Shown: positions 1 to 39,460, counted from the stretch's first letter. The stretch is 39,460 bases of DNA from Bacteroidota bacterium (GCA_027485465.1 JAIXRA010000107.1:1-39460), one strand, 5' to 3'. The notes: generated by a model from the letters alone, not told the origin. A program made the numbers and translations.

Positions 1-1205
1 CGTTGCCATTGGAAAGCCTGCGCATTGGTGGCACTGACGGCAATGCTCACGGGCGTGTTTCGAGGAACCGTCAAACCGGATACGGGCTGAGCCGTTATGG
101 TGGCGGCAGCCTGAATGCTCACCGTTCCAGCAACAAACTGGGTATAAGGAATCACATCGGCATTAAAATCGGCGTATTCACAATTGCCGGCGGTGGCCAA
201 GTCCCAACCAAGGGTCGTCGAAGGAGACGAGGAAGGAGTCCCGGTAATGCGGAATTTAACGCGGAACAGCAAACCGGAGAGGTTCACCGGGTTAAGGTCA
301 AACCAGGCCACCCGAAACTGACGACCCAACCCTGGGAAAATACCGCAATTTGACAAAAACCCGGACGTATTTATGGAAGGATGCACATCGCTCACCATCC
401 CCAGGCATTGCAATTGGGTGCTATCGTAGGTGATGGCCATGGAAATGGCGGCTACGCCGTTCAATTGATCCACCGATACCGGAATGGATACCGTATCCCC
501 CGTACAACCGGCCACCGAACCAATGTTGGTAACAATGGGGGTCACCACTCGAAGGGTCGAGGCATTCGAAAAGAGGGGCGCACCGCAGGCACCGTTCACT
601 TGGACCCGGTACACGGTGTTATCCAAAGCAGAGGTTATTCCCGTCAATTGCAAAGTAGCCGATGTGGCGCCAGCAACCCCGGAACCGTTACTTAGGTTGG
701 TCCAGGCACTGCCGCTTTGGCGTTGCCATTGGTAGGTGGCCGCGTTGGTGGCTACGACCGCAAGGGATACCGAGCCGCCGGCCAGGGCTTGCACCGTGGG
801 ATTGGGTTGCTGGGTGAGGGCCGGAGCAACGGCTGCACCTACACCGCCGTTGGTAAAGGTTACATTGTTAATAACATTCGCCGCAGAATCGGCCAATTCA
901 CAATTACCAGCGTTTTGAAGATCCCAGGAAAGGGTTGAGTTCCCGGTAGCCCGAAAACGCATATTCAACAAAAGCCCGTTCACACTAACAGGTACCAAGT
1001 TGAACCAAGCGACCCGAACCTGTGGCTGCGTTCCCTGGGTCGTTGCATTCACGATAAGGTTGGATCCCAACGCAGGCAGTGCATTGCTAAAACCAACAAA
1101 AGTCAAGGTACCTCCGTTGTAGTTTAGGGACAAGGATATCGCACCCAAATTGTTGGCATTGAGGATGTTAATGGGAACCGAAACGGTGTCACCTCCACAG
1201 GCTTG
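1..1205 (-). repeat. Intragenic repeat, period about 690-720 bp (cohesin-like + Ig-like unit)
   Basis: cgttgccatt occurs at 1-10 and 721-730 (QWQ motif). CGGDTVSVPI (about 1200) and CTGDTVSIPV (about 507) mark successive unit starts; WDL..AGNCE.AD occurs in both. Confidence 0.75.
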
Positions 1206-1331
1206 GACATTGCCGGCTTGGACTTGAATCGTCTGAGCGTTGGCCACCTTGAGGCCACTCGTTGCCGTGATCAAAAACAGAACGAACGCAGCAAAAGCTG
1301 ATGCCGTTGAACGCAAAAGGTTGGTTTTCAT
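1..1331 (-). CDS. Secreted surface protein with alternating cohesin-like and Ig-like repeats (C-terminus truncated at the left window edge)
   Basis: Absent from the ORF track because it is open at the edge. Manual translation from ATG at 1331 gives MKTNLLRSTASAFAAFVLFLITAT (signal peptide), then CGGDTVSVPINILNANNLGAISLSLNYNGGTLTFVGF...RVAWFNLVPVSVNGLLLNMRFRATG, an Ig-like stretch (QQPNPTVQALAGGSVSLAVVATNAATYQWQRQ), then a second CTGDTVSIPVSVDQLNGVAAISMAITYDSTQLQCLGM unit. Frame is open to base 1. Confidence 0.8.
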   Translation of the reverse strand, partial: MKTNLLRSTASAFAAFVLFLITATSGLKVANAQTIQVQAGNVQACGGDTVSVPINILNANNLGAISLSLNYNGGTLTFVGFSNALPALGSNLIVNATTQGTQPQVRVAWFNLVPVSVNGLLLNMRFRATGNSTLSWDLQNAGNCELADSAANVINNVTFTNGGVGAAVAPALTQQPNPTVQALAGGSVSLAVVATNAATYQWQRQSGSAWTNLSNGSGVAGATSATLQLTGITSALDNTVYRVQVNGACGAPLFSNASTLRVVTPIVTNIGSVAGCTGDTVSIPVSVDQLNGVAAISMAITYDSTQLQCLGMVSDVHPSINTSGFLSNCGIFPGLGRQFRVAWFDLNPVNLSGLLFRVKFRITGTPSSSPSTTLGWDLATAGNCEYADFNADVIPYTQFVAGTVSIQAAATITAQPVSGLTVPRNTPVSIAVSATNAQAFQWQ

Positions 1332-1395
1332 AGTTGTTGGTTTGGAGGGGTATCGTAGAGGATAAAAGTCGTGGGGACTATGGGCAAATGAGTGC

Positions 1396-2781
1396 TTAGC
1401 GACGGATTACAAGAGGCCATTGACGGGCAAAATCAGAGGGATTGTTGGTATTTCCAGAACCTGAAACAACCCCTACACGGACCAAGTAACGGCCCTCGGA
1501 CCATTGTTCCACCGGCAATTCAATCCGTGTTTTTCCGGAAGGAAGGCGGTCCCGATCTTGAGACCAAACCAAACGACCCCGGCTATCGTAAACCACCACG
1601 CTCAATTGTTCGACACCTGTAGGAAAATGCAAGTCCAAGGCACTGAAATCCCCTGCAGGATTGGGGTAAAGCCCCGCCTGCCAAGAACCGGAAGCAGGGA
1701 CCACTTTGGGTAGACGCAGATCGGCCATGGGGTAGGCTTCGCCGTCGGGTCCGGCCATTTCGCTCAAATCCCGGGGGACCCAAGGTGCCGCGGAGGAACC
1801 GCGGACCAAGATCTCAAAGAGGGGTTCCCCGGTCACCGGTACAACCCCCTCGACATCGCTCCAACCCAAACGAAATTCACCCCCTTGGCAAGACCAGGAT
1901 AAATCACCCGGAGGCAAGGAAGAACGAACATCGAGGATTTCGAGGCCCGATGGAACGCCCGCCACCACAGACAGGGCCGAAATCGCACCCTCAAAGCCGG
2001 TGGTAACCGGAATCCACGTACCGTTCGATTCCTCGGAAGCCAAACCGTTGTATTCCATCATCAAACGAACAGGCTGGCGCAAATTGGAAGGCACATAACT
2101 AGCATTCACATCCCCGTAGATCAGGCCCTTGAAATCCAGGGTCTGGGTCTGGCCGTTTGCGGTCAAGGTTGGCGCCTCAAAAGCCCAATCCCCCACATTG
2201 AACGAGGTCACAAGATTGGAGAAGCGACGGGTAATGAGGAGGGCATCGTTGGAATTGACCGAATTGGTATTGTTAACATCCCCGGCTTTGAGTCTTATTC
2301 CTACCAGTGGCGCGGTACCCGTAAAAAACTGACGAACTCGTAGGGCATCCGTAGCGTTTACCCCGCCCCAAGGTTTGTTTGATGTCGCCCCAAGAGTGTA
2401 GTTGCCGTCGGGAAACTGACTGATTTCATAGGCACCGCTTGCGTTGGTGGTGGCAGTAGAAACCACGACCGCCAAGTTGTTGACCAAACGCACCTGGCAA
2501 TTGGTCAAAACAGACTGCGCCGTATTGTCGTAACGCAGGACCCCTAAAACTTTGTTATCCTGGTAGGTTTGTTGAATACCCTGACTCAAACGGGCTTGGG
2601 TTCCCGAACCCAGTCCCAGATGGAAAGGCTGACCCAAGGTGAAGGACCATTGAACCCCCGCATTGCTCCAATCCTTGCCCGCCGTGGAGGTCCCGGACTG
2701 AGCAAAAAGCGAACCTGACAGGCCTAAACCAAAAAGCAAGAAGGCAGGCAAATACAAGGCGAATCTTCGGTGGATTTGCAT
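1396..2781 (-). CDS. Secreted dockerin-like protein with carboxypeptidase-regulatory-like domain and T9SS type A C-terminal sorting domain
   Basis: Signal peptide; LGVLRYDNTAQSVLTNCQVRLV...ASGAYEISQFPDGNYTL; paired dockerin-like halves (SNKPWGGVNATDALRVRQFF and GDVNNTNSVNSNDALLITRRF); C-terminal LYPNPAGDFSALDL...VVVYDSRGRLVWSQ...GRYLVRV. Confidence 0.8.
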   Translation of the reverse strand: MQIHRRFALYLPAFLLFGLGLSGSLFAQSGTSTAGKDWSNAGVQWSFTLGQPFHLGLGSGTQARLSQGIQQTYQDNKVLGVLRYDNTAQSVLTNCQVRLVNNLAVVVSTATTNASGAYEISQFPDGNYTLGATSNKPWGGVNATDALRVRQFFTGTAPLVGIRLKAGDVNNTNSVNSNDALLITRRFSNLVTSFNVGDWAFEAPTLTANGQTQTLDFKGLIYGDVNASYVPSNLRQPVRLMMEYNGLASEESNGTWIPVTTGFEGAISALSVVAGVPSGLEILDVRSSLPPGDLSWSCQGGEFRLGWSDVEGVVPVTGEPLFEILVRGSSAAPWVPRDLSEMAGPDGEAYPMADLRLPKVVPASGSWQAGLYPNPAGDFSALDLHFPTGVEQLSVVVYDSRGRLVWSQDRDRLPSGKTRIELPVEQWSEGRYLVRVGVVSGSGNTNNPSDFARQWPLVIRR

Positions 2782-2783
2782 AA

Positions 2784-2832
2784 AGGGGTGTTTTTGATAA
2801 AAGTACTAATCTTTTTTCAAAAACAAACCCCT
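2784..2832. promoter_or_regulatory. Long imperfect inverted repeat directly upstream of the dockerin-like gene
   Basis: AGGGGTGTTTTTGA (2784-2797) and TCAAAAAC-AA-ACCCCT (2817-2832): 14-bp stem with a 2-nt bulge and 19-nt loop, ending 2 nt before the ATG at 2781. Confidence 0.55.
2798..2827 (-). promoter_or_regulatory. Candidate Bacteroidetes-type promoter (TTTG-N18-TACTTTTA)
   Basis: Minus-strand TTTG (2824-2827) and TACTTTTA (2798-2805), close to the -33 TTTG / -7 TAnnTTTG consensus (7/8 at -7). Confidence 0.35.
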
Positions 2833-2896
2833 ACGAAACCCTTGTTCTGCGGCCTCCGGTCAGATAAAGGCCTGACTATCTATGATTTCGGCTTGC

Positions 2897-4087
2897 CTAA
2901 ATCTCAATGAGCATGCGATAAGGGTCCTCCAAAAATTCTTTGACGCGGACCAAGAAACTCACCGAATCTTTGCCGTCGATCAGACGGTGGTCGTAACTGA
3001 GTGCGATGTACATGATAGGTCGGATAACCACCTGACCCTGAAGGGCGATGGGGCGCTCGACGATATTGTGCATACCAAGAATAGCGCTCTGTGGAGCGTT
3101 GATGATAGGGGTCGACAGCATCGACCCAAAAACACCCCCGTTGGTGATGGTGAAGGTGCCCCCTGCCATTTCATCAACCGACAAGGTCCCTTCCCGGGCT
3201 TTGCCGGCCAAACGAGCAATTTCCCTCTCGATTTCGTGCAGGGCCAAGTGATCGGCTCCACGAACCACGGGCACCATTAAGCCCCGCGGGGCCGATACGG
3301 CGATGCTGAGATCGACATAATCGTGGTAAACCAAATCCTCGCCATCCAACCCGGCATTAATCACCGGAAACTCGCGCAATGCCAAGCATACCGCTTTGGC
3401 GAACAAAGACATGAAACCCAAACCAACACCGTAGCGCTCTTTGAACGAGTCCTTGTAACGGGACCGCATCTCCATGAGTGGGCCCATGTTCACCTCGTTG
3501 AAGGTGGTCAACATGGCGGTTTCGTTTTTGACGGCCACCAAGCGGCGGGCTATGGTTTTGCGGAGTTGGCTCATGCGCTCTCTGCGCTGAGGACCGGAGG
3601 GACCGGAGGACCGAACGATGGGATCGGGCCGATTGGACGCCGGCGCAAGTGATGACGATCCGAGAGGAGCCGAGGAATCAGGCACTGAAGGAGCCGAGGA
3701 CATCGCCAGGGCAGCAGCAGCTGGGGCGGGGGGCGCAGCGGGCGGGGCGGGGGGCGCAGCGGTCGGGGCGGGGGGCGCAGCCGCCGGAGCAGCAGCAGCG
3801 GAAGCGACGGGTGCAGCCGGCGCGTCAGATGCAGGTCCCCCTTCAGCCGCATCGGTCTGGATGCGAGCCACCAAGGCACCCACCGCCACCGTGGTTCCTT
3901 CAGGGATGAGAATTTCGAGGATCCCTGCTTGCTCGGCGTTTACTTCCATGGTCGCCTTGTCGGTCTCCAATTCGCATAACATATCATCCATTCGAACGGA
4001 CTCTCCGTTCTTTTTGAACCACTTTCCAATCACCACTTCGGTGATGGATTCTCCAACCGCGGGTATTACAACATCAAGGGTCGCCAT
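2897..4087 (-). CDS. sucB: 2-oxoglutarate dehydrogenase E2 component (dihydrolipoyl succinyltransferase)
   Basis: Lipoyl domain ([25 protein letters not shown]...[11 protein letters not shown]), Ala/Pro linker, catalytic domain with [15 protein letters not shown]; directly downstream of sucA. Confidence 0.95.
3722..3784. repeat. 21-bp GC-rich tandem repeat (3 copies) encoding the PPAPxAA linker of SucB
   Basis: Copies of [t/c]ggggcggggggcgcag(c)c/gg(g/t) read at 3722, 3743 and 3764. Confidence 0.7.
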
Positions 4088-4141
4088 GAGAATGTTTTTG
4101 AATTTTGGGGCCTAAAATCAGAGAGGAAATAATGGAGTTAA

Positions 4142-6841
4142 CTAAAGTGTAAATGCTTGAACAACAATGTTTTGTTGTTCTTTTTCGTGAACCTTGGCAT
4201 AACCCGTTGCGGGTGATGCACTGGACTTCCTGGATATCAGTTTGAGGTTACGGTTTTGTTCGAATCGTAACATATAGGTCCAGGCCCCCATGTTCTTGGG
4301 CTCTTCCTGAACCCAATAATACTCGGCCTTGGGATAACGCAGGTACAAGGCGTCCAGCTGGGGCTCGGGCATCGGATACAATTGTTCGAAACGGACCAAA
4401 GCAACATCCTTTCGTTTGTTTTCTCGGCGATAGGCTAACAAATCGTAATATATTTTTCCGGTGCAAAAAACAACCCGTAACACTTTGCGCGGATCGGCCT
4501 CGGCGTCGTCGATAATTTCCCTAAAACCTCCGGTCGTCAATTCATCCAACCCAGATACACAGGACGGATGCCGTAACAATCCCTTGGGCGTCATCACGAT
4601 CAATGGTTTGCGGAATTCCCACGCTTGTTGCCTGCGTATCAAATGAAAGAAATTAGCTGGACTCGTACAATTGGCCACCACCATGTTCATTTCGGCTGCC
4701 AATTGCAAAAAGCGTTCAGGGCGGGCACTGGAATGCTCGGGACCCTGGCCTTCGTAACCATGGGGCAACAAAAGAACCAAACCGTTCATGCGCCGCCACT
4801 TGGATTCGCCGCTGCTTAGAAATTGGTCAATGACGGTTTGGGCACCGTTCGAAAAATCTCCGAACTGGGCTTCCCAAACCACCAAGGCATTGGGGGAGGC
4901 CATCGAATAACCGTACTCAAAACCCAGAACGGCGTATTCGGATAAGAGGGAATTGTAAATAGAAAATGGACCTTGGGCCTCAATCGGGAGATGGTTCAAA
5001 AAAACATGCAAGCGATTGTCCTTTTCATCTCTGGCAGCGGCATGACGATGCGAAAAGGTACCCCTCACCACATCCTGTCCAGAAATTCGAACTTTGCGGC
5101 CGTCGGATAGCAAACTACCGTAGGCCAGCAACTCGGCCAAGGCCCAATTAATCTGACCTTGTTGGTAAGATTCCCGGCGCTCATCCATGAGTTTTTGGAC
5201 TTTGCGAAGAACCTGGAAATCGTTGGGAACGGTCGTAAGTGCCTCCAGGACTGCGTCCAGCTTGGAACGCTCCACCCCGGTGGCGGGGGATTGGTTAAAA
5301 TCTTCGTAAGTCGCCTTGCGCATCACGGCCCATTGTTGTTCCAAAGGCTGCAAGGCATAGGGCACGGCGTTTTGTTTGACCTTGTTCAAGCGATCTTGAA
5401 GCATGGATTTGAAGCTGTTCTCCATTTCAACCGCCAGATCAGCAGTCACCTGACCGCTCTGTTCCAACCGGGTCGAATAGACTTTGCGAGGATCCGGGTG
5501 GTTCTCAATCAAACCATAAAGGGTGGGTTGGGTAAACTTGGGCTCATCGGATTCGTTGTGCCCATGCCTTCTGTAACACAACATATCCACATAGAAGTCT
5601 CGACCAAACTGCTGCCTGAAGGCAACGGCCATTTCGACCGCAAAAACAACTGCTTCGGCATCATCCCCGTTCACGTGAAGGACAGGACAGCCCAAACCCA
5701 AAGCCACCGAGGTACAATAGTCCGAGGAACGGGCATCATCAAAATCGGTGGTAAAACCGATTTGGTTGTTGATCACAAAATGCAGGGTTCCACCGGTTTG
5801 ATACCCCTTGAGCCTGGACATTTGGGCCACTTCCGAAGCCACGCCTTGACCGGCCAGGGCCGCATCACCGTGAATAAGAATCGGAAGGATTCGACGATAG
5901 TCTTTGGCATAAAGCATATCGCATTTGGCTCTTACAAATCCTTGAAGTACAGGATCTACAGCCTCCAAGTGCGATGGATTGGGCACTAAATCCAAATGCA
6001 CCGTACGACCCTCCTCCAGATTCACCTGGGAGGCAAAGCCCAAATGGTATTTGACATCTCCGTCTCCAAAGCTGAGGTCTGGATCCTTGATGCCTTCAAA
6101 TTCATTAAAAATATACTCGTAGGTTTTGCCGAGGGTGTTGGCGAGGACATTGAGGCGCCCTCGGTGGGCCATGCCGACTGCAACGGCTTCAATGCCCAAT
6201 TCGGATCCACGCCGTATAATGGCGTCCAAGGCGGGAATGGTATTCTCCCCACCTTCGAGAGAAAAGCGCTTTTGCCCAACAAATTTCTTGTGCAAAAAAT
6301 TTTCGAAAACAACGGCTTCGTTTAACTTTTGGAGAATACGCTTCTTTTTGTCCAAATCAAAGCCGTAATCGGGGGAACGGTTCTCGAAATAATCCCGGCA
6401 CCAGTCCCGAATTTCTCTCTCGCGGATGTGTTGAAATTCAAAGCCGAGGCTACCCCCGTAACAGGCCTGCATATCTTCCAGGGCTTGTCCCAGGGTTTTG
6501 CCTCCGGTAGCGGCAAAAACGCGGGGCAGGTCTTCCTGGCCTAAGCCAAATAGCGCCGGATCCAACCCAGGGTTCCGGTCTTTGCGGGGGCGGATGGGGT
6601 TGGTTTGGGCAACGAGGTGAGCCCGATTCCGGTAGGCTTCCAGCAAGAGCGCGGCTTGAATTTCTTTGACAACTTCTTGGGAGGAGCCTCGTCTTGGGGC
6701 TCCTTCAACTTGGGCAAAATCAAAGCCCTCAAAAAAACGGGCCCATTCCAAATCCACCGAGGCCGGATCGTTGTTGTACTGTTGGTACAAGCCTTCGATA
6801 GCTACGGCATCGGAAGCGGTCAAAAACGAAAACTGATGCAT
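4142..6841 (-). CDS. sucA: 2-oxoglutarate dehydrogenase E1 component
   Basis: 899 aa; GMAHRGRLNVLANTLGK, HGDAALAGQGVASEVAQMS, VNGDDAEAVVFAVEMA, CYRRHGHNESDEPKFTQP, LLPHGYEGQGPEHSSARPERFLQL. Confidence 0.97.
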   Translation of the reverse strand: MHQFSFLTASDAVAIEGLYQQYNNDPASVDLEWARFFEGFDFAQVEGAPRRGSSQEVVKEIQAALLLEAYRNRAHLVAQTNPIRPRKDRNPGLDPALFGLGQEDLPRVFAATGGKTLGQALEDMQACYGGSLGFEFQHIREREIRDWCRDYFENRSPDYGFDLDKKKRILQKLNEAVVFENFLHKKFVGQKRFSLEGGENTIPALDAIIRRGSELGIEAVAVGMAHRGRLNVLANTLGKTYEYIFNEFEGIKDPDLSFGDGDVKYHLGFASQVNLEEGRTVHLDLVPNPSHLEAVDPVLQGFVRAKCDMLYAKDYRRILPILIHGDAALAGQGVASEVAQMSRLKGYQTGGTLHFVINNQIGFTTDFDDARSSDYCTSVALGLGCPVLHVNGDDAEAVVFAVEMAVAFRQQFGRDFYVDMLCYRRHGHNESDEPKFTQPTLYGLIENHPDPRKVYSTRLEQSGQVTADLAVEMENSFKSMLQDRLNKVKQNAVPYALQPLEQQWAVMRKATYEDFNQSPATGVERSKLDAVLEALTTVPNDFQVLRKVQKLMDERRESYQQGQINWALAELLAYGSLLSDGRKVRISGQDVVRGTFSHRHAAARDEKDNRLHVFLNHLPIEAQGPFSIYNSLLSEYAVLGFEYGYSMASPNALVVWEAQFGDFSNGAQTVIDQFLSSGESKWRRMNGLVLLLPHGYEGQGPEHSSARPERFLQLAAEMNMVVANCTSPANFFHLIRRQQAWEFRKPLIVMTPKGLLRHPSCVSGLDELTTGGFREIIDDAEADPRKVLRVVFCTGKIYYDLLAYRRENKRKDVALVRFEQLYPMPEPQLDALYLRYPKAEYYWVQEEPKNMGAWTYMLRFEQNRNLKLISRKSSASPATGYAKVHEKEQQNIVVQAFTL

Positions 6842-6890
6842 GGAAACCTTGAAATTGGGTGTTACAAATAGACAACCTGAAAGAACAAAG

Positions 6891-6898
6891 CAAAATTA
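6891..6898 (-). promoter_or_regulatory. Candidate -7 element for sucAB (TAATTTTG)
   Basis: Exact TAnnTTTG match on the minus strand in the short divergent gap upstream of sucA; no convincing -33 TTTG. Confidence 0.3.
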
Positions 6899-6926
6899 TA
6901 CCATCTTAAGCTGTAAATAATTGCAT

Positions 6927-7925
6927 ATGCAACAAAATTCATCAAACACTATTTTATCATCACCCTCCATTTCATCCAAAGAATCTTCCCACCCGCCGGT
7001 TGTTCTGATTGCCGGAGGCTCCGGGCTCATCGGTACAGCACTGAGCCAATACCTATTGGGCCTGGGTGCCCATGTTCGCATCCTGACTCGCTCAGTGCCC
7101 ACCAAGCCAGCATGGGGGTCCAACCTAAGTTTCGTTACCTGGGACCCCCAATCTGCGGTCATGGACCCGGCTGCCCTCCGAGGCGTCACCCACGTTGTTA
7201 ACCTGGCCGGCTCAGGTATTGCGGACAAGGCATGGACCTCGGCCCGCCGCAAGGATTTGCTCTTGAGTCGAACCCAAAGCGCGGATTGCCTGGCGGCCGC
7301 CCTTCAACGGGCTTCGGAACAGGGAGCTACCCCTGTTGAGCGCATTGTCACCGCCTCGGCCATCGGGTATTACGCGAATGGGGAGGCCGTGGCCACCGAA
7401 CAAAGCCCGAAAGGATCTGGATTTCTCGCCGAACTGACCAGCGAATGGGAAAAACACAGCGCGCCATTGGGGACCTGGGCCCCGCTTACCACGCTGCGCA
7501 TTGGTTTGGTTCTTTCGGCCCGTGGGGGCCTCCTGCGTCCCCTCCTCCCTGTCACTCAACTGGGTCTAGGTGCCTGCATTGGTTCTGGGCGACAATGGAT
7601 GTCCTGGATTCACGAAAAAGACATGGTGCGTTTGATCGTGCATGCGTTGTTTGACACGGAATGGCCATCGGGCGTCTACAATGCCGTGGCACCGTTACCA
7701 CGCAGGCACCTGGGCTTTATGCGCTCTTTGGCCAAGGCCCTGCACCGACCTCTCTGGATGGCCTTGCCTGGATGGCCCCTGCGATGGATTATGGGACCTC
7801 GATCGACCCTCATCCTGGAAGGGGTCTTGGCCTCCTCCCAAAAAGTACAGGACCAGGGATTTGTCTATGATTTCCCCGACTTGGACGTTGCCCTCAACGA
7901 TTTGGTTGGAAAATCAGGTCTCTAA
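6927..7925 (+). CDS. TIGR01777-family NAD-dependent epimerase (SDR39U1/YfcH-like)
   Basis: VVLIAGGSGLIGTALSQYLLGLGAHVRILTRS; ASAIGYYANG; W.PLTTLRIGLVLSARGGLL; SWIHEKDMVRLIVHAL. ATG at 6927 preferred over the upstream TTG. Confidence 0.92.
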   Translation: MQQNSSNTILSSPSISSKESSHPPVVLIAGGSGLIGTALSQYLLGLGAHVRILTRSVPTKPAWGSNLSFVTWDPQSAVMDPAALRGVTHVVNLAGSGIADKAWTSARRKDLLLSRTQSADCLAAALQRASEQGATPVERIVTASAIGYYANGEAVATEQSPKGSGFLAELTSEWEKHSAPLGTWAPLTTLRIGLVLSARGGLLRPLLPVTQLGLGACIGSGRQWMSWIHEKDMVRLIVHALFDTEWPSGVYNAVAPLPRRHLGFMRSLAKALHRPLWMALPGWPLRWIMGPRSTLILEGVLASSQKVQDQGFVYDFPDLDVALNDLVGKSGL

Positions 7926-8972
7926 TTCCCCAGAAAGGAAGGGTCCTAGCCGTTGGGTATCCGCTTCTGGATTCAAAACCCCTTTTCCTTCCATCGCAGC
8001 GGTCAATTCAGAGGCCAAAAGCGGGGCAAGCAAGACGCCTTTGGCCCCAAAACCGTTAAAAACCCAGCGGTTACCTCCCCCAGGATGGGCCCCCACATAG
8101 GGTCTTCGGTCGTGCGATGCCGGTCTTAGGCCGGCTTTGTACTCAAAATCATAGGCTCCCGATAGGTCCTCCCCCAACAATTGGACCAAACCCGCTTGCA
8201 ATTTGGCCTTGCCCTGTTCGGTGGAACCAGGCGAAAAATCATGCCACTCAAAGGTGGCCCCGGCGCGGTAACGATCCCCTCCCAGGGGTTGCAAGAAAAG
8301 ATCCCGTTTGATCATGACCGAAGCGGGGCCGTTAGGGAGGGTAAATTCAACCAATTCTCCCTTTGTTGGCTTTAAACGGGCCAAGAACTCGCTTCCACTG
8401 TGGGCAAAGACGCCTCGAGCATCCACCACGCTGCTCCGCTCAACCTGTTCCGCTTCGGTCCACAAGGCATCCACCCATCGACCTTGGGATTGCCAGCGTA
8501 GGCGACAAGCCTGGATATACCCTTCGACATCCAACCAACCCGCCTCGCGTACCAAACCCCAAGCCAGGACACCCCAAGTGCGTTCATAGTCATGGAGTCC
8601 GGCAGCCCCCGCCCCCTGCCAGTTGGCTTCCAACCAACGCGGGTAATTGGCAGCAGCAGCATCCCATTGAAGCTTATGCTCTTGGTGGAGGATGGGCTGT
8701 ACATAGGGTCGGTGATTCAAAAAGGGTTGGCCCAGATCCCTTTCTTCGGATTCAAAAAAATCCAACATGGCGGGCAGAGCTTCTTCTACCCGCCATCCAG
8801 GGATTAAACGAAAAAAATTGATGGGATTCCACAAACCCGCCGCCACCGGGGTGGCTGCGCCGGGCCTGGTATGCTGAAAAATCTGAACCGACCAACCGCG
8901 CCTTTGCAGGGTCCTGCCAAGCACGGTGCCTGCCAACCCGGCGCCTACAACGACAACGGACCGGCTGTCCAA
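7914..8972 (-). CDS. FAD-dependent amino acid oxidase-like protein (DAO family)
   Basis: N-terminal dinucleotide fold SVVVVGAGLAGTVLGRTLQRRGWSVQIF; C-terminal RPYVGAHPGGGNRWVFNGFGAKGVLLAPLLASEL. Converges on and overlaps the previous gene by 12 bp. Confidence 0.85.
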   Translation of the reverse strand: MDSRSVVVVGAGLAGTVLGRTLQRRGWSVQIFQHTRPGAATPVAAGLWNPINFFRLIPGWRVEEALPAMLDFFESEERDLGQPFLNHRPYVQPILHQEHKLQWDAAAANYPRWLEANWQGAGAAGLHDYERTWGVLAWGLVREAGWLDVEGYIQACRLRWQSQGRWVDALWTEAEQVERSSVVDARGVFAHSGSEFLARLKPTKGELVEFTLPNGPASVMIKRDLFLQPLGGDRYRAGATFEWHDFSPGSTEQGKAKLQAGLVQLLGEDLSGAYDFEYKAGLRPASHDRRPYVGAHPGGGNRWVFNGFGAKGVLLAPLLASELTAAMEGKGVLNPEADTQRLGPFLSGELET

Positions 8973-8975
8973 GGC

Positions 8976-9395
8976 TTAGGCCTGCTCCAGACCCGAAAAG
9001 AAAAACGCTGCTTCGATGGCTGCGTTTTCGTCGCTATCGCTCCCGTGAACGGCGTTTTCGCCAATGCTCCGGGCATAGAGTTTACGAATGGTGCCTTCGG
9101 CGGCTTGTTCGGGATTGGTCGCCCCAATCAGGGTCCGAAAATCGGCGACGGCCTGATCTTTTTCGAGGACAGCGGCCAGGACAGGTCCGGAAGACATAAA
9201 GGCGACCAACTCCCCGTAAAAAGGACGGGCGGCATGAACCGCATAAAAAGCCTCGGCTTGAGCCTGGCTTAGGCGGGTCATTTTGAGGGCCTTGAAGCGG
9301 AAACCCGCTGCCTGAATGTGGGCCAAAATTTTGCCCATATGCCCGTCAGCCATCGCGTCGGGCTTGATCATGGTGAAAGTGTTATTACTAGTCAT
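8976..9395 (-). CDS. ndk: Nucleoside diphosphate kinase
   Basis: [20 protein letters not shown]...[10 protein letters not shown]...[25 protein letters not shown]...[23 protein letters not shown]. Confidence 0.97.
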
Positions 9396-9465
9396 AGCTC
9401 ATTAAACGGCCGCGAAGTTAGACCTAATTCGCTTGGTTTGGAAACAAGCCGCAGCCCGGGCGCCA

Positions 9466-10791
9466 CTACATCCGCTGCAAGCGCGCACCCAATGCGGTGA
9501 GGCGTTCATCAATACGCTCGTAGCCTCGGTCAATCTGAAAAGCGTTGTCAATGTAGCTGGTACCTTCAGCGGACAGGGCAGCAATTAACAAGGCCACCCC
9601 TGCCCGGATATCCGGTGAGGTCATTCGGATGCCTCGCAGCGGATAGGCGTGATCCAAACCAATCACCGTGGCACGGTGTGGATCGCAGAGGATGATCTGA
9701 GCGCCCATGTCAATCAACTTGTCGACGAAGAACAAGCGACTCTCAAACATTTTTTGGTGGATGAGCACCGAACCTTTGGCCTGGGTCGCCATGACCAAGA
9801 TGACGCTCAACAAATCAGGCGTGAATCCGGGCCAAGGGGCATCGGCAACCGTCAAAATGGACCCATCCATAAAGTGCTCAATTTGGTAATGATCCTGGGC
9901 AGGCACCAACAAATCCTCTCCTTGAATTTGAATCTGCACCCCCATGCGCCGAAAGACCTCCGGGATGATTCCCAATTCAGCAGGGGCCGCATCGCAGATG
10001 CGGATTTGAGAGCGGGTCATGGCGGCCAAGCCCACAAAACTCCCCACCTCAATCATATCGGGCAGCAGCCGGTGTTCTGCTCCGTGTAGACGCTCCACCC
10101 CTTCGATCCGTAGAAGATTGGACCCTATGCTATCGGGATCAATACGGCCACCCATCGAATTAATCAAGCGGCATAGTTGCTGGATATAGGGCTCGCAAGC
10201 TGCGTTGTAGATCACCGTCGTGCCCTTGGCCATGCAAGCGGCCATGATCACATTGGCGGTGCCGGTCACCGAGGCCTCGTCCAAGAGGATACGAGTTCCT
10301 TGCAATCCGGAAGCCTCCACCCGGTACATCCCTTGATTCTCCAAAGGAACCAATCGTGCCCCTAATGCCTGAAGACCCGTGAAATGCGTATCGAGACGAC
10401 GGCGGCCGATTTTGTCTCCCCCGGGTCGGGGCGCCATGGCCCAACCCTGTCGAGCCAACAAGGGACCCAACAACATGATGGAGCCCCTTAGGCCGGACCC
10501 CCCTTTGCGGAAAGCATCGCCTGCCAAAAAGGATGTATCCAAGTCCTTGGCTGTGAATCGCATCGAGCCACCGCCCAAATCTTCAATCTGCACCCCCAGT
10601 CCACGCAACAGGTCAATCAGATGGCGAACATCCAAAATATCCGGCAAGCGATGCAGGGTCACCGTTTCTTCGGTCAGCAAGACCGCCGCCAAGACCTGCA
10701 AGGCTTCGTTTTTGGCCCCTTGAGGAGTAATGTTACCACCCAGGGGGCAGCCCCCTTCGACGAGGAGGGTATCGCGACCATTTGGATTCAT
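9466..10791 (-). CDS. murA: UDP-N-acetylglucosamine 1-carboxyvinyltransferase
   Basis: GNITPQGAKNEALQVLAAVLLTEE, GDKIGRRRLDTHFTGLQALGA, ASVTGTANVIMAACMAKG, DIRAGVALLIAALSAEG, IDRGYERIDERLTALGA. Confidence 0.96.
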   Translation of the reverse strand: MNPNGRDTLLVEGGCPLGGNITPQGAKNEALQVLAAVLLTEETVTLHRLPDILDVRHLIDLLRGLGVQIEDLGGGSMRFTAKDLDTSFLAGDAFRKGGSGLRGSIMLLGPLLARQGWAMAPRPGGDKIGRRRLDTHFTGLQALGARLVPLENQGMYRVEASGLQGTRILLDEASVTGTANVIMAACMAKGTTVIYNAACEPYIQQLCRLINSMGGRIDPDSIGSNLLRIEGVERLHGAEHRLLPDMIEVGSFVGLAAMTRSQIRICDAAPAELGIIPEVFRRMGVQIQIQGEDLLVPAQDHYQIEHFMDGSILTVADAPWPGFTPDLLSVILVMATQAKGSVLIHQKMFESRLFFVDKLIDMGAQIILCDPHRATVIGLDHAYPLRGIRMTSPDIRAGVALLIAALSAEGTSYIDNAFQIDRGYERIDERLTALGARLQRM

Positions 10792-11423
10792 CAGGAACGA
10801 AATTTCTTTTTGAAAAAGGGTTTTTTCTTGAAAGGTTTTTTGCCGGTGCGAGCATAGTCGTTTTGGTTCGGCAAGGGGGCGAATTTGGTTTCCAAAACCG
10901 TATCCTCTGTACTAAGCGCAATGCGACCTTCGGACAATTTGAGTAAATCCGCAAAGACCACTTCGTCGTTCAAAAGGACCTTGTTCCAATTGCGGTAACT
11001 CATTTTCATGAAATTGGCGATGGCCTCGCAAAAGGATTTGCGTTCCTCGCCGGCTTCCATCACCACGGCCTTGGCAATCATCAATTCCACAAAGCGTCCG
11101 TAGTGCCGGATGCGGATGGCTTTGTTAGGATAAGGCAAGTGGGTTTCAGGGCGGAGATGCATCAAATCCCCCGGGGGAGGAAACGGTGCGTCCACATCCA
11201 AATCGTGACCGGCCATCACAAAGAGGTGATCCCAAAGTTTTTGTTGGTGATCGGCCCCATCACGGGATCCGCCGTTCAATTGGTGCATGACCTCGACCAA
11301 ACTCTGAGCAGCCTTGGACCGGAGCGCCTTGTCGGAAATGGTCTGCAAATGAGCAGCCATAAGATGAATTCCCCGACCGTATTCGGGGACTTTGAGTGCG
11401 GGTCTTGCCGTATTGTATTCCAT
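10791..11423 (-). CDS. DUF4290-family protein
   Basis: MEYNTARPALKVPEYGRGIHLMAAHLQTISDKALRSKAAQSLVEVM; stop overlaps the murA start by 1 nt. Confidence 0.85.
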   Translation of the reverse strand: MEYNTARPALKVPEYGRGIHLMAAHLQTISDKALRSKAAQSLVEVMHQLNGGSRDGADHQQKLWDHLFVMAGHDLDVDAPFPPPGDLMHLRPETHLPYPNKAIRIRHYGRFVELMIAKAVVMEAGEERKSFCEAIANFMKMSYRNWNKVLLNDEVVFADLLKLSEGRIALSTEDTVLETKFAPLPNQNDYARTGKKPFKKKPFFKKKFRS

Positions 11424-11464
11424 AGAGGCCGGTGAGGGTTGCCCCCCAATAAGGGAAATAAAGG

Positions 11465-13876
11465 TTAATCACCGGCAGGGCCGGTATCGGAAACTTTGGT
11501 TAAACGGGCAAATTTGAGCAATATCTGCTTGGTTCCGTATTGTTCAAAGGTAATGGTCGCCTTGGTATCCGGTAACCTTCCTTCGAGTTTATCAATACGC
11601 CCCTGTCCAAAACGAAAATGATTCACCAAATCGCCCTCCATCAAGGTTGAAGGATCATCCCCCACCCCCGGGTCGGGACCGAGTCCAGGGCCAGGAAGGG
11701 GGGCCGGACGGGATGGTGCCGAAGCTGGACGGGCAGCACCAGAATAGGGACGAGCGGGACCCGACCCCGGACGAGCGGGACCCGACCCCGGACGAACGGG
11801 ACCCGACCCCGGACGAGCGGGACGCGATGCCGATGGGGACGCGCTTCGACTTCCGCCCCAAGGCAACGAAGCAGCGGGTGCCGGAGCCGGTGAAGCCGAG
11901 CGCAACAAAGCCGGCTGAGCCAAAAACGCCTTATCAATCTCGAACAGGAAACGACTGGGCTCTCCGTAACACAAACTACCATGACGAAAGCGGGTCAATG
12001 CATAGCTGAGCACCAAGCGTTTGCGCGCCCGGGTCAAGGCGACATAAAACAAGCGTCGCTCTTCTTCGAGGTCGGCCCGGCTATCCCGAGCCATGGCCGA
12101 TGGGAACAAATCTTCTTCCATCCCAACCACAAAAACTTCCTCAAATTCCAAGCCTTTGGCCTGATGCACGGTCATCAGGCTAACAAAATCACGGTCTTCG
12201 GGATCGTTGTTCTGGTCCATGGAGGTCAGCAACGAGATATGTTGCAAAAAGGCTCCCAGACTGCGATCGTCCCCGGGAATCACTTCGTCCGATTCACAAA
12301 ATTCTTCGATCGCATTGAGTAATTCCTCCACGTTTTGGACGCGGGCCAGTCCCTCTATGCTGGTATCGGCTTTGAGTTCCGTTTGCAGATTGGACTGCTT
12401 CCAAACCAATCGGGCCAAAACAATGGCGTTTTCTTTGCGGGCCGTGACCCCCCAGGATTGAACCGAAAGGGCAAAATCAACCATGCGCTTGCCGGCAGCT
12501 CCCAAGGTGGCCGTGAGCGGATGACCCTGTTCCATCGCGACCAACAGTTCCCATAGGCTCATACCCAGCCGGTCGGCTTCAAGGACCCATTTGTCCATGG
12601 ATGTTTTACCGATCCCACGAGCCGGATAATTGATAACCCGGCGAAGGGCTTCTTCGTCAGCGGTGTTCACCACCAAACGTAGATAGGCTAACAAATCTTT
12701 GACTTCTTTGCGCTGATAAAAACTAACCCCCCCAATCACCCGATACGGAATGTTCTGCCTTCGCAAGGCTTCCTCAAAGGCCCGAGACTGGGCATTGGTG
12801 CGGTACAAAATCGCAAAATCCCGGTTACTCAGTTGAAAACGATGCTTGCGGGCGTGGAGCTCGGCAGCCACTTGTCGTCCTTCTTCGTTATCGCTAACAC
12901 AACGGAAGACCCCAATCAATTCACCCTGGGCGTTCGCGGTCCAAAGGTCTTTGGGAATTTGCTTTTGGTTGCAGGCAATCACCGAACCCGACGCACCAAC
13001 AATGGTCCCCGTGGATCGGTAATTTTGTTCCAGGCGAACCACCTGAACCTCCGGAAAGTCTTGGTGAACATTGAGAATGTTATCGATGACGGCCCCTCGG
13101 AAGGCATAGATACTTTGGGCATCATCGCCTACCAAGCATAGATTGCGATGCACCGCCGATAACAACTTGACAATGCGGTACTGAACCCGGTTGGTGTCCT
13201 GAAACTCATCAACCAAAAGGTGCTTGAATTGCATCTGGTATTGGTGGAGAATATCGGGGTGTTCGTTAAAAAGGCGAAAGGTCTGCAAAAGGAGATCGTC
13301 AAAGTCCATGGCCCCGCTTCGGTGGCAACGCTGAACATAGGCGCGGTAGAGCTCCACAAACCGTGCCCGTCCCGAAGCCCGATCCCCGGCCATCAACCCT
13401 ACGTCGTTTTGGTATTCATCCGGCGTAATCAGTGCATTCTTGGCGGAAGAAATCCGAGCGTACAGGGGAGATGGTTTGTAATAAGCCTCGTCCAGGTTCA
13501 TCTCACGGACCAAGGTTTTGATTAACGATTTGGTATCGTCGGTATCGTAGATACTAAAGTTGGAAGGGTAACCCAAGACTTCGGCGTGCCGACGCAAAAT
13601 GCGAGCAAAGACCGAGTGAAAAGTCCCCATCCACAAGGAACGGGCCGAGGGTCCAATCAAGGCTTCGATTCTTTCGCGCATTTCCCCGGCCGCTTTGTTC
13701 GTAAAAGTCAAGGCCAGCATGCGAAAAGGATCCTCCCCCTGCCGAACCAAATGCGCCATGCGATAGGTTAGAACCCGGGTCTTGCCGGAACCAGCCCCTG
13801 CCACAATCATGACCGGACCTTCCGTGCATTCCACCGCCGACCTCTGCGCCGGGTTGAGTTCGTCCAACCAATTCAC
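11465..13876 (-). CDS. pcrA: UvrD/PcrA-type superfamily 1 ATP-dependent DNA helicase
   Basis: LNPAQRSAVECTEGPVMIVAGAGSGKTRVLTYR, LTFTNKAAGEMRER, LLVDEFQDTN, LCLVGDDAQSIYAFRGA, VSLMTVHQAKGLEFEEVFVVGMEE, LFYVALTRARKRL; C-terminal FRFGQGRIDKLEG. Confidence 0.95.
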   Translation of the reverse strand: MNWLDELNPAQRSAVECTEGPVMIVAGAGSGKTRVLTYRMAHLVRQGEDPFRMLALTFTNKAAGEMRERIEALIGPSARSLWMGTFHSVFARILRRHAEVLGYPSNFSIYDTDDTKSLIKTLVREMNLDEAYYKPSPLYARISSAKNALITPDEYQNDVGLMAGDRASGRARFVELYRAYVQRCHRSGAMDFDDLLLQTFRLFNEHPDILHQYQMQFKHLLVDEFQDTNRVQYRIVKLLSAVHRNLCLVGDDAQSIYAFRGAVIDNILNVHQDFPEVQVVRLEQNYRSTGTIVGASGSVIACNQKQIPKDLWTANAQGELIGVFRCVSDNEEGRQVAAELHARKHRFQLSNRDFAILYRTNAQSRAFEEALRRQNIPYRVIGGVSFYQRKEVKDLLAYLRLVVNTADEEALRRVINYPARGIGKTSMDKWVLEADRLGMSLWELLVAMEQGHPLTATLGAAGKRMVDFALSVQSWGVTARKENAIVLARLVWKQSNLQTELKADTSIEGLARVQNVEELLNAIEEFCESDEVIPGDDRSLGAFLQHISLLTSMDQNNDPEDRDFVSLMTVHQAKGLEFEEVFVVGMEEDLFPSAMARDSRADLEEERRLFYVALTRARKRLVLSYALTRFRHGSLCYGEPSRFLFEIDKAFLAQPALLRSASPAPAPAASLPWGGSRSASPSASRPARPGSGPVRPGSGPARPGSGPARPYSGAARPASAPSRPAPLPGPGLGPDPGVGDDPSTLMEGDLVNHFRFGQGRIDKLEGRLPDTKATITFEQYGTKQILLKFARLTKVSDTGPAGD
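11748..11831. repeat. 21-bp tandem repeat (about 4 copies) in the helicase linker
   Basis: ggacgagcgggacccgacccc at 11748, 11769, 11790 (one SNP) and a degenerate copy at 11811; encodes RPGSGPA/V heptads. Confidence 0.9.
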
Positions 13877-14388
13877 CGCACGAAGTTAATCAACAGGGCT
13901 TCCCCGTCACTGACCCGATCGTGGGCACGTGCATAAAAAGGCCTGCGCTCGCGGTAGAGCGTCTCCACGGCCCTGGGCAGGTCCAACGAACTCGTCGTGC
14001 TGAGCAAGGGACGTTCCTGGTAGGCGTCCGCCAATCGCGCTACTAGTTCGGAGATCGGTGGGTCCAGCCAAACCACCCTGCCGTGTTCAAGCATCCAGTC
14101 GATATTTCGCAGAACTGCACCCCCGCCGGTGGCTACAACCAATCGACGTTCCGCAGCAGTCTTATGCAACAAACGGGTTTCGGTGACGCGAAACGCTTCC
14201 TCCCCTTTCTCTTCAAAAAAACGAGGGATGGATATTCCTTCCCCGGCTTCAATTTGTCGGTCAAGGTCCTCAAAACGCCAACCCAAGGTTTCGGCTAACA
14301 AAGGTCCCGCCGTGGATTTTCCGGAAGCCGGCATACCAACCAGGTAAATGCGGGTCGGCTCAGCAGCCAATGGTTCCTGCTCTTCCAT
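13873..14388 (-). CDS. aroK: Shikimate kinase
   Basis: IYLVGMPASGKSTAGPLLAETLGWRFEDLDRQIE...FFEEKGEEAFRVTETRLL...VVATGGGAVL; 4-nt overlap with the helicase start. Confidence 0.94.
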   Translation of the reverse strand: MEEQEPLAAEPTRIYLVGMPASGKSTAGPLLAETLGWRFEDLDRQIEAGEGISIPRFFEEKGEEAFRVTETRLLHKTAAERRLVVATGGGAVLRNIDWMLEHGRVVWLDPPISELVARLADAYQERPLLSTTSSLDLPRAVETLYRERRPFYARAHDRVSDGEALLINFVR

Positions 14389-14393
14389 TCAAT

Positions 14394-15425
14394 TTAGGCT
14401 TCCAATTGAACGCGAGGATCCAGGACCGTGTACAACCAATCCACCAGGATATTCATCAGCACAAACAACAAACCAGACCACAGAACCACCCCCATCACCA
14501 CCGGTAAGTCAAAGACCATCAAGGCATCCACCGTCAACTTGCCCATACCCTGCCACCCAAAGACATACTCAACAAAAACAGCACCCGCCAACATCGAAGA
14601 CAACCAGCCCGATAGGGCCGTCACCACCGGGTTCAAGGCATTGGGCCACACATGCTTCCACCATACCCGAAAGGGATGCAAGCCTTTGGCCCTGGCGGTC
14701 CGAACATAGTCCTGGGCGAGAACCTCGCTCACCGAATCTTTGGTTAGCTGGACCACCACCGAAAGGGGTCGAATGCCCAGAGTCAAAGCCGGTAACAACA
14801 GGTTTTGGGGGACCCAAACCCAGCCGTTCAAGGCATCCAATTGCTGAAGACTGCCGGTCATCGAAAGCCCGGTCCAGGGCGCTAGGAGGTATCCAAAAAC
14901 ATAGGCCATCAACAAGGCCACGACAAAACTTGGTGCGGCGACACCGCTCATGGCAATACCCATGATGGTGGCACGTACGCCTCGGGAAGCCGTCACAGCC
15001 GCCCACGAGCCCAGCGCAATACCCAAAACCGTCGCCAGAAGCATAGCGGCTAATGCCAAAACCAAGGTACCTAAGAAGGCCTCGCCAACCATTACCACCA
15101 CTTCGCGTCGGTTTTGGTAGGAGCGGCCCAGGCTGGGTGCTTTGAAAACAGGGATAGGCACCTTGGCGCCTTCGGTCAAAACAAAATCCAACGGTGATAA
15201 TCCTTTTAAAAAATGCAAGTAACGTTGACCCCAAGGGAGATCCAGGCCCAATTCACTGCGTATTTCTCGAAGCGTTTCCGGATCAGAGCGTTGACCCAGG
15301 GTCATCTGGGCCGAATCGGCGGGCAGAACATAAAACAACAGAAAAATAAGGGAGACCAAGCCCCAGAGGACCAGGACCGCGTTGAATAAACGCCCCAACA
15401 ACCAACGAAGAGTCCTCGTGTTCAC
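14394..15425 (-). CDS. ABC transporter permease (DppB/OppB-like)
   Basis: Multi-TM; LFYVLPADSAQMTLGQRSDPETLREIRSELGLDLPWGQRYLHFLKG; DYVRTARAKGLHPFRVWWKHVWPNALNPVVTAL; VFVEYVFGWQGMGKLTVDAL. Confidence 0.93.
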   Translation of the reverse strand: MNTRTLRWLLGRLFNAVLVLWGLVSLIFLLFYVLPADSAQMTLGQRSDPETLREIRSELGLDLPWGQRYLHFLKGLSPLDFVLTEGAKVPIPVFKAPSLGRSYQNRREVVVMVGEAFLGTLVLALAAMLLATVLGIALGSWAAVTASRGVRATIMGIAMSGVAAPSFVVALLMAYVFGYLLAPWTGLSMTGSLQQLDALNGWVWVPQNLLLPALTLGIRPLSVVVQLTKDSVSEVLAQDYVRTARAKGLHPFRVWWKHVWPNALNPVVTALSGWLSSMLAGAVFVEYVFGWQGMGKLTVDALMVFDLPVVMGVVLWSGLLFVLMNILVDWLYTVLDPRVQLEA

Positions 15426-15441
15426 CTCGTTGGCCTTTAAT

Positions 15442-16572
15442 TTAGCGAAGCGATCCGATCCGTCGGCCTAATTCATCGGGACTGGGAAGTCGACGCGCAG
15501 GAATAAGGTCTTGGACCGTGCCCTTGTTCAACAAGACAAGACCTGGATTGGAGCGCATCATGGTTTTGAGGACGGTCCCGTCCGCTTGATAAAAGGGCCA
15601 AGAGTCCGCCGCAAAACGTTTTCCAAAGGATTCAATTTCCTCACGTCCACTACCCGTCAAAATCGCAATCTTGATATCGTTACGCCTGGCCCAATCAACC
15701 AACGCCGCCACCTTGATCCAGGCATCACCCCTCGCTTTATCCAGAAAAGGCGAAACAATCAATACCGCATGTTCCGCACCCAAAAAATCACCGGTATAAT
15801 CGTTGCCATTCAAATCACTTATCACAAAATCGTGAATGGGCGGCACATACCCTTTGGTCACCAACTCGGTTTGACGATCCACAAACTCGGCAGGCCTGCC
15901 ATCGGCCTGCACGCTATCCCAAGGGGAATCTTGGGTTTCAAAACGACGAACGACGCCGTTGATTCGGTATTGCCAAATATCCTTGTAAACATCCCGAGGA
16001 GCGCCATCAGGGATGGCCATTCCTTCGGGCAAGTTTTTGCCCACGGCATAAGGACGAAAATCCAGCAGCGGCAAATCATTCCAAGTGTAGAAGGACAGGG
16101 CCGTGACCCCAATAGCGGTCAAACCAACCAGGCCTGTTCCAAGCATGGGGGAACCGAAGGGCCGAAGTCGTGATCTCTGGTAACACAACACTGTTATCAT
16201 TGCAAGCAGGACCACGTCCTTGGAAAAACTCTGCCAAGGGGTTAATTTCATAAAATCCCCAAAACAACCGCAGTCGGTTACGACCTTGAACCAGGCCGAC
16301 CAAAAGGTCAAAAAAGTAAAGAAGACCACCAAGCCTAACAACCACCAGGTAACCGCTTTGGTCTTCCATCCAACCCACAAAGCCATGCCCAAAACGACTT
16401 CCAAAACACAGATCGCAATGGCCAGGCCGGTGGCCAACGGATTCAAAAAATCCATGCCAAAAACAACAAAATACTCTTCGAGCTTATACCCAAATCCAAG
16501 GGGATCGTTGGCCTTAATAAGTCCCGAAAAAATAAAAAGTGCGCCAGTCAGAAATCTTAACAATGCGATCAT
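15442..16572 (-). CDS. BT_3928-like membrane protein: DoxX/MauE-like TM region plus C-terminal thioredoxin-like region
   Basis: FLTGALFIFSGLIKANDPLGFGYKLEEYFVVFG; FKVVTDCGCFGDFMKLTPWQSFSKDVVLL; C-terminal VLIVSPFLDKARGDAWIKVAAL...PFYQADGTVLKTMMRSNPGLVLLNKGTV. Confidence 0.85.
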   Translation of the reverse strand: MIALLRFLTGALFIFSGLIKANDPLGFGYKLEEYFVVFGMDFLNPLATGLAIAICVLEVVLGMALWVGWKTKAVTWWLLGLVVFFTFLTFWSAWFKVVTDCGCFGDFMKLTPWQSFSKDVVLLAMITVLCYQRSRLRPFGSPMLGTGLVGLTAIGVTALSFYTWNDLPLLDFRPYAVGKNLPEGMAIPDGAPRDVYKDIWQYRINGVVRRFETQDSPWDSVQADGRPAEFVDRQTELVTKGYVPPIHDFVISDLNGNDYTGDFLGAEHAVLIVSPFLDKARGDAWIKVAALVDWARRNDIKIAILTGSGREEIESFGKRFAADSWPFYQADGTVLKTMMRSNPGLVLLNKGTVQDLIPARRLPSPDELGRRIGSLR

Positions 16573-17129
16573 AAGGATTGATTGGGTGAATGTGGGTCGC
16601 CATCGAGGCGAATCAGGGCAAATACTGCGTAATTCAAAATGTCACGGTATCCTCCTTCGACTCCTTCGCTGACCTCGGCCTGGCCTCGGTTGCTTTCGAT
16701 TTGTTTGATGCGAAGGAGCTTAACCAAAACCATATCGGTTAAGGAGGTAGGGCGCATTTCTCTCCAGGCTTCACCGTAGTCGTGGTTTTTGTTGGCCAGG
16801 AGATCCCGATTGTGCGCAACCTGTTGGTCGTAATAGCCCAAAGCCTTGTCGAGGCTCAGCGCTTCCTCGGAGCATTCCCCTAATTCCAATTGAATCAAGG
16901 CCATGATGGCGTAATTTATCATCGCAACCCATTCGGGGCGAACGCCTTCACTCACGCGGTGATAGCCCTTCTGTTCAATGTTACGAATTCGACAGGCCTT
17001 TATGTAGAGCTGATCGGTGAGGGACGGTAGCCGAAAAACCCGCCATGAAGTACCATAATCTCTGGTTTTGGCCTCGAACAAGGACCGGCACTCCAGGAGC
17101 ACGTTGTCAAAAGCCGTCAAGGTCTGCAT
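16569..17129 (-). CDS. DUF1599-domain protein (internally duplicated)
   Basis: Two copies: LFEAKTRDYGTSWRVFRLPSLTDQLYIKACRIRNIEQKG and LLANKNHDYGEAWREMRPTSLTDMVLVKLLRIKQIESNRG; 4-nt overlap with the downstream gene. Confidence 0.85.
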   Translation of the reverse strand: MQTLTAFDNVLLECRSLFEAKTRDYGTSWRVFRLPSLTDQLYIKACRIRNIEQKGYHRVSEGVRPEWVAMINYAIMALIQLELGECSEEALSLDKALGYYDQQVAHNRDLLANKNHDYGEAWREMRPTSLTDMVLVKLLRIKQIESNRGQAEVSEGVEGGYRDILNYAVFALIRLDGDPHSPNQSL

Positions 17130-17160
17130 GGTAGGTTTTGGGGGATAAATTTACATCACG

Positions 17161-18027
17161 ATGAACCCTTCCACGCTTAGCCTAACTGTCAAGAATCAAA
17201 TCCTGAACCTGGAGCGGCCCCGTATTTTGGGTATCCTCAACCTGACCACGGACTCATTCTACGCCCCCAGTCGGGTTGGGCTGAATACCACTGAAACCGT
17301 GGACCGGGCCGGCGCGATGCTAAGGCAAGGAGCCGATATCCTGGACCTGGGCGCTTGTTCCACCCGTCCAGGGTCCACCCAAGTGGGCCCCGTGGAGGAG
17401 GAAGAGCGCATCCAAGCCGGCCTCGAAGCCATCCTTTCCGCTTTCCCAGGGGCCTTGATCTCGGTTGATACGTACCGAGCTTCCGTGGCCGGAACGGCCA
17501 TTCGTTGCGGTGCGGCTATGATCAACGATGTTTCCGGAGGTACGCTGGATCCCCAAATGCACCCTCTCATTTTGCAGCAAAAGGTCCCCTACATCCTGGG
17601 CCACCTTCGGGGCAGTCCCGAAAACATGGCGTCCATGACCCATTACCAAGATGCTCCATCCGAAGTTTTTGATTTTTTGGTCCAAAATGCGGAGGCACTG
17701 TACCAAGCGGGTGCACCCGCTCTCCTTTTGGATCCCTGCTTTGGCTTTGCCAAAAACCAAACGCAGAACTATCAAATTCTCCAGCGACTCAGCGAACTCG
17801 TGGCTTATGGTTGGCCGGTGATGGCAGGCCTATCCCGCAAATCCATGATCTACCGACCTCTGGGCCTGGACTCCTCCACCGCCTTGAATGGAACCACCGC
17901 TCTAAATACCATTGCCCTCACCCAAGGCGCTCGCCTTCTGAGGGTACACGATGTCATCGAAGCCGTGCAATGCGTCAACCTCTGGTGCCTTTTCCAAAAC
18001 CGGGAAGACCTTCTCGAAATTTCTTGA
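17161..18027 (+). CDS. folP: Dihydropteroate synthase
   Basis: PRILGILNLTTDSFYAPSRVG, GADILDLGACSTRPGS, ISVDTYRASVAGTAIRCGAAMINDVSGG, LLDPCFGFAKNQTQNYQIL, GLSRKSMI. Confidence 0.96.
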   Translation: MNPSTLSLTVKNQILNLERPRILGILNLTTDSFYAPSRVGLNTTETVDRAGAMLRQGADILDLGACSTRPGSTQVGPVEEEERIQAGLEAILSAFPGALISVDTYRASVAGTAIRCGAAMINDVSGGTLDPQMHPLILQQKVPYILGHLRGSPENMASMTHYQDAPSEVFDFLVQNAEALYQAGAPALLLDPCFGFAKNQTQNYQILQRLSELVAYGWPVMAGLSRKSMIYRPLGLDSSTALNGTTALNTIALTQGARLLRVHDVIEAVQCVNLWCLFQNREDLLEIS

Positions 18028-18090
18028 GCTATTCAGCGTTCTTAGACCCTCATTCACTGCTTCTTTTTTCAACCCCGGCCGTACGAAACC

Positions 18091-18870
18091 ATGGACACCT
18101 CGATTGGACTAAACTGGCATAACATCTTGGATTGGAGCCTTTTAGCCCTTCTCCTGGGGTTGGCCTGGCGATTGGTCCGGGGCAGTTTGATTCTTTATCT
18201 ATTGTTAGGTGTACTGGTTTTTAACCTGCTTTTTCGCCTGGGGGTTTGGCTTGAATTGCCCTTGTTTACGGCCCTCTTGGGACAGTTTGTGGGATTAGGC
18301 GTCCTCGCTTTGGTGGTTGTTTTCCAACCCGAGATTCGAAATTTCCTGCTACTCATTGGTCGCAAAGCAGAATCGGCTCGCATTACCCAAGTACGTCGTT
18401 GGCTGGACCACGAAAATCACAACAGCAACCAGGATCACGGCTGGATTCGATCGGTCTCCGAGGCCTGCGCACGCTTGGCTGAAACCCGAACCGGAGCCCT
18501 TATGGTCGTCGAACGATTGGCGGATTTGCAGCCCATCGCGGCTACTGGCACCGCCTTGGATGCCTTCCCCAACACCGAATTACTGCAGGCTCTCTTTGCA
18601 AAGGATTCTCCAATGCACGATGGGGCGGTCTTGATTTCGGGAGGGCGATTGATTGCCGCATCTTGCATGCTACCGTTGAGCGATCAATCAAGTCAGCAGG
18701 GTGCGGGCTATGGGATGCGTCACCGGGCCGCCTTGGGCCTTAGCGAGCAAAGCGATGCCTTGGTCGTTTTGGTCTCCGAAGAAACCGGGCATATCGTCGT
18801 GGCCGACCGAGGCGTCTTTAGCGAACCCCTTAGCCCCAATGCCCTGATGCACCGGCTGCAGGATCGCTAA
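18091..18870 (+). CDS. cdaA: Diadenylate cyclase (c-di-AMP synthase, CdaA type)
   Basis: N-terminal TM segments; VVFQPEIRNFLLLIGR; DSPMHDGAVLISGGRLIAASCMLPLSDQ; GMRHRAALGLSEQSDALVVLVSEETGHI (DGA and RHR motifs). Confidence 0.95.
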   Translation: MDTSIGLNWHNILDWSLLALLLGLAWRLVRGSLILYLLLGVLVFNLLFRLGVWLELPLFTALLGQFVGLGVLALVVVFQPEIRNFLLLIGRKAESARITQVRRWLDHENHNSNQDHGWIRSVSEACARLAETRTGALMVVERLADLQPIAATGTALDAFPNTELLQALFAKDSPMHDGAVLISGGRLIAASCMLPLSDQSSQQGAGYGMRHRAALGLSEQSDALVVLVSEETGHIVVADRGVFSEPLSPNALMHRLQDR

Positions 18871-18882
18871 GGAAACAGCTGC

Positions 18883-19482
18883 TTAGTTCTGCTCTTTTAG
18901 ACGCTTATTCCAGTCTTCCTGTTTCATTCCCAGGGTCTGACGGTACAAGGCCGCATCTTTTGCCAGGCTATCCCCGGGGTATTCGTTGGTCAGCCGTTCC
19001 AAATAAAACGCAGCGGCTTCCTGAACCCCACCGTCCTCGTTGAGGACAACGGCATTGAAATACAGCGCGATCGGGGCCAAAGGATGGGCCGGGTAAGCAT
19101 CCACCAAGGCTTTACCGCATTGGACCGCCCCCTCAACATCCCCCAGGCTGCGCAAAACCTGCGCTGCTTTCCATAGCGCAACCGGCGCATAGGGATCCCG
19201 TGGAAAGTCCGATGCGAAACGCAGACAGGTGGCCGCCAAACTATCCAAGGGGGCCGTTTGCGGAGAAATCCCCAAGGAATCGGCGGACAGAACTTTTTCG
19301 AGGGAATCGATGCCGGAACGCAAGAGCGTTCGCAATGCGAGCGAATCATTGCGGGTGGATTCGGCCGTATCGTTGGGTCCCTTCGGTTGGCAAGCCCCTA
19401 GGCCCAAAACAAGGCAGGCCAGGCCAAGGCAGGCCAGGGTTGTGGAGGTTCTAGAAAGGCGGTCGGTCAAAGACTTGATCAT
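18883..19482 (-). CDS. TPR-containing lipoprotein
   Basis: LACLVLGLGAC lipobox; repeats with FPRDPYAPVALWKAAQVL..., YPAHPLAPIALYFNAVVL..., YPGDSLAKDAALY. ATG at 19482 chosen because the upstream start overlaps recF. Confidence 0.75.
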   Translation of the reverse strand: MIKSLTDRLSRTSTTLACLGLACLVLGLGACQPKGPNDTAESTRNDSLALRTLLRSGIDSLEKVLSADSLGISPQTAPLDSLAATCLRFASDFPRDPYAPVALWKAAQVLRSLGDVEGAVQCGKALVDAYPAHPLAPIALYFNAVVLNEDGGVQEAAAFYLERLTNEYPGDSLAKDAALYRQTLGMKQEDWNKRLKEQN

Positions 19483-19495
19483 CGTTAAGGCGGCG

Positions 19496-20635
19496 TTAGG
19501 GGGTTGAATTCTGTAAGGGGGTATCCACAAAGAGGCAGGGCTGTTGACATTGTTCCATCAAATCTCGCACCCTTTCTTTGCCTGTATCGCTCAAAAATAC
19601 CTGAACCCCTCGCTTGGATAATTCTTGGATCGCCTGAACCAAACCCTGCAAACGCGCGGCATCCAGTTTTTCAAAAAAATCATCCAACAAAAGGGTGGCG
19701 TGGGATTTGCCTTCGTCCAAGAAAAAAGCGCATTGGGCTAGCTTGAGCGCCAGCAAAAACGATTTGCGTTGACCTTGCGATGCATACCTACGTACCGACT
19801 TTCGGCCCAATTCAAATTCCAAATCATCCCGCTGAGTACCCCAAAGCGTGTGACCGGCCTCGATTTCGCGTTGCAGGCTTGGCTTTTGATAGGTGTCAGC
19901 GTAGGATGGCTGATCGGGCTGGTAGGTCATCGTGGCCTGTTCTGCATCGCCTGCAATATGTCGGTAAAGGCCCTGCATTAACGGCCCAAACCCCTGGACC
20001 CAGGAAGAACGAACCTCGGCTATGGTTAGGTGGCATTGGGTCAATTCCTCATCGTAACATTCCATCAGTGCAGCATCCGGGGCAGGCCCCTGCCGGGCGG
20101 CTTTGAGCAAAGCATTGCGCTGTCCCAACAAATGGTCCCGCTTCAACAAGGCCTGCACATAGTCGGGCTTGGTCTGGGCTAACAACATATCGGTAAACCG
20201 CCTGCGTTCGGCACCGGTTCCTTCCAACAAAACCGTATCACCGGGAGCTATCATCACAACGGGCATGCGACCCAAGTGCTCGCTCAGCCGTGGATACACC
20301 ACTTGATTCACGGCCATTTCCTTGCCTACCCCTGTTTTGTAAACAACGGTGACCCTGGTTTCATCGGGGCCATTCACCGAGGGATTCGGTAAATCCGGGG
20401 ATGGCAACGGGCCAAAGCGACCTTCCAGTCGAAACCCACGGCTCCCAAAGCGCACGAGCTGGCTATCCTGACGGGTGAAATAGCTTCGACCCAGGCAGAG
20501 AAAATGTACAGCATCCAGCAAATTGGTTTTGCCGGTGCCGTTGGGCCCGGTGAAGGCAACCCACGAAGACCCCATATCCAGGCTGCAGGCCGATTCAAGG
20601 CGGTAATCTACTAATTGCAAGCGCTTCAAAAACAC
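19496..20635 (-). CDS. recF: DNA replication/repair protein RecF
   Basis: FLKRLQLVDYR, WVAFTGPNGTGKTNLLDAVHFLCLGRSYF, LWGTQRDDLEFELG, ASQGQRKSFLLALKLAQ, LLLDDFFEKLDAARLQGL. Confidence 0.95.
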   Translation of the reverse strand: MFLKRLQLVDYRLESACSLDMGSSWVAFTGPNGTGKTNLLDAVHFLCLGRSYFTRQDSQLVRFGSRGFRLEGRFGPLPSPDLPNPSVNGPDETRVTVVYKTGVGKEMAVNQVVYPRLSEHLGRMPVVMIAPGDTVLLEGTGAERRRFTDMLLAQTKPDYVQALLKRDHLLGQRNALLKAARQGPAPDAALMECYDEELTQCHLTIAEVRSSWVQGFGPLMQGLYRHIAGDAEQATMTYQPDQPSYADTYQKPSLQREIEAGHTLWGTQRDDLEFELGRKSVRRYASQGQRKSFLLALKLAQCAFFLDEGKSHATLLLDDFFEKLDAARLQGLVQAIQELSKRGVQVFLSDTGKERVRDLMEQCQQPCLFVDTPLQNSTP

Positions 20636-20693
20636 AATAAGGACTTAAGGCGGGGTCGTGGGGCGTATATTAGCGCCTCTTTTGGAAAATTCG

Positions 20694-21689
20694 ATGGCAG
20701 ACCCAAAATTATCCCCGGCACAGGCCCAAAAATGGCTTCACGACATGCTTTTGATGAGGCGTTTTGAAGAAAAATGTGCGCAGCTCTATGGCCAGCAAAA
20801 AATCAAAGGCTTTTGCCACCTCTACATCGGCCAAGAAGCCGTTGTAGCCGGGACCTATTCGGCCATTACGCCTCAGGATTCGGTGATCACCGCGTACAGG
20901 GACCATGGTCATGCCCTTATCTGCGGATTAAGTCCGGGATCGGTCATGGCCGAATTATACGGTAAGGCCACGGGATGCTCCAAAGGCAAGGGTGGCTCCA
21001 TGCACCTTTTTAGCAAAGAACACCGCTTTTACGGGGGCCATGGTATCGTTGGAGGCCAAATCCCCTTGGGGGCTGGTCTGGCTTTTGCTGACAAATACTT
21101 GGGCAATACCAATGTCAATGTATGTTTTATGGGAGATGGGGCCGTCCGGCAGGGCGCCTTGCACGAAACCTTTAACATGGCCATGCTTTGGAACCTCCCG
21201 GTCATCTTTGTTATAGAGAACAACGGTTACGCGATGGGAACCTCCGTTCAACGGACCACCAATGTCAATGAATTGCATGAAATCGGTCTTTCGTACCGGA
21301 TGCCTTCCGAAGCCGTGGACGGCATGTGCGTTTGGACCGTCCATGAAGCCATGGAAAGGGCTGTAGCCCGCGCCCGTTCCGGTGATGGACCCACCCTCTT
21401 GGAAATCCGCACGTATCGCTTCCGCGGTCACTCCATGAGCGATCCTGCCAAATACCGGACCAAAGAAGAAGTCGAGGCCTACAAGGAACAAGACCCGATT
21501 GAACAGCTCAAAAACCAAATGATGGCCCAAGGCCTTTTGGACGAAGCGGCTTTTGAACAACTCGAAGAAAAACTCGAAGTCTTGGTACAGGAGGCGGTCA
21601 CCTTTGCGGAGGAATCTCCTTGGCCGGATGTCTCCGAAATGTACAAGGACGTCTACATCCAAAGCGATTACCCCTACATCACCGATTAA
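20694..21689 (+). CDS. pdhA: Pyruvate dehydrogenase E1 component alpha subunit
   Basis: MLLMRRFEEKCAQLYGQQKIKGFCHLYIGQEAV, GKGGSMHLFSKEHRFYGGHGIVGGQIPLGAGLAFA, FMGDGAVRQGALHETFNMAMLWNLPVIFVIENNGYAMGTSV, TYRFRGHSMSDPAKYR. Confidence 0.96.
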   Translation: MADPKLSPAQAQKWLHDMLLMRRFEEKCAQLYGQQKIKGFCHLYIGQEAVVAGTYSAITPQDSVITAYRDHGHALICGLSPGSVMAELYGKATGCSKGKGGSMHLFSKEHRFYGGHGIVGGQIPLGAGLAFADKYLGNTNVNVCFMGDGAVRQGALHETFNMAMLWNLPVIFVIENNGYAMGTSVQRTTNVNELHEIGLSYRMPSEAVDGMCVWTVHEAMERAVARARSGDGPTLLEIRTYRFRGHSMSDPAKYRTKEEVEAYKEQDPIEQLKNQMMAQGLLDEAAFEQLEEKLEVLVQEAVTFAEESPWPDVSEMYKDVYIQSDYPYITD

Positions 21690-21721
21690 AATCTATTTTT
21701 CAACCCAATCCGAAAGATAAC

Positions 21722-22423
21722 ATGGCATCCAACCCCAAAACCAACGAACCCCAGGGCCTCGAACCTTTTGAAGCCTTGGATTTGCAACAAGGCCTCGGCA
21801 AGTTTGAAGCCTTTTGGGAGCAGAACAAACAAATGCTAACCTATGCCGGAGGCGGATTGCTGGCCTTGGTTCTAGGAGCCTACTATGTCTGGGGAGTCTA
21901 TCTGCCAACGCAACAAAAGGAAGCTGTTAACCTGATGCATGTTGCCGAACGTTATTTCGAAAACGATTCCCTCAACCTGGCTGTCAAAGGGGATGGTAAT
22001 TTCCCGGGATTTGAAGAAATCGCCGAAGATTACCGGTGGACACCTGCAGGAAATTTGGCGCAATACTACCTGGGCGTCAGCTACCTACGCTTGGGCCAAT
22101 ACGCCGAAGCGTTGGAGGCCCTGGAGTCCTTCAAAACCTCGGACCCTGTCCTGGGTAGCATCTCCTTGGGCTGCCAAGGTGATGCCCACTTGCAACTCAA
22201 AAAAGACAGCGAAGCCCTGGATTGCTACCTAAAGGCTGCCGAATTCAAAGCCAACGAATTCACTACGCCATTCTACTTGCAGCGCGCCGGTGAAATCGCC
22301 GAAAAAACCGGACAAAAGAAAAAGGCCTTGGAATATTACGAGCGAATTCAGCGGGAATATCCCCAGAGCACCGAAGGTCAGAATATTGACCGTTACCTGA
22401 CCCGGGTACGCCTGAAATCCTAG
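21722..22423 (+). CDS. Membrane-anchored tetratricopeptide protein (YfgM-like topology)
   Basis: Single TM (MLTYAGGGLLALVLGAYYVWGVYL) followed by TPR repeats (AQYYLGVSYLRLGQYAEALEAL, KKALEYYERIQREYPQS); ATG at 21722. Confidence 0.8.
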   Translation: MASNPKTNEPQGLEPFEALDLQQGLGKFEAFWEQNKQMLTYAGGGLLALVLGAYYVWGVYLPTQQKEAVNLMHVAERYFENDSLNLAVKGDGNFPGFEEIAEDYRWTPAGNLAQYYLGVSYLRLGQYAEALEALESFKTSDPVLGSISLGCQGDAHLQLKKDSEALDCYLKAAEFKANEFTTPFYLQRAGEIAEKTGQKKKALEYYERIQREYPQSTEGQNIDRYLTRVRLKS

Positions 22424-22445
22424 GTTCAACTTGCCTTCAACGCCC

Positions 22446-22964
22446 ATGATTCCAGACGGCTCTTGGACCAAGACGGGCTTTCACCATCTTCAGAACCCAA
22501 TCAATGGCGACCTGCTGGGTCGTTGGCGGATTGGCATCGTGGTGGCCCAGTGGAATCGGGCCATTACCGAGGAATTGGAACGAGGATGCAAGTCTGTTTT
22601 GCTTGAAAGGGGCCTCCAAGAGGATCAAATTGCAACCTACGATGTACCTGGTTGCTTTGAAATTCCGGTGGCGGCCTCTTGGCTTTGTTCCATGGATGCC
22701 CCGGTTGATGCCGTCATTGCTTTGGGTTGCCTCATCAAGGGCGAAACCCCGCACTTTGATCTCATTGCCGAAGCCGTGAACCGAGGCCTCATGGATTTGA
22801 GCCTGCGGGAAGGCCGGCCCATGGTGAACGGGGTTCTAACGGTGCTTGATACCGAACAAGCCCGTCAAAGACTGGGAGGCGAACACGGGCACAAGGGCCA
22901 GGAGGCGGCTTATACCGCCCTCCAAATGCTGGAACTACGGTCGCAGACCCTTCGGTCAACTTAA
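22446..22964 (+). CDS. ribH: 6,7-dimethyl-8-ribityllumazine synthase
   Basis: RIGIVVAQWNRAITEELERGC, YDVPGCFEIPVAASWL, VDAVIALGCLIKGETPHFDLIAEAVNRGLMDLSL, PMVNGVLTVLDTEQARQR, HKGQEAAYTALQM. ATG at 22446 preferred over TTG 22431. Confidence 0.94.
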   Translation: MIPDGSWTKTGFHHLQNPINGDLLGRWRIGIVVAQWNRAITEELERGCKSVLLERGLQEDQIATYDVPGCFEIPVAASWLCSMDAPVDAVIALGCLIKGETPHFDLIAEAVNRGLMDLSLREGRPMVNGVLTVLDTEQARQRLGGEHGHKGQEAAYTALQMLELRSQTLRST

Positions 22965-24197
22965 CCCATACCCCCCCCGCGGGAAGAGCACTTGCTCGAT
23001 GGAGTCCCGGGTTGATAATCCCAATCGCTTTCGGAGCCGGTACCTTGATTGGGACACCCCGTAGACCCCGATGTTTTGAGCCCTGGCAATTTCCCTGCTA
23101 GTCAAACCCAAACGAATCATGCAGGCGGTACGAAGTTCCCCCTGCGTCATCCCGGGCCCTATGCTCATGACCCAAGAGATATACCCGGGGCAATTCTGTT
23201 CAAACTCGATTTTGTAGCTTTCCCAGTCCTCGGTCGTGAATACCTTCATGGTACGAAGTCTGGATAATTCTTCTGTAGAAGGTGTCGAGAAATCCCAAAC
23301 ATGGCTACTGCGTGCATCTTGGTCATCCCTCCCATAGAATGGTCGTGAGGCATTTCCACGACCCATTCGATACCAGGCACCGGCCAAAAAAAGAACCAAG
23401 AGCCACAACCCCAACCGGTATTCCCAAAAGGGGGATCCATAGCCCCGCTGAGCCTCAACGGGGCTCTTTGTCTCTGAGAGCCCCTCTGCAATCATGGTGC
23501 TGTGAAAATGCTGAGCTTCACGGTAATAGGCCATGGCATCGGTCGGTCGACCCTCCAACATCGACCAATGGTAACGCTCATAGGCCAATGTGAGATCCCA
23601 AGCCCTGTGGCCTTGGAATCCAGCGTTTGCTGCTGAAAGAGCCCTCAAGCGTGCCAAAAACCCCCCGTCTTCCAACGTTCGACCCTCCGGGGAGCGGAAG
23701 CTTTGAAGTCGGGCCCCTTCGTACCGAAGTGCCAACCATTCCAAAACAGGGGCCTGATTCTCCAAGGCCTTGGGCCAAGGCTGACCGTGGTTGGCCAAAA
23801 AATCCAAGCATCGACCGACCCATTCCCATTGCTCGTGAACGGAAGCAACCGAGGCCGAAATCAAAACCCCTGCCAAAACCTTCGGATGACGGGCCTCCTC
23901 GGACGAAGACTGAAGCCATTGCTCCAATTTTTGGAGGTGTTGGCTGTCCAAGGATGGAATCTGCGTGGGACGGGCCACCCGAACAGGAACCAAGCCGTTA
24001 TGGTGTTCCTGGCAGGTCCATTTCCAACCCCACTGGGTAGCCGCCGGTGCTGGACCCGGAAAAAACAAAGGAGACAAACCACAGGGGTCCGAGGAATCCG
24101 AACGAAAGGGCGATGTACCAGCAGGTACGGCACCGTCCGTCTGAAACAAAACCAGCAAACAACTTAGCAGGGTTATTTTAATGGTTAACAGCAGCAT
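22956..24197 (-). CDS. Transmembrane regulator: extracytoplasmic region, single TM, C-terminal LuxR-like HTH
   Basis: Signal/TM start MLLLTIKITLLSCLLVLF; second TM LGLWLLVLFLAGAWY; C-terminal GMTQGELRTACMIRLGLTSREIARAQNIGVYGVSQSRYRLRKRLGLSTRDSIEQVL. Confidence 0.8.
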   Translation of the reverse strand: MLLLTIKITLLSCLLVLFQTDGAVPAGTSPFRSDSSDPCGLSPLFFPGPAPAATQWGWKWTCQEHHNGLVPVRVARPTQIPSLDSQHLQKLEQWLQSSSEEARHPKVLAGVLISASVASVHEQWEWVGRCLDFLANHGQPWPKALENQAPVLEWLALRYEGARLQSFRSPEGRTLEDGGFLARLRALSAANAGFQGHRAWDLTLAYERYHWSMLEGRPTDAMAYYREAQHFHSTMIAEGLSETKSPVEAQRGYGSPFWEYRLGLWLLVLFLAGAWYRMGRGNASRPFYGRDDQDARSSHVWDFSTPSTEELSRLRTMKVFTTEDWESYKIEFEQNCPGYISWVMSIGPGMTQGELRTACMIRLGLTSREIARAQNIGVYGVSQSRYRLRKRLGLSTRDSIEQVLFPRGGYGLS

Positions 24198-24222
24198 AAC
24201 AAAAGGATATCGGGTTCCGTTG

Positions 24223-24243
24223 CTAAATTTTTATCAAATTTAG
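24223..24243. promoter_or_regulatory. Perfect 8-bp inverted repeat CTAAATTT-TTATC-AAATTTAG
   Basis: Read directly; contains a minus-strand TAAATTTG (24235-24242), an exact TAnnTTTG -7 match about 38 nt upstream of the HTH gene ATG. Confidence 0.5.
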
Positions 24244-24289
24244 GGACATTAAAATCTAAATTGTGTTTGCACAAAAAAAAGGTGAATCA

Positions 24290-24306
24290 TTGACAATTTT
24301 TGACAA
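24290..24306. promoter_or_regulatory. Direct repeat TTGACAA-TTT-TTGACAA, 10-bp period
   Basis: Two exact 7-nt copies spaced one helical turn apart in the divergent intergenic region. Confidence 0.4.
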
Positions 24307-24343
24307 AGTCGTCCGCTGGTCCCTTTGAACCGCATCCATTGCA

Positions 24344-24374
24344 TTTGATTTAGGGCACCAAAACCTTAAATTTG
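24344..24374 (+). promoter_or_regulatory. Candidate Bacteroidetes promoter TTTG-N19-TAAATTTG
   Basis: TTTG (24344-24347) and exact TAnnTTTG (24367-24374) with 19-bp spacing upstream of ATG 24387. Confidence 0.5.
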
Positions 24375-24386
24375 AAAAAAAATGCC

Positions 24387-24890
24387 ATGAAAAAATTACT
24401 GTCCATCCTGCTTTGTCTAGGCCTTTGGGGAATATCCTGCAAAAAAGAAGACAACCCAGGAAATACCCTGACCCCTGCCCAGACCTATGCCAATCGTTTG
24501 GCTGGTATTTGGGACGTGGACAGTCTGACGTATGCCGCCACTGTTTCGGTCCTGGGGCAGCAGATTCCGGTGAACGGAGGGACCTCCCAAGCCGGCTACA
24601 TTGAATTCATCAACACCCCGTCCAAAGTGGTCAATTATGACATCAAATTCAGGCCCTCCTTGCCGCCCACGATTCCCTTTCCCTTGGATACCGTGCGTTT
24701 GAGTGGCCAAGGCACCTGGACCAACACGGTCGATACCATCACCCTGGTGGATACGAGCAACCAGGTTTACAAATTCAAGGTTCTCTTCAACGGCATGAGC
24801 ACCCAACAGCTGCGCACCGTGGTCACTTACGACGGTGGAACCTTGGGTCAAGTTCCGGTGAGCCTCGAGATGACACTGGGTCGTCGCTGA
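24387..24890 (+). CDS. Small lipoprotein, possibly lipocalin-like
   Basis: MKKLLSILLCLGLWGISCKKEDN lipobox; about 145 aa beta-rich sequence beginning LAGIWDVDSLTY, with alternating hydrophobic pattern. Confidence 0.65.
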   Translation: MKKLLSILLCLGLWGISCKKEDNPGNTLTPAQTYANRLAGIWDVDSLTYAATVSVLGQQIPVNGGTSQAGYIEFINTPSKVVNYDIKFRPSLPPTIPFPLDTVRLSGQGTWTNTVDTITLVDTSNQVYKFKVLFNGMSTQQLRTVVTYDGGTLGQVPVSLEMTLGRR

Positions 24891-24933
24891 TCCAAGGTCT
24901 TTTCGCTTTCGTCTCCGTACCTAGCCTCAGTTC

Positions 24934-26133
24934 ATGAAGGATTTGGATTTTTTTAATCCTCCGGACCCCGCGTTGGTCCCGGATTCATCCGCATACCCGG
25001 CCCATACCCTGGGTCATCAAATCCTTCGCGCTGCGACCCGCCATCATTTGCCAGAGCAACCCTGCATGGTTCTCATTGGCTTGGATGATTACAGGCCTCT
25101 CATGGAGACGCGGCCGGTCCAATCTGGTTTTGATGAGCAACCGGAGAATTGTGTTGTTGGGGCCGACCGTATTCGACAGTTTTTCTATGAATTATCGGTG
25201 GCCGAAGGATTCCCTGTGCTGGCCGATTTGGGGAATATGATACCGGGCCAAAGTCCGGAGGATACCCAATCCGCTTTGGCTTCGGTGACCTCTGAGCTGT
25301 TAGAACAGGGGCATTTCCCTGTTTGGATAGGAGGGCGTTTGGATTTTCTGCGCGGTATTTTTCAGGGCTTTAGCGGGAGAGGCCCCACCGATGTCTCCGT
25401 GATTTCGGCCCGAACGCATTTTCAAACGGGACCCCATGCACCTGCCTATTCGACCGTGCTCCGACAACTGGTTGAGAAGGATTCGACCCACCTGTTTAAT
25501 CTTTCATGTTTGGCATTTCAATCCCATTGGTCCGAGCCCGAAGAAAACGTGCTCTTGGAACAAATGCGTTTTGAACAATTGAGGCTGGGCGCCCTGCGCC
25601 AACACCCCGAAAGGGCCGAACCTCTTTTACGCTCCTCGCATCTCAGTGCATTTAGCCTCAGCGCAGTGCGTTGGTCCGATGCCGATGGCAACCCCATGGG
25701 TGGACCCAACGGGCTGTGGGCCCACGAATTATGCCAGTTATGCCATTACGCAGGTGCCAACGATTTGTTACGAGTCGCCTTTTTCTGTGACTACCAGGCT
25801 TTACCGAATGATCAGGGGACCGGTGCCGCGACCCTTGCACAGGCCTTGTGGTACCTTATCGAAGGTTACAGTCAACGTTGCGATGATGTGCCCAAAATCA
25901 ATTCGCGAAATTTCACCCGTTATACCATGGCCCTGCAGGGTAATCACGAGTTGATTTTTATCAAAAGCCAAAAAAGTGGTCGTTGGTGGCTGGAGGTCAC
26001 TTTGCCGGTTCCCAAGGGCTCCAAGCGTGAACGAGCCCTTTTGGTGCCCTGTACCTACGAGGACTACCTACAGGCTTCCTCGGATGAATTGCCGGATCGG
26101 TGGTGGCGCATTCACCAAAAATATTTGTTGTAA
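24934..26133 (+). CDS. Arginase/ureohydrolase-fold protein with degenerate metal-binding motifs
   Basis: Overall order resembles ureohydrolases: CMVLIGLDDYR, GADRIRQFFYELS, LADLGNMIPG, VWIGGRLDFLRG (in place of GGDHS), VISARTHFQTG (in place of DAHxD), VAFFCDYQALPND (in place of SxDxDxxDP). Confidence 0.65.
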   Translation: MKDLDFFNPPDPALVPDSSAYPAHTLGHQILRAATRHHLPEQPCMVLIGLDDYRPLMETRPVQSGFDEQPENCVVGADRIRQFFYELSVAEGFPVLADLGNMIPGQSPEDTQSALASVTSELLEQGHFPVWIGGRLDFLRGIFQGFSGRGPTDVSVISARTHFQTGPHAPAYSTVLRQLVEKDSTHLFNLSCLAFQSHWSEPEENVLLEQMRFEQLRLGALRQHPERAEPLLRSSHLSAFSLSAVRWSDADGNPMGGPNGLWAHELCQLCHYAGANDLLRVAFFCDYQALPNDQGTGAATLAQALWYLIEGYSQRCDDVPKINSRNFTRYTMALQGNHELIFIKSQKSGRWWLEVTLPVPKGSKRERALLVPCTYEDYLQASSDELPDRWWRIHQKYLL

Positions 26134-26164
26134 CTCTTTTTGATCAAAAGGGTTGATGGGCCTG

Positions 26165-27475
26165 CTACAAATCTTGGCCCAAATCCTTCCGACAGAAGGC
26201 TCCTTCAAAGCGAATTTCTTGGGCCAAGGCCAAGCTTCTTCTGGCTGCCTCCTTCAAATCCGCATCCAGTACCGTCGCAGCCACGACGCGTCCCCCCCTG
26301 TTCACACAGTCCGCCCCTTCTCGCTTGGTCCCGGCATGGAATAGCCTTTCGTCTTCGGTATAATCCCTCCCCGTCAAACCAGTCATCGGGAAACCCAATC
26401 GAAGCTCTCCGGGATATCCACCGGAACAGACCACGGTGGTCACCGCAAAACGAGGGTCCACCATCAATTCCATCCCGCTCAATTTTCCTGAGGCTGCAGC
26501 GACCAAAAGTTCCAATAAATCGCTCTGGAGCCGGGGCATGACGGCTTCGGTTTCCGGATCACCCATCCGCACATTGTATTCAATCACCATGGGCTCCTCG
26601 CCCACTTTCATGAGGCCCACAAACAAGAACCCACGGTAATCGACCCCTTCAGACTGCAGACCCTGCAGCGTAGGCTGAACGATGCGTTCTTCGATTCGAC
26701 GCATCAGTTCAGGTGTGGCAAAAGGAGGTGGCGAAACCGCCCCCATGCCCCCTGTATTGAGACCTGTATCCCCTTCGCCCACCCTTTTGTAATCTTTGGC
26801 CGGGGGCAATAAGACATAATCTTGGCCATCGCACAAGGCAAAAACAGAGCATTCGATCCCTTCCAAAAATTCTTCAACCAATACTTTGGCTCCGGCCTCG
26901 CCAAACTTCTGCTCGGTCCAAAACAGCGCCAAAGACTCCAAGGCCTCCTGGGGCGTATCACATATCAGTACGCCTTTGCCCGCAGCCAACCCATCGGCCT
27001 TGAGAACCACCGGCATGGCATGCTGACGAAGATAGGCCTCGGCCTCTTCCCTTTGTTCAGCTCGAAACGTACGGGCTCCAGCGGTGGGAATGCCGTGCCG
27101 CTGCATAAAAGCCTTTGAAAAATCCTTGCTTCCTTCGAGCCTTGCCCCTTCGGCATTGGGACCCACGATTAACAAATCCTGTAACAATGGATGAAGCCGG
27201 CATTGGTCCACCAAGCCATGGACCAGCGGCTCTTCGGGTCCAACCACCAGGAGTTGAATTCCGTTTCGCTGAACAAAACCCGCCAACTGTTCGATGTTAC
27301 GCCAATCCAAGGGTTGGTCAACCGACCAAGCTTCGGTCCCTGCATTGCCCGGATGTACCCAAAGTCGATCGCAACGGGGACTGGCCGAAATAGACTGGGC
27401 CATGGCATGTTCCCGCGCACCGGATCCCAGCAACAAAACGCGGTAAGCATCCAAAAAAACAGGGGGCTCTATCAT
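26165..27475 (-). CDS. purD: Phosphoribosylamine--glycine ligase
   Basis: VLLLGSGAREHAMAQSI, VGPEEPLVHGLVDQC, FSKAFMQRHGIPTAGARTF, VLKADGLAAGKGVLIC, LNTGGMGAVSPPP, VIEYNVRMGDPETEAVMPRL. Confidence 0.96.
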   Translation of the reverse strand: MIEPPVFLDAYRVLLLGSGAREHAMAQSISASPRCDRLWVHPGNAGTEAWSVDQPLDWRNIEQLAGFVQRNGIQLLVVGPEEPLVHGLVDQCRLHPLLQDLLIVGPNAEGARLEGSKDFSKAFMQRHGIPTAGARTFRAEQREEAEAYLRQHAMPVVLKADGLAAGKGVLICDTPQEALESLALFWTEQKFGEAGAKVLVEEFLEGIECSVFALCDGQDYVLLPPAKDYKRVGEGDTGLNTGGMGAVSPPPFATPELMRRIEERIVQPTLQGLQSEGVDYRGFLFVGLMKVGEEPMVIEYNVRMGDPETEAVMPRLQSDLLELLVAAASGKLSGMELMVDPRFAVTTVVCSGGYPGELRLGFPMTGLTGRDYTEDERLFHAGTKREGADCVNRGGRVVAATVLDADLKEAARRSLALAQEIRFEGAFCRKDLGQDL

Positions 27476-28554
27476 GGTTTCATCGATTGATCACGCTGGA
27501 CCATGGAATCCGCACAAGTCAGGCTCAAGGATTCCAATTCCCGAAGCCAAGCACGCTTGGGCTCGTTGGGGTTGTACACAAAAACTTCGCTGTGCAGGCG
27601 GTCTTTTCCGGAATTCCAGGTATGATGAACAAAAGGCCCACCCATAAAATCACCATGCATCGTCCAAAGGCCTCGAATTTCCACCACAGGCGATCCCGCT
27701 TTGGGGCCCAAAGGGAGGGAGCGCTGACGAGTGGGCACCAGCCGCTCGGTTTGGTAATACGACCCAGGGCTAGGACCTGGCAGGGTTCTTTGAAGCAAGG
27801 AATCTCGAAAAATCGGTGCTACCAAAGGAAGATCGGCGGCGTATTTGACTCTCCACAGACACCAATTCATGGTTCCATTGGGTATTTCACGACTCAACCA
27901 AACCCAGTCGCGCTTCAAAGAGCGTATTCGGTAATCCCCCGGTAACGCAGAAAGGCTGAACCCTAAACTGTCTTTGATTAATGCAATCAGGGTATCCGCA
28001 CGGCTCAATCGACCAACTCGATCCATGATCAAGCGTTGATCCAATTGTCTCAATCGATCAAGCAAAGGAGATGTTGGGGGATCAAGAAAAGCAAACAAGG
28101 TGGCGGTATCCCGATAAACCAGCCAAACCTCGGACTGTGGAAACGCCCTTGGATGTCGTACGACCCCCAGGTAAATCCCTTGGGCGGCCAGCGACTGGGC
28201 CGAAGCGGTTCGGAGTTCTTTGGGCAAGGAACCTTGTTGCTCTGCCGAACGCAGTCGCAAAATCAGGCGATGACGATCCTTGAATTTATTGGCCCCCAAA
28301 TCCTGGGTGGGCAGAAGCCTGAACCAAGGCTCGGGCTGAGGCAATCCGTATTGTTCCGCGGATAACGCTTTGCGAAGACGACGACCGGTTTCCCCCTGCC
28401 ATTCCTCGGGACGGCAATCCAACATGATTTCGGCAACGGCACCCAAAGAATCCGGTTGCAGACCCTGTTGATCACAAGACCCCATCAGCAACAAAACCAA
28501 CAGGCCACCCCCGAAACGCCCTATGCCTTGCCTCACCATGGTTCTCGGGAACAC
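27472..28554 (-). CDS. DUF4837-family lipoprotein
   Basis: GGLLVLLLMGSCDQ lipobox; later GLWTMHGDFMGGPFVHHTWNSGKDRLHSEVFVYNPNEPKRAWLRELE; 4-nt overlap with purD. Confidence 0.8.
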   Translation of the reverse strand: MFPRTMVRQGIGRFGGGLLVLLLMGSCDQQGLQPDSLGAVAEIMLDCRPEEWQGETGRRLRKALSAEQYGLPQPEPWFRLLPTQDLGANKFKDRHRLILRLRSAEQQGSLPKELRTASAQSLAAQGIYLGVVRHPRAFPQSEVWLVYRDTATLFAFLDPPTSPLLDRLRQLDQRLIMDRVGRLSRADTLIALIKDSLGFSLSALPGDYRIRSLKRDWVWLSREIPNGTMNWCLWRVKYAADLPLVAPIFRDSLLQRTLPGPSPGSYYQTERLVPTRQRSLPLGPKAGSPVVEIRGLWTMHGDFMGGPFVHHTWNSGKDRLHSEVFVYNPNEPKRAWLRELESLSLTCADSMVQRDQSMKP

Positions 28555-28558
28555 AAAA

Positions 28559-30142
28559 TCAGCCTCGCTGAATTTTGAGAACCATCCCGGGGGTCAATTT
28601 ACTGGACGACGAGAGGTTGTTATGCTTCATCAAATCGGCCACCGTAACGCCATCAAATTTTTTGGAAATGGACCAAAGGGTGTCGCCTTGACGAACCCGA
28701 TAAGAACGTCCTTCTTTGTTGATGCGATCAACCGGGGTAGGCGCAGCCGCCTGAACAACCGATGTATCCCGTTTGATTTCTGCTGGTGCGGCGGCCAATT
28801 CAGCAGAAGCGCGTACGCTGTCCTCCACCGCTGGCAATGAACCACCCAATCGTTGCACCTTCAATCGCTGACCAGCCTGCAATTGATTGGATCTTAAGTT
28901 ATTGATTCGGCGTAATTCGGAAACCGATGTACGGTATTGACTCGCTAAACGTCCCAAATTATCTCCTTTTTGGACCCGGTGGTACTTCCAAGTGGCGTAG
29001 GGTATATTGGCCGAATCCGGCGTAGCCAATCGGTTGGTGGCTTCGCGGGCTTGTTCGGCCAAGGCCTTGGACTGGGTCAACTCGTAGAGATACGCCAGGT
29101 AAACCGGTCTTTTCTTTTCGAACTCGGGCGCAAGGCGTGCCGGGATATGGAGCGTGTATTCAGGGTAACCGGCCGGTACAAATTTCTGCTTGAGCTGAGG
29201 ATTCATCAAGGCCAGCATGTCGGCGTCCATGCCTATCATTTGAGCAAAATAGCTCAGCGGCAGGGGACCCTGTACCGCGACGGTATCCGTTTCCAGAGGC
29301 AATGCAACCTGGGCAAAAGGCTGCAAATTGTGTTCTGCGGGATAGGTCATCAAATACGTGACCGCAATAAAGGCCGGAACATAACCCCTGGTCTCCGCGG
29401 GTAAATAAGGCATGATTTCCCAAAAGGTTGTTTTGCCCCCCGAGCGCCGAATGGCCTTGTTCACATTGCCAGGCCCGCAATTGTAAGCCGCCAAAACCAA
29501 CAACCAATCGTTGTAGGTATAATATAAATCCTTCATGAAGCGACAAGCAGCATCGCTGGCCAAGTAGGGGTCCCGCCGCTCATCAGAATAAAAATTGACT
29601 TTGAGGCCGTACTGCATCCCGGTCCTGTACATGAATTGCCAAAGACCCGATGCCCCGACCCGGCTAACAGCCGAGGGATTCAAGGCAGATTCCACCACGG
29701 CCAAGTGCTTGAGTTGGTGAGGCATGTTATGGCGCTCTAGGGCCGCCTCAAAAACCGGGTAGTAGTATTTGCTCAACGCCAAAACCCTTTCGGTCAGGGC
29801 CTTTTTGCGAATGCCATACATTTCGATAAAGCCCCTTACATACGAATTGTTCCGCATCGGTATGGGCGATTGAATTTGACGCATCCGAAAGGAAATCACC
29901 GAATCCGAAAGCGGTGGGATATAATCGGGAGCATACCCGTATTTGTTAGGAAGGCGGGGTTGTCCCGTATGATCTTTTTTGAAAAAACGCAGCGAAACGA
30001 CACTGTCCAATTGACGAACAATGGCTTCGTTGGCCAAATCAAAAGGAGAGCGGTTTCCCGGATCGGAGGAGGAAACGGTTTGAGCTTGCAGATTTTGGAC
30101 TGCAAGCAAACCCATAAAAATCCAAAGAAAGGCCTTGTTCAT
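28559..30142 (-). CDS. mltD: Membrane-bound lytic murein transglycosylase D-like protein with C-terminal LysM domains
   Basis: SLT-like core (LKHLAVVESALNPSAVSRVGASGLWQFMYRTGMQYGLKVNFYSDERRDPYLASDAACRFMKDLY, LVLAAYNCGPGNVNKAIRR) plus two LysM motifs (YHRVQKGDNLGRLASQY..., YRVRQGDTLWSISKKF...). Confidence 0.93.
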   Translation of the reverse strand: MNKAFLWIFMGLLAVQNLQAQTVSSSDPGNRSPFDLANEAIVRQLDSVVSLRFFKKDHTGQPRLPNKYGYAPDYIPPLSDSVISFRMRQIQSPIPMRNNSYVRGFIEMYGIRKKALTERVLALSKYYYPVFEAALERHNMPHQLKHLAVVESALNPSAVSRVGASGLWQFMYRTGMQYGLKVNFYSDERRDPYLASDAACRFMKDLYYTYNDWLLVLAAYNCGPGNVNKAIRRSGGKTTFWEIMPYLPAETRGYVPAFIAVTYLMTYPAEHNLQPFAQVALPLETDTVAVQGPLPLSYFAQMIGMDADMLALMNPQLKQKFVPAGYPEYTLHIPARLAPEFEKKRPVYLAYLYELTQSKALAEQAREATNRLATPDSANIPYATWKYHRVQKGDNLGRLASQYRTSVSELRRINNLRSNQLQAGQRLKVQRLGGSLPAVEDSVRASAELAAAPAEIKRDTSVVQAAAPTPVDRINKEGRSYRVRQGDTLWSISKKFDGVTVADLMKHNNLSSSSKLTPGMVLKIQRG

Positions 30143-31575
30143 AAAGGTTGAATGTTTGGAACCAACGCTTGTAGGCGCCCGGTTATTTCAAAAAGAGCCG
30201 CTTCCCCAAAGGAAGGACCCATGAACTGTAATCCCAAAGGCATACCGTTGGTATCGGGACCAAAAGGAATCGAAAGGGCGGGTAGGCCGGTTAGATTGGC
30301 CAAAACGGTGAATTGATCCTCGAGGTACATGGCCAGGGGGTCGCTGCTTTTTTCGCCCAAACGAAAAGCAGAGCCTGCGGTGGTGGGCAAAACAAAGGCA
30401 TCGCATGATTCAAAGACCTGATCAAAACGATCTTTCAACTGACGGCGTACCTTCTGGGCTTTGGCATAATAGGCGTCGTAATAGCCTTCACTCAACACAA
30501 ACGTCCCCAAAAGTATGCGACGCTGAACCTCGGGTCCAAAACCCTGAGACCTGGATTTTTTGAGGGTCGTTTCCAAGGAATGGGCCTCCGGAGACCGGTA
30601 TCCATAATGCATCCCAGCATAGCGACTCAGGTTGGAAGACGCTTCGGCGGTTGCCAAAATATAGTAAACTGGGATGGCGCATTCCAGCCCTTGCACCGAG
30701 CAGGGCACCAAGGTGTGTCCCGCTTCTTCCCAAGTTTTCATAGCCTCCTGCATTCGTTGGCGCCAAACCGGGCTCAATGCAGGGTTTTCCAACCATTCGG
30801 GGCTGTATCCCAAACGGTATGGACCGTTCGAAGAGGAGGTATTCAGGGGCTCGCCGGGGCTCGCCGTGCACGTTGCGTCATGGTCGTCAGCCCCCGATAT
30901 GCAAGAGAGCAGTGTAACGGCATCTTCGAGGTGCTCCCCAAAAACCCCTACTTGATCAAAAGAAGAACCGAAGGCCACAATCCCGTGCCGTGATACCCTT
31001 CCGTAGGTGGGTTTGATCCCCACCAAACCACAATACGACGCTGGTTGTCGAACCGAACCGCCGGTATCCGTTCCCAAGCTCAAATGGCACCCTCCAAAAG
31101 CCACCGCAGCAGCCGATCCACCTGAAGAACCACCGGGAACACGATCAGGATCCAGCGGGTTGCGGACCGGACCAAAGGCGGAATTTTCGTTAGAGGACCC
31201 CATCGCAAATTCGTCGCAATTCAAACGACCAATGATGACCGCTCCTGCCTCTTCCAAGCGCTCGACAACTGTTGCTGAATACAGCGAAACAAAACCTTCG
31301 AGAATATGTGAGCCTGCGGTTAGACGATGGTTTTTGTAACAAATGTTATCTTTGACCCCGACCACCACCCCGGTGAGCGGAGCTAAATCACCGCCAAAAC
31401 CCTGGGCATCCAAGGCATCCGCCTTAGCCAAAGCCTCTTCGGCGTAAACTTCCAAGAAGGCACCGTAGGATTCATACCTGTGAATTCTTTCCAAACAGGC
31501 AAGCACTTCGGCCCGAACGGTTTGTAGGCCCGAACGAAGACGATCGTGATAACATTGAATACCATCAAAAATCAA
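30139..31575 (-). CDS. gatA: Amidase family protein, Glu-tRNA(Gln) amidotransferase subunit A
   Basis: GVVVGVKDNICYKNHRLTAGSHILEGF, GRLNCDEFAMGSSNENSAFGPVRNP, VPGGSSGGSAAAVAFGGCHLSLGTDTGGSVRQPASYCGLVGIKPTYGRVSRHG. Start is uncertain: TTG at 31575 avoids a 150-bp overlap with tatA; the ORF track extends to 31746. Confidence 0.9.
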   Translation of the reverse strand: MIFDGIQCYHDRLRSGLQTVRAEVLACLERIHRYESYGAFLEVYAEEALAKADALDAQGFGGDLAPLTGVVVGVKDNICYKNHRLTAGSHILEGFVSLYSATVVERLEEAGAVIIGRLNCDEFAMGSSNENSAFGPVRNPLDPDRVPGGSSGGSAAAVAFGGCHLSLGTDTGGSVRQPASYCGLVGIKPTYGRVSRHGIVAFGSSFDQVGVFGEHLEDAVTLLSCISGADDHDATCTASPGEPLNTSSSNGPYRLGYSPEWLENPALSPVWRQRMQEAMKTWEEAGHTLVPCSVQGLECAIPVYYILATAEASSNLSRYAGMHYGYRSPEAHSLETTLKKSRSQGFGPEVQRRILLGTFVLSEGYYDAYYAKAQKVRRQLKDRFDQVFESCDAFVLPTTAGSAFRLGEKSSDPLAMYLEDQFTVLANLTGLPALSIPFGPDTNGMPLGLQFMGPSFGEAALFEITGRLQALVPNIQPL

Positions 31576-31594
31576 ACCTGATTCTTTAGGGGGT

Positions 31595-31816
31595 TCAGGA
31601 ACGGTTCTCGCTGCGAGTTTCGGTCTCCTTCTCGATTTCTTTGCGAATACCGGAGGAAGCGTCTTTGAATTCCCGTATACCCTTGCCCAAACCGCGGGCA
31701 AGTTCAGGAATACGTTTGGCCCCAAACAGCAAGAGCACCACCGCAAAAATCAGGATTAATTCTCCGGTGCTTAGGTTCCCCAGGAGCAGAAACAAAGGGG
31801 TCGTATCAGCATTCAT
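31595..31816 (-). CDS. tatA: Sec-independent protein translocase TatA
   Basis: LSTGELILIFAVVLLLFGAKRIPELARGLGKGIREFKDASSG; ATG at 31816 preferred. Confidence 0.93.
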   Translation of the reverse strand: MNADTTPLFLLLGNLSTGELILIFAVVLLLFGAKRIPELARGLGKGIREFKDASSGIRKEIEKETETRSENRS

Positions 31817-31899
31817 GGCAAAACAGGGTTTAGGACAATTCACAAAGATAGCCCAAGCCACCCCAACTGCACCTTCGAACCGCCTTGGGAGGCCAAAAA

Positions 31900-34800
31900 T
31901 CAAAAATCCAAGCCCAAAGACAGCACCCAAGTTGGGGCCAAGCGAACCCGGTTTTCCAGGGCCCTGGCCCTATCCAAACGGATTGAATAACCCAAAAGAT
32001 GGGCACGTACCCCAACGCCGTAGGACCAAAGCAACGGTGAAAGTTGGCGATCAAACCGAACGCGCACCGGGTCCCTGTTAATTTGTGTTGGGAAAAGCGT
32101 GCTATCTGTTTTTAGGAAACCACCCGGTTTCCAAGCTGTTCCGGCATCCAAAAATGCAGCGAGCTGAAAATTCCTCCAAAACTCAGAGCCCACCGGAACA
32201 GCCGCACGCATGGCCGCCGGAATCCAGCGCACTTCGGTGCCCGCACCCATAAACGAAGACCCGTTCATGGTATTGATGGGAAGACCACGGACCGGCGCTG
32301 CCAAACCGTTCAGCAAGACCCGATTTGAAGACGGAACCGGCATGTCCCCGTTGATCCGAGGCATCAGCCATTGCTCCATGCCACCTACCATATAATTGGC
32401 ACGCAAAGCGCCCGTTGAATGCTGAAAAGCCAAGCGGCTCGCCCAGACCATTCCTCCCATAAGTGGCTGATATGCACGTGCATCCAAACCAAATAGCGCC
32501 CCAGAACCGCTCGTTGTCCCGGAGCTTAAATAAAATTCATGAAAGACTTTGGCCCGGTAGCCTTTCCACAGAGCCCCGGAGGAACGACGACTTCGATCGG
32601 TCATCCATTCCAATCGAAGACCCGTCATTTGATGACGTATACTCCCGTTGTCTTTGGGAAAATCCGGGTTCAAAGGAAGATTTTCACGCGATAACACAGA
32701 ACCAAACGTCGCCGAAACCCCGGAGTAAACCCCCAATGGCCGGGTCATGGACCCATAAACCTCCCAAACCTGCGCTGGATTAACCGAACCCGATCCGCCA
32801 CCAAAACCGCCCCCGGTAGGTAGGCTGGCAGGGAGTTTGGAATAAACGCCCATCAAACGCCAATCGATCAAGCCGCTCAAGTTCTCGTAAAGCAAATACG
32901 ATTGAAAATCAGACAACGACTGAAGAATCATCAAGCCGGCAGAAAGGTTGTGGTCCTCGGGCAAATCCGATAAACCAACCCTCACCACGGCACCGGGTCT
33001 GGCAAGCAATGTATGCATACGGCTCGCGGACAGAAGGGGCATTCGGCCCTGCAACAAAGTGCTTCCAGCCTGGAGACTCACATGGTCAATGGAGGAGGCC
33101 TTGACATAGGGGCTGGATTTGAGGACTGTCGATGTTGATTTGGGCTTGGCCGCAAACAGGGTCGACGCGATTCGAGCAATGGTATTGGGTTCAAAACCGG
33201 GCAACCAATCCCCACCGGTATGATCCGGAAGCAGGGGCCGCGCCTCTTCGCCCACCGATCGAATCGGACCCAACAAGCCCAGATTGGCGGGTCGAACTTC
33301 GTCCAAGGCCAGCCTTGAACCAGCGCCCTCTCCATGCAATCGCTCCCTTTCCTGACGACGCCAGGCCGTTACCGGTAAATCATCGTCCTTCAACGAACCG
33401 GGTACCCAACGGGTGGTGTCCACTTTGTCTCGCAATGCCAAAACCAGCGGGTTGGGACGGGGGTCAGGTCCCATCAAAAGTCCGGTCGTCAAGGCCCCCC
33501 CTTCATGCCAACGAAGACTCGTGGCCGTGGGTGCCAGCGGTGTCCCACCAAGGTTAGGCCCCTCCCAAGTCCCCCGGTAACGAATGAGGTAGCCGGTTCG
33601 ATCGGACAGCCAAATCAAAGTCCCTCCACCCAATGGCAAGGGGGATGAAATCGCTTCGGTATCCACGCCCAAGAGGATTTGCGGACGGCTGCCGAGGGCT
33701 CGATCCAAGCGAAGCAAGCCATTCCAGCGACCCCTGGATCCCATACCGTCCTGGGCCTCCACCCCGTAAGGGAGCCTAGCGGCATAAACCAAGGACTGAG
33801 AACCGGGTACAAAACGGACATCGTATTTCTCCAGGCTATCGGCCCACAAGAGAGCTGGATTGGCCGTCGGCGATGACCAAGTCCAAAGCCCGGAACGTCC
33901 TTTGGAGCGGGCACAAGCCGCCAAGGTTTTGCCGTCCGGCGACCAATCAAGGGATTGGATGACCTCTATACCGCGCACAGGACGCTCCTCCACCATCCAA
34001 TCCTGCTCGCTATTGCGGCTAAACACCATCCACCGAGGGCCTTGGGGCCCTGCCATGACCACCACCAACCGATTGCCGCCGGGGTGCCAAGCCATTTTGG
34101 GATAATCCTCGACCGCCGGAGGCCCACAAGGCGGGCTTTTGTACAAACGCGTTGTCTCCTTGGTGCTTCGATCGTAGGTGTAGATGGAAATGCGACCCCG
34201 GTGGTACGCCCCAAAGGCCAAGTGACGACCTCGGGCGTCCGACCGGACTGGACCCAGCCGGCCATAGGTTTTGCCTGCCAGAGAAAGGACATCTTTGGCG
34301 GAGACCAAAGACACCGAATCCACCGCGATTTCTTTTCGGCAATCCACCAAAAGGCTCCGAACAAACGTTCCGTAAGTGACCGTATTGAGGGAGCGAAAAG
34401 CCGACTGCACCTGCCGATGAGAACGGGCCATCCCCAAGAGCCGTGCAGTTCCACCCAGGCCGTTCACCTGGGCATAGCGATGCCAAAACAACACACCGGC
34501 TAAATCCGGTCGGCTTCGAACCAACTCTCCAAAACCAGCCCTGGGTCGTTGGACCAACCAAGCCCTCAGTTCTCGATCCATGGCCCCTTTCCATCCAGCG
34601 CCCCGGTAACGGGCATATCCATCCGTAAACCAAGAAGGCAAAACCAACAGGGCCTGGTTTTGAATCCTTTGCCAAGAATTACCGCCGTAGAGGATTTCTG
34701 CAACCAAAACACGTACGATTCCCTCCCGGATTTGCTCGACCATTTCTTCGGTAGAGCAAGACACATAAACCGGGACCTTGTTACCGGGAGCCGGAAAATT

Positions 34801-35184
34801 CCAACCTGTGTTATAGTAATATTTTTCTCTATTCAAATTGCTTTGAAACAAATCGTTGGGGCCCTGATACAAAATCACCTGATAGGGGTCCTCGGGCTGT
34901 ACATTCAACTGTTGTTCAAGGCCTGCGGTTAATCCAGGTATCAGGCGGGCCACATAGCGCGCGATGCTATCCAGGGGTTGGTCAAAATAAACCCGATCCC
35001 CCCGGGCGTCCAGTACCTTCCAAACAGGGGTCCCTTCCTGCCGTTGATTTCTTCCAAAAGGCGTCAATTGCAATTGAACCTGAGCCATGGCCTCGAAGGC
35101 GAGTCCGCCACCAACCAACATGGCCACCAAGAGCCAAGGCCGGCTGGTTTGAATAAATCGTAGCAAGTTCGCGAAGAAAGGCAT
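31900..35184 (-). CDS. Large secreted/outer-membrane protein: degenerate gluzincin-like N-terminus, PD40/TolB-like propeller, beta-barrel-like C-terminus
   Basis: Signal peptide (PWLLVAMLVGGGLAFEAMAQ); REGIVRVLVAEILYGGNSWQ...LPSWFTDGYARYRGAG; PD40-type repeats (MAWHPGGNRLVVVM, LDWSPDGKTLAACAR, VRFVPGSQSLVYAAR); barrel-like C-terminus ending in WVLSLGLDF. ATG at 35184. Confidence 0.75.
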   Translation of the reverse strand: MPFFANLLRFIQTSRPWLLVAMLVGGGLAFEAMAQVQLQLTPFGRNQRQEGTPVWKVLDARGDRVYFDQPLDSIARYVARLIPGLTAGLEQQLNVQPEDPYQVILYQGPNDLFQSNLNREKYYYNTGWNFPAPGNKVPVYVSCSTEEMVEQIREGIVRVLVAEILYGGNSWQRIQNQALLVLPSWFTDGYARYRGAGWKGAMDRELRAWLVQRPRAGFGELVRSRPDLAGVLFWHRYAQVNGLGGTARLLGMARSHRQVQSAFRSLNTVTYGTFVRSLLVDCRKEIAVDSVSLVSAKDVLSLAGKTYGRLGPVRSDARGRHLAFGAYHRGRISIYTYDRSTKETTRLYKSPPCGPPAVEDYPKMAWHPGGNRLVVVMAGPQGPRWMVFSRNSEQDWMVEERPVRGIEVIQSLDWSPDGKTLAACARSKGRSGLWTWSSPTANPALLWADSLEKYDVRFVPGSQSLVYAARLPYGVEAQDGMGSRGRWNGLLRLDRALGSRPQILLGVDTEAISSPLPLGGGTLIWLSDRTGYLIRYRGTWEGPNLGGTPLAPTATSLRWHEGGALTTGLLMGPDPRPNPLVLALRDKVDTTRWVPGSLKDDDLPVTAWRRQERERLHGEGAGSRLALDEVRPANLGLLGPIRSVGEEARPLLPDHTGGDWLPGFEPNTIARIASTLFAAKPKSTSTVLKSSPYVKASSIDHVSLQAGSTLLQGRMPLLSASRMHTLLARPGAVVRVGLSDLPEDHNLSAGLMILQSLSDFQSYLLYENLSGLIDWRLMGVYSKLPASLPTGGGFGGGSGSVNPAQVWEVYGSMTRPLGVYSGVSATFGSVLSRENLPLNPDFPKDNGSIRHQMTGLRLEWMTDRSRRSSGALWKGYRAKVFHEFYLSSGTTSGSGALFGLDARAYQPLMGGMVWASRLAFQHSTGALRANYMVGGMEQWLMPRINGDMPVPSSNRVLLNGLAAPVRGLPINTMNGSSFMGAGTEVRWIPAAMRAAVPVGSEFWRNFQLAAFLDAGTAWKPGGFLKTDSTLFPTQINRDPVRVRFDRQLSPLLWSYGVGVRAHLLGYSIRLDRARALENRVRLAPTWVLSLGLDF

Positions 35185-35212
35185 CGTCCTCAAAATTAAG
35201 TAATTTGGCCCC

Positions 35213-35863
35213 ATGACCCGCTGCGAAATTCACCGTTTTACCTTTAATCCCTTTGGCGTTAACACCTACCTGCTTTACAGCTCCGAAGGGGAAGCCCTGA
35301 TCATCGATCCGGGCTGCTCAACACCGCAGGAAGAAGCCATCCTTCGGGATTTTATCCAGGCACGTAAGCTCCAGCCAACCCGGCTGCTGTTGACCCATGC
35401 CCATCTAGACCATGTCCTTGGGAACGCCTGGATTGCTCGCGAATACGGTTTGCAACCCCAAATGCATCGCCTGGATTTGCCCGACCTCGAACGCCTCGTG
35501 GCCTATGCCCCCTTGTTTGGTGTAGAGGCCGAAGCCTCACCGCCCCCCTCCCTTTTCCTGGCCGGAGGGGAGCGCCTGACCTGGTCGGGTCCCACCTTGG
35601 AATTGCTGGAAGCCCCGGGGCATTCCCCCGGGAGCCTGTGTTTTTATATCCCGGACCAAGAGATTCTGGTATCCGGAGATGTCCTCTTTGAACGCAGCAT
35701 CGGGCGCACGGATCTACCAGGCGGACATCATCCAACACTTTTGCAGTCGATCAGAAACGTTTTGTGGGCCCTACCGGATCGCACGGTGGTGTACCCAGGC
35801 CATGGAGCAAGCACCCAAATCGGGATCGAAAAAAGAGAGAACCCCTTTCTAAGAGAGGGTTAG
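35213..35863 (+). CDS. MBL-fold metallo-hydrolase (glyoxalase II-like)
   Basis: NTYLLYSSEGEALIIDPGC, LLTHAHLDHVLGNAWIAREY, LEAPGHSPGSLCFYIPDQEILVSGDVLFERSIGRTDLPGG, VYPGHGASTQIGIEKRENPFL. Confidence 0.95.
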   Translation: MTRCEIHRFTFNPFGVNTYLLYSSEGEALIIDPGCSTPQEEAILRDFIQARKLQPTRLLLTHAHLDHVLGNAWIAREYGLQPQMHRLDLPDLERLVAYAPLFGVEAEASPPPSLFLAGGERLTWSGPTLELLEAPGHSPGSLCFYIPDQEILVSGDVLFERSIGRTDLPGGHHPTLLQSIRNVLWALPDRTVVYPGHGASTQIGIEKRENPFLREG

Positions 35864-37134
35864 TCCGTAATGGCTGGTGATTCGTCGGAGTTTTTGCCCA
35901 AGGAACCCAAATCAAAAAGCAGCGAAAAGCGCAGGGTATTGGCCAACGGATTGGTCTGCAAAGACCCTACTGGAATCAGGTAGGCAAAATTGAGGTTAAA
36001 CACATTGTACTGCAATCCCATCCCGGCGGTGAAATACTGCCGTCCACCCTTGGTGGGATGCTCGTAGAAATACCCACCACGCAATGCAAAAACCTCGTTA
36101 TAAAGGTATTCGATTCCGATTGAGGGATTGATTTCCCTTAGTTCTTCGCGGAATCCATCGGGAGCATCGCCAAAAGAGCCCAGAATCCCTTCCATCACGG
36201 ACTTTTGGTTGGGGTCTTCACCGCGGGCAATCAGGGGCCGACCGTCGACACCCAGCAAAATGCGGTTCGAAGAATCCCGTTGGTAGACCGGGTTGGTCGG
36301 CACCAATAATTTGTTAAGATCAAAGGAAAATGAAACCTTGTTGTACCGATCGATCACCGATGTTAGGGTGGTGCCTAGGCGAAGGTTGGTCGGAATAAAG
36401 CTGGTGTTACCGGATTCGGAATAGGACATCTTGTTACCCATGTTGCTGAGCGAGAGACCCAGGGCCACGTTCCCGTCCCGCCCAAAAAGGCGACGATCGC
36501 GATTGTAATAAAAAGATAAATCACCCGCCACCGATTGCCCGGCCTTGAACTGATTGTTAGGATCAAATCCGGCCGCCAAATTGGAATAAACATATCGCAG
36601 AGCGACCCCAACACTAAAAAAATCACTCAATTTGCGGGCGTAAGCCCCGTCCAGAGAAAATTCATTGGGGTTGAAGGTTCCCAAGGAATTGCCGTTGATG
36701 TCGGTAAAATTGATATCCCCCAACGAAAAATACCGCATGGAGACGCCCACGGTTTGCAAATCATCCAAACGCTTGTAGGCGCTCAAATAGGCCAGCGACA
36801 CGTCAGGGACCAAATTGCGTAGCCAAGGGGTGTAATTCATGGCAATTCCACTGCCTTTGTCTACAAAACAAAGTTTGGCCGCGTTCCAATAAATGGAGTT
36901 GGCGTCGGGACTCGTGGCGGCCCCTACGTCTCCCATGGCCCCGGCCCTTGCGTCCGGTGAAATCATCAAAAAGGGAACGGCCGTTGTGATGGTGTTCAGG
37001 TCTCCCCCTCCTAGCTGGGTTGGGGTGATTTGGGCCTGAAGGGACGTACCAATCCCGCCCAAAAGCAGCGAAGCAAGAACCAAGGTCAAAAAGCCGGTGC
37101 AGCGCAAAAGCCGCGAAGGGGAGTTACAAGGCAT
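35860..37134 (-). CDS. porV: Type IX secretion system outer membrane protein PorV (LptO)
   Basis: AVPFLMISPDARAGAMGDVGAATSPDANSIYWNAAKL, MNYTPWLRNLVPDVSLAYLSAYKRLDD; immediately downstream of porU. Confidence 0.93.
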   Translation of the reverse strand: MPCNSPSRLLRCTGFLTLVLASLLLGGIGTSLQAQITPTQLGGGDLNTITTAVPFLMISPDARAGAMGDVGAATSPDANSIYWNAAKLCFVDKGSGIAMNYTPWLRNLVPDVSLAYLSAYKRLDDLQTVGVSMRYFSLGDINFTDINGNSLGTFNPNEFSLDGAYARKLSDFFSVGVALRYVYSNLAAGFDPNNQFKAGQSVAGDLSFYYNRDRRLFGRDGNVALGLSLSNMGNKMSYSESGNTSFIPTNLRLGTTLTSVIDRYNKVSFSFDLNKLLVPTNPVYQRDSSNRILLGVDGRPLIARGEDPNQKSVMEGILGSFGDAPDGFREELREINPSIGIEYLYNEVFALRGGYFYEHPTKGGRQYFTAGMGLQYNVFNLNFAYLIPVGSLQTNPLANTLRFSLLFDLGSLGKNSDESPAITD

Positions 37135-37259
37135 GTTCAGAGGTTGTGAAATCCGGTAAAGGAGGTTAACAAAAGGTAGGTAAAAGAGGAGTTAGGATGA
37201 ACGCTGGTCAAGGGCCTATCGTACATGGCCCGACCCAAAGATAGAAAGAGCCCGACCTA

Positions 37260-39460
37260 TCATCGCGCCAATAGAATACGTCCATGGCTGATGCCCTGTT
37301 CGCCTTCACAGTCCAGCACAACCGTCAGCATATAAACCCCGTTGGGGAGTGGATGGCCCGTTTCGTGGGTTCCTTCCCAGCCTTCCAATCGAATATAATT
37401 ACCGGTGGATTGGAGGGTGGTCTGGGTTTGGTAAACATCCTGACCGCTGATGTTTTGAACGATCATGCGCACCTGGATGGGGCGATTGGGGCGGTTGTGG
37501 TTGATTTCAACCACCGCAGGCTGCCATCCCGCCAAAGGATTGGGGAAAATCGAAAGCGGTTGCACTTCGAAAGCCGGCCCATTGCTAACCCTGAAATCAA
37601 GGCGGGCCGTGGAGGAATAATTACAGATATCCCAGGCCCGAAACTGCAAGGTGTAGGATCCGGGTTCCAGGCTTTCCAATGGAAAAACGATTCGCCCGCT
37701 TTGGTAGGCGTTGGGGTCCGATCGATAATACGGATTCAGGGTACGGGCTCCTGCCCAGTCCCCGTTGCGGACCAATTGCATTTCGCGGCCAATGCCAGAA
37801 CCGGTGGTATTGAGGCCATCGACATCCCGGAGTCGAATGATCAAATCGTTGTTGGGACCGACGGTTCCTCCACTACGGAACAGGGTATCGTTGAGGCTCA
37901 TCTTTATTTGAGGCCCGGCTGTATCGCAGTTTGCTTGCGGAGCACTGCCGCCTACCCACAAAGAACGCAAGTCGCCCGCTGCATCAAGGGATCCGCTGTG
38001 CTCGGCCATCTGGTTTCCTCCATCCCGGACCGCATAGGCATTCACCCGACCGGGACCGTAGGCATAGGCTATGTCTTTGGGGACCCTGAATCGGGTTTGC
38101 CATCGACCGGCGTTCACGGTTGCCTGCCCCTTGAATATCAAATCTTTGAATTCTTGGTACTCAAAGGCCAACGAAACCGGGTCGTTTTGTTTGGTCCGCA
38201 AAGTGGCGGCTTTGTCAAAAACGCTGAGGTTCAGAAGCCCATCAAAGGTGCTGTCTACGGCACCGGTGGCGTCCAAAACCGCACCCGACAAATCCACCAC
38301 CTCCAAAGCCTGCAGGGTATCGGACGGGGGATCAATCGTAATCTGGGCGGCTGGGAAAGCCAAGCGCAGGGCCGGATCCCCCAACAACGCAAAATTGCGG
38401 GTGTTCACCACGCCCAATTCTGGATTGGCCGCTTCGCGGTACAAATCACCCAATCGGAGCATCTGCCCGGTGGAATCTTTGCGAAACAAATGATCGCGAA
38501 AAAGTCGGGATGATAAGTTTAGGTTAAAATTGGTAAAAGTGACCCGGCTAGTGGTTAACAATCCAATGGCGCCGCCCCGGGGATTGAGCAAAGCCCGTTC
38601 CCCGGCACTAAGGACGGCGGGATTATCAAAACGAGCAAACTCACAGGTGGCGGTTACCATCAAAGGATATCGCCCGGGGTGGTCCCAAGAATCGATTTCG
38701 GGCAGGGTCATGACCCGCTCTTCGGCCAAACCGTTGACCCCACCGTGCCCCATGTAAGCAAAGACCAAGCAACCTTCTTCCATGGCTCGGTTAATACGGT
38801 CGTTCACCTCCGGGTAGCGAGCGCCCCCTGGGCGACTTTCTTGTTGGAACGCGTCCATAAAAAGTTTGCGCACAATTCCCTGCGGGTATTTGATTTCGGT
38901 TTGCCGAACCAATTCATTGCAATCGTTGAGATGGACATTGTAATCTTCGTCATCGGCCAAGAACACCAATTCATTGCGCCAATCCCCGCGGTTGTTGGGG
39001 TCCATATACGCTCGGATTTTGTTCACCACAGCATCGGCCTGCTCGACGTTGCGTACCGGCAGGCGGCCAATGCCCAAATCCATGCGGTCCCCACCGCCTT
39101 CCACAAAAGCCCCTTCGCTTGGATCCATCAATCCATAGAAAGCATCGGAGCAATAGGAATTCAAAGGATCAAAAGAATTGGGGCTTTGGTAGGTTGGCAC
39201 ATGGTTGAACTGATTAGTGGCTCGGTTCTTGGTATCGTAGGAGGTCGAACCCATCAAAAGCAGGTAGCGGGGGGATGGCGTATTGGAGCCCATGTCCAAC
39301 GAGCGTTGACGTAAATGGCGCAGATAGTCTCTCAAGGCCACCGGATCCAATCGGGAGGCTGAAAATTCCCGGTAGATGGACTCGGGATCCACAATGAGGG
39401 TGGTGAGTCCATCGTTTTGGGCATGCAATTCCGAAAGTTGAACGGCGGCACCATGAAAAA
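37260..39460 (-). CDS. porU: Type IX secretion system sortase PorU (N-terminus truncated at the right window edge)
   Basis: Frame is open past the ORF-track start (FHGAAVQLSELHAQND read to the edge). C25-like region YLLLMGSTSYD..., GCLVFAYMGHGGVNGLAEERVMTL, MVTATCEFARFDNP, GGAIGLLTTSRVTF; C-terminal FPNPLAGWQ...NGVYMLTVVL. Confidence 0.93.
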   Translation of the reverse strand, partial: FHGAAVQLSELHAQNDGLTTLIVDPESIYREFSASRLDPVALRDYLRHLRQRSLDMGSNTPSPRYLLLMGSTSYDTKNRATNQFNHVPTYQSPNSFDPLNSYCSDAFYGLMDPSEGAFVEGGGDRMDLGIGRLPVRNVEQADAVVNKIRAYMDPNNRGDWRNELVFLADDEDYNVHLNDCNELVRQTEIKYPQGIVRKLFMDAFQQESRPGGARYPEVNDRINRAMEEGCLVFAYMGHGGVNGLAEERVMTLPEIDSWDHPGRYPLMVTATCEFARFDNPAVLSAGERALLNPRGGAIGLLTTSRVTFTNFNLNLSSRLFRDHLFRKDSTGQMLRLGDLYREAANPELGVVNTRNFALLGDPALRLAFPAAQITIDPPSDTLQALEVVDLSGAVLDATGAVDSTFDGLLNLSVFDKAATLRTKQNDPVSLAFEYQEFKDLIFKGQATVNAGRWQTRFRVPKDIAYAYGPGRVNAYAVRDGGNQMAEHSGSLDAAGDLRSLWVGGSAPQANCDTAGPQIKMSLNDTLFRSGGTVGPNNDLIIRLRDVDGLNTTGSGIGREMQLVRNGDWAGARTLNPYYRSDPNAYQSGRIVFPLESLEPGSYTLQFRAWDICNYSSTARLDFRVSNGPAFEVQPLSIFPNPLAGWQPAVVEINHNRPNRPIQVRMIVQNISGQDVYQTQTTLQSTGNYIRLEGWEGTHETGHPLPNGVYMLTVVLDCEGEQGISHGRILLAR

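Follow-up and report, generated by a model that had tools for sequence, protein, structure and literature searches.

A divergent cohesin-dockerin gene set with T9SS sorting domains in freshwater Bacteroidota and its possible role in a cellulosome-like assembly

Cohesin-dockerin systems described so far

Cohesins and dockerins are found outside of cellulosomes in all domains of life. In a review published in 2017, the function of these non-cellulosomal modules was described as unknown (PMC5244752). Several described systems can be compared to the gene set that is the subject of this analysis, one of these being the cellulosomes of the Clostridia, with their type I cohesin-dockerin modules. Of the proposed complexes, the closest are the 'planctosome' and that of Ca. 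Stygibacter, and the closest pair studied by experiment is that of Archaeoglobus. Both feature non-catalytic scaffolds with multiple cohesins, enzymes terminating in a dockerin, and anchoring at the cell surface (a prediction in our case), and the cohesin and dockerin domains are homologous. The two differ in the anchor, which is an SLH domain or a sortase-linked one in the Clostridia and a T9SS sorting domain here, and also in that none of the dockerin proteins examined here possess GH5, GH9, or GH48 domains, the first loop of the dockerin is free of calcium ligands, and the anchors combine a dockerin with a cohesin. Another example is the 'planctosome' of freshwater Planctomycetes (PMC6461901), also a system of lake bacteria, for which a peptide-degrading cohesin-dockerin complex has been predicted, with an adaptor possessing both a dockerin and a cohesin; however, it belongs to a different phylum, employs a lamin-tail anchor and peptidases of the M12B and M14 families, and involves no T9SS.

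A third example is presented by Ca. Stygibacter of the Cloacimonadota, for which, in the part of the account considered here (PMC8542988), dockerin-terminal proteases and glycosidases are described along with a cohesin scaffold whose anchor is a T9SS-type C-terminal domain. This organism belongs to a different phylum, and its scaffold is a single giant CBM2/CBM3 protein; neither a CnaB-dockerin-cohesin-CTD block nor a KPWGG loop is mentioned in that part of the account. A fourth example comes from an archaeon, Archaeoglobus fulgidus, whose consecutively numbered, non-cellulosomal ORF2375 (dockerin) and ORF2376 (cohesin) encode domains that bind strongly and specifically (PMC9705933); a cohesin of the same species (PDB 2xdh) is the nearest solved relative of an extra cohesin discussed below. 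This system differs from ours in its archaeal origin, in the lack of a T9SS, and in its function being unknown. As to the Bacteroidota, the openly searchable literature yielded no such arrangement, only scattered reports of dockerins with an undefined role (e.g., PMC7480376).

Compared to the assemblies of cellulose-digesting bacteria, the predicted secretion system is a different one here, and the dockerin is altered. The genes form a coherent, lineage-wide set in lake bacterioplankton with genomes of 1.2-1.9 Mb, where such an outlay is unexpected, and they provide clear and cheap test cases, in the form of a dockerin with one calcium loop and a Trp turn, a pair of adjacent genes, and enzymes free of sorting domains. 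Protein engineering could also draw on them for new cohesin-dockerin pairs that are orthogonal.

Genes A and B and their domains

The window analyzed, of 39,460 nucleotides, is an entire contig (C145) of a Bacteroidota genome of 1.70 Mb (164 contigs, 98% complete) representing a freshwater lake lineage. Two genes, further referred to as A (1396..2781) and B (1..1331), are both located on the minus strand, as are all the features positioned below, and are separated by 64 bp, not the 65 bp given in an initial annotation that was made from the sequence alone. Wherever the locus is intact within the genus, A and B remain neighbors, which is the case in six out of six genomes (G000, G002, G005, G006, G007, and G008). 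The same window encodes two T9SS components, as the initial annotation had stated, PorV (35860..37134; PF19572, E=3.5e-66) and a PorU-like peptidase of the C25 family, the T9SS sortase, open at the contig end (37260..39458; PF01364, E=3.2e-88), and the genome further encodes SprA and 27 sorting domains scoring above the cut-off.

Gene A encodes a protein of 461 aa, for which Pfam and NCBIfam matches and an AlphaFold model (mean pLDDT 85, over 90 for most of residues 75-440, pTM 0.78) give the following order: signal peptide, N-terminal region, CnaB-like domain, dockerin, a beta segment with the pattern GDW...GDVNxSY, a divergent cohesin, and a T9SS sorting domain. The putative signal peptide, read from the sequence, spans residues 1-28 (2698..2781; ...SLFAQ). 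The CnaB/CarboxypepD_reg-like beta domain (residues 76-134; 2380..2556) is fused directly to the dockerin; its Pfam matches are below the cut-off (CarboxypepD_reg, E=6.1e-6; SdrD_B, E=9.6e-5), the model has strands at residues 76-133, and a profile built from the CnaB-dockerin tail matches an SdrD B-domain in the PDB. The C-terminal domain of the T9SS type that had been noted initially is recognized as a type A sorting domain (residues 368-461, LYPNP...; 1399..1680) by both Por_Secre_tail (PF18962, E=2.4e-9, Pfam) and TIGR04183 (E=9.1e-8, NCBIfam), and, with PorU, PorV, and SprA encoded in the genome, the predicted export of A by the T9SS is supported; A would be attached via this domain.

The dockerin of A (residues 134-190; 2212..2382) is a type I dockerin, recognized by Dockerin_1 (PF00404) over residues 139-187 (E=2.8e-7, 31.1 bits versus a cut-off of 22.9). 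In the model it adopts the three-helix F-hand fold (helices 143-153, 161-167, and 177-187, pLDDT >94), and the tail profile matches PDB dockerins 1ohz_B and 2ccl_B, both solved in complex with a cohesin. The initial annotation had read it as two dockerin-like F-hand halves; it is indeed a dockerin, and the second half is canonical, but the first, SNKPWGGVNATDAL, lacks calcium ligands at positions 1, 3, and 5. Its degenerate loop 1, SNKPWGGVNATD (2347..2382), is typical of the 98 dockerins compared, in which D, N, or E is found at these positions in 8, 1, and 0% of the sequences, respectively, position 5 is W in 86, and the consensus reads T-N-K-P-W-G-G-V-N-A-T-D. Loop 2, DVNNTNSVNSND (2245..2280), is a canonical calcium loop, with D at position 1 in 97 of the 98, N or D at position 3 in 97, and D at position 12 in all 98, and the halves are spaced by 34 residues in 95 of 97. 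The two duplicated calcium loops by which PF00404 is defined are thus not both present in A, nor are the loop 1 ligands in more than 90% of the 98 relatives and, as loop 2 is canonical while loop 1 is ligand-free, we classify this dockerin as a divergent, one-loop type. In the dockerins of Clostridium thermocellum, cohesins are contacted by positions 11, 12, 18, and 19 (PMC4728124). Following this numbering, the contact positions are largely retained, with T or S at position 12 of the first half in 92 of 97 sequences and R or K at position 19 in 75 (first half) and 80 (second half) of 97. These features are consistent with a one-calcium dockerin whose first loop would be braced by the Trp turn against the CnaB domain, in a layout comparable to that of the X-module-dockerin dyads. 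The GDW...GDVNxSYxP segment that comes next (2089..2193), at which the enzymes without a C-terminal sorting domain stop, is also conserved, D224 being invariant and G223, S228, and P231 nearly so among 69 relatives.

Past the dockerin of A and ahead of its sorting domain, approximately 125 residues remain without a Pfam match, and the domain located there was overlooked in the initial annotation. By homology and by predicted fold, approximately residues 236-362 (1696..2076) are a cohesin. A profile built from 64 relatives of this region has a single PDB match, the A. fulgidus cohesin 2xdh (E=9.4e-10), hhalign aligns the region with a profile of bona fide cohesins of this family (99% probability, E=5e-18), and Pfam Cohesin, which misses the domain in A itself, recognizes it in only 5 of the 64 (best E=8.4e-11). 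The AlphaFold model has an all-beta domain at residues 240-361, and in Foldseek A matches nearly the whole of 2xdh, at a probability of 1.00, a target-normalized TM of 0.67, and an rmsd of 3.2 A. This cohesin is divergent, and it may not bind.

Gene B, open at the contig end, encodes at least 443 aa, with two copies of Pfam Cohesin (PF00963, E=4.3e-17) above the curated cut-off, cohesin 1 (840..1229, 34.9 bits) and cohesin 2 (120..530, 33.1 bits), and, between these, an Ig-like domain (546..833; phmmer match to PDB 9ncf, whole-sequence E=5.3e-12). With B as the query, phmmer also reaches the PDB cohesins 2xdh and 6kgc, and a profile built from 17 cohesins, taken from B and proteins related to it, matches 16 distinct PDB sequences, every one of them a cohesin or a scaffoldin chain. 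The full-length orthologs, from five related genomes, are approximately 690-700 aa long and consist of a signal peptide, cohesin 1, an Ig-like domain, cohesin 2, another Ig-like domain, a 'YQAVVRN' module, and a short tail; the model of one of these is beta-rich, with good confidence for the cohesins and Ig-like domains and low confidence at the C-terminus, and the cohesin dyad 3l8q is among its Foldseek matches. The alternation of cohesin-like and Ig-like units, as originally described for B, is confirmed, and the cohesin identity is supported by Pfam, by the PDB profile matches, and by the predicted fold. No T9SS sorting domain is recognized in the full-length orthologs scanned, which have no match to Por_Secre_tail, TIGR04183, or TIGR04131, the copy in the window being incomplete. 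A match to a trimeric fiber at the C-terminus of B (NF053851) was too weak to be considered (19.6 bits versus a cut-off of 60), and the whole-chain Foldseek matches of the A and B models, mostly to generic multi-domain beta proteins such as titin and pilins, were set aside, save for the cohesin matches.

Dockerin and cohesin genes in this genome and in related genomes

Further dockerin carriers, raised as a possibility in the initial annotation, bring the genome to a total of 15 dockerin matches, 13 of these above the cut-off, along with 8 cohesin domains encoded by 3 genes, each of which either bears a dockerin or adjoins one. Five of the proteins are dockerin-terminal: an M43 metalloprotease, two subtilases (S8), a GH16 glucanase, and an endonuclease I. 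All five stop at the dockerin/GDVNxSY segment, and none has a match to TIGR04183 or TIGR04131 in searches down to E<=0.1. Another ten possess the CnaB-dockerin-cohesin-sorting domain arrangement, with zero recognized enzyme domains, and these include two starch-type CBM48-repeat proteins, C125 (approximately 2,360 aa, four cohesins) and C87 (two cohesins). Enzymes therefore make up 5/5 of the dockerin-terminal class versus 0/10 of the sorting-domain class (Fisher p=3e-4, this genome), and the length of the tail past the Trp is bimodal, either approximately 99 or 304-337 residues. A general rule that dockerin enzymes never possess a sorting domain is true for this genome but is broken in a representative of a sister genus (G009), in which some of the sorting-domain dockerin proteins are enzymes (S8, M43, esterase, CotH), and thus the split between anchors and enzymes is not strict. 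In G009 and in two more genomes (G003 and G004), the enzymes with a terminal dockerin include an alpha-amylase, a GH18, and an M1 peptidase, as well as more of the S8, M43, GH16, and endonuclease I types. Two features expected of a cellulosome are found, several cohesins per scaffold (four in C125, two each in B and C87) and dockerin-bearing enzymes encoded in the same genome (M43, two S8, GH16, endonuclease I), while GH5, GH9, GH48, and CBM3 are missing from the dockerin and cohesin proteins scanned in this genome, the starch-type CBM48 and CBM20 being present instead.

The nine genomes of the genus encode between 2 and 17 cohesins and between 6 and 20 dockerins each. An alpha-amylase-dockerin gene adjoins a cohesin gene in four genomes representing two genera (G004, G008, G009, and G012), followed, in G009 and G012, by a subtilase-dockerin gene. 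Among 119 genomes, cohesin and dockerin genes are found together in 23 and one without the other in 10 and 13 (p=2e-8), and, outside of the family, co-occurrence is seen in 7 genomes versus approximately 3.3 expected (p=0.02), these p-values ignoring relatedness.

Proposed assembly and alternative explanations

Chance similarity is ruled out by the E-values, the conservation, and the PDB profile matches. The explanation we favor, with somewhat better than even confidence, is that A and B are part of a genome-wide, T9SS-anchored, cellulosome-like cohesin-dockerin assembly on the cell surface, and its role is probably in the breakdown of protein, nucleic acid, and glucans, presumably storage glucans. 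We favor it because the dockerin, the cohesin, and the sorting domain all score above the cut-offs, because the B-type cohesin profile reaches only cohesin and scaffoldin chains while the tail profile reaches dockerins complexed with cohesins, and because the cohesin-contact positions are retained in both dockerin halves. It is further suggested by the genomic context, with each cohesin gene of this multi-gene set bearing or adjoining a dockerin, the association of enzymes with terminal dockerins, the adjacency of A and B in all six intact loci, the alpha-amylase-dockerin genes beside cohesin genes, the co-occurrence of the two gene types, and the presence of a T9SS. The Archaeoglobus ORF2375/ORF2376 binding (PMC9705933) provides an experimental precedent. 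Speaking against it are the loss of the calcium ligands in loop 1, the divergence of the cohesin in A, the lack of a recognized sorting domain in B and in the dockerin-terminal enzymes, and the enzymes of the sister genus that possess both a dockerin and a sorting domain.

In such an assembly, A would act as both an anchor and an adaptor, exported by the T9SS and offering one dockerin and one divergent cohesin, and B, which possesses no sorting domain, would be a non-catalytic adaptor with two cohesins. The dockerin of A would most likely hold one of the cohesins of B, leaving the other free, and the dockerin-terminal enzymes would plug into the free cohesins of B, C125, C87, and possibly of the A-type proteins. 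These enzymes would be the subtilases, the M43 protease, the GH16 glucanase, and the endonuclease I, and, in the relatives, the alpha-amylase, GH18, and M1 peptidase. Binding by the dockerin would involve a single calcium site, with loop 1 replaced by the KPWGG turn packed on the CnaB-like domain. It is also conceivable, albeit quite improbable, that the enzymes and B fold in the periplasm, dock onto the sorting-domain CnaB-dockerin-cohesin proteins, and cross the outer membrane via the T9SS preassembled, in which case a single export signal would serve several cargo proteins.

Among the alternatives, the most probable, though we consider it unlikely, is that the CnaB-dockerin-cohesin-sorting domain proteins form rigid surface stalks, the dockerin and the cohesin packing in cis on each other or on adjacent domains without recruiting other proteins, with the cohesins of B being plain adhesion repeats. 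The constant order of the four domains and their nearly constant spacing (the end lies 304-337 residues past the Trp) would agree with this, as would the divergence of the cohesin in A and the defined relative arrangement of the domains suggested by the pTM of 0.78. However, such stalks leave unexplained the enzymes that stop at the dockerin and possess no divergent cohesin, the multi-cohesin scaffolds, the conserved position of A next to a separate two-cohesin gene, and the alpha-amylase-dockerin genes adjoining cohesin genes. Another proposal, that the CnaB-dockerin-GDVNxSY block is mainly a signal read by the export machinery, its likeness to a cohesin-binding module being inherited and unused, draws on the dockerin-terminal enzymes, which share the GDVNxSYxP end while lacking TIGR04183 and TIGR04131 matches at E<=0.1. 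The same block, however, is also internal to proteins with a normal sorting domain, and conserved cohesin-contact positions would be needless in a mere signal, making this the least probable of the explanations considered.

The initial annotation had proposed an adhesive or scaffold complex, and this is partly supported, by the cohesin and dockerin identities, the T9SS export predicted for A, the conservation of the pair, and the many carriers. A purely adhesive role fits less well than a degradative assembly, as proteases, a GH16 glucanase, and a nuclease are found among the dockerin partners. In its narrower form, of A and B as a dedicated two-protein adhesive complex involving no enzymes, the proposal agrees with the conserved adjacency of the genes and with the Ig-like and adhesin-like parts of B, but we find it very improbable, with at least five dockerin enzymes encoded in the same genome and with dockerin motifs shared among them, which makes an exclusive pairing of A with B unlikely.

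In the class (395 genomes), only the family and a single other genome give strong matches to the tail, and weaker relatives of the full tail are found in several Bacteroidales MAGs. In a related genome (G014), the giant scaffolds measure at least 5,272 aa and at least 5,737 aa and bear numerous cohesins along with a similar tail. The relatives possessing A- and B-type genes are mostly MAGs, and several are lacustrine according to their isolate names (Erken, Lanier, La Plata).

Starch-type modules and amylase neighbourhoods

A neighbourhood comprising a cohesin gene and an alpha-amylase-dockerin gene is conserved in G009, of the sister genus (locus L217, contig C15), in the related genome G012 (L109, C61), and in two relatives possessing dockerin/cohesin genes, G004 (L101, C23) and G008 (L119, C221), with a subtilase-dockerin gene also present at the G009 and G012 loci. 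Repeated starch-type CBM48/CBM20 modules are found on dockerin proteins ending in a T9SS sorting domain, two of them encoded in the genome of the window (L087, contig C146; L093, C52) and one in G009 (L220, C18), suggesting binding of glycogen or starch at the surface.

Dockerin and scaffold architectures

Related genome G014 encodes two giant scaffolds, both open at a contig end, one of at least 5,737 aa (L106, C10) and the other of at least 5,272 aa (L107, C15), with at least 11 and at least 12 cohesins, respectively, among the matches listed, and both carrying a CnaB-like domain fused to a dockerin, as in gene A, close to the C-terminus. Neither cohesins nor dockerins were detected above threshold in G013, of the same family, as would be expected if both are acquired or lost jointly.

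In a putative third dockerin architecture, recognized only by eye in G003 (L208, C69) and G009 (L224, C28; L227, C8; L228, C24), the C-terminal region after the dockerin resembles that of the Fibrobacter major-domain type, with motifs YWWSS, RDNG, and GLSVRC.

Gene B orthologue and helicase gene

The C-terminal part of an orthologue of gene B, the two-cohesin/Ig-like gene adjoining gene A, contains a "YQAVVRN" module and a "CNGVPTWG" tail (L124, 8749-9318), weakly similar, below cut-off, to the mosaic adhesive trimer domain NF053851. The UvrD-like helicase gene of the window (11465-13876, minus strand) encodes a low-complexity PARPGSGP repeat (11641-12009) near the protein's C-terminus.
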